The notes under the pieces: generated by a model
Database searches by the model: none
Told to the model about the DNA's origin: nothing
What the model saw: only the letters and a program-made list of their open reading frames with translations
Translations under genes and position numbers: made by a program
Source: Natronorubrum halophilum
GTDB lineage: Archaea > Halobacteriota > Halobacteria > Halobacteriales > Natrialbaceae
Direction of reading: 5' to 3'
DNA: 64,000 bases
Assembly: GCF_003670115.1 (NCBI RefSeq)
Contig: NZ_QQTY01000001.1
Coordinates: forward strand, 1,178,001 to 1,242,000
In this document: positions 1 through 64,000 of the stretch, one piece after another
How positions within the stretch are numbered: position 1 is the stretch's first letter
Layout of the letters: every line of letters begins with the position of its first letter

Positions 1-805
1 CGAGAAACGTCTCGACGCCAGTGTTCGCGCCCACGAGGAGGACTGCGAGAAGGATCGGAAGTGCGGATTCGAATAACCCGGGGAGGGCGCTGGTCGGTGT
101 GTCGACTTTCTCCTCTAGTTCGTCGACCGTGGTACCCATCGCATCGCGTAGCGGAATGTCCAGACGCCGATTGATCCAGTACCCGTATCCGAGACCGGCA
201 ATGATCGCCGTCGGAAGCCCGGTAAGGAGACCGATAAGGATCGTGGACCCGAGGTTGGCATCGAGTTCGTTCGCCGCGAGTAGCGGACCGGGTGTCGGCG
301 GGACGAAACCGTGTGTGACAGCCCCGGCAGCGCCGACGGCAACGATGAACAGCGCGTAATTCTTGCCCGTCCGGGAGCGGGCCGCCCGTGCGAGGGGAGC
401 GAGCAGATAAAAGACGTTGTCGAAGAACACCGGGATCGCGATTACGAAGCTACTACCGAACAGCGACAGTTCGGTCCGGTCCTCCCCGAAGAGCGCGGTA
501 AACCCGCGTACGATCCGATCCGCGGCCCCGCTCTCCACCATCGACTTCCCGATAACCGCCGCCATCAGGATCGGGATACCGATGCCGGCCATGCCGTCAC
601 CGAACGCGGTAGCGTACTCGCCGGGGACATCGCCAAAGGCAATCGCGGGGGTAACGGTGCCAACGGCGAACCCCGAGAGAACGAGCGCGATAAACGGTGG
701 CAGATCGAGAACGACCAGGAGAAGCACGATCACAATGATTCCCACTGCAAGCGAGATGAGCGGCGCCTCTCCTCCCAGTTGCATCGGGACAGTTGTGAAT
801 GTCAT
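1..805 (-). CDS. GntP-family sugar-acid/H+ symporter (C-terminus beyond window)
   Basis: The gene runs off the left edge, so only about the first 268 residues are present and no stop is seen. The translation is a series of hydrophobic helices. It contains the GntP signature region IPVFFDNVFYLLAPLARA followed by RSRTGKNY, and further on the loop HGFVPPTPGP. GntP proteins are membrane proton symporters for gluconate, 2-keto-3-deoxygluconate or related hydroxy acids; the substrate cannot be told from this sequence. The ATG at 805 is preferred to the in-frame ATG at 784 because a TATA element lies about 26 nt before it, the usual spacing for a leaderless haloarchaeal transcript. The next gene to the right points away, so it is transcribed alone or with genes outside the window. 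Confidence 0.85.
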   Translation of the reverse strand, partial: MTFTTVPMQLGGEAPLISLAVGIIVIVLLLVVLDLPPFIALVLSGFAVGTVTPAIAFGDVPGEYATAFGDGMAGIGIPILMAAVIGKSMVESGAADRIVRGFTALFGEDRTELSLFGSSFVIAIPVFFDNVFYLLAPLARAARSRTGKNYALFIVAVGAAGAVTHGFVPPTPGPLLAANELDANLGSTILIGLLTGLPTAIIAGLGYGYWINRRLDIPLRDAMGTTVDELEEKVDTPTSALPGLFESALPILLAVLLVGANTGVETFL

Positions 806-1327
806 ACTCCAACATGTGCAATACACTATTTATAATTAATCACTTAGCAAGTTTAAGATCGTTGACGATATTTATCAACATACGAACATTCAATTATCCA
901 CGGCGTATTACCGGGATAACGTCCGTCTGAAAGACGGAAATAAAGGGCGATCACGTTCTGCTGGTCGCCTTCTGGTTGCCCACGTAACGCATCTGAGGTC
1001 AGTGAGATCAGGCCCGTCACGAGATCGATCAAGACGACGATCGGTGGCTGTGCGCGACGGCGAGCACCGACGTCGACGCTGCGGGGGTCGGGATGAACAC
1101 AAACCGATCGTTTCGGGTGAGTTGGTGAAAACGCCCAACTCCATAGAGGCGTCCAGTATCCGGAGAGGTAACGGCTACGGAGACCAGCGCGGCGCGCCGA
1201 CGGAGAACCGGCGAAGCGGTCGTCGGCAATATCGGCCTCGAGACGTAGTCATCGAGAGACTGCCAACCGTCGCGTCGAATCCCCGGCAGGCCTCACCATT
1301 AACTTCGACGTCGGCGTACGCCCTCCG
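806..1327. other. 522-bp divergent intergenic region
   Basis: It holds the minus-strand GntP promoter near its left end and the upstream region of the sulfatase at its right end, where CCATTAACT at about 1297-1305 is a weak TATA candidate. A short perfect inverted repeat, TCCGTCT-GAA-AGACGGA, lies at 922-938. No open frame in it has haloarchaeal protein character, and I see no RNA gene. Confidence 0.5.
827..835 (-). promoter_or_regulatory. TATA element of the GntP permease
   Basis: On the minus strand this reads TTATAAATA, centred about 26 nt before the ATG at 805. The spacing fits a leaderless archaeal promoter and supports that start. Confidence 0.6.
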
Positions 1328-2821
1328 ATGGCCGACGCCGACACTCGTCCGAACGTCCTCTTCGTCCTCACCGACCAGGAGCGATACGACTGCACGGCTC
1401 CCGACGGGCCGCCGGTCGAGACGCCGGCGATGGACCGCCTCTCGAGCGAGGGAACGCGCTTCTCGCGGGCGTGCACGCCGATCAGCATCTGCACGAGCGC
1501 TCGCGCCTCGCTGATGACCGGCCGGTTCCCCCACGGCCACGGGATGCTCAACAACAGCCACGAGGCCGACGCGATCCGGCCGAACCTGCCGCCCGGGATA
1601 CCGACGTTCTCGGAGCGACTGGCCGACAGCGGGTACGAATGTAGTTACACGGGCAAGTGGCACGTCGGCCGCGGAAAAACGCCCGAGGACTTCGGCTTCT
1701 CCTATCTCGGCGGCAGCGACAAACACCACGACGACATCGACGACGCCTTTCGCGAGTACCGCGAGGAGCGCGGCGTGCCGCTGGGCGAGGTCGATCTCGA
1801 GGAGGAACTCTACACCGGCGACGACCCCCGCGACGGCAGCGAGGGAACGTTCGTCGCCGCGAAGACGCCGGTCGACGTCGAGGAGACCCGCGCCTGGTTT
1901 CTCGCCGAGCGGACGATCGACGCGATCGAGGCGCACGCGGACGGTGACGGCGACAGCGACGACGGCGCGCCGTTCTTCCACCGGGCCGACTTCTACGGTC
2001 CTCACCACCCCTACGTCGTCCCCGAGCCCTACGCCTCGATGTACGATCCCGACGCGATCGAGCCGCCCGAGAGCTACGCCGAGACCTACGACGGGAAGCC
2101 ACAGGTCCAGGCGAACTACCTCGCGTATCGCGGTGTCGACGGACTCGACTGGGAGTGCTGGGCCGAAGCCACCGCGAAGTACTGGGGATTCGTGACGCTG
2201 ATCGACGACCAATTCGAGCGGATCCTCGAGGCCCTCGAGAAGTACGGGCTTACGGAGGAGACGGCGGTCGTCCATGCCTCCGACCACGGCGACTTCATCG
2301 GGAACCACCGACAGTTCAACAAGGGGCCGCTGATGTACGACGACACCTATCGGATTCCGCTGCAGATGCGCTGGCCCGGCGTCACCGAGCCCGGGTCGGT
2401 CTGTGACGCCCCCGTCCACCTCCACGACCTCGCGGCGACGTTCCTCGAGATGGGGAACGTCGGGATTCCAGAGTCGTTCGATTCTCGGAGCCTGGTGCCG
2501 CTGCTCGAGGCCGGCGACGATCCGAAAACCGTCCACGAGGGGTGGCCCGACTCCACGTTCGCCCAATATCACGGCGACGAGTTCGGCCTCTACACCCAGC
2601 GGATGGTCCGCACGGATCGGTACAAGTACGTCTACAACGGGCCGGACATCGACGAACTGTACGACCTCGAAGCCGATCCCGCCGAGTTGCAGAACCTGAT
2701 CGACCACCCCGAGTACGCCGACGTGCGCCGCGAGATGCGCGAGCGCCTGATCGAGTGGATGGAGGAGACGGACGACCCGAATCGGGGCTGGGTACCGGAC
2801 GTGCTGAGAAACGCGTCGTGA
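1328..2821 (+). CDS. Type I sulfatase / alkaline-phosphatase superfamily hydrolase
   Basis: This 497-residue protein begins with NVLFVLTDQERYD, the N-terminal metal-site strand of sulfatases. It carries CTSARASLMTGR at residues 55-66. C55 sits where sulfatases have the cysteine that becomes formylglycine (general form C-x-S/P/A-x-R). A second metal site is visible as ASDHGDF near residue 317, followed by the substrate-side motif GPLMYDDTYRIPL. Family members hydrolyse sulfate esters, and some act on phosphonates. No signal peptide is evident, so a cytoplasmic role on an organic sulfate ester is likely. No formylglycine-generating enzyme gene is nearby. The gene stands alone between two non-coding stretches. 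Confidence 0.85.
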   Translation: MADADTRPNVLFVLTDQERYDCTAPDGPPVETPAMDRLSSEGTRFSRACTPISICTSARASLMTGRFPHGHGMLNNSHEADAIRPNLPPGIPTFSERLADSGYECSYTGKWHVGRGKTPEDFGFSYLGGSDKHHDDIDDAFREYREERGVPLGEVDLEEELYTGDDPRDGSEGTFVAAKTPVDVEETRAWFLAERTIDAIEAHADGDGDSDDGAPFFHRADFYGPHHPYVVPEPYASMYDPDAIEPPESYAETYDGKPQVQANYLAYRGVDGLDWECWAEATAKYWGFVTLIDDQFERILEALEKYGLTEETAVVHASDHGDFIGNHRQFNKGPLMYDDTYRIPLQMRWPGVTEPGSVCDAPVHLHDLAATFLEMGNVGIPESFDSRSLVPLLEAGDDPKTVHEGWPDSTFAQYHGDEFGLYTQRMVRTDRYKYVYNGPDIDELYDLEADPAELQNLIDHPEYADVRREMRERLIEWMEETDDPNRGWVPDVLRNAS

Positions 2822-2925
2822 CGACACCCGAACGACCGACCGTTCACGTCGCTTACCGACTATCCACGTGCGGTGGCGCGCGCTGTCGACGGACCCGAAC
2901 GCGGTGAGGGTGCGTCGACGACGGT

Positions 2926-2998
2926 GTGCGAGGGATGAGCGAGTGCAGCGAGCGAATCGGCTGGGGAGGACGTGGCGCTCACCGCTGCCAGTGTGAGC
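2926..2998 (+). repeat. Dispersed intergenic repeat, left copy of an inverted pair
   Basis: Read on the plus strand this segment (GTGTGCGAGGGATGAGCGAG, then a conserved core CGAATCGGCTGGGGAGG and CCAGTGTGAG) matches the reverse complement of 4594-4669 at roughly 80 percent by eye. The two copies flank the JAMM and cobalamin-binding-like genes in opposite orientation. No coding capacity is conserved between them. Confidence 0.65.
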
Positions 2999-3074
2999 GG
3001 GTTTTCGCATATTTCATCTCAGACGAGACGCTCGAGTCGTCGCTGGTCGCTCAAATCGCACCTGAAACGTCCAC

Positions 3075-3536
3075 TCACCCGAGAACGAGCCGTTCCCGCT
3101 CAAACGCGCCGGACTCTCCCTCTTTTCGCCACCGCCACGAACCGACCTCGAGCGGCTCGAGCGAGACGATCAGGTACGACCGATCGGGCCACGTCGCCTG
3201 CGCCGCGTCGGTCGCGCTCGGCCGCGGCGGGCCGCGCGGATGGGAGTGATAGAAGCCGACGATCTCCTCACCGGCGCCTCCCTCGAGCGCTTCGAATATC
3301 TCGAGTTGCGCTTCGGGATCGATCCGGTAGCGCGTCCGCGGCGTCTCGGCGACGTTTTCGGCCGGGTAGTGCGAACGAACGCGGCTCCGACCATCGGGGG
3401 CGGGATCGTACTCGCCGCCGAAGACCCCACAGATCTCCGCGGGTCGACTGTCGCGGGCGCGCTCGAGGATCCGATCGCGAATCTCGGCGGGGACGACGAG
3501 TGCAGGACCGGACTCGGGATCGGACCCGTCGGTCAC
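3075..3536 (-). CDS. JAMM/MPN+ metallopeptidase, probable desampylase
   Basis: This 153-residue single-domain protein has a complete JAMM motif: E34 in AEICGVFGG, then H97 and H99 in FYHSHPRGPPRPSATD, with S107 and D110. This is the zinc site of MPN+ isopeptidases. Stand-alone haloarchaeal JAMM proteins of this size remove ubiquitin-like SAMP modifiers from proteins and can release sulfur-carrier conjugates; this specific role is inferred from family and size. The start is a GTG at 3536 whose last two bases lie inside the TGA of the upstream gene (GTGA, 4-nt overlap), so the two are probably translationally coupled. Confidence 0.8.
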   Translation of the reverse strand: MTDGSDPESGPALVVPAEIRDRILERARDSRPAEICGVFGGEYDPAPDGRSRVRSHYPAENVAETPRTRYRIDPEAQLEIFEALEGGAGEEIVGFYHSHPRGPPRPSATDAAQATWPDRSYLIVSLEPLEVGSWRWRKEGESGAFERERLVLG

Positions 3537-4492
3537 GGCTCCAGCCCCGGACTCGCCTCGAGTCGATCCGGGAGCGTCTCGAACGGAACCGCGATCTCCT
3601 CGAGCGCGACCGGCGGCGTCGACTCGTCGAACAGTTCGGGCCGGACGATCGGGGCCAGCGCCTCGAGCGTGTCCACCAGTCGCGGGCCGGGCCGATTCAG
3701 ATAGTGGTGGCCGTCCATCGCCCAGACGCGGTCCCCTCGGACGGCCGCGAGGTCGTCCCAGCCCTCGCGGTGGGTGAGATCGGCGGTGTTCTCGGCGGTC
3801 TGCTCGAGGCCGAAGCCACAGGGCGCGACGATTACGAGTTCTGGGTCGTACTTGCGGATCGAGTCCCACTCGCGGGGCCTCGAGCGCTCTCCGGAGTCGG
3901 ACAGCCCGTACGTCCCGCCGGCCCACTGCACGAGGTCGGCCGTCCAGTGGCCCGCGATCATGACTGGGTCGGTCCAGTCGAAGACGGCGACGCGCGGGCG
4001 GTCAGCGGCTGCGAGGTCGGCGGTTCGGGTTCGGACGGCGTCGATTCGGGACTCGAGTTCGGCGCGGACCTCGCGGGCGCGGTCTTCTCGGTCGGTGGCG
4101 CGGCCGATTCGCTCGAGGTCCTCGAGGACGTCCGCGACGCTGTGGGGGTCAGTGGTGATGATTTCGGGGTCGGCATCGATTTCGTCGACGGCATTTTCGA
4201 TTACGACTTCGTCGACCGCACAGACGTCGCACATCCCCTGGGTGACGATCAGGTCCGGCTCGAGGGCCTCGAGCAGTTCGGTGTCGACGCTGTAGACGCC
4301 CGCTTCGGAATTGTCGAGCACCTGCTGGTCGATCTCGCCGCTCGAGGCCTCCGCGTCGATTCTCGAGGCGGTCACCGATGGAAGGTCCTCGACGCCGGGC
4401 GGATAGTCGCACTCGTGGGAGGTGGCGACCGGCTCTATGCCCAGGGCGGCCACGGTTTCGGTCGCCGAAGGGAGCGTCGTGACGATTCGCAT
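3533..4492 (-). CDS. Cobalamin/Fe-siderophore-binding-like protein (BtuF fold), no signal peptide
   Basis: This 319-residue protein belongs to the helical-backbone metal receptor family (COG0614). It opens with MRIVTTLPSATETVAALGIE and has SHECDYP at about residue 25 and VTQGMCDVCAVDE at about 84-96, all typical of the cobalamin-binding branch. It starts directly with the first beta strand and has no signal peptide or lipobox. It may therefore work in the cytosol, unlike the secreted BtuF subunit of ABC importers. No permease or ATPase gene is adjacent. The next gene, a JAMM peptidase, overlaps it by 4 nt, an unusual pairing. Substrate is uncertain. Confidence 0.75.
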   Translation of the reverse strand: MRIVTTLPSATETVAALGIEPVATSHECDYPPGVEDLPSVTASRIDAEASSGEIDQQVLDNSEAGVYSVDTELLEALEPDLIVTQGMCDVCAVDEVVIENAVDEIDADPEIITTDPHSVADVLEDLERIGRATDREDRAREVRAELESRIDAVRTRTADLAAADRPRVAVFDWTDPVMIAGHWTADLVQWAGGTYGLSDSGERSRPREWDSIRKYDPELVIVAPCGFGLEQTAENTADLTHREGWDDLAAVRGDRVWAMDGHHYLNRPGPRLVDTLEALAPIVRPELFDESTPPVALEEIAVPFETLPDRLEASPGLEP

Positions 4493-4593
4493 GCTCGTCG
4501 TAGGCGTTGTGGGGTCAAAAGCGGCTGGTTCGGGGTCGTTCTTTTTGAACGAATGCTACGAGACCGTTCGATGAGGCGACGGCTCGAGCACTC

Positions 4594-4669
4594 GACTCAC
4601 ACTGGCGGCGAGGATCTCCACACCCTCCCCAGCCGATTCGCTCACTTCGTTCGCTCATCCCTCGCACGA
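4594..4669 (-). repeat. Dispersed intergenic repeat, right copy of an inverted pair
   Basis: The reverse complement of this segment matches 2926-2998, sharing GCGAGGGATGAGCGA, GCGAATCGGCTGGGGAGG and GCCAGTGTGAG in the same order. Together they form long imperfect inverted repeats around the JAMM/BtuF-like gene pair. Confidence 0.65.
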
Positions 4670-4736
4670 TTTCGACTCGCGGTTCGCCATCGGCTCACCG
4701 CGACCCAGCGCGCGCCACCGCATGTGGAGAGAGATA

Positions 4737-4863
4737 CTCACCGCGAGCGACCAACGGGAGCGAGCGGGCCGACAACCGACCCGGAGAGCGCGGCGCGTAG
4801 CGCCGCGGATAGGCGAACGGCGAAGCCGTGAGCCAGGGGAGGGAGGAGTGCTTTCCATCAAAG
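4737..4863 (+). repeat. Second dispersed repeat family, longer copy
   Basis: The first part, ACTCACCGCGAGCGACC onward to GACCCGGAG, and the last part, GGGAGGGAGGAGTGCTTT onward to CATCAA, match the reverse complement of 55273-55347. Between them this copy has about 50 extra bases containing small GC hairpins. The element lies between genes and has no conserved reading frame. Confidence 0.65.
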
Positions 4864-4921
4864 CTAAGCGGCATCTTCGCTCCCGCGAGGGCCGAAAGAG
4901 CGTTGCTTTCTCGAGATTTTA

Positions 4922-4950
4922 CCGCGGGCGCGGCTCCGCCGCGCCCGCGG
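4922..4950 (-). terminator. Strong GC hairpin after npdG
   Basis: A perfect 13-bp inverted repeat, CCGCGGGCGCGGC and GCCGCGCCCGCGG with a 3-nt loop, lies 12 nt past the npdG stop. On the minus strand it is followed by TAAAATC. Archaeal termination relies more on T-tracts than on hairpins, so it may instead protect the 3' end of the mRNA. Confidence 0.45.
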
Positions 4951-4962
4951 AACAAAAGTTTG

Positions 4963-5631
4963 TTAGTGGAACTTCACGCCGACGTCGTGGAGATCCTCGT
5001 TGTACTTCGCGATGTTAATCACGAGCGGGGTGACGCTCTCGACTTCGGCGGCGTTAGCCAGCGGGCCGACGTCGAGCGCGCGCAGGCCCTCGATCTCGTT
5101 GGCCAGATTGCGAACGGTCTCCTTCGCGTCGTCGTCGTCCGCGACGAGGAGCGTGTCGAGGTCGAGGTCGTTGTCGAGGTCCGAGAGGGCGTCGGCCGCG
5201 AGGTTGTGGAACGCGCCGACGACCGGCACCTCGTCGGGCACGCGTTCGGCGACGAGCTGAGTCACGCTGCCGGTTCCAGGCGGGTGGTAGTGCAGGCCGT
5301 CCTCGTCGCCCTGCATGCCGACCGCGGGGGTAACCAGAATCGAGTCCGAGTCGAGGACGTCTTCGACGGCCTCGACGGTGTCGCCGGCGTAGTACGGCGG
5401 CACGCTCAGGACGACGACGTCGGCTCGATCGGCCGCCATCTCGTTCGCGAAGCCCTTGACGTTCGATTCCGCGCCGCGCTCCGCGAGTTCGTCCTCGTAG
5501 CTCTCGACCGCGTCCCGCGCCTTTTCGGGGTCTCGAGAGCCGATGAGCACTTCGTGGTCCGTATCGCGCGCAAAGCGTAGGGCCAGCCCCTGTCCGATAT
5601 CACCGGTTCCGCCGAGTAGTGCGATTCGCAT
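4963..5631 (-). CDS. npdG: F420H2:NADP+ oxidoreductase
   Basis: This 222-residue protein opens with the NADP-binding glycine loop MRIALLGGTGDIGQGLALR. It keeps LIGSRDPEKA for the 2'-phosphate of NADP, and has the family segments VVLSVPPYYA, PAVGM and VVGAFHNLAA. NpdG (Fno) moves hydride between the deazaflavin F420 and NADP in the cytosol. Haloarchaea make F420, and the F420-type flavin monooxygenase family is represented nearby at 6083-7117 on the other strand. Length is normal for the family. It follows a small acidic protein gene on the same strand by 96 nt and may share its transcript. Confidence 0.9.
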   Translation of the reverse strand: MRIALLGGTGDIGQGLALRFARDTDHEVLIGSRDPEKARDAVESYEDELAERGAESNVKGFANEMAADRADVVVLSVPPYYAGDTVEAVEDVLDSDSILVTPAVGMQGDEDGLHYHPPGTGSVTQLVAERVPDEVPVVGAFHNLAADALSDLDNDLDLDTLLVADDDDAKETVRNLANEIEGLRALDVGPLANAAEVESVTPLVINIAKYNEDLHDVGVKFH

Positions 5632-5727
5632 ACGCGACCCTCAGGACGGCACCCGAATAAAAGGGTGGGAGGTCGGTCGATCTCGCCGGGTTCTCTGACG
5701 CTCGGTACGGCCGAGCGCACGCGAACA

Positions 5728-5985
5728 CTACGGCGCGTCGTCCTCGTCCGGATTCATCGCCGCACCCAGTCCGCTGTCGTACGCGTCTCGCTCCTCGATC
5801 TCGCGGATTCGCTGCTCGAGGCGCTTCTCGAGCGCCCGTCGGTGTTCGTCGTCGACGTCGGGATCGCTCCTGAGATCCGCGAGATCCTGGCGGGCCGTCC
5901 GGAGGACGGAGACAGCGTCCTCGCTCTCGAGGTCGGTCGCGCGGTCGAGGCTTCGTTCGACGTCCTCGATCGTGGTGTCGGTCAT
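5728..5985 (-). CDS. Small acidic conserved-type protein, unknown function
   Basis: This 85-residue protein is highly charged and predicted almost wholly helical, with heptad-like runs such as LRTARQDLADLR and LEKRLEQRIREIEER that suggest a short coiled coil. The ATG at 5985 begins MTDTTIEDVERSLDRA. An in-frame extension further upstream would run into the gene on the other strand and has poor composition. It precedes npdG on the same strand by 96 nt. I do not recognise the family; a small helical adaptor is possible. Confidence 0.6.
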   Translation of the reverse strand: MTDTTIEDVERSLDRATDLESEDAVSVLRTARQDLADLRSDPDVDDEHRRALEKRLEQRIREIEERDAYDSGLGAAMNPDEDDAP

Positions 5986-6082
5986 GGAACCCGTTTCGAG
6001 CGCGGGCGTGGTTAATGCTGGCCCGTCAGGCGTCGGGTCGCCGAATGCGTACACACTTCCCACCCAAACCCCATCTGCCGGC

Positions 6083-7117
6083 ATGGAGCTCTCGCTCGTC
6101 GATCTCGCACCGATCCCGGAGGGTGGTAGCGCGACGGAGGCGTTCGAACGCACGGTCGAGCGCGCTCAGCAGGCCGAACGACTCGGCTACTCGCGGTTCT
6201 GGGTCGCCGAACACCACGACTTCACCGACTCGATCGCGAGCACGACGCCGGAGGTGCTGATCGCCCACGTCGCGGCCAACACGTCCGACATCCGGGTCGG
6301 CTCCGGAACGGTGCTGCTCAATCACTACAGCCCGTACAAGGTCGCGGAAACGTTCAGCGTCCTCGACGCACTCGCACCCGGTCGGATCGATCTCGGCCTC
6401 GGGCGGGCGACGGGAAACCCGGTCAGCGACTTCGCCCTCCAACAGGATCGGAGCCGACGGCGGTCCGGCGGGGATCACGCCGACGAGATCAACGAGGTCA
6501 CCGCACACCTCCACGACGGGTTTCCGGACGACCACCAGTTCAGCGACCTACAACTGCCTCGGTCGCGCGACTCCGTGCCGGAGGTGTGGGTCCTCGGCTC
6601 GAGTCCCTCGAGCGCGAAGATCGCCGGCCGACTGGGACTCCCCTACTGCTTCGCCGCGTTCATCAGGCCCGAGCCCGCAGTTCGCGCGTTCGAGACCTAC
6701 CGGGAGCACTTCCAGCCGTCCTCGTTCGGCGCCGGCCCGGACGATCCGTACGGAATGCTCGCGCTGAACGTCACCTGCGCCGACACCGACGAGGAGGCGG
6801 CGCGGCTGCGCGCGACGACCGAAGCGTCCTCGAGGCTCCTTCGGAGCGGCCGGACCGACCAGCTACCGATCCGGTCGATCGAAGAGGCGATCGACGAGCT
6901 CGGAACCGTTCCAGACCCGACTCCGACATCGATCGGGCCGGGCGAGTGGCCGCGAGCGATTTCCGGCAGCCCGGAGACGGTTCGGGACCTGCTCGAGGAG
7001 CTCACCGCTCAGGTCGGCGTCGACGAGGTCGTCGTCCAGAATCAGATCGCCGATCCCGAGGACACGCGTCGATCCCACGAGTTGCTCGCCGACGCCGCCG
7101 ACCTCTCGCCGTGGTGA
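6083..7117 (+). CDS. Luciferase-like flavin-dependent monooxygenase
   Basis: This 344-residue protein starts MELSLVDLAPIPEG at the ATG at 6083; the in-frame ATG at 5972 would add a low-complexity tail overlapping the opposite gene. The TIM-barrel LLM family is recognised from RFWVAEHHDF near residue 43, VGSGTVLLNHYSPYKVAE, GRIDLGLGRATG, and VWVLGSSPSSAKIAGRLGLPYCFA. Such enzymes use FMN or F420 to oxidise small organic molecules. This branch (MsnO8/YhbW-like) has no settled substrate. An F420 reductase is encoded close by on the other strand, so use of F420 is possible but not shown. Confidence 0.85.
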   Translation: MELSLVDLAPIPEGGSATEAFERTVERAQQAERLGYSRFWVAEHHDFTDSIASTTPEVLIAHVAANTSDIRVGSGTVLLNHYSPYKVAETFSVLDALAPGRIDLGLGRATGNPVSDFALQQDRSRRRSGGDHADEINEVTAHLHDGFPDDHQFSDLQLPRSRDSVPEVWVLGSSPSSAKIAGRLGLPYCFAAFIRPEPAVRAFETYREHFQPSSFGAGPDDPYGMLALNVTCADTDEEAARLRATTEASSRLLRSGRTDQLPIRSIEEAIDELGTVPDPTPTSIGPGEWPRAISGSPETVRDLLEELTAQVGVDEVVVQNQIADPEDTRRSHELLADAADLSPW

Positions 7118-7226
7118 CGGCGAATCCGGACGTCGACGACGGTCGACCTCGAGTCGCGGCCGCCTACTGTCTTCGCCGCCAGAATGTCATGAGAAAATTA
7201 ATTATCAGCGAAACTCGAGAAGAGGT

Positions 7227-8108
7227 ATGGATCGGAGAACGTACGTCGCGATCGTCGGTACGATGGCGAGTGCCGGACTCGCGGGCTGCGTGGGCGAGTT
7301 AGGACTCGGTGATGACGGCGAGAACGACGATGACACGAATACCGACGAGAGCGACGACGGCGAGAACGACGACGGCAACGAGCCGTCCGAAGACGTCGAA
7401 CACGGTGCCGTCCTGGCGGTCGAGGCGTACATGGAGACCGGGATCGAAGAGGATCTGGAGGGGATGAGCGAGGCGATGCACACCCGCCATCCGTTCGATC
7501 CGGTCGAGATGGCGGCGGAAGCCGAGGAAAACGAAGACGTGGAGTTCACGCTCGGAACCGACGGAATCGACGACTACGAGGTCGAACTCGCAGACGAGGG
7601 GTACGAGACCGACGAGATTTACGACATCCCGTACGTGGAGTTCTGGTTTCAGGAAGTCGATCTCGAGGACGTGCTGGAAGGCGAAGACGCCGCACTGGTG
7701 ACGGTCGAGACCGAGGTCACCGAGGACGGCGAGACGGTCACGGAAGAAGAGACGCTCGTCGCGCTCACCGAGGACGGCGAGTGGCGCGTGTTCCTCACGT
7801 ACGAAGAACCGTTCGAGATCCCCGACGGCGAGCCCGTTGACGAACCGGATCCCCTCGAGGGCCTCGAGTTCGACGCGGACGACGAGATGGTGACGGTTCA
7901 CATCGATCAGTCGACCGCCGTCGACGAGGTGATCGTCTACTCGGCGAGCCTCGAGACCGATGCGTCGGTCTATCGCGGGGAAGACGCCGAGTCGTTTCTC
8001 GCCCGCAGTTTCTCGACCGAATTCGACGCCGACGGCGACGAAATTGTCGTCACCGCGATCACCGATGGCGAGGAACTGGTCGTCTACCGCGAGACGTACG
8101 AGCCCTGA
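7227..8108 (+). CDS. Acidic lipoprotein, unknown function
   Basis: This 293-residue protein starts MDRRTYVAIVGTMASAGLAG and has C21 as the lipobox cysteine, so it is probably Tat-exported and lipid-anchored outside the membrane. An Asp/Glu/Asn-rich linker spans about residues 29-55. The rest has two regions resembling small alpha+beta domains, with EVELADEGYETDEIYDIPYV and a later CTE-like VVYRETYEP ending. A TATA-like AAAATTAATTATC at about 7194-7206 sits 26-28 nt before the ATG, giving a leaderless transcript. Many haloarchaeal lipoproteins of this layout have no assigned role. Confidence 0.75.
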   Translation: MDRRTYVAIVGTMASAGLAGCVGELGLGDDGENDDDTNTDESDDGENDDGNEPSEDVEHGAVLAVEAYMETGIEEDLEGMSEAMHTRHPFDPVEMAAEAEENEDVEFTLGTDGIDDYEVELADEGYETDEIYDIPYVEFWFQEVDLEDVLEGEDAALVTVETEVTEDGETVTEEETLVALTEDGEWRVFLTYEEPFEIPDGEPVDEPDPLEGLEFDADDEMVTVHIDQSTAVDEVIVYSASLETDASVYRGEDAESFLARSFSTEFDADGDEIVVTAITDGEELVVYRETYEP

Positions 8109-8191
8109 TCGACCGCCGGCGGCACGTTCGAGTCAGTCGACGGTCCCGTGGGGAACACAGCACCCAATAGCCACGCCGTCGTTTCCCGACT

Positions 8192-9022
8192 ATGACCAGT
8201 CCTACCGTCATCGCCCACCGCGGTTTTGCAGGCGTCGCTCCCGAGAACACCGTCGGTGCGGCCCTCGCCGCGGCCGAACACGACGAAACCGCGATGCTCG
8301 AGATCGACGTCCAGCCGGCTCGCTGTGGAACCCCGGTCGTGATCCACGACGAGCGACTCGAGGGCACACGCGACGGCCGGACGCTCACCGACGCGTCGGG
8401 ACTCGTCTGGGAGACCGAACTCGAGGCCCTCCGGACCGCTCGAGTGCTCGGGACCGCGGAAACGATTCCCACGCTCGCCGAGTTCCTCGAGGCGATCCCC
8501 GACACGATGGCCGTCAACGTCGAATTGAAGAACCCGGGAACGACCGAGCTTCGATTCGGCGAGTCGCTTCCGGCCGCCGAGTGCGACGAACGCCGCGACG
8601 TCTGGATGCCGTTCGTCGAGCGCGTCGCCGAGGACTGTGACGCCTTCGACGGCGAACTCCTCTTCTCGTCGTTCTGTGAGGGCGCGCTGGCAGCGATCCG
8701 CGAGGTCGCACCCGCCGCCGCCGCAACGCTCGTCTGGGACGACCTCGAGGCGGGTCTCGAGATCGCTCGTCGCTACGACTGCGAGGCGATTCATCCGCCC
8801 AGGAACGCGATCCGCGGGACGGTACTCGCCGGGACGGACTACGCCGGATTGTCGCCGGGAGAGCCGCGGGTCGACGTGCTCCGGGAAGCACACGCGGAAG
8901 GCCGGGCGGTCAACGTCTGGACGGCCACGAACTGGAACCAGTTCGAGGCGCTAGCGAACGCCGGCGTCGACGGGATCATCGCCGACTATCCGGGGCTGGG
9001 GGCCTTCTCGAGCGATCCGTAG
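8192..9022 (+). CDS. ugpQ: Glycerophosphodiester phosphodiesterase
   Basis: This 276-residue TIM-barrel protein has the GDPD signature. H9-R10 lie in IAHRGFAGVAPENT, E37 and D39 in MLEIDVQ, and H52-D53 in VVIHDERLEGTRDG. It also has VNVELK and the C-terminal NVWTATNWNQFEALANAGVD and GIIADYPG blocks. It hydrolyses glycerophosphodiesters from polar lipid turnover to glycerol phosphate and an alcohol, using a divalent metal. No signal peptide is present, so it acts in the cytosol. It is slightly divergent around ARCGTPVVIHD but the catalytic residues are intact. Confidence 0.87.
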   Translation: MTSPTVIAHRGFAGVAPENTVGAALAAAEHDETAMLEIDVQPARCGTPVVIHDERLEGTRDGRTLTDASGLVWETELEALRTARVLGTAETIPTLAEFLEAIPDTMAVNVELKNPGTTELRFGESLPAAECDERRDVWMPFVERVAEDCDAFDGELLFSSFCEGALAAIREVAPAAAATLVWDDLEAGLEIARRYDCEAIHPPRNAIRGTVLAGTDYAGLSPGEPRVDVLREAHAEGRAVNVWTATNWNQFEALANAGVDGIIADYPGLGAFSSDP

Positions 9023-9029
9023 CGAGCCG

Positions 9030-9635
9030 TCAGGGTACGTCTTTCGTAAAGCCGAGCCAACACGCCGCGAGTTGGACGGCCATCGCGACGGCCGCACCGC
9101 CGAAGTTGGTGGACAACCGCGCAATATCGAACAGAATCACGACCGCGACGGAGACCACGCCGAGCGCGATGGCGTAGACGATCACGCGAATAAAGTCGTC
9201 AGGAGCCAGCCCCAGTCGCTCGAGGCCGCCGTAAAACGCTAGCCAGCCCGAAAACAGGACGATTCCGAGCAAAAAGAGGGCATCGAGAACGCCGGGGCCG
9301 CCCGCGAGGGATCCCAGCGCCATCCGCGACGGGAGAAACGCGAGCGGGACGAAGAACAGAGCCAACCACGCGAAGGTCGCACCACCGTCGGGGTCCGCGC
9401 CGATCCGATCGTAACCGCCCTCGATGAACCAACTGGTCCCGAGGAAGGCGACGCCGATGATCGCAACGATGAGCAGTTCTTCGGGAACCGGAACCTCGTC
9501 GAGCGACGCGCCGACGGCCCGATAGAGGACCATTCCGGCAATGAAACAGGTCCACGCGAACCCGACGAACGTGCCCACCGAGCGACCGAAGTCGACGAAT
9601 GCCTCGCCGACGCTCGAGCGCAGTGTCTCTGCCAT
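9030..9635 (-). CDS. Six-helix membrane protein, unknown function
   Basis: This 201-residue protein has about six hydrophobic segments: FVGFAWTCFIAGMVLYRAVG, LLIVAIIGVAFLGTSWFI, FAWLALFFVPLAFL, LDALFLLGIVLFSGWLAFYG, VIVYAIALGVVSVAVVILF and AAVAMAVQLAACWLGF. Short loops carry few conserved polar residues, and no catalytic motif is visible. It converges with the glycerophosphodiesterase gene (7-nt gap) and lies upstream of nothing on its own strand. I do not recognise the family. Confidence 0.65.
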   Translation of the reverse strand: MAETLRSSVGEAFVDFGRSVGTFVGFAWTCFIAGMVLYRAVGASLDEVPVPEELLIVAIIGVAFLGTSWFIEGGYDRIGADPDGGATFAWLALFFVPLAFLPSRMALGSLAGGPGVLDALFLLGIVLFSGWLAFYGGLERLGLAPDDFIRVIVYAIALGVVSVAVVILFDIARLSTNFGGAAVAMAVQLAACWLGFTKDVP

Positions 9636-9682
9636 CGGGTAGCTCTTCGAAGGAGTGTCAGATAACTATTCGGTCTAGACGG

Positions 9683-11278
9683 TCAGTCCGAGTCCAAATC
9701 CGGATCCGGCGCTCGAGTCGGCAATGCCTCCGTCGCCGGTCCCTCGAGGACCTCGCCCTCGAGCGAGAACCGCGAACCGTGGCAGGGACAGTCCCAGCTT
9801 CGCTCGGCGTCGTTCCACTGGACGAGACAGTACAGGTGAGTACAGACCGCCGAAGTCGCGTGGAGGTCGCCGTCCTCGTCTCGCGCACAGGCGATGGGCT
9901 TCCCGCCGCGGCGGACGACCGTCCCCTCCCCCGGCTCGAGCGCGGGATCGTCGGACGCCAGGAGCGTCCGCGCCCAGTCGGTGGCGAACTGGCTCGCCGC
10001 GTCGGCGTTTTCGGTGATGGCCTTCCCCGCCGACGTCTTCGGCGTGAATCGCAGCGGCGCGAACAGGTCGCGCTCCGGCGGCTCCCCGCCCGCGATGAGT
10101 TGGGCGAGGAGCCGTCCCGCAGCGACGCCGTTGGTCATCCCCCAGCCGCGAAAGCCGGTCGCGACGAAAACGTTCTCGGCACCGGCACCGACGCGGCCGA
10201 CGAACGGGACCTTATCGACCGGCTTGTAATCCTGCGTCGACCACCGGTAGGCGATTTCGTCGATCGGAAACCGCTCGCGCGCCCACCGCTCGAGGCGTCG
10301 GTACCGATCGGCGGTCGAGCCGCCCTGTCCCGTCTTGTGGTTCTCCCCGCCGACGAGCAGGAGTTCGCCGTCGGAGTCGCGGTGGGTTCGCACCGAGCGG
10401 TAGTTGTCGCCGGGCCGGTAGTACATCCCCTCGGGCGGCTCGCCGTCGAGGCGAATCCCGAGCACGTAGGATCGTTTCGGGTGCATTCGGGCGAAGTATC
10501 CCGCCCGGTCGAGGATCGGAAATCCGGTCGCGAGAACGACCCGCCGGGCCGTCACCGTCGCCGCAGGGGTTCGGACGCGACACGGCGCTCCCGGCTCGAC
10601 GTCGGTCACGCGCGTGCCTTCGTAGACCGCTGCTCCGTCGTCGCTCCGGAGTTCGTCGGTGATCCCGAGCAGGTACTTTCGCGGGTGAAACCACGCCTGG
10701 TCGTCGAATCGGACCCCCGCTTCAGCACGCTCGAACGGCGGCACCGAGGTGACGTAGGTCGCCTCGAGGCCCGCGGCCCATGCGGCGTCGGTTTCGCGTC
10801 GAATCTCGTCGGGCTCGTTGCTGTACAGGTAGGAGGGCTGGCGCTCGAATCCGCACTCGATTTCCAGATCGGCGATTCGACGTTCGACCTCGTCTATGGC
10901 GCGTTCTTGCACCCGCGCGTACTGGCTCGCCTGTCGACGGCCGAACTCCCGGCGTAGGTGGTCGTAGATCTTCCCGTGCTGGCTGGTCAACTTCGCCGTG
11001 GACTTGCCCGTCACCCCCGTCGCCACTCGATCGCGCTCGAGAACGGCGACCGTTTCGCCGCGCTCGCGCAGGTTGATCGCCGTCGAGAGACCCGCGATAC
11101 CGCCGCCGACGACGGCGACGTCGACCGATCGATCTTCCGCGAGCGCCTCCTCGAGCTCGGCCGTCGCCGGTTCGTCATCGCGCCCGGTCGTCTCGTCGTG
11201 TCCGGCCTCGAGCGTGCTCGCGAGCCAGAGGGAGGTCGGTTCGCCGGGAAGGTCGCTGTTGCGAGTGAACTCGGCCAT
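9683..11278 (-). CDS. FAD-dependent oxidoreductase with C-terminal Rieske domain
   Basis: This 531-residue protein starts MAEFTRNSDLPGEPTSLW at the ATG at 11278. The DAO fold begins with the FAD loop VDVAVVGGGIAGLSTAINL near residue 52, followed by LERDRVATGVTGKSTAKLT. It later has VFVATGFRGWGMTNG. The last 60 residues form a Rieske [2Fe-2S] site: C479-T-H481 and C497-P-C499-H500. Fusions of this kind (YhfW-like) are thought to pass electrons from an amino-acid-type substrate through FAD to the cluster; the substrate is unknown. About 40 acidic residues precede the FAD loop. Convergent and divergent neighbours show no related function. Confidence 0.88.
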   Translation of the reverse strand: MAEFTRNSDLPGEPTSLWLASTLEAGHDETTGRDDEPATAELEEALAEDRSVDVAVVGGGIAGLSTAINLRERGETVAVLERDRVATGVTGKSTAKLTSQHGKIYDHLRREFGRRQASQYARVQERAIDEVERRIADLEIECGFERQPSYLYSNEPDEIRRETDAAWAAGLEATYVTSVPPFERAEAGVRFDDQAWFHPRKYLLGITDELRSDDGAAVYEGTRVTDVEPGAPCRVRTPAATVTARRVVLATGFPILDRAGYFARMHPKRSYVLGIRLDGEPPEGMYYRPGDNYRSVRTHRDSDGELLLVGGENHKTGQGGSTADRYRRLERWARERFPIDEIAYRWSTQDYKPVDKVPFVGRVGAGAENVFVATGFRGWGMTNGVAAGRLLAQLIAGGEPPERDLFAPLRFTPKTSAGKAITENADAASQFATDWARTLLASDDPALEPGEGTVVRRGGKPIACARDEDGDLHATSAVCTHLYCLVQWNDAERSWDCPCHGSRFSLEGEVLEGPATEALPTRAPDPDLDSD

Positions 11279-11478
11279 GGAACTGCAGCGGGCTACATCG
11301 ACGACGGGCAAAAAAGGGGCGGGCGGACGTGCAAGTTCGGTCGCGTCATGACTCGAGCCGCCAGCGGGATCGACCGCCTCGAGTCCGTCGCTGGCGAGGA
11401 GTGTCGGGTGTGTTGGGATGCGATACGGTCGGTTCCGAGGACCACGCCCTTCATCTTTCTCACGCCCGAAATAGGCGT

Positions 11479-11922
11479 ATGGTGCCCTCGGTCGAGGACG
11501 CGATTACGATACTGCTGGTCGAACCGAATCCCGGCGATGCTCGGCTGTTCTCCGAATCGTTCGCGGACGCGAGCATCGCGAGTGACGTGTACACCGTCGC
11601 CGACGGGGAAGCGGCGCTCGACTTCGTCCACCGACGAAACGAACACGCCGAGAGTCCGCGACCCGATATCATCCTGCTCGACTTCCACCTCCCCAGTCTG
11701 AGCGGCGAAGACGTCCTCTCGGAACTCAAGTCCGAACCGGCCTTGCGGTCGATCCCCGTGATCGTGCTGACGAGTTCGGATTCCGAGGAGGACATCGCTC
11801 GCTCTTACGATCTCCACGCGAACGCCTACTTGCAAAAACCCGTCAACCCCGACGAGTTCGTCGCGCTCGTCCGCTCGTTCGAGAACTTCTGGCTCACGTT
11901 CGTTCGATTTCCCGGCAACTAG
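11479..11922 (+). CDS. Single-domain receiver protein (Rcp1-like)
   Basis: This 147-residue protein is one CheY-like receiver domain with no output domain. Phosphoacceptor D68 lies in DIILLDFHLP, the Thr/Ser switch in VIVLTSSDSEED and the conserved Lys in LQKPVN (K120). The acidic pocket reads LLVEPNPGD, so one of the two usual acidic residues is Pro. It resembles the Rcp1-type receivers that accept phosphate from phytochrome-like or PAS histidine kinases. The histidine kinase encoded at 46632-48854 is a possible partner but is 35 kb away. The start at 11479 follows immediately after a short AT-poor leader. Confidence 0.85.
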   Translation: MVPSVEDAITILLVEPNPGDARLFSESFADASIASDVYTVADGEAALDFVHRRNEHAESPRPDIILLDFHLPSLSGEDVLSELKSEPALRSIPVIVLTSSDSEEDIARSYDLHANAYLQKPVNPDEFVALVRSFENFWLTFVRFPGN

Positions 11923-11972
11923 ACCGCCCCTCGACTCGAGTTGGGATCACCGACGGGCGGACCGGCACCGCG

Positions 11973-12848
11973 CTACTCCTCGAGCAGGTCCGGTAACTCG
12001 TTGATCGACTCGAGAACTGCGGACGCGTCCTCGGCGGCGTACTTGTTGCGCCCCTCGTCGCCGGTGAGTCCGCCCGTGAGGACGCCGACGCCGCGATAGT
12101 CGCGCCCGGGATCCGTTTCGTTCGCGTTGGTTGCCGTCCGGATATCGTCCAGCGTGTCGCCGACGAAAACGACGGCGGAAGCGCCGAACCGTTCGGCGAG
12201 CGTCGTGAGCGCCCGCGGGTGCGGTTTGCCCTCCTCCCAGTCGTCCATCGTGAACCGGTGTTCGAGCGGAATCGCATCCTCGAGTCCGACCCGCTCGAGG
12301 GCGATTTCGGCTTCGGCTTCCGGCCGGCCGGTCAGGACGCCGACGTCGTAGCCCTCGACGAGGTGTTCTCGGGTAGACTCCTCGAGCAACACCGGTTCGT
12401 CGTGGATGAAGCCGCGGGTCTCGATATCGGGCTCGCCGCCCTCGAGTCCCCGGTAGAGATCGGCACCGAGGTACAGTTGCTGGAAGACGTCACGGAGCCG
12501 CTCGCGATCCCAGCGGCCCATCGCGCGCTGGGTGGCTCGAGCGCCGAGTTCGTCCCGGACCGCGGCTTCGGCGGCCTCGAGGCCGCCGCCCCTCGAGGCG
12601 ATGTCGTCGGTGAAGTCCGCGATAGAGTTGCCGTATCCCTCGCTCGTCGCGAGTACGTACAGCGCGGCGGCGTACGTCAGTCCCCAGTCGTTGTTGAACC
12701 CGCCGGCGTCCTTGAAGCGCTGAATGTCGGCCTTGCGGATCGTCCGATCGTAGACGTGGTCGATGGACTCGACGATCGCGCGTCGGTACGAATCGGCGAC
12801 GTCGACGAGCACGCCGTCGATATCGAGGACGACAGCATCTGCGTTCAT
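11973..12848 (-). CDS. HAD-superfamily phosphatase (TIGR01548 type)
   Basis: This 291-residue protein has the HAD nucleophile motif [10 protein letters not shown] (D9, D11). Motif II is in [13 protein letters not shown], motif III is the lysine in [11 protein letters not shown], and motif IV is [11 protein letters not shown]. An all-helical cap spans about residues 20-140. The architecture and the [11 protein letters not shown] cap motif match the TIGR01548 group, which is common in haloarchaea and is sometimes linked to histidinol-phosphate-like substrates; the true substrate is unsettled. It is cytosolic. The neighbouring small gene upstream on the same strand is 120 nt away. Confidence 0.85.
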
Positions 12849-12968
12849 ACCCGTCCAGACGGGGCGGTGGGAATAAAGGCGGTCGGATTCGTCGTCGGGG
12901 CGACCAGAGCTCCGTCAGCGGTATCCAGTACGCGCATCGCGACGGCTAACGGCGGGATCCGGGTGGGG

Positions 12969-13316
12969 TTACTCGGGAACCTCTTCGAGGACCGACTTCC
13001 CGCTCCCGGCTTTCGATTCCCACTCCCACTCGTCTTCGACTTTGAGACGTCCGTCCTCGAGTCGCTCGACGGTTCCGACGGAGCGTCCGGTCGCCGTCTC
13101 GCCGTCCGTCGTGAGTTGAGCGTACCGGATCTCCCACTGCCGACCGTCGAACGTCCCGACCAGATGTCCGTCCGCGATTTCGCCGCCGGAGTAGCTCGCG
13201 TGTATTCGTTCACCCGTCTGCTCGAACTGAAAGCGTGTCTCCGTACTGACGTCTCCGGCGTCGTCGTTCGCGACGCCGACGAACGTCCGTCCGTCCAGCG
13301 AGAGTTCGTCGACCAT
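12969..13316 (-). CDS. Small conserved beta-rich protein (often mislabelled N-acetylglutamate synthase)
   Basis: This 115-residue protein has the pattern GRTFVGVANDDAGDVSTETR, then YSGGEIADGHLVG, then RYAQLTTDGETATGRSVGT and LEDGRLKVEDEWEWES. This is a widespread short family that databases often call n-acetylglutamate synthase without support; it has no acetyltransferase fold. It is likely a small beta-barrel of unknown role, perhaps ligand binding. It lies between a HAD phosphatase and a membrane metalloprotease on the same strand. No motif for catalysis is visible. Confidence 0.7.
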   Translation of the reverse strand: MVDELSLDGRTFVGVANDDAGDVSTETRFQFEQTGERIHASYSGGEIADGHLVGTFDGRQWEIRYAQLTTDGETATGRSVGTVERLEDGRLKVEDEWEWESKAGSGKSVLEEVPE

Positions 13317-13395
13317 GCCGCGATACTGTCCGGTGAGTGGATAGTGGTTGCGATCACGCGGGCGCTCTCCGGCCTCGCTTCCAACGAAAAGCGAA

Positions 13396-14058
13396 TTACA
13401 CTCCGAACGCGCCGACGGCGTAAAACGCGACGATCCCCAGCCCGACCGCGTAGAGCACGTCGGCCCAGAGCCACGAGAGCAGGTTCGCGACGTAGATCAC
13501 GAGCACGAACGGAACCGCGAGCAACACGACCGGCGATCGCCGCCACTCCGATCGCGAACGGGTCCAGAGCGTGTTCGCATCGCCGGTACTCGGAAACGCC
13601 TGCATCCCCACGGAGAGTCCCAGCCAGCAGAGAACGACCGCGAGGGCGAGCGTCCCTCTCGAGGCGGTCCAGATCGCGTCGAGTAACTCGCCCGGCGGAG
13701 CCCCTTCGGTTCCGACTGCCGTCACGAGCGCGGCGAGACCCAGGAAGGCGGCCATCGAGACGACGGTGTTCACCAGAAACGGAGCGACGCTGATGACGAA
13801 CGACTCCCGGTACCGATCGGGTTGGGTGTGGCGCACGTAACCCGACGGGGTTCCGAACCTGAAGTAGACGACCTCGAGCACCGGAACGCCGACGAGATCG
13901 CAGGCCTTCTTGTGGGCGAATTCGTGGACGACGATCCCCGGGATCGAAGCGAGTTGCACGCCGAACCAGAGCAACGTCGTGATCCCGAGGATCATCGCCG
14001 CGAGAACCGCGATTGCGAGGACGATCGCAACGGCGAGGACGACGAAGTCGGCGGCCAT
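13396..14058 (-). CDS. Membrane zinc metalloprotease-like protein (HEFAH motif)
   Basis: This 220-residue protein has about five transmembrane helices. The active-site pattern H45-E-F-A-H49 lies in GIVVHEFAHKKACDLVGV near the end of the first long helix. This layout resembles site-2-protease (M50)-like or DUF3267-like proteins, which cleave within membranes. A candidate third metal ligand appears as PFLVNT or the later STGDANTL; in M50 proteases the third ligand is an Asp in an NxxPxxxxDG-like motif, which I do not see clearly. Enzymatic activity is therefore uncertain. No PDZ or CBS domain is present. Confidence 0.65.
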   Translation of the reverse strand: MAADFVVLAVAIVLAIAVLAAMILGITTLLWFGVQLASIPGIVVHEFAHKKACDLVGVPVLEVVYFRFGTPSGYVRHTQPDRYRESFVISVAPFLVNTVVSMAAFLGLAALVTAVGTEGAPPGELLDAIWTASRGTLALAVVLCWLGLSVGMQAFPSTGDANTLWTRSRSEWRRSPVVLLAVPFVLVIYVANLLSWLWADVLYAVGLGIVAFYAVGAFGV

Positions 14059-14133
14059 CGATCACCTAACTGTCGTAATCACTCGTAGTTCCTTCGACTC
14101 CGTCAACTGTCCAGCGGCTGTCCGCTTCTCGAC

Positions 14134-14538
14134 TCAACGATCCGGCGCTCGAGCCGCGTACAGCGTCCCCGTCTCGACGGTCCTCCGTTCGACCGGAATC
14201 GCGGGCTGATCGCCGCCGAGGGTCGTAAACAGGAAATCCGCGTCGGCCGCTCGGGCGGCCTCGAGCGCCGGCCGATGCAGCTCCGGGGGGAGGTTCAGCG
14301 CGTACACCGCGTCGATATCGGCGTAGAGTTCCGGATCTGGATCGACGATATCGTCGCGAACGAACGCCACGCCGTCGGGAACCGCACGGTCGTAGATGTC
14401 GGTCGCAGTGACTGAAACGCCGCGTTCGGCGACGGCAGCCGCGACGTCGGTTCGACGACCGATCCCGACCTCGAGGACGCGGTCGTACCGACTGAGCGCG
14501 TCGATTACGGTTCCGGAGTGGCGACGAGAGTGGACCAC
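14134..14538 (-). CDS. UPF0146 family protein (Rossmann, methyltransferase-like)
   Basis: This 134-residue protein reads VVHSRRHSGTVIDALSRYDR from a GTG start at 14538, then VLEVGIGRRTDVAAAVAERG, VTATDIYDR and VRDDIVDPD. UPF0146 is an archaeal family with the nucleotide-binding half of a methyltransferase Rossmann fold but too short to hold a known substrate pocket. Its role is unknown. An in-frame ATG further upstream (14979) is rejected because the extension lies antisense to archaemetzincin. The two genes are divergent, with start codons only 40 nt apart. Confidence 0.75.
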   Translation of the reverse strand: MVHSRRHSGTVIDALSRYDRVLEVGIGRRTDVAAAVAERGVSVTATDIYDRAVPDGVAFVRDDIVDPDPELYADIDAVYALNLPPELHRPALEAARAADADFLFTTLGGDQPAIPVERRTVETGTLYAARAPDR

Positions 14539-14545
14539 GGCGGGA

Positions 14546-14553
14546 CGTTTATG
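14546..14553 (+). promoter_or_regulatory. TATA-like element of amzA
   Basis: GTTTATGC is centred about 28 nt before the archaemetzincin ATG at 14578. It sits only 8 nt beyond the start codon of the divergent UPF0146 gene, so the two promoters must overlap. Confidence 0.5.
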
Positions 14554-14577
14554 CCACCTGCGGCCATAGCCCTTGCC

Positions 14578-15099
14578 ATGCTCGTCGATATCGTGCCGGT
14601 CGGCAACGTCCCCGCGAACGTCAAGCGGGCGGCCTCTGCCGCGTTGCGATCGGTTTACGACTGCGACGTCACGATTCAGGACGCCCAGTCGGTCCCAAAC
14701 GGCGCGTACGATGCCGATCGAAACCAGTACACCGCCGAAACGTTCATCCAGCTCGCCGAGCGTGTCGGCCGGGGAGAGAAAAACATCGCCATCACGCCAC
14801 ACGACCTCTTCTATCGACGGCGAAACTACGTCTTCGGGCTCGCCTATCTCGACGGCAGCGGGAGCGTCGTCTCGACCTACCGGCTCCAGACCTCGAGCGA
14901 CGGCGGCTTCTCGAACCAGAGCGCGAGCGACATCTTTCAGGACCGGGTCCGCAAGGAGATCGTCCACGAGATCGGCCACACCTACGGGTTAGAACACTGC
15001 GACAACAACCGCTGCGTGATGAACTTCTCGCCGACGGTTCGCGAGGTCGATATCAAAGAGGAGAACCTCTGTGGGAGCTGTCAGCGCATCGTTCGATAA
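14578..15099 (+). CDS. amzA: Archaemetzincin metallopeptidase
   Basis: This 173-residue protein shows the full archaemetzincin signature. H130-E131-x2-H134-x5-H140 binds the catalytic zinc, and C141, C146, C165 and C168 (last two in LCGSC) form the second, structural zinc site; the Met-turn M148 follows. Length matches the family. The start at 14578 (MLVDIVPVGNVP) is chosen over an in-frame ATG at 14518 because the family begins there and a TATA element is correctly spaced. Archaemetzincins are cytosolic aminopeptidase-like enzymes whose physiological substrates in archaea are unknown. Confidence 0.92.
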   Translation: MLVDIVPVGNVPANVKRAASAALRSVYDCDVTIQDAQSVPNGAYDADRNQYTAETFIQLAERVGRGEKNIAITPHDLFYRRRNYVFGLAYLDGSGSVVSTYRLQTSSDGGFSNQSASDIFQDRVRKEIVHEIGHTYGLEHCDNNRCVMNFSPTVREVDIKEENLCGSCQRIVR

Positions 15100-15132
15100 G
15101 CCGGAGCGGCGGTAACGGAAGTGGGTGCCAAT

Positions 15133-16947
15133 TCAGGGCGCGTAGTAGTACTCGCCCTCGCTTTTCTGCTGGCGATCCAGCTGCGAGTCTGGCTTGTTGA
15201 TCCGGGGTCGCGAGGTGCGTTCGTCCCGGCGGAAGGTCACCTCGAGGTTCGCGAGGAACTCGTTCATGCCCTCGCGCATTGGCTGGGGCTGGCCGGCGCG
15301 ACCGCGGGCGGCGGGCTCGCCGTCGAAGACCATCAGCCGGTCCGCGAGCAGGTCGATCGTGTAGATGTCGTGGTCGATGACCAGCACGGTCGCGTCCTGC
15401 TGTTCGGCGTAGCGCCGGATCGCGCTCGTCGCCTGCACCCGCTGTTCGACGTCGAGGTGTGCGGAGGGTTCGTCGAGCAAGTAGAGGTCGGCCGAGTCGG
15501 AGAGACACGCCGCGATGGCGACCCGCTGGCGCTCACCACCGGAGAGGTCCGCGAGGTTTTGCTCCATGATCCGCTCGAGTTGGAGCGGCTGGGCGATCTC
15601 GGTGTTCCAGTAGGACGACCCGAACTGGTCGGTGATCGACGAGAGGAACGCGTCGACCCGCATGTGCTGGTCGATGGTGACGTACTGGGGTTTGTAGGAG
15701 ATGTCCAGGTTCAGATCGGTGTCTCCCTCGTCCGACTCGAGATTGCCTGTCAGGAGTTTCGCGAACGTCGACTTCCCGATTCCGTTCGGACCGACGATGC
15801 CGAGCACTTCGTTCTCGCGGATCTCGCCGCCTTCGACCTCGAGCGTGAACTCGCCGTCGCCGTAGCTCTTGGTGAGGTCGGGGTACTCCACGAGGGTGTC
15901 GCTCCGGGTCACCGTACGCGGTGCGTGCTCCTGAAACTCGATCGGGTTCGGGCGGATCCGCATGTTCTCGTTGTTGAGATAGCCCGAGAGGTACTCGTTG
16001 ATCCCGTTACGGACGGACTTTGGCGGCGTGATGACACCGTACGCGCCGGGCTCACCGTAGGCGACGTGGAGCGTGTCCGCCAGCAGGTCGAGGATCGCGA
16101 GGTCGTGCTCGACGACGAGCATCGATTTGTTCTCCTCCTCGGCGAGTTCGCGGATCAGCCGCGCCGCGGTGACGCGCTGGCTCATGTCGAGGTAGGGCGT
16201 GACCTCGTCGAGGAAGTAAAAGTCCGTGTCGCGAGCGAGCGTCGCCGCGATGGCGACCCGCTGGAGTTCACCGCCCGAGAGGTCGTCGATCGACTGCTCC
16301 ATGACGGGGCCGAGCGAGAGTCGCTCGACGAGATAGTCGAGGGCGTCGCGTTCGTCCGTCCGCGCCAACAGTTCGCGGGTGTTGCCGTCGAAACTGTTCG
16401 GAATCTGGTCGACGTACTGGGGCTTTTGGGCCACCGTGACCTCGCCGTCCCGAACGTCCGCGATGTAGTCTTGCAGTTCCGTTCCGCGATACGCCTCGAG
16501 CACTTCGTCCCAGCCGGGGGATTCGTCGTGTCGGCCGAGATTCGGCTCGAGGTCGCCAGCGAGGATGCGAACGGCGGTCGTCTTCCCGATCCCGTTCGGA
16601 CCGAGGATACCGGTGACCTGTCCGTCCTGTGGCGCGGGAAGCCCGTACAGCGAGAAGGCGTTCTCGCCGTAGCGGTGGGCGGGTTCGTCCTGAAGTTCGC
16701 TCGGGAGGTTGATAATCTCGATGGCGTCGAAGGGACACTTCTCGACGCAGATCCCGCAGGTCTCGCCCAGACAGATCTCCTCGGAGATGTGGATCTGTTC
16801 GGGCTGGCCCTCCTCGGCTTCCTCGCCGCGGAGCGTGATACACTCTTTGCCCGTGCGATTCGGCGGGCAGTAGTTCTTGCACTCGTAGCTACACCGGTCG
16901 GGCTGGCACCGATCTAAGTCTACGACGGCGATGCTGTCGTCCGCCAT
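15133..16947 (-). CDS. ABCE1/Rli1 ribosome-recycling ATPase
   Basis: This 604-residue protein has an N-terminal ferredoxin-like domain with two [4Fe-4S] cysteine sets: C14, C19, C23 and C27, plus C36 and the later CLGETCGICVEKCPFDA. Two ABC cassettes follow. Walker A motifs are GPNGIGKTT and GPNGIGKST, signature motifs LSGGELQRVAIA and LSGGERQRVAIA, and Walker B motifs FYFLDEVTPYLD and LYLLDEPSAHLD. ABCE1 splits post-termination ribosomes in archaea and eukaryotes and is essential. The cassette-1 Walker B end (DEVTPYLD) is normal for the family. It starts 2 nt after the stop of an EMC6-like gene, so the pair forms an operon. Confidence 0.97.
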   Translation of the reverse strand: MADDSIAVVDLDRCQPDRCSYECKNYCPPNRTGKECITLRGEEAEEGQPEQIHISEEICLGETCGICVEKCPFDAIEIINLPSELQDEPAHRYGENAFSLYGLPAPQDGQVTGILGPNGIGKTTAVRILAGDLEPNLGRHDESPGWDEVLEAYRGTELQDYIADVRDGEVTVAQKPQYVDQIPNSFDGNTRELLARTDERDALDYLVERLSLGPVMEQSIDDLSGGELQRVAIAATLARDTDFYFLDEVTPYLDMSQRVTAARLIRELAEEENKSMLVVEHDLAILDLLADTLHVAYGEPGAYGVITPPKSVRNGINEYLSGYLNNENMRIRPNPIEFQEHAPRTVTRSDTLVEYPDLTKSYGDGEFTLEVEGGEIRENEVLGIVGPNGIGKSTFAKLLTGNLESDEGDTDLNLDISYKPQYVTIDQHMRVDAFLSSITDQFGSSYWNTEIAQPLQLERIMEQNLADLSGGERQRVAIAACLSDSADLYLLDEPSAHLDVEQRVQATSAIRRYAEQQDATVLVIDHDIYTIDLLADRLMVFDGEPAARGRAGQPQPMREGMNEFLANLEVTFRRDERTSRPRINKPDSQLDRQQKSEGEYYYAP

Positions 16948-16949
16948 GG

Positions 16950-17258
16950 TTAGCCGGACATCCCCGAAGTGAGCAGGATTCCCCACGTCACGAACCACAG
17001 CGCGAACGTCATGAAGACGATGAACAGGTAGTGTTTCGGCCCGAACTCGTCATCATCGTAGATGCCCGTGAAATCGTAGAGAACGAACTGGGCGAGGATC
17101 ACACCCGCCACGAGCATCAGCGCACGCGTGTCGCCCGCCGCATTGCCTACTATCGCCATCGAGGCCAGCGCCGCGGCGACGCCGAGCAGCGCGGATAGCG
17201 CCGTCACGCCGATCGAGCGGATGTGCTCGCGTCGGTCACTGATCGATTCGGTCGACAT
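16950..17258 (-). CDS. EMC6-like membrane protein
   Basis: This 102-residue protein has three hydrophobic segments, TALSALLGVAAALASMAIVG, LMLVAGVILAQFVLYDF and YLFIVFMTFALWFVTWGILL. The N-terminus MSTESISDRREHIRSIG is charged, and FGPKHYLFI is conserved. It matches the haloarchaeal EMC6-like group, related to a subunit of the eukaryotic ER membrane insertase. A role in membrane-protein insertion is inferred from fold. It is the first gene of an operon with ABCE1 (2-nt gap), which would tie membrane insertion to ribosome recycling. A TATA-like CCTTTTTAGC lies near 17279-17288. Confidence 0.75.
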   Translation of the reverse strand: MSTESISDRREHIRSIGVTALSALLGVAAALASMAIVGNAAGDTRALMLVAGVILAQFVLYDFTGIYDDDEFGPKHYLFIVFMTFALWFVTWGILLTSGMSG

Positions 17259-17568
17259 GTGGTGAAGTCCGTGTGCGGGGCTAAAAAGGCGTTCGGGTTG
17301 GTCTCGGTGGAGTCGATGGGATCGACCGCTACCCGACGGCGATACCGCCGGAATATTCGTGTCACTATCGGGAGGAGCCACGCCTACGTGGGCATTTTCG
17401 CTGGACACCGTGTCACTCGAACTGACGGTCGACGTCCGTAGCGATGAAACCGTATCCAGCGCCGGCAAGAGCACGGCTCTGACGACGATAGGCAAGGTTT
17501 CGAGTGGATGTTCGTGTCTTAGAACACGTGGATCTCTCAGCAAACCGAAGACGATCCGGGAGACAGAC
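17259..17568. other. 310-bp intergenic region
   Basis: It contains the EMC6-like/ABCE1 promoter at its left end (minus strand) and the 3' flank of a DUF1102-like gene at its right end. I see no gene, repeat or clear hairpin in the middle part. Base composition is a little lower in GC than the flanking ABCE1 gene, as is the surface locus that follows. Confidence 0.5.
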
Positions 17569-18117
17569 TCAGTCTGGAACGCACTCAACGTCGATCTCTC
17601 GTTCGAGGTCGATACTCACCTCGCCATCACTAACTTCGATTGCAACTGTCACCGTCGCATCGCTCTCTTGTTGCGACGGGGAAAAATCACCACTCGTCGG
17701 ACAGCTAAAATCACCGAGAACGACGCGAAATCCATCCTCCGCGGGTTCCCGTCTGAGACTCTCTTCATCGATTATATCGTCTTCGTCATTCGCTTTCGAA
17801 AACGAGACGTCCTCTATAGAGAGGGGACCGGACGGTGTATTATCTTCGAGAACGACGACGCTTTCGGCGTCGTACTCGTAATCAGGGCATCCAAAAAAAC
17901 AAAACCCGAACCCTCCGAGATCGCCATTTTCACTCTCCAACTCGAGCACTCTCTCTTCGGAGGGGTACTCGAGGCCCAGAAGGGCGTCCTCATCACCTGC
18001 GGTCTCAACCGCTACCCCTCGATCAGCGACCGTCGAGTCGAACGCGCCACTCGAGGCGACGACGGCGAGCGAACCGACGACGAGCAGTCCGAAGCCGAGG
18101 TACGTGATCCATCGCAT
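17569..18117 (-). CDS. Secreted DUF1102-like surface protein with four cysteines
   Basis: This 182-residue protein has an N-terminal hydrophobic signal, RWITYLGFGLLVVGSLAVVA, then SSGAFDSTVADRGVAVETAG and DEDALLGLEY. That block aligns by eye with the start of the DUF1102 protein at 22496 (GTGAFSSVEADRSVTLETTG, DASALLQF). The mature part has CFFGC, a later CPTSG and DVEC near the end, which could form two disulfides. The ATG at 18117 gives a compact signal peptide; longer in-frame starts look non-coding. It is the last gene of a minus-strand group with a DUF7344 regulator and a giant pilin-like protein. Confidence 0.65.
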   Translation of the reverse strand: MRWITYLGFGLLVVGSLAVVASSGAFDSTVADRGVAVETAGDEDALLGLEYPSEERVLELESENGDLGGFGFCFFGCPDYEYDAESVVVLEDNTPSGPLSIEDVSFSKANDEDDIIDEESLRREPAEDGFRVVLGDFSCPTSGDFSPSQQESDATVTVAIEVSDGEVSIDLEREIDVECVPD

Positions 18118-18189
18118 CGGTGTATCAGGTTTGAGGTAGCGACATTTCGAGTGCCGATCGGCAGTTAGAAACGACGGTCCAGACAACTA

Positions 18190-18726
18190 TCACGGCGGTC
18201 GTTCCATCTCTCCGAGTCGCATCCGACGGCTCTGTGCGACGTGGACGACCGCCGACACCGCGAACAGCGCGAACACGAGCGTCGCCCAGCCGAGTTCGGG
18301 TACCGTCCCGATCGGCACCACCTCGAGCCAGAGCCCCGCCATCACGATCGACCCGACCGCAGCCAGTCCCAGATAGTACGTGCCCCACGGCACGGAGTCA
18401 CCGGGAACGACGTCGAGGTAGACGTCCAGTTCGGTCGCCCTGTCGGTGAGCGCGATCGTCCGATCGTCGAACTCGATCATGTCGGCCCGCTCGAGCGTCG
18501 GCAGGTGCGTCTGCTGTAACGACGTGTAGACCCGCTTTCGCTCCGCGGAGGTGAGTTCCTGGACCTCCTTGTCGAGTTCCCAGGCGGCGACGTGTTCGGC
18601 CAGATCGCCGAGCGTCACGGGTTCGTCCTCGAGTTTGCAGTAGTGGACGGCGTACCGGCGACGGTGGTTACTCAGCAACTCGAAAATTTCGCCTCGATCC
18701 GAATCGGCCCCCATCTTAGTCCCCAT
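18190..18726 (-). CDS. DUF7344 winged-helix regulator with two membrane helices
   Basis: This 178-residue protein begins with a winged-helix domain: EIFELLSNHRRRYAVHYCKL, then LGDLAEHVAAWE, RKRVYTSLQQTHLPTLERAD and IEFDDRTIALT. This is the haloarchaeal DUF7344 domain. Two helices follow, TYYLGLAAVGSIVMAGLWL and LGWATLVFALFAVSAVVHVA. Proteins of this type often lie beside surface-protein and pilin genes and are presumed membrane-tethered regulators. It stands between two predicted surface proteins on the same strand, so it probably controls this locus. The 226-bp gap upstream separates it from the giant pilin-like gene. Confidence 0.8.
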   Translation of the reverse strand: MGTKMGADSDRGEIFELLSNHRRRYAVHYCKLEDEPVTLGDLAEHVAAWELDKEVQELTSAERKRVYTSLQQTHLPTLERADMIEFDDRTIALTDRATELDVYLDVVPGDSVPWGTYYLGLAAVGSIVMAGLWLEVVPIGTVPELGWATLVFALFAVSAVVHVAQSRRMRLGEMERPP

Positions 18727-18952
18727 CGAATACTCCCTGATAGTGTGAAAATACGTATTTCTGATACATAACCCTTACCGCCGTGGCAGAGTAGTGACTT
18801 CCTCGGACTCCATTACGGCCTAAGAAGGGGTTTTCCGTCCCCGAATAACGAGATCATCATCCAAATCTGGACTCGCAGGAGTGAACAGTTCGGATGGTTT
18901 TCATTCTATGGTCTGTCGTTCGTGTATCGGTAGCGGAGAATATCGCGAGGGA

Positions 18953-21900
18953 CTATCCGATTACGATGTAATCAGTATCGATGTTGACCCCCGTTTCAGT
19001 CGTTTGATTGTCCCCCGTTCCTTCGACGGACTCGCCGGTTCCAACAGTGGGTGAGTCGCCCGCAGTGGGATCGCCCTCACCAAACTCCATATCGATATCG
19101 CCGACTTCGTCTACGCTGTCGGAGCCACCGGGGCCTACAGCAGTTTCGTTGCCGCCACCGGGCATAATCGTGATGCTAGGCGTGCCGGGGTCGACACCTG
19201 CGCGTTCGACCTCGACGTAGACGATCAGATCATTGAAGTTCGGGTCGGACGTTTGATCGGGGTTTTGCTCGTAGGAGTCTATCGCATCATCCCAAAGGGC
19301 ATCGATACCGTCCTCGTCCGTCGACTCCGTGTTTTCGAAGAGGAATACGAACTCACCCGGGCCGAGGTCGAGTTCGTCACCGCTGTCCGCGATCAGTCCT
19401 CGCTGCTCGAGCACTTCGGTCGCACTCAGTTGTTGCTCGTTACCGGCGGGAAGGGCGGGAATCGTGTTGTTCTCCGCGCTCCGAACCCGGACGTTCTGCA
19501 AGTTCTCGCCCTGCGAGGCGTCGATCGGTCCGAACACCTCGCCGTTTGGTGCATCATTACACCACATGAGGTCCCGATCGGTCGGTCCCGAGTAGTGCGA
19601 GAGCGTATTCGGATCGGTGGCCTCGGCCTGGCACGTAGTGTACCTCGTGTTCCGGAGCGTAAGTTCGGTTTCCTCGTCGACGGTGAAATTGTGCGTGAAA
19701 GCGCCGTCGCTTTTGTTCTGCCACGTTGGGCCGGTATTGATATTATCGCCACCAGTAGGGTTTTCGAACGAATGTTCCGTTACTCCGTTCGTCCTCACGT
19801 CGAGGGACATCGGAGCCAGATTATGAACGTCCTCGAAGTCCCACCATCCGGTCCGGATTCTTCCGTCTCCGGAAACTTGCGAGCCAACGACTTCGACCAT
19901 CACTTCCGCGTCTTCGATTTCACCCAGTCCCACTCGTCCGGGATCGATGCCCGCGTCGACATCGAACTCGACACTGTCCGTACCGTCGTCCGTGTGAATC
20001 GTCGCCTCGTACTCCCCATCGAGAAGCTTACTTTCGTTGAGTACCAGTTCGATGGAATCTGTCTCGCCGAACGATCGGTTGACGTTCGTCTCACCGAGAT
20101 ACCCATACGGATCGCCATCGAGTTCCTCCGGTAGTTCACCGACGTACTCGAGTTCGAAGCCAACGTCCTGAGATCCGGTTTCGATACCGAGGTTCGTGAT
20201 ATTGGCAGTGATCGTCACGTTACCGTCGTTACGGGTCGCGTTCGTGTCCGCCGGATCGAAGTACGTCCCGGATTTCCCGGCGTAGAACGAACCGTTGGAG
20301 GTCATCGCACTGTCCTCGGTCGAGACATTGTACTCGTACACCGAACCGGCCTCGAAGTCGTCGGTCTCGATCTCGAACTCGACTATTTCGGATTCGTTCG
20401 ACTCGAGCGTCACCGTTTCGGGGTCGGGTTCGCTCGCCGGTTCACCAGGAAGCGTCAGCGTCACGTTTTGCGTTTCGGTGGTGAGATTCGTGTTCGTAAC
20501 CTCCGCCCCGATCGTGAACGTCGACTCCGTCACGTCGACGCGTTGGTCGCCGGTGTCTCCGGGCCCGTCGAGTACGCCGTGATCCGCGGTGACGACAACT
20601 CCGTCTCCCTCCTGGCCGCCCTCGATGTGGAGTGTTCCGTTTGCACTGTCGTTTTCAGTTTCGATCGAGAACGGATACTCCTCACTGGGCCACGCACTCT
20701 CGTTTATAATCCACGAGACCGTTCCTTCAGCACCGTACTCGAGTTCGAGTTCCTGCTCGACGCCGTCGATGTCGGGGTGGTCGAACTCGAGTGAGATGTT
20801 CTGCGCATCGGTTCCCGTCGCGTTCTCGACGCCCTGATTCCGGATGGTAGCGCTGATCGTTGTGTTCTCGTCGCCGGTCGACGTATTTTCGATGTCGGTG
20901 ACGTTCAGGTGAGTTCCCTCTTTACCGAGGTAGAACTCGCCGGGTGTGTCGAGCGAATCGTCTGGAGTAGAAATTACGTACTGATAGGTATTGTCCGGCT
21001 CCAGAACGGTGCTGTAATTGTTCTTATCGATCTCGACTGTTTCCTCATGAGTGGCACCACCAGTCATCTCCGTAACATCCGAGTTTGCTTCTTTAACCAT
21101 CCCGCCTTCGATAGAAACGGTCATCTCGGAATCGATAGGATCACTGCCGGTGTTATTTAACAACGCTGTGAAATTGAGATCCTGACCGAACTCGACCCGG
21201 TTACCGTCGCTTTCGACCGCATTCCCGATGCCTCTATCCTCTTCAATACGTAACTGTGAATCGTCTGACTGCTCCCTGATTCCCTTGACCTTCACTTCGA
21301 CGGTCTCGGCTCCCGAGTTGTGTGAAATGCTGCTACTCACGTTCTCGTCCACATTCGACACGAGAGCCGTCTCGAGGTGCTGTTTCCACCCGTCGTGGTA
21401 CGAACTCTCGATTCGGATCGCGACGTTAGTTCCGTCGGAGTTGCTCGCAGCTTCGGCGATGTCTGCGGCCAGTTCGTCGCTCCTCTCGTGGTCGGCTCGC
21501 GCGATCGGATCGGACCCTGATAGCTCGTCCTGATCGAGGAGCATGAGATCGAACCGAACGGATCCGTTGGAGCCTGTGGAACCGTTCTCGTAACTGATTC
21601 CGGGTTCCGAGATGATCTGCGTCCCCGACCCGGTATCCTCCCAGATGCCACCGCCCTGATGAGCGATCGTCCGATCGTCGAGTTCGAACTCGAGCGCACC
21701 GAGTTCGGCGGTTGCGGTCCGGGTGTCGTCGTCCCAAGGGAGGTCGTCGGACTCTGAGTCGTTGTACCAGAGGATGTCGACCTGCCCTTTGTCGGCGACG
21801 TCGATTTGACAGTCCGAGATGTCGGTATCCGGCATGGAGCGTTGCTCACCAGTTGCCGCAACGGTCGCGAGCTGGTGGTCCGTTTCGTCCATACAGAGGT

Positions 21901-22078
21901 GAGCGCGCTCGCGTTCGCTCCCCGATTCGAACGTGTCAAGCATCGGCGACCCGACGATAAACAGCAGTGCCGTCCCTGCGATCACCATTCCGAGGAGGAG
22001 TACGAGACCCACGATGGGGCTCAGTCCCCGTCCCCGCTGAGCGCGATTCCCCCGCCTTTTCCCACCTGCACCAAACAT
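18953..22078 (-). CDS. Giant pilin-like surface protein with repeated CARDB-like domains
   Basis: This 1041-residue protein starts with a basic stretch and then RGLSPIVGLVLLLGMVIAG, a single type IV pilin-like helix (residues about 17-42) as in haloarchaeal DUF7289 proteins, which are usually far shorter. After a region of about 230 residues come four beta-sandwich-like segments (about 295-390, 392-485, 515-605, 608-707). The motif GEFYLGKEGT (380) recurs as GSFYAGKSGT (596). N-x-S/T glycosylation sites are very frequent. The C-terminal third has two pairs of cysteines and ends in an acidic, Gly-rich tail closing with NIDTDYIVIG. It is likely anchored or assembled at the cell surface. The gene is notably lower in GC than its surroundings. 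Confidence 0.8.
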   Translation of the reverse strand: MFGAGGKRRGNRAQRGRGLSPIVGLVLLLGMVIAGTALLFIVGSPMLDTFESGSERERAHLCMDETDHQLATVAATGEQRSMPDTDISDCQIDVADKGQVDILWYNDSESDDLPWDDDTRTATAELGALEFELDDRTIAHQGGGIWEDTGSGTQIISEPGISYENGSTGSNGSVRFDLMLLDQDELSGSDPIARADHERSDELAADIAEAASNSDGTNVAIRIESSYHDGWKQHLETALVSNVDENVSSSISHNSGAETVEVKVKGIREQSDDSQLRIEEDRGIGNAVESDGNRVEFGQDLNFTALLNNTGSDPIDSEMTVSIEGGMVKEANSDVTEMTGGATHEETVEIDKNNYSTVLEPDNTYQYVISTPDDSLDTPGEFYLGKEGTHLNVTDIENTSTGDENTTISATIRNQGVENATGTDAQNISLEFDHPDIDGVEQELELEYGAEGTVSWIINESAWPSEEYPFSIETENDSANGTLHIEGGQEGDGVVVTADHGVLDGPGDTGDQRVDVTESTFTIGAEVTNTNLTTETQNVTLTLPGEPASEPDPETVTLESNESEIVEFEIETDDFEAGSVYEYNVSTEDSAMTSNGSFYAGKSGTYFDPADTNATRNDGNVTITANITNLGIETGSQDVGFELEYVGELPEELDGDPYGYLGETNVNRSFGETDSIELVLNESKLLDGEYEATIHTDDGTDSVEFDVDAGIDPGRVGLGEIEDAEVMVEVVGSQVSGDGRIRTGWWDFEDVHNLAPMSLDVRTNGVTEHSFENPTGGDNINTGPTWQNKSDGAFTHNFTVDEETELTLRNTRYTTCQAEATDPNTLSHYSGPTDRDLMWCNDAPNGEVFGPIDASQGENLQNVRVRSAENNTIPALPAGNEQQLSATEVLEQRGLIADSGDELDLGPGEFVFLFENTESTDEDGIDALWDDAIDSYEQNPDQTSDPNFNDLIVYVEVERAGVDPGTPSITIMPGGGNETAVGPGGSDSVDEVGDIDMEFGEGDPTAGDSPTVGTGESVEGTGDNQTTETGVNIDTDYIVIG

Positions 22079-22102
22079 TACTTACTCCCTACACAGTATC
22101 AC

Positions 22103-22110
22103 TATAAATA
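22103..22110 (-). promoter_or_regulatory. TATA element of the giant pilin-like gene
   Basis: The minus strand reads TATTTATAGT around this site, centred about 28 nt before the ATG at 22078. This fits a leaderless mRNA. Confidence 0.6.
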
Positions 22111-22296
22111 TATTCATGGAACTCTAGAGGTTGACGTGACCAAATCGAGACGATCCATGGACAGAATGTGTAAACGGTACTAGCTACTCGGTCGAGCGCC
22201 GTTAGCGTCTCGTGACATCTCATCGCCTCGAGATGGGAGGCATACTCGAGCAACCGTCCGATTCGACCGGAACAATACCCACACGTACTCACGTGT

Positions 22297-22304
22297 TATA
22301 ATAG
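22297..22304 (+). promoter_or_regulatory. Possible TATA element of the DUF1102 / SipW gene group
   Basis: TTATAATAG is the only strong AT element on the plus strand before the ATG at 22496. If it is used, the mRNA has a leader of roughly 170 nt, which is long for haloarchaea. Confidence 0.35.
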
Positions 22305-22340
22305 CATTCGGCCGTTCGGCGTCTCGAGTCGGTATTTCGG

Positions 22341-22361
22341 CGTTCAAGACCGCCTTGAACG
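22341..22361 (+). promoter_or_regulatory. Hairpin in the leader of the DUF1102 gene
   Basis: A perfect 8-bp inverted repeat, CGTTCAAG and CTTGAACG around a 5-nt loop, lies between the likely TATA element and the first DUF1102 gene. It could be an operator or an RNA hairpin. Confidence 0.45.
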
Positions 22362-22495
22362 AGTGTATCGCTCGCCCTTCAGCAGATCTGGCAACCGAAT
22401 ACAAAGTGGGGAGACTGTCTGGAAGAGCGTAAGGACCGCGTTCCGGATCTCGCTGTCGAGGCGACGAGGCGCGCGGTTGTACGGAGACCACAACC

Positions 22496-23029
22496 ATGAG
22501 AATGAATCGACGTAATGTGTTAGTCGGACTGGGTACGATTGTCGCGGGCGGCGGAGCAGCACTCGGTACGGGCGCGTTTAGTAGCGTGGAAGCCGATCGA
22601 TCGGTGACGCTGGAAACCACAGGCGACGCCAGTGCACTCCTCCAGTTCTCCGCAACGAGTAGTGTCGCGAGCACCGACGGGGGGAGCGGAGACGGGCAAC
22701 TTGAGTTCGATGAGACGACTCTCAACGAAGACGCAGTGACGACGTTCGATCCCGCGTTCACCGTGGAAAACACGGGGGGAGAAGACGTCGGATTTTACGT
22801 AAAGGAGGACGGAACCAATATTGCGAGCGATGGGATCATCGACTTCATCGACGAAGATGGGAATTCGATCGTACAGGCAGACCACGAGGGCGGAAGCCAG
22901 ATCGACCTGCCGGCGAGCGCTCCCGGTCCCGTTGACGTGGGAATCGTCGTCGATACGGATGACAGTAATAGCGTAGGCGACATCGACACCGTCACGCTCG
23001 TCGCCAGCACTGAGGCGCACGGTCAGTAA
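22496..23029 (+). CDS. DUF1102 secreted protein, candidate TasA-like fibre subunit
   Basis: This 177-residue protein starts MRMNRRNVLVGLGTIVAGGG, then AALGTGAFSSVEADRSVTLE. The GTGAFS ending of the signal resembles the cleavage region used by SipW-type signal peptidases; a Tat-like RR is also present. The mature domain is an acidic beta-sandwich with TLNEDAVTTFDPAFTVENTG and VDVGIVVDTDDSN, typical of DUF1102. TasA and archaeal bundling pilins share this kind of small sandwich domain and signal. A SipW-type peptidase is encoded two genes downstream. A fibre-subunit role is inference. No cysteines are present. Confidence 0.75.
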   Translation: MRMNRRNVLVGLGTIVAGGGAALGTGAFSSVEADRSVTLETTGDASALLQFSATSSVASTDGGSGDGQLEFDETTLNEDAVTTFDPAFTVENTGGEDVGFYVKEDGTNIASDGIIDFIDEDGNSIVQADHEGGSQIDLPASAPGPVDVGIVVDTDDSNSVGDIDTVTLVASTEAHGQ

Positions 23030-23099
23030 TCAGTACCGTAATCGGTAGCGACCGCACCCGTCCGTCGCGTCGAATCATGCCGGAGAGAGGGAGACCGTC

Positions 23100-24257
23100 A
23101 TGCCATCTACCAAGCTTCTACTCACCGCCGCCGCAGCCTGCTTTCTCTTCGCGCTCGCAGTCCCGACAGTAGCGATCACGGTGGGTGAGGACACGGCAGC
23201 CGATAACGTCGTCCTCGAGCCGACCTCCCGATACGCCTCAGTCGATGCCAACGGCGACATTCGGCTCGATCTGGAGGCACTCAACAAACGAGCGATAACC
23301 ACTGCGGACGACGTGTTTGCGATCACCGTCAACGACGACGCCGTCGAGCGAGTCTGGATCAGTAACGAGGGCGGCCTCGAGTTCTACGAGGGGACCGACC
23401 GAACCGCTACGATCACCGAACGGACTCCGCTCGAGCCGTCCGCCGGCGAAACGACGAGCGTCGGCGTCGCGGTCGATACGCACGGCGACTACGACAGCAC
23501 GGAAACGTTCACGGTGCACGTCGCCTACGCTGACGAAGCGGACGACGACGACGAGAACGATACGGACGCGGTGCCGAAAGGAATCAACCTCGAGTCTCTC
23601 GAGGTTCACCCAACGACGCTCGAGACGGGCGACACCGTGACGGCGAACGCGACGTACCGGAACAACGGACGGACCACGGAGCAGGTGACGTCGGCGTTGA
23701 CCGTCGACGGGACCGTCGTCGACACCGAGACGCTCGAGGTCGAGCCCAACGAGACGGCCTCGGTCGTTTTCGAGCGCCGGATGCAGTGGCCGGGCACGTA
23801 CGAGGTCGGTGTCGACGGAATCGCGAGCGAGTCGGTGACCGTCGAGGGGCCACCGATCGACGTTCTGTCCGCGACGGTCTCTCCCGTCGAACTCACCGTC
23901 GGCGACACGGCGACCACCGAAGCGACGGTCAGCAACCCCACGGAGACGCGGGTCGACCGCACGCTCGAGTTGGCGGTCGACGGCATCGTCGTCGACGCGA
24001 AGACAGTGTCGATCGCGCCGGAGTCGGAGCGGACGGTCACGTTCGAGCGGCAGTTCGACGACGCGGGGACGCACGACATCGCGGTCAGCGGCGTGAAGGC
24101 GGGTTCGGTTACCGTCACGGAACGGGAGCCGTTCCCGATCCGGAACCGCGAGTTGTCGGCAGCGACGACGGCGGCGCTCGCTCCGCCGATGGCGACGGGG
24201 TTTCTGTTCGTAGCTGTCGCAGCGAATCGCCGATGGGCGTTCGTCTCGAGACGGTAA
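23100..24257 (+). CDS. DUF1102-like domain plus CARDB repeats and C-terminal membrane anchor
   Basis: This 385-residue protein has a signal peptide, KLLLTAAAACFLFALAVPTV. Next is a DUF1102-like domain (about 25-150) whose ALNKRAITTADDVFAITVND and TTSVGVAVDTHGD blocks align with the previous gene. Two CARDB-like sandwiches follow, LESLEVHPTTLETGDTVTAN (about 161-250) and LSATVSPVELTVGDTATTEA (about 256-345). It ends with a membrane helix, TAALAPPMATGFLFVAVAAN, and a basic tail. The layout suggests a wall-side protein held in the membrane, able to hold or cap fibres made from the free DUF1102 subunit. It lies 70 nt after that gene and 121 nt before the signal peptidase. Confidence 0.7.
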   Translation: MPSTKLLLTAAAACFLFALAVPTVAITVGEDTAADNVVLEPTSRYASVDANGDIRLDLEALNKRAITTADDVFAITVNDDAVERVWISNEGGLEFYEGTDRTATITERTPLEPSAGETTSVGVAVDTHGDYDSTETFTVHVAYADEADDDDENDTDAVPKGINLESLEVHPTTLETGDTVTANATYRNNGRTTEQVTSALTVDGTVVDTETLEVEPNETASVVFERRMQWPGTYEVGVDGIASESVTVEGPPIDVLSATVSPVELTVGDTATTEATVSNPTETRVDRTLELAVDGIVVDAKTVSIAPESERTVTFERQFDDAGTHDIAVSGVKAGSVTVTEREPFPIRNRELSAATTAALAPPMATGFLFVAVAANRRWAFVSRR

Positions 24258-24378
24258 CGAACCCCGAACTCGAAGGAACGGGACGAACGCCCGCTCTCGG
24301 GGACTTTAAGGTGTTCGATTTCGAAACTAGTAAGAAGTAAAATAACTCAGAAGCCATGATAGTCCAGGTGACGAGACG

Positions 24379-25542
24379 ATGACGTCCGCCGCGTTCCTCA
24401 AGCGAGGGCTGGGGCTGGTCGTCGCCGTCTGCATCGTCCTTCTACTGGTCGGACAGCTGCTGGGACAGCCGATCCTGCTGGGCTACGTCGCGACCGGAAG
24501 CATGGAGCCGACGATGGACGCCGGAGACGGTTTCGTCGCGATTCCCAGCATCGCAGCCGGTTCGGTCGAGGAGGGTGACGTCGTCGTGTTCGAGGCTCGA
24601 GAGCTTCACGGCGGCGAACTGACCACTCATCGTGTCGTCGGCGAGACCGAGGAGGGGTACGTCACGAGAGGTGACGCCAATCCGTTCACGGACCAGGACG
24701 GCGGCGAACCCCACGTCACTGACGGACAGATCGTCGCCAAAGCGTGGCAGGTAAACGGCGAGGTCGTCACGATTCCGTACCTCGGGTCGGCGATTATGGG
24801 CGTCCGAGGCGTCGCGGAGTCGGCCTACGGGACCGTCGCACCGATTCTCGGACTGACGACGACGGCAGACTCGGAGGGACTCGGCGCGTTGCTGGTCGCC
24901 GGCGGAGTCGCGCTGCTCGGGTTCGGCGTGGTCGTCGAGCGACTCGGACCCGGCGTTCGCGAGACGACGCGCTCGCGATCCCGCGAAAACGTGATCGCGT
25001 TCTGGACGGCGCTGGGACTCGCGTTGCTCGTCTTCGTCACGTTCGCGACCGCGGCGATGGTGGTTCCCTCGGGGACGACCGAGTACGAACTCGTGAGCAC
25101 TGAGACGCCGGACGACAACCCCCAGATACTCGCACCGGGGGAGACCGGCGAACTCGCCCGAACCGTCGACAACGCGGGCTACGTCCCCATCGTGGTCGTT
25201 CACGAAGCCGAGAGCCGGAACGTCGCGACGGACCCCAGCGCGCAGACGGTGGGGATACGCTCGAGCGGCGAGACGACGGTCTCGCTCACCGCGCCGGACG
25301 AGACCGGCGAGTACACCCGGCACGTCGGCGAGTACCGGTATCTCACCGTTCTCCCGCCGTCGGTACTCGTCTGGCTGCACGGCGTCCACCCTCTCGTCGC
25401 GATCGCTGCGGTAAACGGCGTCATCGTCGGGGTTACGGTCGTAATCGTGCTCGTCGTCTTCGGCCGAAACGACCTGCGCGTTCGCTCCGCGGGGGACCAC
25501 GTCCCGCTGTCGACTCGCCTCGAGCGAAAATTCCGAAAGTAG
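24379..25542 (+). CDS. SipW-type archaeal signal peptidase I with a long C-terminal extension
   Basis: This 387-residue protein has an S26B peptidase domain at about 1-135. A first helix (10-30) is followed by catalytic S41 in ATGSMEPTMDAGD, H84 in LTTHRVVGE and D99 in VTRGDANPFTDQ; histidine in place of the bacterial lysine marks the Sec11/SipW branch. The extension adds helices at about 170-192 and 208-233, an external beta-rich part with ILAPGETGELARTVDNAGY, and a last helix at about 342-366. Stand-alone SipW enzymes are about half this length. It sits among DUF1102 genes, so it is probably dedicated to processing them rather than serving as the general signal peptidase. Confidence 0.88.
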   Translation: MTSAAFLKRGLGLVVAVCIVLLLVGQLLGQPILLGYVATGSMEPTMDAGDGFVAIPSIAAGSVEEGDVVVFEARELHGGELTTHRVVGETEEGYVTRGDANPFTDQDGGEPHVTDGQIVAKAWQVNGEVVTIPYLGSAIMGVRGVAESAYGTVAPILGLTTTADSEGLGALLVAGGVALLGFGVVVERLGPGVRETTRSRSRENVIAFWTALGLALLVFVTFATAAMVVPSGTTEYELVSTETPDDNPQILAPGETGELARTVDNAGYVPIVVVHEAESRNVATDPSAQTVGIRSSGETTVSLTAPDETGEYTRHVGEYRYLTVLPPSVLVWLHGVHPLVAIAAVNGVIVGVTVVIVLVVFGRNDLRVRSAGDHVPLSTRLERKFRK

Positions 25543-25570
25543 TGTGGGAGATGCGTTCAGCGGCTCAGGA

Positions 25571-25590
25571 ACCATTATCGTTATAATGGT
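25571..25590 (+). promoter_or_regulatory. Palindrome over the DUF5305 promoter
   Basis: Arms ACCATTAT and ATAATGGT around CGTT form an 8-bp inverted repeat. The right arm contains the TATAAT element about 20-25 nt before the ATG at 25603. A repressor bound here would block the promoter. Confidence 0.45.
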
Positions 25591-25602
25591 CGCCTGCAGT
25601 GA

Positions 25603-26880
25603 ATGTATGCATGCGCGTCCTTCACCCGATCCGTCATGTCGGATCAGTATGGACAGTGCGGGGGAGGGGAGCGGCGTCGATCTGTTTGGGGTGCCCGAAC
25701 GGTGATTGAGAGTCCTCGGCTCGACCTGTTGCTCGTCAGATACGGTCGCCGGATCGTGATTGTCCTGGTCGTTGTCGGTATACTCGCGCTCGTCGCGACG
25801 GGATGGGTGGTCGCGAATCCGTCGACGTCGACGACCACGCAGTACGGCCAAGAACGCATCTCGAGCGAGGTCGGGACGAGCGCCGACGTCGTCCAGGATG
25901 GGGCGCTCTGGAACGAGGGCGATCGACTCGAGAACAGCAGGGTGTACATGCTGAACGCCTCGCCCGAGCTAACCGTCGAGCCGGAGACGACGCTGGTAAA
26001 CCAGACCGACGGAACGCCGATCGACGACGGCAGCGTAACCCACGAGCTAACAGTTCGTTTCGAGGCGACTCGAGACGGGGAGTCGTTCTGGAACGAGACT
26101 CACACCGTGGTGGATGACTCGCCGTCCGTCGAGAACGGCGTCGCGACGTCGGAGGCGACCATCGACGTCGAATCCTACCGTGAGCGACAGCGGCAACTGG
26201 AACGCGAGCTATCGGGGGTCGGTGACGTCGCCACCAAACTGGAGTTTCGCGTCGAGTACGACACCGGGACGAACCGGGGGACGAAAGAGGAGTCGTCGAC
26301 GTTTCACGTAACCGACGACGCCTACTGGCTGTCCGAACCGCCCTCGGTGACGGATACGCCGACACACCGGACGGGAACGCAGCGGACGACCGAGCCACAG
26401 AGCCTCGCGACTATCGCCGGTCTCTCGCTTCTCGGGACGCTCTCGCTCGTCAGTGCCGCGTTCGTCGCTCGTCGCTCGCCGGTCGACGAAGCGGCCGCCC
26501 GGCGTGCGGTCCACGAACAGCGGTACGCCGAGTGGATCTCGCAGGGCTCGATCCCGATGTGGATCGGCGACTATCACGTCTCGCTCGACACCTTAGAGGA
26601 CGTCGTCGACGTCGCAATCGATACGAACGAACGCGTCGTTCACGACCAGCAACGCGGCCTGTTCGCCGTCGTCAACGATGGCGTCGTCTACTACTACAGC
26701 GACCGCGGCCTCTGGGAAGAGACCGCCTGGCCGGAGATGACCCTTCAGGAACGGCCGGCCGTCGGCGGCGGCGAGCCCGAACTCACGCCGGACGAGATGG
26801 ATCTTCAGGGCGACGCGGAGTTCGGAAGCCCCGACGAGAGAGGATTCGACGACGACGAGGACGTCTGGAAGAAACTGTAA
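25603..26880 (+). CDS. DUF5305 membrane protein of the surface locus
   Basis: This is a 425-residue protein with a first membrane helix, RRIVIVLVVVGILALVATGW (about 49-70). An external region (about 71-265) contains MLNASPELTVEPETTLVNQT and FWNETHTVVDDSPSVENGVA. A second helix lies at about 267-289 and an acidic cytosolic domain ends the protein. This matches DUF5305, a family usually found beside SipW-type peptidases in haloarchaea. The ATG at 25603 is used because a TATA element lies just upstream, but the in-frame ATG at 25636 is possible. It follows the peptidase by 60 nt and has its own promoter palindrome. Its molecular role is unknown; assembly or anchoring of fibres is a guess. Confidence 0.78.
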   Translation: MYACASFTRSVMSDQYGQCGGGERRRSVWGARTVIESPRLDLLLVRYGRRIVIVLVVVGILALVATGWVVANPSTSTTTQYGQERISSEVGTSADVVQDGALWNEGDRLENSRVYMLNASPELTVEPETTLVNQTDGTPIDDGSVTHELTVRFEATRDGESFWNETHTVVDDSPSVENGVATSEATIDVESYRERQRQLERELSGVGDVATKLEFRVEYDTGTNRGTKEESSTFHVTDDAYWLSEPPSVTDTPTHRTGTQRTTEPQSLATIAGLSLLGTLSLVSAAFVARRSPVDEAAARRAVHEQRYAEWISQGSIPMWIGDYHVSLDTLEDVVDVAIDTNERVVHDQQRGLFAVVNDGVVYYYSDRGLWEETAWPEMTLQERPAVGGGEPELTPDEMDLQGDAEFGSPDERGFDDDEDVWKKL

Positions 26881-26961
26881 CCGACACTCGCTCCGCACGG
26901 GATGATCTCGGGTACAGAGTCGCACCCGACCGCCGATTCTCGCAGGGTGAATCCTCGCTTC

Positions 26962-26992
26962 CGTGACCAAAATAGGTATGACGCAGGTCACG
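26962..26992 (+). promoter_or_regulatory. Inverted repeat before the acyl-CoA synthetase gene
   Basis: CGTGACC and GGTCACG are perfect 7-bp arms separated by 17 bp, ending 15 bp before the start codon at 27007. This is a plausible two-half-site operator. Confidence 0.4.
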
Positions 26993-27006
26993 AAAGAACA
27001 TGACGT

Positions 27007-28662
27007 ATGGAGACACCGCTCATCGTCACCGACTTTCTCGAGCAGGCGCGGACACACTACGGCGGCGAAGAGGCCATCGTCGGCGCGGACGGTGACCGAT
27101 TCACCTACGCGGAGTTCGGCGAGCGCGCTGACCGATTTTCGGCCGCGCTTCAGGAACGAGGGATCGAGAAGGGCGATCGGGTCGCCGTGCTCGATCCGAA
27201 CACGCACTACCACCTCGAGGCGGCGTACGGAGCGATGCAGATCGGGGCGGTTTTTACGCCGTTGAACTACCGGCTGACGCCTGACGATTACGAGTACATC
27301 CTGTCCGATGCGGGCGTCGACGCGATCTACGCGGATTACGAGTACGCCGACAAGATCGAGGCGATCCGCGACGAGATTCCGACGGAGACGTTCGTGACGA
27401 ACGACCTCGAGCGCGTCGAGGGCGGTGGGGCCGACGAAGCCGGACGATCCTCGTCGTCGTCCGCCGGAGCGTGGGAAGATTTCGACGCGCTGCTCTCGTC
27501 GGCCGGTACCGAATTTGACCGACCCGAGATGAGCGAAGACGAGATCATCACGATCAACTACACCTCGGGGACGACGGGCGATCCGAAGGGCGTCTGCCGG
27601 ACGCACCGAACCGAGAGCATCCACGCCTATCTAATGTCGATCTACCACGAGATCAGCGACGACGACGTCTACCTCTGGACGCTCCCGATGTTCCACGTCA
27701 ACGGCTGGGGACACATCTACGCGGTGACCGGAATGGGCGCGACCCACGTCTGTACGCGCGGCGTCAATCCCGACGAGGTCGTCGAGGCGGTCACGACGGA
27801 AGACGTGTCGTTCCTCTGTGCCGCGCCGGCCGTTCTCAATCAGTTGATCGACTACTACGAGGCGCAGGGCGAACCCGAGATGATGGGCGCGAACAGAGTT
27901 CGGGCGACGACCGCCGGCAGCGCGCCGCCGGAGGCGACCATCCGCGCCGTCGAAGAGGAGTTCGGCTGGTACCTGAAACACCTCTACGGCGCGACCGAGA
28001 CGGGGCCACTGATCACCATCTCCGACGCCAAACGGCTCATGACCGACGAAAACCGCTTCGAACTCAAGAAGCGACAGGGGATGGGGATCCTCGGCACCGA
28101 CGTTCGGGTCGTCGACGAAGACGGTGCGGACGTCCCTCGAGACGACGCGACGCTCGGCGAAGTCGTCGTCCGCGGCAACCAGGTGATGGACCGCTACTGG
28201 GACAAACCGGAGGCCACGGAGGAGGCGTTCAACGACCGCGTCGAGGGGTACTATCACACCGGCGACCTCGCGACGATGGACGAGAACGGGATGATCGCCA
28301 TTCGCGATCGCAAGAAGGACATTATCATCTCCGGCGGCGAGAACATCTCGAGCATCGAACTCGAGGACACTCTGTTCGATCACGACGCGGTCGCGGACGT
28401 GGCGATCATTCCAGCCCCGAGCGAGCAGTGGGGCGAGACGCCGAAAGCGTTCGTGGTGCCGACCAACGGCGATCCGGAGAACCCGCCAGTTGCGGCCGAC
28501 GAGTTGACCGATTTCACTCGCGAGCGACTGGCGAGTTACAAGGTCGTCCACCGGATCGAGTACGTCGAGGAGTTACCGAAAACGGCGACCGGCAAGACCC
28601 AAAAGTACGAACTCCGTCAGGAGGAGTGGGACGACGAGGACCGACTGATTGGCGAAGGATAA
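27007..28662 (+). CDS. AMP-forming acyl-CoA synthetase
   Basis: This 551-residue ANL-superfamily enzyme has the AMP/phosphate loop INYTSGTTGDPKGVCRTH (about 183-200), LYGATETGPL, the hinge region TGDLATMDENGMIAIRDRKK, SGGENISSIELE and the catalytic lysine in LPKTATGKTQ. It activates a carboxylic acid with ATP to an acyl-adenylate and then to the CoA thioester. It resembles the medium- or long-chain fatty-acyl/AlkK-like branch rather than acetyl-CoA synthetase. A Ser/Gly-rich insertion at about 138-155 is a lineage-specific linker. The gene appears to be transcribed alone, with an inverted repeat over its upstream region. Confidence 0.9.
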   Translation: METPLIVTDFLEQARTHYGGEEAIVGADGDRFTYAEFGERADRFSAALQERGIEKGDRVAVLDPNTHYHLEAAYGAMQIGAVFTPLNYRLTPDDYEYILSDAGVDAIYADYEYADKIEAIRDEIPTETFVTNDLERVEGGGADEAGRSSSSSAGAWEDFDALLSSAGTEFDRPEMSEDEIITINYTSGTTGDPKGVCRTHRTESIHAYLMSIYHEISDDDVYLWTLPMFHVNGWGHIYAVTGMGATHVCTRGVNPDEVVEAVTTEDVSFLCAAPAVLNQLIDYYEAQGEPEMMGANRVRATTAGSAPPEATIRAVEEEFGWYLKHLYGATETGPLITISDAKRLMTDENRFELKKRQGMGILGTDVRVVDEDGADVPRDDATLGEVVVRGNQVMDRYWDKPEATEEAFNDRVEGYYHTGDLATMDENGMIAIRDRKKDIIISGGENISSIELEDTLFDHDAVADVAIIPAPSEQWGETPKAFVVPTNGDPENPPVAADELTDFTRERLASYKVVHRIEYVEELPKTATGKTQKYELRQEEWDDEDRLIGEG

Positions 28663-28854
28663 CGGACTAACCGTTCCGAATCGGGGCTATCGATCAACGG
28701 ATTATCAATTCCTGACTAGCCAGTCAACTATCGATATTGGGCCGTAAGCGGCGTCTCGGACCACTTTACCAACTCAAGTTCGTTGTAATTATTTATGATG
28801 GTTCCTCCTCGTAAGGCTCAACTTTTATGCTGCTGGGACCTTTCGATTCGTAAT

Positions 28855-29148
28855 ATGGCAGAGACTGACGGGGAGGACATCGAAGACTTGCCACCGAGCG
28901 CCAAACTCGTCTTCAAGGTTCTCGAGTACGATGGGCCGTTGACCCAGAAGCAGATCGTCGAGGAATCGATGTTATCTGCCCGGACCGTCCGGTACGCACT
29001 CGAGCGGCTAGAGGAGATCGGAATCGTCGACGAGGATATCTACTTTGCGGACGCTCGACAGAGCCTCTATCGGATCGAAGACCCCGTCGCGGCCGATGGT
29101 AACGGTGTCGAAGAGTCCCCGAAAAAGGACGCCTGCTGTGCGGAATAA
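28855..29148 (+). CDS. MarR-like winged-helix regulator
   Basis: This 97-residue protein is mostly one winged helix: LPPSAKLVFKVLEYDGPLTQ, KQIVEESMLSARTVRYALER and LEEIGIVDEDIYFADARQ. The last residues, DACCAE, include a Cys pair that is recurrent in this haloarchaeal group and could sense metal or redox state; that is inference. The ATG at 28855 is chosen because AACTTTTATGC at about 28820-28830 lies about 29 nt upstream. An in-frame ATG at 28795 would add a non-conserved tail. The target genes are unknown. Confidence 0.8.
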   Translation: MAETDGEDIEDLPPSAKLVFKVLEYDGPLTQKQIVEESMLSARTVRYALERLEEIGIVDEDIYFADARQSLYRIEDPVAADGNGVEESPKKDACCAE

Positions 29149-29197
29149 CCTGCGAGCAAACGGCAGGGTTATTTTGACGCGGTAACGGTCCCCTTGC

Positions 29198-29611
29198 ATG
29201 GACAAGGAGATGCTCCCGCGATGGGGGTGGCTGCTGGTCGGTCTGTTCGCGATGGCGGTCACCGCCAATCTGCTCAATTTCTTCGTACTCGGACCGGCCG
29301 GGCTCCCCGGAGAGTACGAGGTGATCACGATCATCACCTCGATGGCCCCCGTATTGATCTACCTCGGCGTCTGGTACGACGAAGAGCGCCAGCAGTACTG
29401 GGATCGGTCGCGAGAGCACATCGTCGGTGATCTAGTGTTCATCGTGGTAGGGGCCGCGATCGGGTCGTCGATCGCACTCGTTAGCGTCATCGACTTCGGC
29501 CTGCCGCGGATCATTCAGGACGTCGGCGCGATGGCCGCAGGCTTCATGTTGGCGTGGGGACTGTTCTGGTGGCGCAACCCGGAGCTGTACCAGCGAGAGG
29601 CCGATCTCTGA
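29198..29611 (+). CDS. Four-helix membrane protein, unknown function
   Basis: This 137-residue protein has four hydrophobic segments: GWLLVGLFAMAVTANLLNFF, VITIITSMAPVLIYLGVW, LVFIVVGAAIGSSIALVSVI and GAMAAGFMLAWGLFWW. Charged residues in the central loop (DEERQQYWDRSREH) suggest a cytosolic loop. A TATA-like GGTTATTTTG at 29167-29176 sits about 26 nt before the ATG. I do not recognise the family. It follows the MarR-like regulator by 49 nt and could be controlled by it. Confidence 0.65.
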   Translation: MDKEMLPRWGWLLVGLFAMAVTANLLNFFVLGPAGLPGEYEVITIITSMAPVLIYLGVWYDEERQQYWDRSREHIVGDLVFIVVGAAIGSSIALVSVIDFGLPRIIQDVGAMAAGFMLAWGLFWWRNPELYQREADL

Positions 29612-29742
29612 CCGGGAGTAGGTCGATTCGGTCTCTTGAGGAATCCAGCCGAGCATCGGGCTCTCGTCGCACGCTGTTGTGCTCCTCGAGCGACCGAGAC
29701 GCCGTCGGCAATCGATGGATCGGCGGTGCTTTCGGCTTCCGT

Positions 29743-30642
29743 TCAGTCGGATCCGTCACCGCGTCCGGCGACGCCGGGTGTTGGCGGGGTCGCTCGTTTA
29801 TGCTGGGTTTCGGCGCACAGCCACGCGATGGACCGTGCCGTCTCGCGGTCGATGTCGAGCGCATCCGCAGCGTCGCCGATCGGCTCGTCTTCGTCGACGA
29901 GTCGCTGTAACAGCGGATCGAGGACGTCGTAGGGAGCCCCGAGTTCGTCGGCGTCGGTCTGGTCGGCCCAGAACCCCGCCGTCGGCTCCTTGCTGACGAT
30001 TCGCCGCGGTACGCCGATCCGTTTCGCGAGCGCGCGCACCTCCGTCTTGTAGAGATCGCCGATCGGGTACGTATCAGCCGCGCCGTCACCGTACTTGGTG
30101 AAGTAGCCGAGCAACCACTCGGAGCGGTTCGCAGTCCCGAGGACGAGTCGCTGCTGGCGATTCGCCGCGTAGTACGCACAGACCATCCGCAACCGCGCGG
30201 TTACGTTCCCGATCGCGTGGTTTCGCTCGTGCGGGCGGTCGCGTTCGTCTCCCGCCGAGCGAGACTCGAGTTCGGTTCCAACCGTTTCTTTGAACGCCTC
30301 GAGGAGCGGTCGGAGCTGAATCTCTTCGAACTCGATTCCGAGCCCCTCCGCGATCGTTCGAGCCTCGCTCACACCGGTGTGTTCGGCTTTGTGGCAGGGA
30401 AGTCCGAGACCGAGCACTCGATCGCTTCCCAGCGCTTCGACGGCCAGCGCCGCCGTAACGGTGGAGTCGATCCCGCCGCTCATCGCGACGACGACGCCCT
30501 CGGCACCCGCGTCAGCGACGGTCGTCCGAATATCATCGGTGATCCGTGAGCGGACCGACTCGAGTCCCGGTCGGTCCGTGATGAACGAGCCGTTCGTGTG
30601 GCTGGTTTCCGAATAGACAACTGTCTTCCTATCTGCGGCCAT
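29743..30642 (-). CDS. nadE: NAD+ synthase, NH3-dependent
   Basis: This 299-residue protein has the PP-loop motif VVAMSGGIDSTV at residues 52-63, then IGNVTARLRMVCAYYAANRQ and LVLGTANRSEWLLGYFTKYG. It also has GDGAADTYPIGDLYKTEVR and IVSKEPTAGFWADQTDADEL. It makes NAD+ from deamido-NAD+, ATP and ammonia in the cytosol; no glutaminase domain is fused, so ammonia is the nitrogen donor. The ATG at 30642 matches the family length. An in-frame ATG at 30669 is an alternative, as the TATA element at about 30688-30695 is 23 nt before it. Confidence 0.92.
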   Translation of the reverse strand: MAADRKTVVYSETSHTNGSFITDRPGLESVRSRITDDIRTTVADAGAEGVVVAMSGGIDSTVTAALAVEALGSDRVLGLGLPCHKAEHTGVSEARTIAEGLGIEFEEIQLRPLLEAFKETVGTELESRSAGDERDRPHERNHAIGNVTARLRMVCAYYAANRQQRLVLGTANRSEWLLGYFTKYGDGAADTYPIGDLYKTEVRALAKRIGVPRRIVSKEPTAGFWADQTDADELGAPYDVLDPLLQRLVDEDEPIGDAADALDIDRETARSIAWLCAETQHKRATPPTPGVAGRGDGSD

Positions 30643-30862
30643 AGTGGTCAAACACCATCTGTTGTACATTGTGGTGAAACATTCGTATCGTATAAATGCT
30701 TACTCCTTAAACAGCTAGTAGTTCCAGATTGGGTAACGGTGACACGGTTGCCACCACCGTTCTCTGGGTTCCCCTCGAGCGGTTCCGACGGTTCATTCAT
30801 CGAAGGATACAATTATATTCGAACAGTTTGATGGCGAACTACGGTCAGATTTCACTGCTGTC

Positions 30863-31918
30863 ATGTCCGCTCCCGACACATCCCAGACCCTCCGGCTCCG
30901 AATGCTCGTCGCGCTCGGATTGATCGTCTGCCTCCCGTTCGCGTTCGTTTACACGTTCGTCTTCCTCGCGAACACCATCGGCATCGCCCTCCTCGAGTGG
31001 GCCAACGAGCGGCCGTACCACGGCGAATTCTACGTCGATCCCCTCGTCCTGACAGTCGTCGTCCTCGGCGGGCTCGTCGTGCAGTACTACTTCGGCCCGC
31101 GAACGGTCCTCGGATCAGTCGGGGCTCGCGCCGTCGACGCGAGCGAGTACCCCGAGCTACACGCCACGGTGACCCGACTATCGACACAGGTCGACGTCGC
31201 GAAACCGGACGTCGCCATAGTCAGGAGTGGGGTCCCCAACGCCTTCGCCGTCGCCGGCGGCGGGACCGGGCGCATCGTCGTGACGAGCGAACTGCTCGAG
31301 ACGCTTGAGGACGAGGAACTCGAGGCAGTCGTCGCCCACGAGCTCGCCCACCTGAAGAATCGGGATGCGAACCTGATGACCGTCGCGTGGCTGTTACCGA
31401 CGCTCACGTACTACCTCGCGACCGCCGCGTTCTACGTGCTCTATGGGCTCTATCGACTGTTCGGTTCCGGATTCGGCGGCGGCTCGAGCCGTGGCGAGAA
31501 CGACGGCCGCGGTCTCGTGGTCGCGATCGTCGTCATCGTCGTCTGTGCCGTCGTGACGCTGACGGTCTCGGCGATGTTCTGGGCCGCAAGCGTGCTGTTC
31601 TATCGGGTCCTCTCGAGGCAGCGCGAGTACGCCGCCGATCGGGCCGCCACGGCGATCACGGGCTCGCCCGCGGCCCTCGCCGGTGCGCTCGAGAAGATCG
31701 ACGAATCGATGCCTGACGTCCCGGACGCGGACCTCCGGAAGCTCGACGGCGGCGCGGAGGCGCTGTATCTCGCGCCGCTCGAGTCCCGCGCGTTCGGGTC
31801 GAAGGAACTCGTCAGTACGGACATCTTCCCGGATACGCATCCACCGACGCAAGAACGGATCGAACGGCTACGCGATCTGGCCGCCGAAACCGGGACCGTG
31901 ACCGAGACGAGACGATGA
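30863..31918 (+). CDS. htpX: M48 family membrane metalloprotease (HtpX-like)
   Basis: This 351-residue protein has an N-terminal hairpin of two membrane helices (about 14-40 and 61-77). H159-E160-L-A-H163 binds zinc in EAVVAHELAHLKNRD, with a further helix pair around 177-245. The third-ligand region is LSRQREYAADRAATAITG, and the C-terminal motif is DTHPPTQERIERL. HtpX-type proteases degrade misfolded membrane proteins, with the active site facing the cytosol. Glycine- and serine-rich residues between the helices are a local expansion. Its stop overlaps the start of the next gene by 4 nt (ATGA), so the two are coupled. Confidence 0.9.
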   Translation: MSAPDTSQTLRLRMLVALGLIVCLPFAFVYTFVFLANTIGIALLEWANERPYHGEFYVDPLVLTVVVLGGLVVQYYFGPRTVLGSVGARAVDASEYPELHATVTRLSTQVDVAKPDVAIVRSGVPNAFAVAGGGTGRIVVTSELLETLEDEELEAVVAHELAHLKNRDANLMTVAWLLPTLTYYLATAAFYVLYGLYRLFGSGFGGGSSRGENDGRGLVVAIVVIVVCAVVTLTVSAMFWAASVLFYRVLSRQREYAADRAATAITGSPAALAGALEKIDESMPDVPDADLRKLDGGAEALYLAPLESRAFGSKELVSTDIFPDTHPPTQERIERLRDLAAETGTVTETRR

Positions 31919-33114
31919 CGGATGATCGACTCACCCGCCGCCGACTGCTCGCGGCGACCGGACCCGGACTCGCGGCCGTAGTCGCCGGCTGTGGCTACCA
32001 GCCCGGCAGCGGCGAGATCGACTGGCACGAAGAGCGCACCACGTCCACCGGCCTGTCTCGCTCGAACGACGAAATCTGGCTCGGCGACGGTCGAACGCTG
32101 TTCCACGTCCGAAATCGGAGCGGCACGTCAATCGAACACGATGGCGACTTCGGCTTTGCCAGCGTCGACGACGCCCGTGTCACCGCGTACGACTCGAGCG
32201 GACAGGTCGTCTGGGGCCTGAGCGCCGAGACCCAGTACGCGGGCGACCCCGCAGTCGCCCACGGGGCGGCGTACCTCTCGCTCGAGAACGGGCACGTAAC
32301 AGCGCTCGAGAAGCCGACTGGCGACGACGACCCGGAGCCGCGGTGGACGACCGACTGGGGCGGACCCGCCCTGTCGTTGCGCGCCGGTTCCGAACTGGTC
32401 GTCGGCGTCCACGACGATGGGCTTGTCTGCTTCGACGCGGACGACGGCGAGGAACGGTTCACGCTCGAGCGCGAGGCGGTCGGTGCGGACGAACTCATCG
32501 ATGCAGGGGTCGCCGACGGGTGGGTGTGGTTGACGACGGCCGGTGGACCGAGCGCAGATGGGAACGTCGCCGAATTTACGCTACAAAGCATCACCGGCGA
32601 CGGCAGCGTTCGATCGATGACCGCGCTCCAGGGATCACCGGACTGGCTGGAGACGAGCGGGACGAACGCGGTGGTCGGCGTCGACGGGACCGTCAGCGCC
32701 AGAACGCCGGCCGGTGATCGTCGGTTTTCGCTCGCACTCGAGGCCGGGACCGGGAACGGAACACCGATACTCGTCGACGAATCCGCTCGGCTCTACCACG
32801 ACTCGAGGGGGGCGCTCGAGGCGATAAACATCGCCGACGGCGAGGTCGCGTGGCGGCGGAACGACTATTCGTTTCGAGGAACGCCGGTCGCCGACGCCGA
32901 TGGAATCTACGGGCAGGGGTCGGGACCCGACATGAACGAGTGCGGGCTGGTCGCCGTGACGGGTGCCGGCGATCCGTGGTGGGGCGTCTCGTCGCTTGCG
33001 GCACTGGACTGCTCGGGCGACCTGTACCTCGTCGACGACCGACTCGTCGTGGTCACTGACGATGGCATGTACGGGTTCCGAGCGGAGCCGGGACGGCGAT
33101 GGACGGTCCTCTAA
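31915..33114 (+). CDS. Tat lipoprotein with PQQ-like beta-propeller
   Basis: This 399-residue protein has a twin-arginine signal with lipobox, TRRRLLAATGPGLAAVVAGC, with C26 as the lipid-bearing cysteine. The rest is made of repeated beta-propeller blades with SSGQVVWGL, AYLSLENGHVTALEKPTG, VCFDADDGEERF, GTVSARTPAGDRRF and ALEAINIADGEVAWRRND, as in PQQ-binding-like (BamB-like) repeats. No PQQ or calcium site of a real quinoprotein dehydrogenase is apparent, so it is more likely a binding or scaffold protein outside the membrane. It overlaps htpX by 4 nt, which suggests a membrane quality-control partnership. Confidence 0.8.
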   Translation: MTDDRLTRRRLLAATGPGLAAVVAGCGYQPGSGEIDWHEERTTSTGLSRSNDEIWLGDGRTLFHVRNRSGTSIEHDGDFGFASVDDARVTAYDSSGQVVWGLSAETQYAGDPAVAHGAAYLSLENGHVTALEKPTGDDDPEPRWTTDWGGPALSLRAGSELVVGVHDDGLVCFDADDGEERFTLEREAVGADELIDAGVADGWVWLTTAGGPSADGNVAEFTLQSITGDGSVRSMTALQGSPDWLETSGTNAVVGVDGTVSARTPAGDRRFSLALEAGTGNGTPILVDESARLYHDSRGALEAINIADGEVAWRRNDYSFRGTPVADADGIYGQGSGPDMNECGLVAVTGAGDPWWGVSSLAALDCSGDLYLVDDRLVVVTDDGMYGFRAEPGRRWTVL

Positions 33115-33191
33115 CCGAGGGCCACAAGAGCCGCTCACTCCCGTTCGCTCCGGTTGCACCGCTCGCATTTCGAGGCGGCGAAGCCAGCCCA

Positions 33192-33240
33192 CTCACGCGA
33201 TAGTCGCCTACGACGGCACGACCGTTACCGGGTCCTTCGC
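33192..33240 (-). repeat. Duplicate of the 3' end of the PINc ATPase gene
   Basis: This segment matches 33307-33355 nearly base for base at an offset of 115. On the minus strand it encodes KDPVTVVPS and a stop, the exact C-terminus of the neighbouring gene, now detached from it. It marks a partial tandem duplication. Confidence 0.75.
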
Positions 33241-33260
33241 GATGGACCTTTTTCCGCTCG

Positions 33261-33276
33261 GGTCGCTAAAGCGACC
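33261..33276 (-). terminator. Hairpin between the true and duplicated gene ends
   Basis: GGTCGC-TAAA-GCGACC forms a 6-bp stem. On the minus strand it is preceded by TTTTT runs and followed by AAAAAGG. It is a possible 3'-end structure of the PINc ATPase mRNA. Confidence 0.35.
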
Positions 33277-33322
33277 ACTCGCGCAAAAATCTCCACCAAA
33301 AAGCCGCTCACGCGATAGCCAC

Positions 33323-35197
33323 CTACGACGGCACGACCGTTACCGGGTCTTTCCGATCGATCGCTTGCTCTAACTCGTCCGCGATCGCACTCCCTCGAGA
33401 CACCTGAATTTCTCCACCGCGACTCACCGTCGCAGTGAACAGGTACTCGCCGGCGGCCTGGACCTCGACGGTCTCGCCGTGGTTGCCGTCGACGGGGATA
33501 ACGATGTGTCGAGAGGTGATCTCGGGGGTGACGATCTCGCCCGCTACCCGTCCCCCTCCGGAACCGCCGTCGGCGCTGGCACCGGCACCGCGGCCCGCGC
33601 CGTAGTTAGGGTTCTCGTCGTGGGTGCGGACGTCGATGCTGATCCCCAGTCGGTTCTCGATGTCGGTGATCCGGCCGCCACCCTTCCCGATGACGTTCGA
33701 GATGTCGTTCTCCTCGACGTAGACGACGGCCGTGTCCTGGCTCTTGAGGTGGACGTCGACGTGACCCTGGGCGATCGAGCGGATCTCCCGTTCGATCTCC
33801 TGTTTCGCGATGCGGTCGACGCCGGATTCGTTCGCGGGACCGCCGTCCTCGTCTTTCAACGGCACGGTGACGACCTGCCGGTTGAAGGTGTAGATCTCGT
33901 ACTCCGGCTCGTTGGTCTGGAAGTTCGTGATCTGAATCACGGGCCGGGCGAGGTCCTCCTCGGTGAGTCCGGCGGGTACCTTGACCTCCGTCTTGACGTC
34001 GTAGACGGTGTCGACCTCGCCGGCCTCGATGTAGATGACCGTGTCCACGACCTGCGGAATCATGCCGAGTTCGACCCGGCCCACGAGTCGCTGCAGCGCG
34101 TCGATCGCCCGCGTCGCGTGCACGACGCCGATCATGCCGACGCCCGCGAGTCGCATGTCCGCGAAGACCTCGAAATCGTTCGTCTTGCGGACCTCGTCGT
34201 AGATGGTGTAGTCGGGTCGGACCATCAGCAGGGCGTCCGCGGTTTTGGCCATCTCGCCGGCCAGTTCCGTGTACTGGGTGATCTCGGGGCCGACCTGCAG
34301 GTCCCGCGGCTTCTCCATCGTCTTGACCGAGTAGTCGTTGTCGGAGATATAGCGGGCGACCGCCTGGGCGAACGTCGACTTCCCGGCTCCCGGCGCGCCC
34401 GAGATCAGGACGCCGCGCTGGCGCTCGAGCAGTCGCTCTTTCAACTCGTCGGCGTGCTCGTAGTCGTCGATGTCGGTCTGGGCGATCGGTCGGACGGCGG
34501 TGATCTCGATACCGTCGGAAAACGGCGGTCGACCGATGGCGATCCGGTAGTCCCGAAACTGGACGATCTGCATGCCCGGTTCGGAGAGTTCGATGAAGCC
34601 GCCGGTGGCCTCCTTGGCCGCGTCGACGACCTCGCGGGCGTACTCGTCCATCGTGGCCTCGTCGGTCGGCTCGTCGGCGATCGCCTCGTAGCGCATCTCG
34701 CCGAGTTCGCCGCGTTTGGCCTTCGGCACGGCGTCGGTCTTGAGGTGGACGCTCATCGTCTGGTCGTCGAAGAACTCCTCGACGGCCAGCGTCCCCACCT
34801 CGCGGACTTCGGGGGAGACGTGTTCGACGTCGAGGCCCTTCGACTCGGCGACTTCGGCCTGGACGATGTCGCTCGTCAGGAAGGTTGCGCCGAGGTCCTC
34901 CGCGAGGTCGCGAATGAGCGCGTCGATCTCGCCCTCGGAGGCGTGACCGCGCTCGATGGCGTTCGGCCGCTCGCCGACGTACTCGAGTTCGATCGTCCCC
35001 TCGTCGGCGAGATCCGCGAGTCGCTGGAGTTCCTCCAGGCCGTCCCAGCCGCTGTCGATCCCGTCGTTTGCCTGCGCCTCGAGTTCCGCGACGACGGCTT
35101 CGGGCACCGAAATCGTCGCTCCCTCGAACTGCCCATCGCCGATCGTCGCCGAAACGCGACCGTCGATGACTACGCTCGTATCCGGCACGACGTTCAT
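33323..35197 (-). CDS. PIN-domain ATPase with KH domain
   Basis: This 624-residue protein has three parts. A PIN nuclease-like domain (about 1-135) has D6 in VPDTSVVIDG, the acidic SEGEIDALIRDLAED and FLTSDIVQAE. A PilT/VirB11-like ATPase has Walker A GAPGAGKST at 267-275, then VRPDYTIYDEVRK and GMIGVVHATRAIDALQR. A C-terminal KH domain has NDISNVIGKGGGRITDIENR. The archaeal PINc/VapC-type ATPase family is conserved in most archaea and is probably involved in RNA handling, but no exact role is known. The ATG at 35197 is supported by a TATA element at about 35220-35226 (27 nt). The last 48 nt of the gene are duplicated downstream. Confidence 0.9.
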   Translation of the reverse strand: MNVVPDTSVVIDGRVSATIGDGQFEGATISVPEAVVAELEAQANDGIDSGWDGLEELQRLADLADEGTIELEYVGERPNAIERGHASEGEIDALIRDLAEDLGATFLTSDIVQAEVAESKGLDVEHVSPEVREVGTLAVEEFFDDQTMSVHLKTDAVPKAKRGELGEMRYEAIADEPTDEATMDEYAREVVDAAKEATGGFIELSEPGMQIVQFRDYRIAIGRPPFSDGIEITAVRPIAQTDIDDYEHADELKERLLERQRGVLISGAPGAGKSTFAQAVARYISDNDYSVKTMEKPRDLQVGPEITQYTELAGEMAKTADALLMVRPDYTIYDEVRKTNDFEVFADMRLAGVGMIGVVHATRAIDALQRLVGRVELGMIPQVVDTVIYIEAGEVDTVYDVKTEVKVPAGLTEEDLARPVIQITNFQTNEPEYEIYTFNRQVVTVPLKDEDGGPANESGVDRIAKQEIEREIRSIAQGHVDVHLKSQDTAVVYVEENDISNVIGKGGGRITDIENRLGISIDVRTHDENPNYGAGRGAGASADGGSGGGRVAGEIVTPEITSRHIVIPVDGNHGETVEVQAAGEYLFTATVSRGGEIQVSRGSAIADELEQAIDRKDPVTVVPS

Positions 35198-35343
35198 GGG
35201 CGACGATTTGGCTCCCGCGAGTATAAGGCTGCGGGAGTCGGTCTCCGATCCGGTCGGCGGACGGCGTGAGACCGATCGACAACCCGCTACGGTGACGGAC
35301 GGTTCGCGACGGACACAACACGGATGACACCGTAGTCGAACGT

Positions 35344-36486
35344 ATGACCGTACGCGAGTTGACGCGCGACCTCGTTTCGATCCCGATCCACGAGGACGAG
35401 ACGGCCGCGGGTGACTACATCGAAGCGTGGCTACGACGCGAAACCGACGCCGACGTGACTCGAGACGCCGCGGGGAACGTGATCGCACGACGCGGAACCG
35501 GTGGAGAAACGCTGGCGCTCGTCGGCCACCACGACGTCGTCGAACCGGCGGAGTCACAGCGCAGGATCCCGGCTTCGGACGCGGACGCCGCCCCCGAGTA
35601 CGTCCTCGAGGAACGAGACGGTCGGCTCTACGGCCGCGGCGCGGCGGACATGAAAGGGGCGGTCGCGGCGGCGATGCTCGCGTTCCGGGACAGCGACGCG
35701 CGACGCACCTCGAGCGGCCGGACGCAGTCCGGCGACGCCGACCCGGACGGGGAACTCGTCTTCGCCAGTTTCGTCGGCGAGGAGGTCGGCGGGGTCGGCG
35801 CGCGCCACGCGATTGCGAACGGGTTCGCTCCCGAGTACGCCATCGTCGGCGAGGGATCGACCAACTACTCGGGACCCGACGTCACGGACGTCGCCGTCGC
35901 GCACAAGGGCCGCCGCGGGAGCACGATCACGGCCCGCGGAACGGCGGCCCACGCCAGCGAGGCCAGTGTCGGCGAGAACGCCATCTACCGCGCTACCGAC
36001 GCCGTCGATATCGTGCGTACTCTCGAGGCCCCGTCAGTTTCGGTCGCGGGCGAAACGCTCGAGGGGAGCCTCGTCGTCACCGAAATAGAGGGTGGGTCGG
36101 CGATGAACGTCGTTCCCGAGCGCTGCGAACTAACCGTCGACGAGCGAACGGTTCCGGGCGAACGGGCCGCCCTCGGGCGGGTCGAGGATCTCGAGGGAGT
36201 CACGTGGACCGTCGACCAGGACCTGCCGCCGATGCGCTGTGACGACGCGGCGTTCGCCCGGGCGGTCCTCGATGCCGCGAGCGACGTTCAGTCGGGATCG
36301 CCGGAACTGGTGACGAAACCCCACGCGACCGACGCGGGGTGGCTCTCGGAGGCGGGGACCGAGTGCGTGATCTACGGCCCGTCCGAACCCGGCGAGGCCC
36401 ACACGAAAGACGAGAGCGTCTCGCTCGAGGTGCTCGAGCGGTGTCGGGAGACCTACCGGCGGGTGGCCGAGTCGTGGCTCAGCTAG
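35344..36486 (+). CDS. M20 family peptidase/deacylase (ArgE/DapE type)
   Basis: This 380-residue protein has the M20 metal-site motifs LALVGHHDVVEPA, LYGRGAADMKGAVAAAMLAF and FVGEEVGGVGARH. Next comes the dimerisation-domain segment VAHKGRRGSTITARGTAAHA, and last CVIYGPSEPGEAHTKDESV. Two zinc ions bound by His, Asp and Glu hydrolyse amide bonds of acylated amino acids or dipeptides. The closest-looking activities are acetylornithine or succinyl-diaminopimelate deacylation. The lysine/arginine pathway genes are not nearby, so the substrate is open. It diverges from the PINc ATPase gene. Confidence 0.85.
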   Translation: MTVRELTRDLVSIPIHEDETAAGDYIEAWLRRETDADVTRDAAGNVIARRGTGGETLALVGHHDVVEPAESQRRIPASDADAAPEYVLEERDGRLYGRGAADMKGAVAAAMLAFRDSDARRTSSGRTQSGDADPDGELVFASFVGEEVGGVGARHAIANGFAPEYAIVGEGSTNYSGPDVTDVAVAHKGRRGSTITARGTAAHASEASVGENAIYRATDAVDIVRTLEAPSVSVAGETLEGSLVVTEIEGGSAMNVVPERCELTVDERTVPGERAALGRVEDLEGVTWTVDQDLPPMRCDDAAFARAVLDAASDVQSGSPELVTKPHATDAGWLSEAGTECVIYGPSEPGEAHTKDESVSLEVLERCRETYRRVAESWLS

Positions 36487-36528
36487 CGCCACAAAACGAG
36501 CATCGGCGGCGGCAGCACGGGTTCGGCC

Positions 36529-37458
36529 TCAGTCCGTCTCGTCGGCTTTTCTGGTCGTGAGGACGGGAACCGGTGCCGTGCGGATCACTCGATCCGTAAA
36601 GCTCCCGAGCAGGTGTCGGTTGATACCCGACCGCCCGTGGGTGCCCATGACGATGAGATCGACGTCCTCCGCCTCGGCGTAGTCGGTGACCTCTCGCGGC
36701 ACCGATCCGGACGTGATCGCGGTCGTGACGTCGTCGGCCCCCGCGCGCTCGGCGTTCGACACCTCCTCGTCGAGGACGGCCTGGAGGTTCTCCTCGAGTT
36801 GTGCCGGAAGTCGCGCCGATTCCGCGTCGAGAACTTCCGGAAGTTCGTCCATAACGGACAGCAGGTGCACCGTTGCGCCGTGTCGACCGGCGATGGTCGC
36901 GGCCAGTTCCACCGCCGCCTTCGCGTGAACGCTCCCGTCCGTCGGGACGAGGACGTCGGAGTACGGGCACGTTCGCGTTCCGTGGTCGGCTGCGCGAACG
37001 GTCAGGACCGGGACTTCGCTTCTGTTGACGACGTGATCCGTGACGTTGCCGAGGATGTACTCTCCGAGACCGCGTCGTCCGCGGACGCCCATCGCGACCA
37101 GATCGAACGCGATGGAAGACCCGTTTCCGGCGTCTTCCGAGCCGTCCACCCATCGATCGGAGTCACCGGCGGCGAAGTCGACGATCACGCCTCCCGGATC
37201 GCCCCGAACGATGTGCGTGACGACGGCCACGCCGCGGTCGTCGGCGAGTTCCACGGCGTCCGAAACGATCTCTTCGGCCTCCCGTTCGAGGGTGTCGGCG
37301 ACGTCGATGCCGAGCCGCTCGAGACTCGAGTGATTCGTCTCTACGACCGCGAGTACGTGAACGGTCGCGTCCTGTTCGGCGGCGAGATCCACCGCGTGCT
37401 CGAGGGCCGCCGTCGCGGAATCGCCCCCGTCGGTCGGAACGAGAATGCGAGTGACCAT
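36529..37458 (-). CDS. Tandem universal stress protein (two UspA domains)
   Basis: This 309-residue protein contains two UspA domains. The first begins MVTRILVPTDGGDSATAALE and ends with GVRGRRGLGEYILGNVTDHV. The second begins SDVLVPTDGSVHAKAAVELA and ends with GTHGRSGINRHLLGSFTDRV. Both keep the G-x2-G-x9-G-(S/T/N) nucleotide-binding pattern, so both halves may bind ATP. The first domain has an acidic insertion around SDRWVDGSEDAGNGSS. Such proteins are soluble and respond to energy or salt stress in haloarchaea. The two halves probably form an intramolecular dimer. Confidence 0.88.
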   Translation of the reverse strand: MVTRILVPTDGGDSATAALEHAVDLAAEQDATVHVLAVVETNHSSLERLGIDVADTLEREAEEIVSDAVELADDRGVAVVTHIVRGDPGGVIVDFAAGDSDRWVDGSEDAGNGSSIAFDLVAMGVRGRRGLGEYILGNVTDHVVNRSEVPVLTVRAADHGTRTCPYSDVLVPTDGSVHAKAAVELAATIAGRHGATVHLLSVMDELPEVLDAESARLPAQLEENLQAVLDEEVSNAERAGADDVTTAITSGSVPREVTDYAEAEDVDLIVMGTHGRSGINRHLLGSFTDRVIRTAPVPVLTTRKADETD

Positions 37459-37539
37459 GCGTCGGGGTTCGACGTGAACCCGCTTACGTCTGTGGGACGT
37501 CCGCTGCGGGTCGGTCGCGCCGGAACGAGTCGAGATCGA

Positions 37540-37896
37540 TCAGACGCCCGGGACACCAACCGCACCGAAGCCGGTGATGCCGAGCAGGGCGAGGACGTAC
37601 AACACGACCAGGACGGTCACCCAGGCGAGCAGCCCGATCATCGCCGCGGCGGTCCAGTCGCCGGGGTATCGGAAATTGATCACCGCGATGTACGCGAGCA
37701 GGGCCAGGAGCGGACCCAGCAGGGGTATCCAACCGACGAAGAATCCGACGACCGCCCAGACGATCGCCCCGATTAACGCGGTGACGATCGCGTGATCGTA
37801 ATCGCCAGCGCCGACGATGACGCGTGCGCCGACGTAGACGCCCAGTGCACCGATCAACAGACTCACGACGAACACGATTGCCGAGGCTACAACCAT
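37540..37896 (-). CDS. Four-helix membrane protein, unknown function
   Basis: This 118-residue protein is almost entirely hydrophobic: VVASAIVFVVSLLIGALGVY, AIVTALIGAIVWAVVGFFVG, IPLLGPLLALLAYIAVI and AAAMIGLLAWVTVLVVLYVL. Short loops have GDYDH and NFRYPGDW. No family is recognised with certainty; similar small proteins are common in haloarchaea. It lies 81 nt downstream of nothing on its strand and upstream of the universal stress protein gene is a separate unit (gap 81 nt to its start), so their order is independent. The ATG at 37896 is preferred over one five codons upstream. Confidence 0.6.
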   Translation of the reverse strand: MVVASAIVFVVSLLIGALGVYVGARVIVGAGDYDHAIVTALIGAIVWAVVGFFVGWIPLLGPLLALLAYIAVINFRYPGDWTAAAMIGLLAWVTVLVVLYVLALLGITGFGAVGVPGV

Positions 37897-38142
37897 ACTG
37901 TCACGACACACGTCAGATGGCCCGAACAGTTCACTGCTTGCGAGTTCTGGATCGCTATCACCAATTCGGCATATCGGGACGAGAACGTCACGATCGATGC
38001 GATTACGGGTGTGAGACTATCAGCATCCTCGACAGGTGTCGATCGGCGGTCTCTGCGGAGGGCGCGTTCGACGGTTCGACGATCTCGACTCGAGGTCGCC
38101 GGAACCACGACGTTGATACCACATCCTCGCCTACGATATGCC

Positions 38143-39675
38143 ATGTCGACCGATCAGGCCCGGAGCGAGGCGGCTGCAAGCGATACCTACGACGAATTCG
38201 AACAGCGCGTCCGGCGAATTTCGAACGTTTCGAACGCCGCCGGCATCCTGCAGTGGGATCAAGAGGTCGTGATGCCCGATGAGGGAACGCCCGCTCGAGC
38301 CCAACAGCTCTCGACGCTGTCCTCGCTCGGCCACGAACTGCTGACGGCCGACGAGACGGGCGAGTTGCTCGAGGAACTCGAAGCGGCGGATCTCGACGGC
38401 GAACGGGCCGCCGTCGTCCGCGAGGTCCGCCGGCGATACGACCGCGCGACCAGCGTCCCGCAGGAACTCGTCGAGGAGATCTCCCAGACGACCGCAAACG
38501 CCCACCCGACGTGGAAACGGGCGAGGGAGGAAGACGACTTCGAGCAGTTCGCGCCCACCCTCGAGACCCTGGTCGAGTTGAAGCGGGAGTACGCGAACCA
38601 CATCGATCCCGACGCGGACCCCTACGCCGTCCTCTTCGCGGAGTACGAACCCTATCTCGACCTCGAGGCGGCGGAACGAGTGCTCGAGCGCCTGCGCGAC
38701 GGACTCGTCCCGCTGATCGACGCGATCGAAGACAGCAACGCGGACATCGAGACGAACGCCTTCGCGGGCACGTTCGAGGACGACGACCAGGAGGCCCTGG
38801 CGCGGGACGTCCTCGACTCGCTGGGCTACGACTGGGGCCGCGGCCGACTGGACACCGCACCCCACCCCTTCTCCTCCGGCACGCAGTTCGACGCCCGCGT
38901 GACCACCCGCTTCGAGGAAGACGACCTGCTGGGCTCGATCACGTCGACGATCCACGAGTTCGGCCACGCGAACTACACCCTCGGTCTCCCCGACGAGGGG
39001 TACGGCACGCCGCTCGGCGAGGCTCGAGACCTCTCGGTCCACGAATCCCAGTCGCGCCTCTGGGAGAACCACGTCGGTCGCTCCCGACCCTTCTGGGAGC
39101 ACTTCCTGCCGATCGTCCGCGAGCGCTTCTCGAGTCTCGAGGACGTCACACCCGAAGCAGCCTACGAGTCCGCGAACCAGGTCTACGACGACAACCTCAT
39201 CCGCGTCGAGGCAGACGAACTCACCTATCACCTCCACATCGTGATCCGCTTCGAGATCGAGCGCGACCTCATCTCGGGCGACCTCGCCGTCGAAGACGTC
39301 CCCGAGGTCTGGAACGACAAGTACGAGGAGTACCTCGGCGTCCGCCCCGAAACCGACGCGGAGGGGTGCCTGCAGGACATCCACTGGTCCCACGGGAGCT
39401 TCGGCTACTTCCCGACGTACTCGCTCGGCTCGGTGCTCGCGGCGCAGCTGTACGCGGCCGCCGAAGCGGAGTTGGGAGCGCTGGACGACCGGATCGAAAA
39501 CGGCGAGTTCGACGACCTCAACGGCTGGCTCCGCGAGAACGTCCACCGACACGGCAAGCGCTACACAACGCCCGAACTGATCGAGCGGGCCACCGGCGAG
39601 GAGTATACGGCGGACCACTTCCTCGAGTACGTGAACTCGAAGTACGGCGAGTTGTACGGGCTCGAGGGGTACTGA
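38143..39675 (+). CDS. M32 metallocarboxypeptidase
   Basis: This 510-residue, almost all-helical protein has the zinc motif HEFGH near residue 271 in ITSTIHEFGHANYTLGL. It also has the family blocks AGILQWDQEVVMP, HPFSSGTQFDARVTTRF, VHESQSRLWENHVGRS, TYHLHIVIRFEIERDLI and HWSHGSFGYFPTYSLG. M32 (Taq-type) enzymes remove most C-terminal residues from peptides and act in the cytosol. Length matches the family. The ATG at 38143 follows a Tat-free, soluble N-terminus. It is a single gene with no linked peptidase partners. Confidence 0.93.
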   Translation: MSTDQARSEAAASDTYDEFEQRVRRISNVSNAAGILQWDQEVVMPDEGTPARAQQLSTLSSLGHELLTADETGELLEELEAADLDGERAAVVREVRRRYDRATSVPQELVEEISQTTANAHPTWKRAREEDDFEQFAPTLETLVELKREYANHIDPDADPYAVLFAEYEPYLDLEAAERVLERLRDGLVPLIDAIEDSNADIETNAFAGTFEDDDQEALARDVLDSLGYDWGRGRLDTAPHPFSSGTQFDARVTTRFEEDDLLGSITSTIHEFGHANYTLGLPDEGYGTPLGEARDLSVHESQSRLWENHVGRSRPFWEHFLPIVRERFSSLEDVTPEAAYESANQVYDDNLIRVEADELTYHLHIVIRFEIERDLISGDLAVEDVPEVWNDKYEEYLGVRPETDAEGCLQDIHWSHGSFGYFPTYSLGSVLAAQLYAAAEAELGALDDRIENGEFDDLNGWLRENVHRHGKRYTTPELIERATGEEYTADHFLEYVNSKYGELYGLEGY

Positions 39676-39785
39676 AACGCGATTTTCGTCGGACGATTCC
39701 GGTCGCCGGGGCTGTCCTCGAGAGTATAAAACGAGGGTGGAAGTGCCGGGTGCAGACTCACCCGTGGCGAGAGCCACCGTTACGT

Positions 39786-40340
39786 ATGCGCCTTTCAATT
39801 CCAGGCATTCCCGGCGTCTACTACGATACCGATTCGGGGACGACGGCTATCGGCGTGGCCATGACGGCCGCCGGTCGCAAAGCACCGAAACCGAAGGGGT
39901 ACGCCGTTCAACTGCTCCCCTACCTCTGGTCGTTCGAGGTCGACCTGCGGGAGGTTCCCACCGATCACCCGATCCAGTACCTCCACCCGGAGGGTGCCCA
40001 GAGCCTCGGCGAACTCTCGCCCGAACGGGGTCTTCAGGAGGCGGGCACCGAACTCGAGTCCGTCCTCCGGTTCGTCTGGTCGGTCAACCAGGAGGTCGAA
40101 TCGGCGACAAACCGGTTGATCGGTCGCACGGAAGAACACGATGGAATCGTCATCGAGATCCAGGACGGCAGCGTCGTCGTCGACGGCGACGATCTCGAGA
40201 CCGACGCGTTCGACGTCGACGAGGACGAGGTGACCGACACCGACGCGTTCGAGGACGCCGAGGGGTTCTCGAGCGACGAGTTCGACACCGGAGACGAGTT
40301 CGACGCCGGTTCGGACGACGTCGATCCGGACGAGCCGTAA
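39786..40340 (+). CDS. Conserved haloarchaeal protein with acidic tail, unknown function
   Basis: This 184-residue protein has a folded N-terminal part (about 1-115) with MRLSIPGIPGVYYDTDSG, LLPYLWSFEVDLREVPTDHP and ATNRLIGRTEEHDG. Residues 130 onward are a very acidic tail dominated by Asp, Glu and Val with repeated DEF/DAF motifs. I do not recognise a known enzyme family. The unusually uncharged, compact N-terminus suggests a binding module. The start at 39786 matches this domain. It follows the M32 gene by 110 nt on the same strand. Confidence 0.65.
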   Translation: MRLSIPGIPGVYYDTDSGTTAIGVAMTAAGRKAPKPKGYAVQLLPYLWSFEVDLREVPTDHPIQYLHPEGAQSLGELSPERGLQEAGTELESVLRFVWSVNQEVESATNRLIGRTEEHDGIVIEIQDGSVVVDGDDLETDAFDVDEDEVTDTDAFEDAEGFSSDEFDTGDEFDAGSDDVDPDEP

Positions 40341-40509
40341 CACCGGCTCCCGGCCCGACGCGCCACGCCTGGTCGACGGACCCGGGCGAGCGGCGGCCGT
40401 CGCCGGGCGAACATGTCCGCGTTTCCGTAGCTAATCGAGCGGCCACACATGGCGTCTCGACTCGGAGGTGCAAAGAGCGAAAAACTGCGCGTGTTCGCGT
40501 GTCCGTCGC

Positions 40510-40779
40510 TTACGCGCCGGCTGACTCGAGGGCGTCCGCGATGTCTTCGCGCTGGGTGACGCCGACGAATCGCTCGACGATACCGTCGTCGTTCTCGATG
40601 ATGAGCGTCGGCAGGGAACGGACCTGGTACTCGTTCGCGATATCCTGTTGTTCGTCGACGTTTACTTTCTCGACCTCGAATCGGCCCTCCCAGTCGTCCT
40701 CGAGTTCCTCGAGGATCGGGTCCTGGGTCTTGCAGGGGCCACACCAGTCTGCGTAGAAGTCCTTGAGTGTGACAGTCAT
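40510..40779 (-). CDS. Thioredoxin
   Basis: This 89-residue thioredoxin fold has the active site DFYADWCGPC (C13 and C16), then ELEDDWEGRFEVEKVNVDEQ and cis-proline P66-region VRSLPTLIIEND. It is short for a thioredoxin because the first strand and helix are trimmed, as is common in haloarchaeal members. The ATG at 40779 gives MTVTLKDFYADW; an in-frame ATG at 40800 would add seven residues and is less likely. It reduces disulfides in the cytosol. No thioredoxin reductase is nearby. Confidence 0.88.
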   Translation of the reverse strand: MTVTLKDFYADWCGPCKTQDPILEELEDDWEGRFEVEKVNVDEQQDIANEYQVRSLPTLIIENDDGIVERFVGVTQREDIADALESAGA

Positions 40780-40910
40780 ACGGTTCATCGCTAGTTCCAA
40801 CGCAGTGCGGATAAGGGTTTCCCACCTGGGTGTGATTGCCGCAATCGACGGAACCGAACGGGGCTGAAACGGGACGAAAGGTTTAGTTTCTCCCGCCCGT
40901 AGGTACGAGT

Positions 40911-41072
40911 ATGGATAAAGGGCAAAATACCGGTGGGCTGATGTCCAGCGCTGGGCTGATTCGGTATTTCGACTCGGAGGACTCGAACGCGATCAAGATC
41001 GATCCGAAGACGGTGATCGCGACCGGCGTCATGATCGGTGTGCTCGTCCAGCTCCTGACGTTCGCTTCGTAG
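40911..41072 (+). CDS. secG: Preprotein translocase Sec61 beta subunit
   Basis: This 53-residue protein is too short for most gene finders. It reads [20 protein letters not shown], then [20 protein letters not shown] and a membrane helix [13 protein letters not shown]. This is the archaeal Sec61-beta pattern: a flexible N-terminus, the conserved [16 protein letters not shown] block and a single C-terminal helix. It is an accessory subunit of the SecYEG translocon. A TATA-like GGTTTAGTTT lies near 40880-40889. The gene diverges from thioredoxin. Confidence 0.93.
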
Positions 41073-41249
41073 CTACCGAGCCCAGCTTTTCGGCGATCCT
41101 CGAACGGCCAGCGGCGGCGCTATCCAGTTCCCTTCCGTTCGCAGGATCGAGACCGATCCCGTCCGTTTCCGCTCGAGCGGCACTCCAGTGGTCCATGGGG
41201 CAACGGTCAGTCGACCGGTGTATATCCCGGCGGCGCGTATGGGACAGAT

Positions 41250-42107
41250 ATGAGCGATTCCACCGCGCGGCTCCCGGAACCAACCCGGCTCGGCCGGACC
41301 GCACTGACCGTCACCGACCGGGTGACGACGAGCGAGTTCTATCGCGACGTCGTCGGGCTCGAGATTCTACACCGGGAGCCGTCGACGACGGTACTCGGCG
41401 TCGACGAAACGCCGTTGCTTGAGTTACGCGGCGATGAAACTGCGGACGCGCGGCCTCGAGCGGAAGCCGGGCTCTACCACAACGCGTTCAGGCTCCCGAC
41501 TCGCGGGGCACTGGGCGACGCGCTGGTCCGCGTTCGCGACGGTTGGACGCTCGACGGCGCGTCCGACCACGGCGTCAGCGAGGCGCTCTATCTCACCGAT
41601 CCGGAGGGAAACGGCGTCGAACTCTACCGCGATCGGGACAGGGCCGACTGGCCGCACAGCGCTGACGGCGGCCTCCGCATCGGATCGGAACCGCTCGATC
41701 TCGAGGCGCTCGGAGCGGACGCCGGCGGCGAGTCGGCCGACGCGGCACCGCCGGGGACGACGGTCGGCCACATCCACCTCGAGGTGACGTCGATCGACGC
41801 CGCTCGAACGTTCTACGCCGAGTTACTGGGATTCGACGTCACCATGGCCACCCCGACAGCGCTGTTCCTCGCCGCGGGAGGCTACCACCACCACATCGGC
41901 GCGAACACCTGGAACGGGCGATCGACGCCCGCTTCGGACGACACCCGCGGACTGGCGTGGTTCGAGGTGGTCGTTCCCGCGGACGACGCGCTCGAGTCGA
42001 TTCGGACGCGACTCGAGAACGGCGGAGCCTCCGTTACGGAGACGGACGACGGCCTCGAGGTCACCGATCCGGACGGGAACAGCGTTCGACTCGTCAGCGT
42101 CCCGTAA
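41250..42107 (+). CDS. Two-domain VOC/glyoxalase family protein (CatE-like)
   Basis: This 285-residue protein contains two VOC repeats pairs. The first is GRTALTVTDRVTTSEFYRDV and YLTDPEGNGVELYRDRDRAD. The second is GHIHLEVTSIDAARTFYAEL, GGYHHHIGANTWNGR and VTDPDGNSVRLVS. Metal ligands of extradiol dioxygenases (His, His, Glu) appear as H in GHIHLE, the HHH cluster and E in GVELY. CatE-type enzymes open catechol-like rings, but in archaea many are of unknown activity. It is followed on the same strand by pdxT at 44 nt. Confidence 0.8.
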   Translation: MSDSTARLPEPTRLGRTALTVTDRVTTSEFYRDVVGLEILHREPSTTVLGVDETPLLELRGDETADARPRAEAGLYHNAFRLPTRGALGDALVRVRDGWTLDGASDHGVSEALYLTDPEGNGVELYRDRDRADWPHSADGGLRIGSEPLDLEALGADAGGESADAAPPGTTVGHIHLEVTSIDAARTFYAELLGFDVTMATPTALFLAAGGYHHHIGANTWNGRSTPASDDTRGLAWFEVVVPADDALESIRTRLENGGASVTETDDGLEVTDPDGNSVRLVSVP

Positions 42108-42151
42108 CCGGGGACGCGACCTTTTTGAGACCGCGTTGCGTATCGACGGCC

Positions 42152-42781
42152 ATGTCACTGACCGCTGGCGTCGTCGCCGTCCAGGGCGACGTCGAAGAAC
42201 ACGCGGCCGCCATCGAACGCGCGGCGGCGGCCCGCGGCCGCGAGGTCGCCGTCCGCGAGATCCGCGAATCCGGCATCGTTCCCGACTGCGACCTGCTCGC
42301 GATGCCCGGCGGCGAGTCGACGACCATCTCCCGACTGCTTCACGGCGAGGGGATCGCGCCCGAAATTCGGGCGCACGTCGCCGCCGGAAAACCGCTGCTC
42401 GCGACGTGTGCCGGGTTGATCGTCGCCTCGAGCGACGCGAACGACGACCGCGTCGAGGAGCTCGGGCTCGTCGACGTCGCGGTCGAGCGCAACGCCTTCG
42501 GGCGACAAAAGGACAGTTTCGAAGCGCCGCTCTCCGTCGACGGACTCGCCGACGACGAGCCGTATCCGGCGGTGTTCATCCGCGCACCGGCCATCGACGC
42601 CGTCGGGGACGGGGACGCCGAGGTGCTCGCGTCGTGGGACGGGCGACCCGTCGCCGTCAGAGACGGACCGGTCGTCGGCACCGCGTTTCACCCCGAGTTG
42701 ACCCCCGACAGCCGTATTCACGGCCTCGCGTTTTTCGAGAACGACACCGCGTCGGCGGCCGCCCCCGAGACGGCGGAGTAG
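42152..42781 (+). CDS. pdxT: Pyridoxal 5'-phosphate synthase glutaminase subunit
   Basis: This 209-residue class-I glutamine amidotransferase has GVVAVQGDVEEHAAAIE, the oxyanion loop MPGGESTTISRL, catalytic C86 in LLATCAGLIV, and H180 and E182 in GTAFHPELTPD. PdxT releases ammonia from glutamine for PdxS, which builds PLP from ribose 5-phosphate and glyceraldehyde 3-phosphate. pdxS is not in this window. The ATG at 42152 fits the family; upstream frames overlap the VOC gene. Confidence 0.95.
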   Translation: MSLTAGVVAVQGDVEEHAAAIERAAAARGREVAVREIRESGIVPDCDLLAMPGGESTTISRLLHGEGIAPEIRAHVAAGKPLLATCAGLIVASSDANDDRVEELGLVDVAVERNAFGRQKDSFEAPLSVDGLADDEPYPAVFIRAPAIDAVGDGDAEVLASWDGRPVAVRDGPVVGTAFHPELTPDSRIHGLAFFENDTASAAAPETAE

Positions 42782-43060
42782 CCGGGCGGTGTGCGGTGGT
42801 CGACGAGGCGGGAGTACCGCACCGGACCGGCCGTCCGCACGGAGCCTCAGGATTCGCTACCAGTGGAACAGATTTAGCCGACGAGCCCGTACCGCCGCTG
42901 TGGATCACCATCACTTCGCCAGCACGTCCGTTCGATCCCTCGGGAGTACGCGTACGGAACGGTCGCAGGCGAACCGCGACTCCCCCAGTCGTCGCCGCGG
43001 CAGCGAACGGTTTCGTCGGTTCGACGTGGAGCCTCGAGCCATCGAACGGCCGGTGAAACG

Positions 43061-44203
43061 ATGACGGAGCCGCCCCCGGGGGAACTTCGCGACGGCGAAC
43101 GAACCGGCGATCGGACGGACGCGCCCCAGTGCACACCGCCCAGCGGTCTCGCACAGCGCGTGTTCGACGTGAATCCGGTCAGCGCTATCGTGGTCGATTC
43201 GACGGGAGCCATCGTCTTCGCGAACGAACGCGCGTCGGAGACGCTCGGCCTCAGCCGCGAGGAACTCACCAGCGGTGCGTACGATCCGCCCGAGTGGAAC
43301 GTCTACTACGACGACGGTGCGCCGATCCCCCTGGACGACCACCCCATCACACACGTCTTCGAGACGGGCGAGCGCGAGCTCGGATTCGAACACTGGATCG
43401 AACTGTCGGACGGCTCCGAGCGGTGGCTCTCGAGCAACACCTCACCCGTGCTGGACGACGAGGGGGCGGTCGAGTACGTCGTCGTTGCGTTCGAGGACGT
43501 AACGGCGCTGAAACGACGCGAGGAGCGGTTGACCAGCGACCACGTTCGACGACTCGAGTTCCGCGCGTCCCAGTCGGCGGTCCCGCCCTCCCTTCGCGTC
43601 GACGACGGCGAAACGTGGATCGAGATCGACTCTATCGTCTCGCTGCCGGACGAAACGACCGTCCAGTACATGGGAACGTCGGACCTCTCCGCGAGCGACT
43701 TCGTCACCGCCGTCGAAGAGGTCCCCCACTATCTCGACACGCGGTTGCTCAGTTCGATCGACGGCTACAGTCGCATCGAGGCCCACGCGGAATCGACGAC
43801 GGTATCCTACGTGTTTCAGTCCCTCGGCGGCCGCGCCCGCGCCATCCTCGTCGCTCCCGACGAAGTCCGGTTCCTCGGCGAACTACCGGGCGATGTGGAT
43901 CCCCGTCTGGCCGCGGAGGGGATCCGACGGTTCCACCCGGAGGCCGAACTGGCGTCCGAGGAACTCGTCTACTCGCCGCACCTGCTGTACGACGTCGTCG
44001 CCGACGCGCTCACCGACCGGCAGATCGCGGCGCTCGATTCCGCGTACTTCGGCGGCTACTTCGACACCCCTCGGACCAGTACCGGCGGCGAACTGGCGGA
44101 TCGGTTCGGCGTCACTCGACAGACCTTCAACCAGCACCTTCGAAAGGCCCAGCAAACCGTCTTCCGGCACCTCTTCGAGAAGTCCGGCGCGGACGCACGC
44201 TGA
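43061..44203 (+). CDS. Bacterio-opsin activator-type regulator with PAS domain
   Basis: This 380-residue protein has an N-terminal PAS domain (about 30-150: FDVNPVSAIVVDSTGAIVFA, then WLSSNTSPVLDDEGAVEYV). A middle GAF-like/Bat region follows (about 165-310) with LEFRASQSAVPPSLRVDDG. The C-terminal HTH-10 domain has LTDRQIAALDSAYFGGYFDT and LADRFGVTRQTFNQHLRKAQ. Bat-family regulators sense light, oxygen or redox state and activate specific promoters. No opsin gene is nearby. A HalOD1 protein is encoded 48 nt downstream and may act with it. Confidence 0.87.
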   Translation: MTEPPPGELRDGERTGDRTDAPQCTPPSGLAQRVFDVNPVSAIVVDSTGAIVFANERASETLGLSREELTSGAYDPPEWNVYYDDGAPIPLDDHPITHVFETGERELGFEHWIELSDGSERWLSSNTSPVLDDEGAVEYVVVAFEDVTALKRREERLTSDHVRRLEFRASQSAVPPSLRVDDGETWIEIDSIVSLPDETTVQYMGTSDLSASDFVTAVEEVPHYLDTRLLSSIDGYSRIEAHAESTTVSYVFQSLGGRARAILVAPDEVRFLGELPGDVDPRLAAEGIRRFHPEAELASEELVYSPHLLYDVVADALTDRQIAALDSAYFGGYFDTPRTSTGGELADRFGVTRQTFNQHLRKAQQTVFRHLFEKSGADAR

Positions 44204-44250
44204 CAGGTCAGCGTCACCTCTTACCACGCGGTGTCCTGTATGAGAGAGCA

Positions 44251-44580
44251 ATGAGCAACGATACGACCACATCGAACCCCCCATCTGCCAGCCCGTTCGG
44301 AGAGGACAGCGTGGGCCACGATCCCACGACGGGAACGTTTCACGCCCGATTCGACGCGGATCCCGACGCGGTCGTCGTGACGATCGTCGAAACCGTGGCG
44401 ACGATTACGAACCGCGATCCCATCGACATGACACCGCTTTTCGAGACCGTCGACCCCGAAGCGCTCACCGACCTCGTGGTGTCGAACCGAGCGCAGCCGA
44501 TCGAAGTCTCGTTTTCGTACGAAGGGTGTCGTGTGACCGTTTCGAGCGACGGAACCGTCGTCGTCGAGAAGTCGACGTAG
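44251..44580 (+). CDS. HalOD1 output-domain protein
   Basis: This 109-residue protein contains one HalOD1 domain (about 35-107) with ADPDAVVVTIVETVATITNR, DPIDMTPLFETVDPEALTDL and SFSYEGCRVTVSSDGTVVV. HalOD1 is a small domain found at the ends of haloarchaeal receiver and sensor proteins and as free proteins; it is presumed to relay signals. It follows the Bat-type regulator on the same strand by 48 nt, so joint transcription is likely. The N-terminal 30 residues are polar and probably disordered. Confidence 0.85.
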   Translation: MSNDTTTSNPPSASPFGEDSVGHDPTTGTFHARFDADPDAVVVTIVETVATITNRDPIDMTPLFETVDPEALTDLVVSNRAQPIEVSFSYEGCRVTVSSDGTVVVEKST

Positions 44581-44651
44581 TAACGCGTCGACGCCTCGTC
44601 TCGAGGTGTCGCGACGCGGCCTCGCGTCGACCGGCACCCGACCCCTCGTGT

Positions 44652-44695
44652 ATGCACTCGCAACCGGACGTGCATGCACTCGCGACCGGACGTGT
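44652..44695 (+). repeat. 22-bp tandem repeat before the BFN/hisE operon
   Basis: Two 22-bp units, 44652-44673 and 44674-44695, start ATGCACTCGC and end CCGGACGTG, and differ at two positions. They end 28 bp before the ATG at 44724, just upstream of the expected TATA position. Spacing of two helical turns would place two bound proteins on one face of the DNA. Confidence 0.6.
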
Positions 44696-44723
44696 TTTCT
44701 TTCCCGCACGCGACGCTAGGGAT

Positions 44724-45191
44724 ATGCAGGCTTCCATCGACGCGGTCCGCGTCGCGGGGACGCCACAGGGACCGGTTCCAGTGGTCGTCCTCAGCGTCGA
44801 CGACGAAGACGACGTCGTCCCGATCTTCATCGGATTCACCGAGGCGACGAGCATCGCCCGTGGCCTCGAGGCCGAAGACATCGGCCGACCGCTGACCCAC
44901 GATCTGTTGCTCGACGTCATGGAGGAACTGGGGAGCCGAATCGATCGCGTCGTCGTCAACGAGATCAAAGAACGCGACGACGGGCAAGGCGGCACCTACA
45001 TCGCCGACCTCCACCTCGAGACGCCGAGAGGCGAGACCGTCATCGACGCCCGTCCGAGCGACTCGCTCGCGCTGGCGGCCCGGACGAACGTTCCGATCGA
45101 GATCACCGAGGACGTGTTCGAGGACGGCCGAGACGATAGCGAAAAGTTCGAGCAACTCGAGGATATTCGCAACGTACCCGGTGAAATGTAG
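44724..45191 (+). CDS. DUF151 / bifunctional nuclease-domain protein
   Basis: This 155-residue protein has the BFN (DUF151) core: PVVVLSVDDEDDVVPIFIGF, EATSIARGLEAEDIGRPLTH, DLLLDVMEELGSRIDRVVVN and VIDARPSDSLALAARTNVPI. Plant and bacterial members cut RNA and DNA; archaeal members are untested. The ATG at 44724 (MQASIDAVRVAG) matches the family start. Its stop codon is directly followed by the ATG of hisE with no gap, so the two share a transcript and perhaps ribosomes. The promoter carries a tandem 22-bp repeat. Confidence 0.87.
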   Translation: MQASIDAVRVAGTPQGPVPVVVLSVDDEDDVVPIFIGFTEATSIARGLEAEDIGRPLTHDLLLDVMEELGSRIDRVVVNEIKERDDGQGGTYIADLHLETPRGETVIDARPSDSLALAARTNVPIEITEDVFEDGRDDSEKFEQLEDIRNVPGEM

Positions 45192-45476
45192 ATGGAAGAC
45201 ACACTCGACGAACTGTTCGCCGTGATCGAGGATCGCAAGGAAACACTCCCCGAGGACTCCTACACCGCCTCGCTGTTTACCCACGAGAAGGGCGAGAACG
45301 CGGTGCTTGAGAAACTCGGCGAGGAGACGACCGAACTCGTTCTCGCCGCGAAAGACGACGATCACGACGAGATCGCCTACGAGGCCGCCGACATCGTCTA
45401 TCACCTGCTCGTGTTGCTCTCGATGAAAGGCGTGTCCCTCGAGGAGTTGGAGGCGGAACTTGAGGCGCGGCGCTGA
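45192..45476 (+). CDS. hisE: Phosphoribosyl-ATP pyrophosphatase
   Basis: This 94-residue all-alpha MazG-like protein has DELFAVIEDRKETLPEDSYT, LFTHEKGENAVLEKLGEETT and YEAADIVYHLLVLLSMKGVS. The acidic residues of the EExxE and ExxD metal sites (GEETTE and EAAD) are kept. It carries out step 2 of histidine synthesis, turning phosphoribosyl-ATP into phosphoribosyl-AMP. Other his genes are not in the window; here it is coupled to a DUF151 protein instead. Confidence 0.94.
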   Translation: MEDTLDELFAVIEDRKETLPEDSYTASLFTHEKGENAVLEKLGEETTELVLAAKDDDHDEIAYEAADIVYHLLVLLSMKGVSLEELEAELEARR

Positions 45477-45582
45477 GAACCGACGGCTGCGGGCGCGGCG
45501 TCGGTCCCGTCGGAACCGCCGGCCGTCGCCCTTGCAGTCGCTCGTCAAACTTTGATGGCGGTGTTCACCGTTCGTTCACACG

Positions 45583-45930
45583 ATGGCGCTCCAACAGATC
45601 GACCACGCGGACGACCACATGCAAGAGTGTATCGACAACTGTCTCGAGGCCGCCCAGGTCTGCGAGTGGTGTGCCGACGCCTGTCTGGACGAGGGGGAGG
45701 AGATGGCCCGTTGCATCCGGCTCTGTCGGGACGTGGCGGATATCGCGGCGCTGCACGCGCGATGGATGGCCCGGAACTCGGGTTACCACCAGGAACTGGG
45801 GGAGATCTGTGCGGACCTCTGTGAGGAATGCGCCGAGGAGTGCGCTCAGCACGATCACGAGCACTGTCAGGCGTGCGCGGAGATTCTCCCGAAGTGTGCC
45901 GAGAGCTGTCGCGAGATGGCGTCGGCCTGA
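45583..45930 (+). CDS. Cys-rich four-helix copper-binding protein (Csp-like)
   Basis: This 115-residue protein has 15 cysteines at 16, 20, 27, 30, 34, 44, 48, 76, 80, 83, 87, 95, 98, 105 and 109, spaced mostly in CxxC/CxxxC steps on predicted helices. Copper-storage proteins (Csp) hold many Cu(I) ions inside a four-helix bundle with this layout, and the DUF326 family matches. No signal peptide is present, so it would be a cytosolic Csp3-type store. Histidines cluster at QHDHEHC, a likely entry site for copper. No copper transporter gene is adjacent. Confidence 0.85.
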   Translation: MALQQIDHADDHMQECIDNCLEAAQVCEWCADACLDEGEEMARCIRLCRDVADIAALHARWMARNSGYHQELGEICADLCEECAEECAQHDHEHCQACAEILPKCAESCREMASA

Positions 45931-46053
45931 ATCGAGGTAGCCGCGGCTCCCGTCGACGCTACTCCGAGGAACTCGAACCGATTTTTCGGCCTCGAGGTAC
46001 CGTTTGACAGCGCCGATTCCGTCGTGCCGGTATCTTGCTTCAAGCGCCGACGA

Positions 46054-46464
46054 TCAGTACGTCCCGGGGCCGCTCCGGCGGCGGTCGGATCGATCGGGGT
46101 TGAGCACGCCGCCGACGGCACCGGCGATCGCGCTCTCGAGGGCCATCACGAGCGAGACGACGACGGCCACGGCGAGGATCCCGAGCCCAGCCGCACCGGA
46201 GACGGCACCACCGATGGGGCCGAGCGTCCACCCGGCGAGGCCGACGACGAGTGCGATGAGCACCCCGGCAACGATTCCGCCGAGCGAACCCGCGAGTAAG
46301 CCGTGCCAGAAGCCCCGTCCGAAACCGCCGCCGGCCATGTAGCCGGCGACGAAGCCGCCGATCAGTCCGGCGGCCAGTTGGCCGATTCCGGGGAGGACGA
46401 GTCCGAACAGTCCGAGGACGGTCGTGACGAGGAAGCCGACGATGACCGCGCGCCAGTTCGTCAT
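46054..46464 (-). CDS. DUF5518 membrane protein
   Basis: This 136-residue protein has about four membrane helices with Gly-rich packing: WRAVIVGFLVTTVLGLFGLV, LAAGLIGGFVAGYMAGGGFG, LLAGSLGGIVAGVLIALVVG and LGILAVAVVVSLVMALESAI. It ends in a basic tail. The pattern matches DUF5518, a common haloarchaeal family of unknown function. It lies 167 nt downstream of the histidine kinase gene on the same strand. Confidence 0.78.
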   Translation of the reverse strand: MTNWRAVIVGFLVTTVLGLFGLVLPGIGQLAAGLIGGFVAGYMAGGGFGRGFWHGLLAGSLGGIVAGVLIALVVGLAGWTLGPIGGAVSGAAGLGILAVAVVVSLVMALESAIAGAVGGVLNPDRSDRRRSGPGTY

Positions 46465-46631
46465 AACCGAGTGTACGCGGACGATGCGGATATACTGTCG
46501 GCCGGAACTGGCTGGTCAATCGACATCTGTCGTCCGTCCGAACGCGGGAGCATCGATCCGCTCGCGGCGCTCACAGAGGAACGAGATCTCGAGTTGCAGT
46601 GCGACGGTGGATCGAAATACCGAGCGCGATC

Positions 46632-48854
46632 CTACCGAAGGCCGACGATTTCGAACCTCGCACCGCCATCCTCGCTCTCCCCGATCGAGAGCTCCCAGCC
46701 GTGTGCGCCGACGACATCCTGAATGATCTTGAAGCCGAACCGGACGTCGCCATCGGTGGTTCCACCCTCCAGCAACCGATCTCGGTGCTCCGGGTCGATC
46801 CCGGGGCCGTCATCCGCGATGTAGAAGCCGCCGTCGATCGAGCCGACGCGAACGGAACAGTCCGTACCGCCGTGTTCGATCGCGTTTCTGAACATGTTCT
46901 CGAATAGCTGCCGGAGCCATCTTAGGTCGGCGGTAACCGTCCGGTCGGTCTCGACCTGTAGCGTCGCGTCGCACGTCTCAATCGACGACCACGCCTCGCT
47001 GGCCAGACGCTCGAGCGTGGCCGAGTCGAACTCGCTGACCCCCTGACCGGTCCGCGCGAGCGCGAGCAGTCCGTCCATGATCGACAGCGCTCGTTCGATA
47101 CCCTCCTCGACGTCCAAGAGGTGTGCTACGTCGCCGGTGTCCTGTGCGAGTTCGGTGTACCCCTTCGCGACGGCGAGCGGGTTCCGGAGGTCGTGTGCGA
47201 TGACGTTCGAAAACTCACCCAACCGCTGGTTTTTCGTCTGGAGCTGTCGTTCCCTGTCGACCCGGTCGATCGTCCCCTGGATCATCGACCCCAAAATCGT
47301 CGCGAACTCGAGGTCGTGTTCGTCGAACTCACGAGGTTCGGTCGAAGCGGCGAGTAGTACCCCGTGCTCGCCGAGCGGGACGATGATCTCGCTCGCGATC
47401 GCGGTCGGCTCTTCCACTTCCGGATCGGCGTCGACGTTGCCCGACGCGTACAGCTCACCCGTGGTGAACACTCGCCAGGCGACGCTCGCGCTCCCGTTTA
47501 TCCTCGGCGAGTCGCCGAGTTGCTCGATCAGTTCGTCGGTCATCACAGCCGGTCGGAGCACGTCGTCTCGTTCGTCGGGGACCAGGATAGCGGTGATCGG
47601 CTGGTTCAGCACCGATTTCGTGACTGAGACGGCGACCGAGCCGACGGACTCCATCGTTTCGCACTCCAGCAACCGCGGCCCGGCCTGGGCGAGCGCCTGC
47701 ATGCTCTCTTCGCGCTCCTTGCGCTCGGTGATCTCGGTGGCGATTCCGTAGATCGCGTACGGATCGCCGTCGGCGTCGAACAGCGGCGCTCGGACGTTGA
47801 AGAAGACCCGGCGCTTGCCTTGGATCCGGAAATCTTCGACGTACTTGTTCGACTGTCCCTTCTCGAGCACCTCGCGGTCCATCTCGTTGATCTGCTCGAC
47901 GTTGACCGCCGGATGGAGGTCCTCCGATCGCTTTCCGAGTATCTCCTCACGCGACCGATCGAACAGTTGCTCGAACGCCGGGTTGACGTAGAGATACCGC
48001 TGCTCGAGATCCTTCATGTAGACGACTGCCGTCGTGTTGTCGAGAATAACCTGCAACTGATCGCGCGTGCTCCGCAGTTCCTCGATCGTCTTTCCCATCT
48101 CCGTGATGTCTCGGGAGATGACCACGAACTCGCGGCCGTCGCGTTCCGTATCGGCGGTGGTGTCGGCTGGAATCGACCGGCCGACTCCCTCGAGGGAGAT
48201 CCACGATCCGTTTGCGTGTCGAAACCGGAACACTGCACGACCGGTACGGCTCCCTTCGGATGCGACGCCTTCGAAAAAGACCTCCGCAGCGTGGTCCGTG
48301 TCGTCCGGGTGAATGTAGTCGAACGCGTACTCGCCGACGAGTTCGTCCTGTTCGTAGCCCAGAATGTCGGAAATAGACGGGCTCAAATACTGGACCACAC
48401 CGTTTTCGTCGAGAACCGTGACGAGGTCCGACGCGTTTTCGACGAGGCCGGAGAAGTGAGCGGCGCGTTCTCGCACACCCGACAGTACCTCCGCCCGTTC
48501 GACCGTTCGGCGGAGACGAGCGACGACGAACGACGGCTCCGCGACGAGTCGGTCCTCGCCCACCCAGTCGTCGACGGGACGCAACTCGGACATCACTCCC
48601 TCCTCGAACCCCTCGCCGCGATCAGCGATCACGTAAACGAACGGAACGGCCGGCCACTCCGATCGGATCCGGTCGATCTCCGGCGAGGAGACGCTCTCGT
48701 GACAGAGCACGCAGTCGACCGATTCCGTCCGGTCCCAGTCGTCCACGTCCGTCGCGTCCACGACGGTGATCGTCACCTCGCGGCTCTCTCGTTCGAGTGA
48801 CCGGAGCCGTTTCCTCACTCTGAGATCGCCGGAAACGAAACAACAAACGTGCAT
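46632..48854 (-). CDS. PAS/GAF sensor histidine kinase
   Basis: This 740-residue protein starts with a receiver-like domain (about 1-115) that lacks a clear phosphoacceptor site. Two PAS domains follow (LVTVLDENGVVQYLSPSISD and VILDNTTAVVYMKDLEQRYL). Next come a GAF domain (about 375-525) and the kinase core: H554 in NVIAHDLRNPLAV, N657 in FRNAIEHGG, and DDGPGI at 681-686. The G2 box is unusual, VRFGFKIIQDV, where most kinases have GLGL. There is no membrane helix, so it is a cytosolic sensor. It probably phosphorylates a separate receiver protein, such as the one at 11479. A 15-bp palindrome lies on its promoter. Confidence 0.9.
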   Translation of the reverse strand: MHVCCFVSGDLRVRKRLRSLERESREVTITVVDATDVDDWDRTESVDCVLCHESVSSPEIDRIRSEWPAVPFVYVIADRGEGFEEGVMSELRPVDDWVGEDRLVAEPSFVVARLRRTVERAEVLSGVRERAAHFSGLVENASDLVTVLDENGVVQYLSPSISDILGYEQDELVGEYAFDYIHPDDTDHAAEVFFEGVASEGSRTGRAVFRFRHANGSWISLEGVGRSIPADTTADTERDGREFVVISRDITEMGKTIEELRSTRDQLQVILDNTTAVVYMKDLEQRYLYVNPAFEQLFDRSREEILGKRSEDLHPAVNVEQINEMDREVLEKGQSNKYVEDFRIQGKRRVFFNVRAPLFDADGDPYAIYGIATEITERKEREESMQALAQAGPRLLECETMESVGSVAVSVTKSVLNQPITAILVPDERDDVLRPAVMTDELIEQLGDSPRINGSASVAWRVFTTGELYASGNVDADPEVEEPTAIASEIIVPLGEHGVLLAASTEPREFDEHDLEFATILGSMIQGTIDRVDRERQLQTKNQRLGEFSNVIAHDLRNPLAVAKGYTELAQDTGDVAHLLDVEEGIERALSIMDGLLALARTGQGVSEFDSATLERLASEAWSSIETCDATLQVETDRTVTADLRWLRQLFENMFRNAIEHGGTDCSVRVGSIDGGFYIADDGPGIDPEHRDRLLEGGTTDGDVRFGFKIIQDVVGAHGWELSIGESEDGGARFEIVGLR

Positions 48855-48874
48855 GTGCCATCTAAACAGTCGGA

Positions 48875-48889
48875 CGGGATATAATCCCG
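48875..48889 (-). promoter_or_regulatory. Palindrome over the histidine kinase TATA element
   Basis: CGGGAT-ATA-ATCCCG is a perfect palindrome whose centre forms the TATA-like sequence about 28 nt before the kinase start at 48854. It is a candidate operator for autoregulation. Confidence 0.5.
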
Positions 48890-48920
48890 CGGTGATTTCC
48901 GCCGGTACGTAACGAACGAC

Positions 48921-48928
48921 CTTTTATG
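48921..48928 (+). promoter_or_regulatory. TATA element of the NOG1 gene
   Basis: CTTTTATG is centred about 26 nt before the ATG at 48951. This spacing supports that codon over the in-frame GTG at 48942. Confidence 0.55.
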
Positions 48929-48950
48929 AGCGGGGGATCTAGTGTCGGGT

Positions 48951-49994
48951 ATGATTTTCGAAGACCTTCCGACAACGCCCACGTCGGAAGAGCTGATCGA
49001 CAAAGCGTTTTCGCGGGCAGCGCGGGCCGGGAATGCGAAAGGCGGCCTCGAGGCCCAGCAGTCGATGCTCCAGGTGGCGGCCAACATCATTTCAGACAAC
49101 CTCGAGAACGTGGTCACGGCGTGGCCGGACTTCGAGTACGAGGACGACGTCCACCCCTTCTATTACGAACTCGCGGACGCGATCGTCGACGTCGACGAGC
49201 TCCGACAGAGCCTCTCGGAGGTGATGTGGGCCAGCCGCAAGGCCCGCGAGATCCACCAGGAGTACCAGCCAAAGCTGCGCAAGACCGACGTCGATACGGC
49301 TCGGAAGTTCAGAAAGCAGGCCTTCGCGCGCCTGGCGGACATCGTCGAGCAGGTCGACGACGAGTTGCTGTACATCAACAAGTCCCGGAACGACCTGCGG
49401 GACCTGCCCGAGATCAACCCCGACGAGCCGACGATCGTCGTCGCCGGCTACCCCAACGTCGGCAAGTCCTCGTTCGTCAACGACGTCACGAACGCCCGCG
49501 GCGAGACGGCGTCGTACCCCTTTACGACCCGCGGAATCGGCCTCGGCCACTTCGAGGGGGCGGACCTGTCCGCCGAATCGGAGGGGACCGAACGGTCCGC
49601 GATGCGTGATCACGTTCGCTACCAGATCGTCGACACGCCGGGCCTGCTCGATCGTCCACCGGCGGAGCGCAACGAGATCGAATCCCAGGCGGTCAGCGCC
49701 GTCGAACACCTCGCCGACTGCATGCTCGTCATGCTCGATCCGAGCGCCGAGTGCGGCTACCCGCTCGCCTCCCAACTCGAGCTTCGAGACTCGATCGCCG
49801 CCCAGTTCGAGGACGTTCCCGTCCTCACGGTTGCGAACAAGGTCGACCGCACCGACGTGTGGGACGACAGTCTGGCCGACGAGATGAACGCCGACTACAC
49901 CATGAGCGTCGAAACGGGCGAGGACGTCGAAACGGTTCTCAGGGCGGCCGTCGACGCGATCGACCACAGGCCGAAACTTCCGTTCGAGGAGTAG
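48951..49994 (+). CDS. NOG1 family GTPase
   Basis: This 347-residue protein has an N-terminal helical NOG1 domain (about 1-155). The GTPase then has G1 VVAGYPNVGKSSFVNDVT (about 162), G2 ASYPFTTRG, G3 QIVDTPGLLD and G4 TVANKVDR. NOG1 in eukaryotes builds the 60S ribosomal subunit; the archaeal form is presumed to act in large-subunit assembly. It lacks the eukaryotic C-terminal extension, as expected. It is divergent from the histidine kinase and has a TATA element at the right spacing for leaderless translation. Confidence 0.92.
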   Translation: MIFEDLPTTPTSEELIDKAFSRAARAGNAKGGLEAQQSMLQVAANIISDNLENVVTAWPDFEYEDDVHPFYYELADAIVDVDELRQSLSEVMWASRKAREIHQEYQPKLRKTDVDTARKFRKQAFARLADIVEQVDDELLYINKSRNDLRDLPEINPDEPTIVVAGYPNVGKSSFVNDVTNARGETASYPFTTRGIGLGHFEGADLSAESEGTERSAMRDHVRYQIVDTPGLLDRPPAERNEIESQAVSAVEHLADCMLVMLDPSAECGYPLASQLELRDSIAAQFEDVPVLTVANKVDRTDVWDDSLADEMNADYTMSVETGEDVETVLRAAVDAIDHRPKLPFEE

Positions 49995-50052
49995 TCGTGC
50001 CGGCGAGCCGTCGAAACCGCGATCGAAGCCAGCGCACGAGTCCACAGCAGCG

Positions 50053-50445
50053 ATGAACGGACCGGGAATCCTCTGGATGCTCCAGACCGCCGTCGGCTTT
50101 TCGATGGCCGGGCCGATGTTCTTCCTCGGCCTCGAGTCGCTCCGAACGGGACGGTACACCTGGGCGGTCGGCTACCTGACGCTCGGCGCGCTCGTCCTCT
50201 ACTTCCCGACGTACCTCGTGAACCGGATCGGCGGGCCGAGAGCCTGGATTCGACGCCGACTGCCTCGCAGGCGGTCGAACTCCGATGCGAGCGCCAGCGC
50301 GGCTACGGACGCGGAAGAAACGGCGAACGCAGACGCTGTCCTCGGGACGGGTTCCGAGACCGCGACGGAGTCCGATTCCGACGCCGAACCCGCTTCGGAC
50401 AGCACCGACGGGCGGACGTCGCGCTTCGACCGGTTTCGTCGGTGA
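50053..50445 (+). CDS. Small membrane protein with charged C-terminal tail
   Basis: This 130-residue protein has two membrane helices, ILWMLQTAVGFSMAGPMFFL and YTWAVGYLTLGALVLYFPTY. A basic region, RAWIRRRLPRRR, and a Ser/Ala/Asp/Glu-rich, probably disordered tail follow. The positive-inside rule puts the tail in the cytosol. I do not recognise a function. It follows the NOG1 gene by 58 nt on the same strand and could be cotranscribed. Confidence 0.65.
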   Translation: MNGPGILWMLQTAVGFSMAGPMFFLGLESLRTGRYTWAVGYLTLGALVLYFPTYLVNRIGGPRAWIRRRLPRRRSNSDASASAATDAEETANADAVLGTGSETATESDSDAEPASDSTDGRTSRFDRFRR

Positions 50446-50567
50446 TTCGGTCTCGAGCGCATCCCGCCTCGTATCCTGACGATCCCGACCGATCTGTGCC
50501 GGACTCGAGGAATCGCTGTCGGAGAGAATCGAACGCCTATGGGTTTCCGGCCGGCGAACGCGCCTCC

Positions 50568-51860
50568 CTAGCGCTCGGTGATCCCGACGGATCTGATCTC
50601 GACCCCCACCGGGTTGTCGGCGTGTCGATTGATCCGCTCGTACAACGTGTCGGCCAGCGCCGGCGATATCTCGCCCTGTGGCCCGCCGATCGTGACGATC
50701 ACGCGCTCCGGACCGACGAACGGGTAGTCGTCGTCCATGATCACCTCGAACTCGAGGAGTTGGTACTCGGCGAACTCCTCCTGGGAGAGGACCATTTCGG
50801 TCTCGATGCGGGCGTTTTCCTCGAAGGTCGCGACGGCGTACGAGGAGTAGGTGATGGCACCGAGAAACATCGCGAAGACGAGGACGATGACGGCCAGACC
50901 GATCACCCGCCTGCGGACGCGCTGTTGGGTTTCACCGAGCGAGAACAGGTTCTCCGGGCGGTAGCCGGCCCACCACAGCGTGAGAAGGCCGGCGAGGTTC
51001 ACCGAGAGGACGTTGACCAACACGAGTGCCGTCGAACCGATCGCAGCCGACGGCTGTCCCCACGCGATGGCGATGCCGGCCGCCGCGGCGGGCGGAATCA
51101 ACGCCGCCGCGATCATGACGCCGACGAGCGCGACGGACGTCCCCGTCGCGATACTGATGATCCCCGCGACGCCGGCGCCGAGTGCGATCACGAGCGAGAG
51201 TAGGTCCGGTGCGAGCCGTTCGGAAATCTCTCCGACCGAACCGATATTGAGTCCCGGCGGGACGATATTCGTCATCCTAACGAGCCAGGCGAAGATGGCC
51301 GCTGCACCGATCGCGAGGACGATGCCGACGATCTGGTAGAGCAGACTCTCTTTGAACAGTTCTTCGTCGGCGATCACCGAGCCGACACACAATCCGAGCG
51401 CCGGGCCGATCAGCGGCGCGATCACCATCGAACCGACGACGACGGCGGGCGAGTCGAGCAAGAGCCCCGCCGTCGCGACGACGGCGCTGATGACCGTCAT
51501 GATCGCGTACACCGCGAACGTCGGCGTCAGCGAATCGGCCTCGGCCTCGAGTTCCTGTCTCGAGATCCGATCGGTCGCGACGTCGCCGTTTTCGTACTCC
51601 TCGCGGAGCGACTCGAACCGGCGTGAGACGACCGTTTCCGCGTCGACGACGACCGTGTAGGCATCCTCGTCGACGCCCGCCTCGTCCAACTCGTCGAGAA
51701 CTGGTTCGACCGCCGGTGACGGTAAGGGGAAGTAAACGACGGCGGTGTAGTCTCGATTGCTGTTCTCGTCGGTCAGCACGTAGTCGATTCCGCGCTCCTC
51801 GAGTCGCTCGAGGATCAGTTGGCGCTTTCCCGTCGGAACCGTCAGCTGTACGAGCCGCAC
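50568..51860 (-). CDS. DUF389 / TIGR00341 membrane protein
   Basis: This 430-residue protein has a soluble N-terminal domain (about 1-105), MRLVQLTVPTGKRQLILERL, followed by about six to eight membrane helices. These include the DUF389 signature DSPAVVVGSMVIAPLIGPAL, GISIA-type TGTSVALVGVMIAAALIPPA and the helix IGSTALVLVNVLSVNLAGLL. A C-terminal soluble part, VIMDDDYPFVGPERVIVTIG, completes it. The family is widespread and its transport or channel role is not established. Length is typical. Confidence 0.85.
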   Translation of the reverse strand: MRLVQLTVPTGKRQLILERLEERGIDYVLTDENSNRDYTAVVYFPLPSPAVEPVLDELDEAGVDEDAYTVVVDAETVVSRRFESLREEYENGDVATDRISRQELEAEADSLTPTFAVYAIMTVISAVVATAGLLLDSPAVVVGSMVIAPLIGPALGLCVGSVIADEELFKESLLYQIVGIVLAIGAAAIFAWLVRMTNIVPPGLNIGSVGEISERLAPDLLSLVIALGAGVAGIISIATGTSVALVGVMIAAALIPPAAAAGIAIAWGQPSAAIGSTALVLVNVLSVNLAGLLTLWWAGYRPENLFSLGETQQRVRRRVIGLAVIVLVFAMFLGAITYSSYAVATFEENARIETEMVLSQEEFAEYQLLEFEVIMDDDYPFVGPERVIVTIGGPQGEISPALADTLYERINRHADNPVGVEIRSVGITER

Positions 51861-51975
51861 ACGAGTGGCTGAATACCCCCGGGGTCATAACTTGGGGCGC
51901 TTTCGCCGGTCTGTCGATCGGTTTCGAGTCGACGAGACGGCGGCTCGAGGGGCGGACGGGCGAGCCGACACGGTG

Positions 51976-51983
51976 TATATAAA
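51976..51983 (+). promoter_or_regulatory. TATA element of engB
   Basis: TATATAAA lies about 28 nt before the ATG at 52008, an almost ideal leaderless archaeal promoter. Confidence 0.65.
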
Positions 51984-52007
51984 CACGGGACGCACCTACG
52001 GTGGCGT

Positions 52008-52625
52008 ATGTTCGACACGCGCCCCGACCGAGACGCCGAAGTGGCCCTCGTCGGTCGCTCGAACGTGGGCAAATCGACGCTCATGCGCGAGATAACCGGC
52101 CACAGCTTCGACACCGGGGGGAAACCCGGCGTCACCCGCGAACCGAATCACTACGACTGGGCTCCCGAGGACTTCGTCATCACCGACCTGCCCGGTTTCG
52201 GCTTCATGAGCGGCGTCCACGAGGACCACCGCGAGGAGATCAAGACGGGAATCGTCCGCTATCTCGAGGAGTACGCCGACAACATCCTCGTCGCGATCCT
52301 CGTCGTCGACGGCAAGAGCGTCGTCGACATCATCGACCGCCACTCCGGTCCCGACGAGATCCCCTACGACGTCGAGATGTTTCACTTCCTGCGGGAACTC
52401 GGCGTGCCGACCGTCGTCGCCGTCAACAAGATGGACAAGGTCGACGACAGGGACGAGCGGCTGAACGAACTCTGCGACCGCCTCGGCCTGCTCCCGCCGT
52501 GGAAACAGTGGCAGGAAACAATCGCCCCGATCACCGCCAAGAACGGACAAATCAGCTCCCTGAACGAGGCCGTCCGCGACCGACTGCACGAGCAACAGCG
52601 CGACGACCTGTTCAAGTTTTTCTAA
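52008..52625 (+). CDS. engB: EngB/YihA family GTPase
   Basis: This 205-residue GTPase has G1 [20 protein letters not shown] (residues 12-31), G2 region [14 protein letters not shown]3 [12 protein letters not shown] and G4 [12 protein letters not shown]. EngB-type GTPases help assemble the large ribosomal subunit. The motif set and length match the archaeal form. The gene stands alone between a DUF389 gene on the other strand and a polysaccharide deacetylase unit downstream. Confidence 0.93.
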
Positions 52626-52845
52626 CGACCGTTCCCTTTGCGGTCTGCCGTGTTGGTGTCCGCGCCGATCCCGGCACGGGCGACCGAAAGGCGGTGTGGG
52701 CGTCGTCGCCCAGTTCCTCGCCGACACGCGACGACGTCGACCGCGGGTACAGACGCTAACCGCTCGCTCTTCTACGATCCGGTTCCCCGCTGTTCGAGCG
52801 CTTAACGGTACAATAATAACGGCTACGTGGCTCCGATTCGTATCT
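52626..52845. other. Intergenic region with the deacetylase-unit promoter
   Basis: No gene is supported here. ACAATAATAAC at 52810-52820 is the best TATA candidate and lies about 31 nt before a 29-codon upstream ORF. Open frames that cross this interval have the composition of chance frames. Confidence 0.45.
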
Positions 52846-52935
52846 ATGGATCTCAGCGTGCAGTTTGGATACGCTTCGCCGACGCTCCGACGAGCAGCGC
52901 ACACGAAACCGGCCGAAGACGGCGGGTGGGAGTGA
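52846..52935 (+). CDS. 29-codon upstream ORF overlapping the deacetylase start
   Basis: This ORF encodes MDLSVQFGYASPTLRRAAHT and nine more residues and stops with TGA at 52933-52935. The last A of the stop is the first base of the deacetylase ATG (TGATG). A TATA-like element lies about 31 nt upstream, so the ORF would be at or near the 5' end of a leaderless mRNA, and ribosomes finishing it could restart on the main gene. The peptide matches no family I know. It is called on position rather than sequence conservation. Confidence 0.4.
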   Translation: MDLSVQFGYASPTLRRAAHTKPAEDGGWE

Positions 52936-54110
52936 TGGATGAACTGGGGCGACGCGAGGCCTGTCGGCTCGGAGCGGCGGGCGCACTGGCGGTGGCCGGG
53001 GTCGGGTCCGGAACCGGATCGGTCGTCGGCTCCACCGGAGCGAGCACCGGCGGTCAGGTCGTGTTCGTCTACGACGATAGCCGGCGCGAGGACTGGACCG
53101 ACACGTTCCCCATCCACCAGGAGGAGGGCGTCCCCGCCTGCTGTTCGGCCGTCGTCGACTACATCGACACCTCCTGGGGGCTGCTTCCGGAGCACCTTCG
53201 AGAGATGGAGGCAGAAGGCTGGGAAATCATGTCGCACACCGCCGGCCACGTCGCGGTCGGGAATCTCTACCTGACGGAGCCCGCCGAATCGGACGACGAA
53301 CGGCTCTATCTCGACGGCAGCTTCCTCGGTCATCACGAGGGCGAAGAAATCGTGATCAGCGACGGCGATCGGACCGTCGAGAACGCCATCGCCGGCGGCG
53401 ACCGCGACGAGACCGGGATTTACCTCGACCTCGCGGAACCGGTCGGCGACGCGTTCGACGCGGGCACCGCGTTCGCGCGCTTTAGCGACGATCGCGTCCG
53501 CGAGGAGGTCGTCGGTTCGAAAGACGCGCTCGAGGACATGGGCGTCACCGTCGACTCCTTCGTCTCGCCGTTCGGCCGCGGCGAGGGGTTCGCCGACGAA
53601 CTCATCCGGGATCACTACGCCGCCTTCGCAAACCACAGCGGAAACGGGCTGAACCCGCTCGAGGGGCTCGATCCGCACGAACTCGGACGCTCGAGCATCG
53701 ACGGACAGTCGGTGAACAGGGGCGAAATCGAGCGCTTCTACGACGACGTCGCCGCGGGCGACCACCTCGGGATCGTGGTCGGACACAGCCAATTCGACGA
53801 GACGACGCCCGAGCGCGTCCGATTCGCGATTCAGGAGGCGAAAGCGCGCGACCTCGAGATCGTCACGCTTCGGGAGGCGCTTGCCGACGAATCCGGCGAG
53901 AACGGCGCGGGCGACGAGCGCGACGGCGGAACGGGGACGGAATCCGACTCCGACGACGCGGAGTCGCCAGCGACCGACGGCTCGCTCGGCTCGACAGTTC
54001 GGGAGAATCGAACGCCCATTCTGGCCGGGTCGGGAATCCTCGCGGCGGCCGGGGTGACGGCTGGGGCCGTCTATCGGCGACGCCAGCAGTCGGACGACGA
54101 TCGACTGTAA
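52935..54110 (+). CDS. Exported polysaccharide deacetylase-family protein
   Basis: This 391-residue protein starts at 52935 with a possible Tat signal, ELGRREACRLGAAGALAVAG. The NodB-type fold is seen in QVVFVYDDSRREDWTDTF (metal Asp), EIMSHTAGHVAVG (His pair) and VDSFVSPFGRGEGF, then HLGIVVGHSQFDETTP. It would remove N-acetyl groups from surface glycans, though a changed insert (about 125-190) makes the substrate uncertain. The C-terminus has an acidic spacer, a membrane helix TPILAGSGILAAAGVTAGAV and a basic end, so it is anchored facing outward. An upstream ORF overlaps its start. Confidence 0.78.
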   Translation: MDELGRREACRLGAAGALAVAGVGSGTGSVVGSTGASTGGQVVFVYDDSRREDWTDTFPIHQEEGVPACCSAVVDYIDTSWGLLPEHLREMEAEGWEIMSHTAGHVAVGNLYLTEPAESDDERLYLDGSFLGHHEGEEIVISDGDRTVENAIAGGDRDETGIYLDLAEPVGDAFDAGTAFARFSDDRVREEVVGSKDALEDMGVTVDSFVSPFGRGEGFADELIRDHYAAFANHSGNGLNPLEGLDPHELGRSSIDGQSVNRGEIERFYDDVAAGDHLGIVVGHSQFDETTPERVRFAIQEAKARDLEIVTLREALADESGENGAGDERDGGTGTESDSDDAESPATDGSLGSTVRENRTPILAGSGILAAAGVTAGAVYRRRQQSDDDRL

Positions 54111-54197
54111 CTCGACGCGATTCGGACGGCGGTTGGGGTAATTCGACGCGATTCGGACGACGATGGGGTTAATTCGAGCGCGACTCAGACGACGCGG
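54109..54197. repeat. 31-bp tandem repeat between convergent genes
   Basis: Unit 1 is 54109-54139 and unit 2 is 54140-54170. Both run AAYTCGACGCGATTCGGACG onward to TGGGGT. A weaker third copy, 54171-54197, enters the 3' end of the dehydrogenase gene (stop at 54185-54187). The array looks like an amplified gene end. Confidence 0.6.
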
Positions 54198-55114
54198 TTC
54201 GTGAGCGCGTCGCCGTCCGCGAGTCGATCCGCGTTTTCGAGGACGATTTCGCCGATGTCGCGGAAGTAGTCCCGCGTGTAGGCCGCACAGTGAGGCGTGA
54301 CGATCACCTCGTCCATCTCCCACAGCGGGGAGTCCTCGGGCAGCGGTTCCTCCTCGAAGACGTCCAGCGCTGCACCCTTGATGGTGTTCGACTCGAGGGC
54401 CTCGATTACCGCCGCCTCGTCCACGACCGGGCCGCGGGCAACGTTGACGAAGTAGGCGTCGTCGCGCATGGCAGCGAACGCCTCGGCGTCGAAGAGGTGG
54501 TGCGTCTCGTCGGTCAGCGGCACGGTAACGATGACGAACTCGGCGTCGGCGATAGCCTCGAGTAGTTCGTCGTTCGGATGGATCTCCTCGAAGCCGGGGA
54601 CCGGGTCGCCCGATCGCCGGACGCCCGTCACACGGACGCCGAGCGCGCCGAGGGTTTCCGCGGCGCCGCGGCCGAGCGTCCCGGTGCCGACGATACAGGC
54701 GGTCGTCCCCGGGAGGGTAAACGCCTCGTCCCACTCGGGGCGGTCCCACCGGCGCTGTTGCTGGTCGGCGACGTGATCGTGCAGTCGCCGGGAGAACGCC
54801 AGCAGGTACCCTGCGACCGTCTCGCCGACGGTCCGGTCGTGAATCCCCGTACTGTTGGTGAGAACGACGCCGTTGGCCTCGAAGTCGTCGAACGGAAACC
54901 GATCGACGCCCGCCTGAATGGAGTGAACCCAGTTCAGGCCGAGGAACGCCTCGCGGTACTCGAGGGTGACGACGGCGTCGCAGGTCCCGATCTCGTCGTC
55001 GCCGATGACGTCGACGGGAACCGGAAGTCCCGACAGGAATCCCGCGAGTTCCGACGGCGGAAACACCGCGTCGACCGAATCGTGAACCCCGAGTCGCTCG
55101 AGTTCGAATTGCAT
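54185..55114 (-). CDS. D-2-hydroxyacid dehydrogenase
   Basis: This 309-residue NAD(P)-dependent enzyme has the nucleotide loop CIVGTGTLGRGAAETLGALG, VPLTDETHHLFD, catalytic Arg in YFVNVARGPVVDEAAVIEAL, the Glu in DVFEEEPLPEDSPLW and the His in VIVTPHCAAYT. It is close in pattern to the Haloferax D-2-hydroxyacid dehydrogenase, which reduces 2-keto acids. The ATG at 55114 (MQFELERLGVHDS) aligns with that enzyme; an in-frame ATG at 55198 would add a polar tail. Its 3' end is the source of a 31-bp tandem repeat. Confidence 0.9.
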   Translation of the reverse strand: MQFELERLGVHDSVDAVFPPSELAGFLSGLPVPVDVIGDDEIGTCDAVVTLEYREAFLGLNWVHSIQAGVDRFPFDDFEANGVVLTNSTGIHDRTVGETVAGYLLAFSRRLHDHVADQQQRRWDRPEWDEAFTLPGTTACIVGTGTLGRGAAETLGALGVRVTGVRRSGDPVPGFEEIHPNDELLEAIADAEFVIVTVPLTDETHHLFDAEAFAAMRDDAYFVNVARGPVVDEAAVIEALESNTIKGAALDVFEEEPLPEDSPLWEMDEVIVTPHCAAYTRDYFRDIGEIVLENADRLADGDALTNRVV

Positions 55115-55562
55115 GGGTGTGGGTACGGACGAACTCGAGTTGAACCTTTCCAGAGAAGACTCGCCTTCGGCATCGTTGCTGGAGTCTGCGTCGGACAAAG
55201 GATAGTGTTCATTCGGTGGGCTAACCTTTTGCTCTGCGCTCCCTCGCTGGCGCTCGATCGCTCGGCAAAACGTTGATGAAAAGCACTCCTCCCTCCCCTC
55301 CGGGTCGGTCGTCGGCCCGCTCGCTCCCTTCGGTCGCTCGCGGTGAGTGCACCGTTCTTCGCCTCTACTGACAATCGATCCGCGAAGTCGGTCGACTACT
55401 GGAACTACTGAGGGGACGGTTCAGAGACGGTGCCGTCGCCGGGTACTTCGAAAGGGCGGCTCAGGAAAAATCCTCGTCACAAGGGGCTCAGAGGGGGTAA
55501 CAGTTCGTCACAGCCGCCGTCGTCGAGTACGCCCTCGAGGGGTTTCCGTCTATCGCTTCTCG
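55115..55562. other. 448-bp intergenic region with a repeat copy
   Basis: It holds the dehydrogenase upstream region and a copy of a dispersed repeat at 55273-55347. The rest up to the stop of the Nudix-eIF2B gene has no supported gene or clear structure. Confidence 0.5.
55273..55347 (-). repeat. Second dispersed repeat family, shorter copy
   Basis: Its reverse complement matches 4737-4863 except that it lacks that copy's central 50 bases. Shared blocks include GGGAGCGAGCGGGCCGAC and GGGAGGGAGGAGTGCTTT. Confidence 0.65.
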
Positions 55563-56945
55563 CTACCGATCGCGCCACCCTTCGAACCCGCGTAGCGCTT
55601 CGACCACGCCCTCGAGAGCGCCGGGATCGAGTGCCCCGTGCTCGGTGATGAACTCGGTAACGCAATCCGCAGGTGTCACGTCGAACGTCGGGTTCAGCAC
55701 GTCGATCGACGCCTCCCCGTCGTACACGTCCGAACGAGCGCCGGACTCGAGGTTCGTCTCCTCGCGGGTCGAGAGCTTATCGGTCGCGGCGACGACGGAT
55801 ACCGGAATCCCCTCGCGAGCGGCGGCGAGCGCCAGCGTCCGCGTGCCGGTCTTGTTCACCACGGAGCCGTCGGCGAGCACCGTATCCGCGCCGACCACGA
55901 CCTGATCGACCTCCTCGCTCGAGAGGACGTGCGCCACAGCGGCGTCGGTGTGGACCGCCACGGGACAGTCGATCGCGTCGTCTGCCGCCAGTTCCTCGGC
56001 GACGGCGATCCCCTCCCGCGCCGGCCGGGATTCGGCGACGAACACCCGCGACGGGTCGCCGCCGCGGAGTGCCTCGAGAACGGTCCCCGACCGCGAGAGG
56101 GTCGCGATGGCCCCCTCGAGGCGCTCGCTCGCGTTCGTCGCCGCGTCGTCGTCGGCCGACAGCGCGCGATCGATATTCGAGACCGCCGACTCGAGGACGG
56201 CCGGTGCGCTGGCGGGTTCGCCATCGGGCGCGGCGTCCGCCGTCGCGTCGGCCATCGCCCGATTGACCCGGTTGCGAAGGACGGCCATCGAGGGTCGAGC
56301 CTCGAGTACTCGGCCGGCGAGTTCGGCGAGTTCGTCCCACTCTCCGTCCGGATCCGCTCCCGCGTCGGCGCGCTCCCCGACGAGCAACCCCGCGCGGTCG
56401 CGCACCACCTCGAGCGCGCGGATCGACAGGTATGCAGCGCCGTGTTCGTCGTCGGCCGCGATCGATCGGACGGTCGGCGCGACCCGCTCGTAGGCGGTCC
56501 ACAGCTCGGGGACCGTCTCGCGGTCGCCGTCCGCGTCCCCGCCGCCGAGCAGCATCTCGGTCGGCGCGACCCACTCGAGGGCGTCGTGTTCCTCGCTCAG
56601 TTCGACCTCGCGGGTGTCGCAATCGAACAGGAAGGGATGGACGATCCACTCGCGCTCTATATCCGGGTCCTCGAACTGAACCGGTCGACCGGAGCGGACG
56701 AACGAAACGGTGTCGCCCGGTTCGAGGCCCGTCTCCTCGCGGATTTCGGCGCGGACCTGCTCGTCGGGATCGCCTTCCGCAAAGCCGGAGACGCCGCCCC
56801 ACCGGCCGGCGTAGGTGCCGACGGTGTCGCTGCGACGCAACAGCAGTACTTCGCCACGATTTCGAAGGAACGCGGTGACGACGCGGCTCGGTTCGTCCTC
56901 GCTCCCGCGGTCGCTTCCGCTTTCGCTCCCCGATCGATCGCTCAT
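55563..56945 (-). CDS. Nudix hydrolase fused to an eIF2B-alpha-like domain
   Basis: This 460-residue protein has a Nudix domain (about 20-160) with a changed box, GFAEGDPDEQVRAEIREETG. The conserved Arg before the catalytic Glu pair is Ala66, while E67, E70 and E71 remain. The second half (about 185-455) belongs to the eIF2B/MtnA/ribose-1,5-bisphosphate isomerase family, with VVVGADTVLADGSVVNKTGT and VSVVAATDKLS. Where the isomerases have a catalytic Cys, this protein reads TLSRSGTVLEA. The pairing suggests sensing or trimming of a nucleotide sugar phosphate, but no reaction can be assigned. The ATG at 56945 starts a short polar leader. Confidence 0.82.
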   Translation of the reverse strand: MSDRSGSESGSDRGSEDEPSRVVTAFLRNRGEVLLLRRSDTVGTYAGRWGGVSGFAEGDPDEQVRAEIREETGLEPGDTVSFVRSGRPVQFEDPDIEREWIVHPFLFDCDTREVELSEEHDALEWVAPTEMLLGGGDADGDRETVPELWTAYERVAPTVRSIAADDEHGAAYLSIRALEVVRDRAGLLVGERADAGADPDGEWDELAELAGRVLEARPSMAVLRNRVNRAMADATADAAPDGEPASAPAVLESAVSNIDRALSADDDAATNASERLEGAIATLSRSGTVLEALRGGDPSRVFVAESRPAREGIAVAEELAADDAIDCPVAVHTDAAVAHVLSSEEVDQVVVGADTVLADGSVVNKTGTRTLALAAAREGIPVSVVAATDKLSTREETNLESGARSDVYDGEASIDVLNPTFDVTPADCVTEFITEHGALDPGALEGVVEALRGFEGWRDR

Positions 56946-57091
56946 ACGCGAGCCGACGGTCGGCCGGTGGGAATCGCTTTCGGCTTTCGGGCCCAAATCC
57001 GGTCGGTTCGGGGGGTATCGGAGTCGCGACGGACGCTGAGTCGTACGGGACGTGCCGTGAACTATACCCGTCTCGCGTTCCACGTGAGAGC

Positions 57092-57637
57092 ATGACACAG
57101 CGCGTAACCGTCTCGCTCGACGAGGACTCGCACGCGGCACTCGAGACGCTGCTGGCCGAGACGGGGAAGGGACAGAGCGAGATCGTCCGCCGCGCGCTCG
57201 CCTTCTACGCCGCGAACTTCGAGGCGGCGAGCGGACGGCCGAGCGACAACTTGGAACAGTACTATCAGATGCTCACCTCGGGCGAACACGTGCTGCTGGA
57301 CGTCGACTTCCTTCACGCCTTTCTCGAGCACTGCTACGCGGGGGACGATCCCGATCCGGCGTTCATCGAGGCGGCCGATCGGGTCTCGGACTATCACGCC
57401 CGCGAGTACGCGGCCCGGTTCGACGAGGTCGGCGAACTGCTCGAGTGGCTCTCGTTCTGTGGCTTTCTCGACGTTCGCCGGGAGGAAGACGACGTCTACC
57501 ACATCGTCTTCCCCTCCGAGGCGATCCGCTGGTTCATGACGCGCTTTATCGAACGCAGTACGGTCGACATGCCGACGGAGATCGACGTCGACCAGGGCGT
57601 CTCGAAGGTGATCGTGACCGAACGCTCGAGCGACTGA
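57092..57637 (+). CDS. Ribbon-helix-helix (CopG-type) regulator with C-terminal domain
   Basis: This 181-residue protein begins with a ribbon-helix-helix DNA-binding domain, TQRVTVSLDEDSHAALETLL, then ETGKGQSEIVRRALAFYAAN. A C-terminal domain of about 130 residues follows, with LLDVDFLHAFLEHCYAGDDP, VGELLEWLSFCGFLDVRREE and VFPSEAIRWFMTRFIE. The second part is haloarchaea-specific and probably binds a ligand or partner. A TATA element, ACTATACC at 57061-57068, lies 28 nt upstream. It precedes the transporter/Hyu operon on the same strand and may regulate it. Confidence 0.83.
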   Translation: MTQRVTVSLDEDSHAALETLLAETGKGQSEIVRRALAFYAANFEAASGRPSDNLEQYYQMLTSGEHVLLDVDFLHAFLEHCYAGDDPDPAFIEAADRVSDYHAREYAARFDEVGELLEWLSFCGFLDVRREEDDVYHIVFPSEAIRWFMTRFIERSTVDMPTEIDVDQGVSKVIVTERSSD

Positions 57638-57664
57638 CGTCGACGAAACCACCGCCTCACACGA

Positions 57665-57721
57665 GTTCATACGAATTCATACGACGATCACCAACTCCGA
57701 ATCGCAGGTTCGATTCGTATG
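57665..57721 (+). promoter_or_regulatory. Operator-like repeats before the transporter/Hyu operon
   Basis: GTTCATACGA (57665-57674) and ATTCATACGA (57675-57684) are tandem. GATTCGTATG (57712-57721) is an inverted copy of CATACGAATT. They lie just upstream of the AT-rich promoter at about 57728-57742. A ribbon-helix-helix regulator is encoded next door. Confidence 0.5.
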
Positions 57722-57790
57722 TCCGGTTCTTAACAACCTTTTTGCCCGCTTCGGAGAGGGTTGTGTGTGGACATACATCATGGGTGTAAC

Positions 57791-58996
57791 ATGGGAGTCA
57801 TAGACCGACTGAAGGCGATCGGGCCGGGCGCGCTGGTTGCGGCAGCGTTCGTCGGTCCGGGAACCGTCACGACCGCGAGCGTCATCGGGGCGGAGTACGC
57901 GTACCTGCTCGTGTGGACGATCGCGTTCTCGATCCTGGCGACGATCGTGCTGCAGGAGATGAGCGCGCGACTGGGATTGATTTCGAAGGAAGGACTGGGC
58001 GAGGCGTTTCGCGGCGAGTTCTCGAACCCGATCGCGAGGGGCGCGACTATCGCGCTCGTCGTGAGCGCGATCGGCATCGGCACGGCGGCGTTCCAGACGG
58101 GGAACATCGTCGGCGGGGCCGCCGGCCTCGCGACGATCACCGGCGTCGGCGAGAACGTCTGGGGGCCAGCGATCGGGCTGGTCGCCGCGGCCTTGCTGTG
58201 GTCGGGCAACTACAAGCTGATCGAACGGGTTTTCATCGGTCTCGTCACCGTCATGGGCCTCGCGTTCGTGCTCAACGCGATCATCGTCCGACCCGACCTC
58301 GGCGCGCTCGGCGGCGGCCTCGTGCCGACGGTTCCCGAGGGTTCGGCGTATCTGATCGCCGGTCTCGTCGGGACCACCGTCGTCGGCTACAACCTGTTCT
58401 TACACGCGAGTACCGTCCAGGAGCGCTGGGACGGCCCCGACGACCTCGCGGAGTGTCGCACCGATACGATCGGAATGATCCTCGTCGGCGGGCTCATCAC
58501 GACCTCGATCGTCGTCACGGCCGCCGCGGTGTTCCCCGAGGGAACCCAGATCGGCAACGTCGGCGAGATGGCCGACCAGCTCGAGCCGGTCTTCGGCGGC
58601 TACGCGCTCACCTTCTTCGCGATCGGACTCTTCGCGGCCGGCTTCACGAGCGCGATGAGCGCGCCGCTGGCGGGAGCGTACGCGACCGCCGGTGTGCTCG
58701 GCTGGGAGCACGACCTGAAATCGACTCGATTCCGCGCGATCTGGATGACGATCCTCGGCACCGGCATCGTCTTCTCGGCGCTGGATTACAACCCGGTCGA
58801 GGTCATCGTCTTCGCGCAGGTCGCCAACGGCCTGTTGTTGCCGATTCTCGCCGTCTTCCTCATTTACGCGATGAACAACGACGAACTGCTCGGCGAACAC
58901 ACGAACACGACCCTCCAGAACGTCCTCGGCGGGCTCGTCACGCTCGTCGTGGTCGGAATCGGTCTGCAGACGCTCTACGACGTGCTGATCCTCTAA
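57791..58996 (+). CDS. Nramp-fold transporter lacking the metal-site residues
   Basis: This 401-residue protein has about 11 membrane helices and the overall Nramp pattern. In the first helix the metal motif D-P-G-N is replaced by GPGT (residues 22-25). In the sixth helix A-x-x-M-P-H is replaced by T195, V198, G199 and Y200 in GTTVVGYNLFLHAST. So the residues that bind Mn2+ or Fe2+ are absent. It heads a tight operon with hydantoinase-like HyuA and HyuB and a racemase-family enzyme (4 nt to hyuA), which suggests that it imports their substrate rather than a metal. Annotation as MntH would be misleading. Confidence 0.85.
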   Translation: MGVIDRLKAIGPGALVAAAFVGPGTVTTASVIGAEYAYLLVWTIAFSILATIVLQEMSARLGLISKEGLGEAFRGEFSNPIARGATIALVVSAIGIGTAAFQTGNIVGGAAGLATITGVGENVWGPAIGLVAAALLWSGNYKLIERVFIGLVTVMGLAFVLNAIIVRPDLGALGGGLVPTVPEGSAYLIAGLVGTTVVGYNLFLHASTVQERWDGPDDLAECRTDTIGMILVGGLITTSIVVTAAAVFPEGTQIGNVGEMADQLEPVFGGYALTFFAIGLFAAGFTSAMSAPLAGAYATAGVLGWEHDLKSTRFRAIWMTILGTGIVFSALDYNPVEVIVFAQVANGLLLPILAVFLIYAMNNDELLGEHTNTTLQNVLGGLVTLVVVGIGLQTLYDVLIL

Positions 58997-59000
58997 GCGA

Positions 59001-61151
59001 ATGAATTCAAACGACTGCGACACGAATTCGAACGTATCGATGGACGACCACACCGCGCGAACCGACGGCGGCGATCGCCCAACCGCCCTGCGCGCCGACG
59101 GCGGCCGCCGCTCGAGCGACGACACCCGGATCGGGGTCGACGTCGGCGGCACCTTCACCGACGTGGCGCTTACCGTCGACGATCGTCTGGTCACCGCGAA
59201 GGTGCCGACGACCGATCCGCAGCAACTCGGCGTCCTCGAGGGCATCCGAAAGGCCTGCGACCGAGCGGCTATCGACCCCGGCGAGATCGACGCGTTCGCC
59301 CACGCGATGACCGTTTCGGTGAACGCCCTCCTCGAGCGCGGCGGCGCGAAGACGGCGCTCGTCACGACCGAGGGGTTCCGGGACGTCCTCGAGATCGGTC
59401 GGCAGAATCGTCCGGATCTGTACGATCTCGAGGCCGAGAAGCCGGACCCCCTCGTCCCGCGCCAGCGCCGGTTCGAAATCGGGGAGCGAACGACGACCGA
59501 GGGTATCGAGCGGCCGGCCGATCCCGACGAGGTTCGCGACCTCGCGGCGACGCTGCGCGAGTCGGACGTCGAAGCGGTCGCCGTCTGCCTCCTGCACGCC
59601 TACGCCGACCCCGAAAACGAGCGCCTCGTCGCCGAGACGCTGCGCGAGGAGTGCGAGGTTCCGGTTTCGGCCTCCCACGAGGTGCTCGCGGAGTTCCGCG
59701 AGTTCGAGCGCACGTCGACGACGACGGTCGACGCGTACGTTCGGCCGGCGATCGACCGCTACGTCGGTCGACTGGTCGACGAAGCCGAGGACGCGGGGAT
59801 TCCCGCACCGCGGATCATGCAGGCCAACGGCGGCATCGCCGATCCCGAAACCGTTCGGGAACACGCGGTCACGACGACGCTGTCCGGCCCCGCCGCGGGC
59901 GTCGTCGGCGCTGCGGCGACCGTCGACGACGCCGACGTCGAGGGGCTGGTCACCTTCGACATGGGCGGAACCTCGAGCGACGTGAGCCTCGTCCGGGACG
60001 GCCGGGCCGAGCGGACGACCGACGCCGAGATCGACGGGCTGCCGATCCGGACGCCGATAGTCGACGTGAACACCGTCGGCGCGGGCGGCGGGTCGATCGC
60101 GTGGGTCGACGCCGGCGGTGCGCTGCGCGTCGGCCCGCGCTCCGCAGGCGCCGACCCCGGACCCGCCTGTTACGGCCGCGGCGGCACCGAGCCGACCGTG
60201 ACCGACGCCAACGTCGTGCTCGGCTACATCGGTCCCGAGACCGCGCTCGGCGGCGAGATGACCCTCGACGTCGAGGCCGCCCGCGCGTCCCTCGAGCGAC
60301 TGGCCGACGAAGCCGGCCTCGAGAGCGCGCTCGAAGCAGCCCGCGGGGTCTACCGCGTGGCGAACGCGACGATGACCCGGACGATTCGCGCGGTGACGGT
60401 CGAGCGAGGGCACGATCCCCGCGAATTCGCCGTCGTCGCCTTCGGCGGTGCGGGACCGATGCACGCCGCCGCGCTGGCTGACTCGCTCGAGGTGGATCGG
60501 GTGGTCGTCCCGCGACCGGGCGGCGTGCTCTCCGCGTTCGGACTGCTCGCGGCCGACGAGAGCTACGACGCCGTGCGAACGGTGGGCGTCGAACTTGACA
60601 CGGCCGATCCGGCCGAACTCGAGGAGGTGTACGACGGCCTCGTCGCCGACGTGCTCGCGGACGCGTCCGATCCGGACGCGGCGCGGGTCGAACGCGCCGC
60701 GGACTGTCGATACGCGGGTCAGAGCTTCGAGTTGACCGTTCCCGTCGACGAGTCGTTCGATGCGACGGCGGTGGCCGAACGGTTCCACGAGGCCCACGAG
60801 CGCGCGTACGGCTACGCGATGGACGAATCGCTCGAGGTCGTCAACCTGCGCGCGACGGCGACGATCCCGGGGACGGAGCCCGCGGTCCGCCACGACGGGA
60901 CGGGCGACGCCCGCCTCGGTACCCGAGAAGCGCAGTTCCCCGGCACCGGCGAGAGCGGTACCGGGCCGCGAGAGACGACCGTCTACGACCGCGATCGCCT
61001 CGAGTCGGGGACGACGGTTTCGGGTCCGGCGGTCCTCGAGCAAGCCGAGAGCACCACCGTCGTCCCGCCGAACTGGGGCGGCGAAATTCTCGACGACGGA
61101 ACGCTCGTGATGAGTCGAACGGCGGACGAGGAGGAGGTGAGCGAGCGATGA
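59001..61151 (+). CDS. hyuA: Hydantoinase/oxoprolinase subunit A
   Basis: This 716-residue protein has the HyuA/ATP-grasp-like actin fold: RIGVDVGGTFTDVALTVDD (phosphate 1), FRDVLEIGRQNRPDLYDLEA, TTTLSGPAAGVVGAAA, LVTFDMGGTSSDVSLVRDGR and FGGAGPMHAAALADSLEVDR. With HyuB it forms ATP-dependent ring-opening enzymes acting on hydantoins, 5-oxoproline or related cyclic amides, and a few carboxylases. The ATG at 59001 lies 4 nt after the transporter stop; an in-frame ATG at 59040 is possible. Its stop overlaps the hyuB start by 4 nt (ATGA). Confidence 0.92.
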   Translation: MNSNDCDTNSNVSMDDHTARTDGGDRPTALRADGGRRSSDDTRIGVDVGGTFTDVALTVDDRLVTAKVPTTDPQQLGVLEGIRKACDRAAIDPGEIDAFAHAMTVSVNALLERGGAKTALVTTEGFRDVLEIGRQNRPDLYDLEAEKPDPLVPRQRRFEIGERTTTEGIERPADPDEVRDLAATLRESDVEAVAVCLLHAYADPENERLVAETLREECEVPVSASHEVLAEFREFERTSTTTVDAYVRPAIDRYVGRLVDEAEDAGIPAPRIMQANGGIADPETVREHAVTTTLSGPAAGVVGAAATVDDADVEGLVTFDMGGTSSDVSLVRDGRAERTTDAEIDGLPIRTPIVDVNTVGAGGGSIAWVDAGGALRVGPRSAGADPGPACYGRGGTEPTVTDANVVLGYIGPETALGGEMTLDVEAARASLERLADEAGLESALEAARGVYRVANATMTRTIRAVTVERGHDPREFAVVAFGGAGPMHAAALADSLEVDRVVVPRPGGVLSAFGLLAADESYDAVRTVGVELDTADPAELEEVYDGLVADVLADASDPDAARVERAADCRYAGQSFELTVPVDESFDATAVAERFHEAHERAYGYAMDESLEVVNLRATATIPGTEPAVRHDGTGDARLGTREAQFPGTGESGTGPRETTVYDRDRLESGTTVSGPAVLEQAESTTVVPPNWGGEILDDGTLVMSRTADEEEVSER

Positions 61152-62833
61152 CGAGAGAGACGAACACCGAAAACGATTCCGACGACAGCATCGATCCGGT
61201 GACCCTCGAGGTCCTCCGGAATCAACTCGAGAGCGTCGCCGAGGAGATGGGACAGACGCTGATCCGCGGCGCGTACTCGCCGAACATCAAGGAGCGCCGG
61301 GACTGCTCGACGGCCCTGTTCGACGCCGACGGGCGGATGATCGCGCAGGCCGAGCACATCCCGGTTCACCTCGGGGCGATGCCCGCGGCCGTCGATGCGG
61401 TGCTCGAGTACGATCCGCGGCCCGGCGACGTCTTCGTCCTCAACGACCCCTTCACGGGCGGGACGCACCTGCCGGACGTGACGATGGTCTCGCCCATCGC
61501 ACCCGGGAACAGCGGGGCTGGCGAAAGCGAAACCGACGGCGACGCAGCCGACGAGATCGTCGGTTTCGCCGTCTCGCGAGCCCACCACGCCGACGTCGGC
61601 GGGATGACCCCCGGCAGCATGCCCGCCGGGGCGCAGGAGATCTATCAGGAGGGGCTTCGACTCCCGCCGACCCGACTCGTCGAGGGTGGCGAACGTCGTA
61701 CGGACGTACAGTCGCTGATCCTCGCGAACATCCGCAACCCGACCGAGCGCCGGGCCGATCTGCGCGCGCAACTGGCGGCGAACGAACGCGCCGAAACCCG
61801 GCTCGCGGCGCTCTTCGAAGAGCACGGCCGCGAGACGGTGCTTCGGGGGTTCGACACCGTCATCGACTACTCCCGCGAGCGGATCGAAGACGAGATCGCG
61901 GCGCTGCCCGACGGCACCTACGAGGCGAGCGACCGCCTCGAGGGCGACGGCGTCACCGACGACGATATCGAGATTACGGTGGCGGTGACGATCGACGGAA
62001 CGACGGTCGACGTCGACTTTGCGGGGAGCGCGGGGCAACTCGAGGGGAATCTCAACGCCCCGATCGCGGTCGCAAAGAGCGCGGTTTACTTCGTCGTGCG
62101 CTGTATCACGGACCCCGAGATCCCGCCGAATCACGGCTGTTACGAGCCCGTTAGCGTGCACGCGCCCGAAGGATCGCTCCTGAATCCGGAGCCGCCCGCG
62201 GCGGTCGTAGGCGGTAACGTAGAGACCAGCCAGCGCGTCACGGACGTCGTCTTCACCGCGCTCGCGGGAGCCGCACCGGAACGCGTACCCGCCCAGGGCC
62301 AGGGAACGATGAACAACCTGACCATCGGCGCGCGCGACGGCTCGTTCACCTACTACGAGACCATCGGCGGCGGCTTCGGCGCTCGAGCCGATCGCGACGG
62401 GATGGACGGCGTGCAGGTCGGCATGACGAACACGCTGAACACGCCCATCGAGTCCCTCGAGACCGAGTATCCGCTCCGGGTCGAGCGCTACGCGCTCCGC
62501 CCGAACAGCGGCGGCCGCGGTCGGTTCCGGGGTGGGTTGGGTCTCGAGCGAACCGTCACCGTCGAGACGGACGCGACGGTGTCGCTGCTGACCGAACGGC
62601 GTCGCCACGCGCCGAAGGGCGTCGCAGGCGGCGAGAACGGCGCACTCGGCGAGAACCTGATCGACGGAGAGCCGGTGCCCGCGAAGACGACCGTCGACGT
62701 CGACGCCGGGGCGACGGTCGCCGTCCGGACGCCCGGCGGCGGTGGACACGGAGAGCCGAACGAGCGCGATGCGGCGGCGCTCGAGACCGACCGCGCCGCT
62801 GGAAAACGAACCGAGTCGGACGAGGAGGTGTGA
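61148..62833 (+). CDS. hyuB: Hydantoinase/oxoprolinase subunit B
   Basis: This 561-residue protein shows HyuB blocks: DPVTLEVLRNQLESVAEEMG, ERRDCSTALFDADGRMIAQA, HIPVHLGAMPAAVDAVLE, NDPFTGGTHLPDVTMVSP and FAVSRAHHADVGGMTPGSMP. Later come CYEPVSVHAPEGSLLNPEPP, VGGNVETSQRVTDVVF and the C-terminal GGGHGEP. It is the hydrolytic partner of HyuA; the His and Asp residues in the GTHLPD and HHAD segments bind metal. It overlaps hyuA and the downstream gene by 4 nt each. An Asp/Gly-rich insert at about 118-130 is local. Confidence 0.92.
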   Translation: MTRETNTENDSDDSIDPVTLEVLRNQLESVAEEMGQTLIRGAYSPNIKERRDCSTALFDADGRMIAQAEHIPVHLGAMPAAVDAVLEYDPRPGDVFVLNDPFTGGTHLPDVTMVSPIAPGNSGAGESETDGDAADEIVGFAVSRAHHADVGGMTPGSMPAGAQEIYQEGLRLPPTRLVEGGERRTDVQSLILANIRNPTERRADLRAQLAANERAETRLAALFEEHGRETVLRGFDTVIDYSRERIEDEIAALPDGTYEASDRLEGDGVTDDDIEITVAVTIDGTTVDVDFAGSAGQLEGNLNAPIAVAKSAVYFVVRCITDPEIPPNHGCYEPVSVHAPEGSLLNPEPPAAVVGGNVETSQRVTDVVFTALAGAAPERVPAQGQGTMNNLTIGARDGSFTYYETIGGGFGARADRDGMDGVQVGMTNTLNTPIESLETEYPLRVERYALRPNSGGRGRFRGGLGLERTVTVETDATVSLLTERRRHAPKGVAGGENGALGENLIDGEPVPAKTTVDVDAGATVAVRTPGGGGHGEPNERDAAALETDRAAGKRTESDEEV

Positions 62834-63588
62834 TCGCCGTGGGACCCGACGCGAACGGCACACCCGTACAGGGCCGACTCGGGCTGATCGTTCCCTCCTC
62901 GAACGCGACGGCCGAACCGGAGTTCCGGCGGTGGCTGCCCGAGGAAATCACCGTCCACGCCGCGCGGATGGAACTCGAGTCGGTGACCGTCGACGCGCTG
63001 GACGCGATGAGCGACGATGCGGCGCGGGCCGCCGAGTTGCTTTCCCACGCCGACGTCGACGCGGTCGCCTACGCCTGCACCACCGGCAGCCTGATCCACG
63101 GACCGGGGTTCGACGCGGAACTCGAGGAGCAACTGCGGGAGGCGGCCGGCGTCCCCGCCGTCGCGACGGCCAGATCGGTGAGCCGCGCGCTCGAGGCGCT
63201 CGACGCCGAACGGATCGCGGTCGTGACGCCCTACACCGCCGACCTCGACGCGAAGGAGCGCGACTTCCTCGAGGCCGCAGGGTTCGAAGTCGTCTCGATC
63301 GACGGGCGAGGACTCGAGGAGAACACGGCGATCGGCGCGTTAGACGCCGACGACGCGTATCGGCAGGTGCTCGAGCACGTGGGGAGCGGCGTTGCCGACG
63401 ATCTCGACGCCGTCTTCGTCTCCTGTACGAACTTCCGGTCGCTGGCCGCCGTCGAAGCTCTCAAGGCGAAACTCGAGGTGCCGGTGATCACGAGCAACGG
63501 CGCGACGCTGTGGGACGTCTGTGGGAGTTCGGGGCTCGAGATCGACCTCGACGGGCCGGGTGCGCTGTTCGACTGCGATCGGGCGTGA
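62830..63588 (+). CDS. Asp/Glu/hydantoin racemase-family enzyme
   Basis: This 252-residue protein has IVPSSNATAEPEFRRWLP, then AYACTTGSLIHG with one catalytic Cys, VVTPYTADLDAKERDFLEAA and VFVSCTNFRSL with the second Cys, then TSNGATLWDVCG. The two-cysteine layout is that of Asp/Glu racemases, maleate isomerases and hydantoin racemases. Together with HyuA and HyuB, racemisation of a hydantoin or related cyclic substrate is the simplest reading. The start is a GTG at 62830 that overlaps the hyuB stop (GTGA). Confidence 0.85.
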   Translation: MIAVGPDANGTPVQGRLGLIVPSSNATAEPEFRRWLPEEITVHAARMELESVTVDALDAMSDDAARAAELLSHADVDAVAYACTTGSLIHGPGFDAELEEQLREAAGVPAVATARSVSRALEALDAERIAVVTPYTADLDAKERDFLEAAGFEVVSIDGRGLEENTAIGALDADDAYRQVLEHVGSGVADDLDAVFVSCTNFRSLAAVEALKAKLEVPVITSNGATLWDVCGSSGLEIDLDGPGALFDCDRA

Positions 63589-63609
63589 CCCAGAGGTAAA
63601 CTCGACATC

Positions 63610-63627
63610 CCCGCTCTGAAGGGCGGG
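63610..63627. mobile_element. Possible remnant of an IS200/IS605-type end
   Basis: ATCCCCGCTCTGAAGGGCGG forms a tight stem-loop like those found at the ends of haloarchaeal TnpB-encoding elements. No tnpB or tnpA frame is beside it, so at most a relic end remains. Confidence 0.3.
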
Positions 63628-63784
63628 ACGTTCTCCGTGATTTTCCGTAACACCGCGATTCCGCCGGGTTGAGACCGTTGGGAGACTCGAGCTGAATACG
63701 AGGCGCGTACGGAGTGTAGGGACGTCTATCGGTTGAGCGGTTGATCGGTTGAAAAACCATCTCGAACGCGGCTACTCCGGCGAA

Positions 63785-63944
63785 AGCCCTCGCGAGGGCT
63801 CGGCAGCGCTCGTTCCGCGGCTTCGCCGCTTCGCTTCGAGGTCGCTTCGACCTCGCACCGCTCGCCCTTTCAGTCCGCCGGGAACGGCCGCCGGCCTGCC
63901 CTCCCCCGGGTCGGACGGCTCCGCGCGAGAGTGCGCGGAGCCGT
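63785..63944. repeat. Cluster of GC-rich hairpins
   Basis: AGCCCTCG-CGAGGGCT (63785-63800) is a perfect palindrome. ACGGCTCCGCGC and GCGCGGAGCCGT (63915-63944, 6-nt loop) are 12-bp arms. Shorter ones such as GAGGTCGCTTCGACCTC lie between them. The block looks like a dispersed haloarchaeal intergenic element or a structured RNA. Confidence 0.5.
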
Positions 63945-64000
63945 ACTCCCGGCCGAACGGCGCGTGCCGGTTGCGAAGCACAACGCGAGCGCCTCGAGAG

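Follow-up and report, generated by a model that had tools for sequence, protein, structure and literature searches.

A likely Tat-fimbria locus with its own SipW-type signal peptidase and a strongly diverging pilin in Natronorubrum halophilum

The window is the whole 64,000-nucleotide stretch of Natronorubrum halophilum DNA that was analysed, and seven open reading frames were confirmed at positions 17569-26880 (Table 1). All seven are intact and carry haloarchaeal codon and charge bias. Two gene starts differ from the ends of their open reading frames. The start of dufA was inferred, the gene probably extending over 17569-18117 with an ATG preceded by a long TTG extension, and the start of the DUF5305 gene at 25702 was deduced from homologous sequences. 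Curated cut-offs were exceeded in the window by the matches to DUF5305, DUF7289, DUF7344 and archaeal signal peptidase I. The gene for the giant surface protein has a GC content of 57.7%, compared with ∼64-67% in its better-conserved neighbours, in line with the lower GC first reported for it.

Table 1. Features of the locus, in positions of the window
Feature	Position	Strand	Evidence and remarks
dufA, secreted protein	17569..18117	-	SipW-type 'GAF..ADR' signal without twin arginine; ORF to 18186
DUF7344 winged-helix membrane regulator	18190..18726	-	PF24035 E 2e-29; counterpart in canonical tafi locus E 7e-54
Giant DUF7289 surface protein of 1041 aa, prepilin-like, with CARDB-like Ig domains	18953..22078	-	PF23960 E 3e-16
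Divergent intergenic control region	22079..22495	.	417 bp separating oppositely oriented genes
dufB, pilin (TafE/TafA family)	22496..23029	+	9p0a E 8e-22; twin-arginine signal MRMNRRNVLVGLG
dufC, membrane-anchored TafF counterpart	23100..24257	+	Pilin-like N-domain, two CARDB domains, C-terminal TM helix
SipW-type signal peptidase	24379..25542	+	C-terminal Ig-like domain and TM helices; TIGR02228 58 bits, above cut-off
DUF5305 membrane protein, conserved partner	25702..26880	+	PF17231 E 3e-47; ORF from 25603

The dufB protein was compared with the PDB by sequence and gave a sole match, the 'Pilin' chain of entry 9p0a, titled 'Structure of Natrinema sp. J7-2 Tafi pilus' and released 2025-07-23. 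A profile of 67 dufB homologues matched the same entry with E 3e-43. An AlphaFold2 model of dufB had a mean pLDDT of 76, with a low-confidence N-terminal part (pLDDT about 46-64), and structural comparison with 9p0a gave Z 10.8 across 122 residues, the mature proteins sharing ∼30% identity in the structural alignment. After 9p0a, the matches listed included the Pyrobaculum bundling pilin 7ueg (Z 7.7), E. coli FimA (Z 6.6) and the Sulfolobus thread 7pnb (Z 6.4); these three are suggestive only, because all lie below Z 8 and unrelated Ig-like folds reach 6-7. The bundling pilin and the thread share the beta-sandwich subunit fold with the modelled dufB, and no sequence match between either of them and the window pilin was found. 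The proposal that the subunits are small beta-sandwiches like those of archaeal bundling pili is thus supported by the dufB model, through both 9p0a and 7ueg.

Against the NCBIfam TafE model (NF052522) dufB scored 140.1 bits (E 6e-41), below the 155-bit cut-off, and it also matched NCBIfam TafA below the cut-off. By these scores dufB is a relative of TafE and not a member of that equivalog. Within the twin-arginine signal peptide R5 is invariant among the 67 homologues and R6 is kept in at least 90%. Cleavage was predicted at A27|F28. The chain in 9p0a was modelled on 188 residues of which the last is 215, and it therefore starts at about residue 28, which is also the predicted cleavage point of dufB.

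Gene order was read at 71 loci from a scan of named genomes. Loci of the Natrialbaceae layout carry genes for ABCE1, EMC6, dufA, DUF7344 and a giant prepilin, followed divergently by pilin, dufC, peptidase and DUF5305. The canonical layout of Haloferax, Halorubrum and Haloarcula runs peptidase, TafC, DUF7344, TafA, TafE and TafF, with a DUF5305 gene added in some. At the 33 loci with an EMC6 flank, peptidase, DUF5305 and DUF7344 genes were each present in 32 and dufC in 30, and the DUF5305 gene adjoined in 32/33 loci of the Natrialbaceae type. The dufB-dufC-peptidase-DUF5305 block recurs contiguously across these 33 other loci, so the arrangement is not due to chance. For 41 of 47 full peptidase homologues (41 genomes) a TafE-family gene lay no more than 8 kb away. 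Conversely, a peptidase was nearby at 45 of the 61 TafE-family places tested, and several of the other places sit on short contigs. The survey of other haloarchaea that had been suggested therefore gave a conserved order, and the families were not found scattered without SipW-type genes.

The giant prepilin gene was present in 14 of the 33 EMC6-flanked loci and missing from 19. The first-pass annotation had considered the block, giant included, as a possible complete fibre system; the conserved core with its peptidase agrees with this, and the giant is accessory. The giant might instead be the main filament of a type IV pilus island to which the SipW-type genes are mere neighbours, as its N-terminus resembles that of a class III prepilin (TIGR02537 below cut-off), it carries DUF7289 and its gene adjoins the divergent region. 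This is very improbable given its absence from 19/33 comparable loci that otherwise keep the peptidase, DUF5305 and DUF7344 in 32/33, and no pilus ATPase or platform protein was present among the genes called from ABCE1 to the HTH gene. As an accessory protein the giant is perhaps an adhesin. By hhalign it is a relative of the CARDB portion of dufC, at 3e-8. In the giant-prepilin slot of a congener (L044:11633-14389) a protein with DUF7289, DUF7305 and VWA domains was found, suggesting adhesin variation.

The closest reference is locus L081 of Natrinema gari, with a pilin that equals 9p0a at every printed residue. Its gene order is that of the window from ABCE1 and EMC6 through to the acyl-CoA ligase and HTH genes, with the giant prepilin, dufC, peptidase, DUF5305 and flanking housekeeping genes in the same places, and its pilin is homologous to dufB with a near-identical signal peptide. 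The two differ in that the Natrinema J7-2 fibre has been solved, whereas the window fibre is predicted from its genes, and in the mature pilin, which has diverged strongly. With the canonical tafi loci the window shares homologues of TafE, TafF, the peptidase and the regulator, and DUF5305 stands beside some of those loci. The canonical loci, however, have TafC (LamG) and a distinct TafA, both of which the window locus is without. Their TafF has a Gly-rich linker where the window counterpart has CARDB domains, and the DUF7289 and dufA genes are additional in the window. In the window genome no TafA or TafC was found above the NCBIfam cut-offs; the best TafC (NF052521) match lay outside the locus, at C2:866439, and reached 31.9 bits where the cut-off is 410. 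Since dufB falls under the TafE and TafA cut-offs and the locus is without TafC, the fibre may be simpler in composition.

The lack of TafA and TafC above cut-off in the genome, together with the single full TafE-type gene in the locus, would also suit a repurposed locus in which the pilin-like proteins are processed by the peptidase and secreted as an unpolymerised matrix or S-layer-associated coat. This is unlikely: all the open reading frames are intact, and the same single-pilin order occurs in Natrinema gari, where the pilin matches the solved tafi pilus. The window locus combines a pilin homologous to a solved subunit, a twin-arginine signal, a linked SipW-type peptidase and DUF7344 protein, and a TafF-like membrane protein. 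It is very probably a tafi (Tat-fimbria) locus encoding a dufB fibre with a dedicated SipW-type peptidase. The original suggestion of a fibre system with its own peptidase is supported by homology to the solved pilus and by haloarchaeal gene order, but the set is not an undescribed one. Haloarchaeal Tat-fimbriae have been published (Galeva et al., iScience 2025, doi 10.1016/j.isci.2025.111793, as cited in PMC12687288), TafA, TafC, TafE and TafF exist as NCBI families, and the J7-2 pilus is solved. The system is already known, and the window locus adds a member with the Natrialbaceae layout.

The peptidase is present as a single copy in the window genome. The S41, H84 and D99 named in the first-pass annotation were confirmed in its sequence and are invariant in 58/58 homologues, and it matched its homologue in a canonical tafi locus with E 2e-82. 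The match to NCBIfam SipW (NF046067) was E 7e-10, below the cut-off; the SipW-type assignment stands on the catalytic residues and on TIGR02228, which place the protein in the S26 archaeal signal peptidase family. The C-terminal part of the peptidase is related to CARDB (4e-6). Aligned by hhalign, the dufC N-domain scored 3.9e-12 with the mature pilin and 9.5e-12 with TafF; unrelated families from the same loci score 0.0027 or weaker. The two CARDB domains of dufC were found with E 4e-10, the structural neighbours listed for dufC are matches to these domains, and a C-terminal membrane helix was modelled at 354-382. This architecture suggests that dufC is a subunit embedded in the membrane at the base of the fibre.

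The dufA protein matched TafE weakly (9e-7), and with the strict sequence set mature dufA matched the pilin family with E 8e-8 over the first 69 columns only. It would be an accessory or minor component. At the dufA position of a congener (L045:10613-11446) a SipW-type signal is followed by a bactofilin domain, a cytoskeletal fold in what seems to be a secreted protein. A PMT-like glycosyltransferase (weak match) adjoins the pilin inside one tafi locus (L034:10407-12242) and hints at pilin glycosylation.

The first-pass annotation had listed three DUF1102-like proteins. Pfam DUF1102 (PF06510) gave no match in the window proteins or genome at its cut-off, yet profile comparison linked the DUF1102 family to the pilin (E 1.5e-17 at full length, 4.5e-12 with mature parts only) and to the dufC N-domain (3.7e-8). 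The DUF1102 alignment excludes a wrong-frame open reading frame (L130), and the result was unchanged by this. The likeness to DUF1102 holds at profile level for dufB and for the head of dufC; dufA shares only the N-terminal half with the pilin family. DUF1102 proteins occur in a distantly related archaeal family that belongs to the same phylum and has genomes of 1.4-2.2 Mb; this family is likely Archaeoglobaceae, because one locus adjoins an HdrA-like gene. A peptidase gene adjoins the DUF1102 genes in 11/11 regions (L149-L158, L160), most of which also carry DUF7344, DUF5305 and an anchor-like protein. The set runs DUF7344, two to three DUF1102 genes, SipW, anchor-like protein and DUF5305, and is the same set as in the window. 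Sequence identity to the window is, in contrast, very low, and the signals differ: no twin arginine was seen ahead of the hydrophobic stretch in the DUF1102-locus N-termini read. In the literature searched, which was covered in part, no mention of DUF1102 and no account of the DUF1102 link or of pilin cassette variation was found.

Kinship with TasA had also been proposed. Archaeal bundling pilin has been described as TasA-like (PMC9674648), and by way of 7ueg the claim may hold at the level of fold; in sequence, TasA/camelysin (PF12389) gave no match in the window genome while the B. subtilis positive control was matched. TasA was not among the 50 structural neighbours listed for dufB. The Bacillus TasA-TapA-SipW system is alike in its dedicated SipW-type peptidase and small beta-sandwich subunit and, by analogy, may be alike in donor-strand assembly (PMC9674648), but the window has a Tat-type signal. 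Acquisition of a genuine TasA orthologue system from bacteria, for which the SipW-type peptidase (with its sub-threshold NF046067 score) and the beta-sandwich subunit could be cited, has a negligible probability next to the PF12389 result: the nearest relatives among the matches listed are archaeal tafi and DUF1102 proteins, and a related gene set occurs in the distant archaeal family.

The working of the Tat-fimbria is inferred, starting from the observed homology and synteny to a solved pilus, the fold, the catalytic residues and the co-occurrence of the genes. The twin-arginine signal would direct the pilin to the Tat pathway for export, and the SipW-type peptidase would cut the pilin after A27. 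In TasA the N-terminal strand completes the next subunit (PMC9674648). By analogy, the freed segment of the pilin from F28 may complete the beta-sandwich of the following subunit, and such donor-strand polymerisation would yield a thin fibre. In dufC the same pilin-like domain is joined to a pair of CARDB domains and a membrane helix, and dufC is therefore probably the anchor of the fibre at the surface of the cell, or its starting point there. The DUF5305 protein may assist in the membrane and the DUF7344 protein would act as regulator, with the divergent secreted proteins (dufA and the DUF7289 giant) as putative accessory, possibly adhesive, components.

Conservation was compared across Natronorubrum congeners (L035, L040-L042, L044-L048). 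Identity is ∼95% in the pilin signal peptide but drops to 31% in the mature pilin, which is far less conserved than every neighbouring gene (ABCE1 93%, DUF7344 81%, peptidase 79%, DUF5305 73%, dufC 67%). As far as the sequences go, the fibre protein differs wildly among close relatives and the surrounding machinery is constant. In a variability analysis of 27 single-pilin loci, backbone proteins followed the peptidase with rank correlations of 0.88-0.92 and the mature pilin with 0.06, a low value that is partly due to identity saturating at about 30%. Between the Natrinema hispanicum genomes DSM 18328 and CDM_6 identity is 95% for the peptidase and 35% for the pilin; the discord is opposite in two Natrarchaeobius loci, where peptidases are 74% and pilins 93% identical. 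Between DSM 18328 and CDM_6 (L086:8900-10000 and L114) DNA identity of 87-99% falls to about 40-58% in a stretch comprising the pilin gene together with roughly the initial 130 codons of dufC, after which it exceeds 90%. At the level of DNA this looks like the replacement of a cassette of pilin plus anchor head within surroundings that are 90-99% identical.

Across loci, co-variation of pilin and dufC head was weak, with a partial correlation of 0.09 (p 0.05) when the peptidase was controlled for and 0.15 (p 0.014) when the CARDB part was, and the pair L086/L091 contradicts it; co-selection is therefore not established. A single recombination tract would be an alternative explanation for the joint replacement of pilin and dufC head. 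There is about an even chance that the tafi and DUF1102 loci are one archaeal fibre system that predates the haloarchaeal use of Tat, into whose conserved backbone the hypervariable pilin and a matching anchor head are swapped by recombination. If so, allele swapping would fit a surface fibre that is exposed to attack, with viruses as one example, or that is adapted to different kinds of surface. The combination of conserved machinery and hypervariable subunit opens the question of what drives change in archaeal surface fibres. The analysis also assigns DUF1102, with the accompanying DUF5305 and DUF7344, to a fibre-building system for which a structure has been solved, and thereby gives a testable role to many archaeal surface genes annotated as 'unknown'. 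On a Halovenus MAG contig (L117:2122-9510), about nine TafE-like pilin genes were found within 8 kb.
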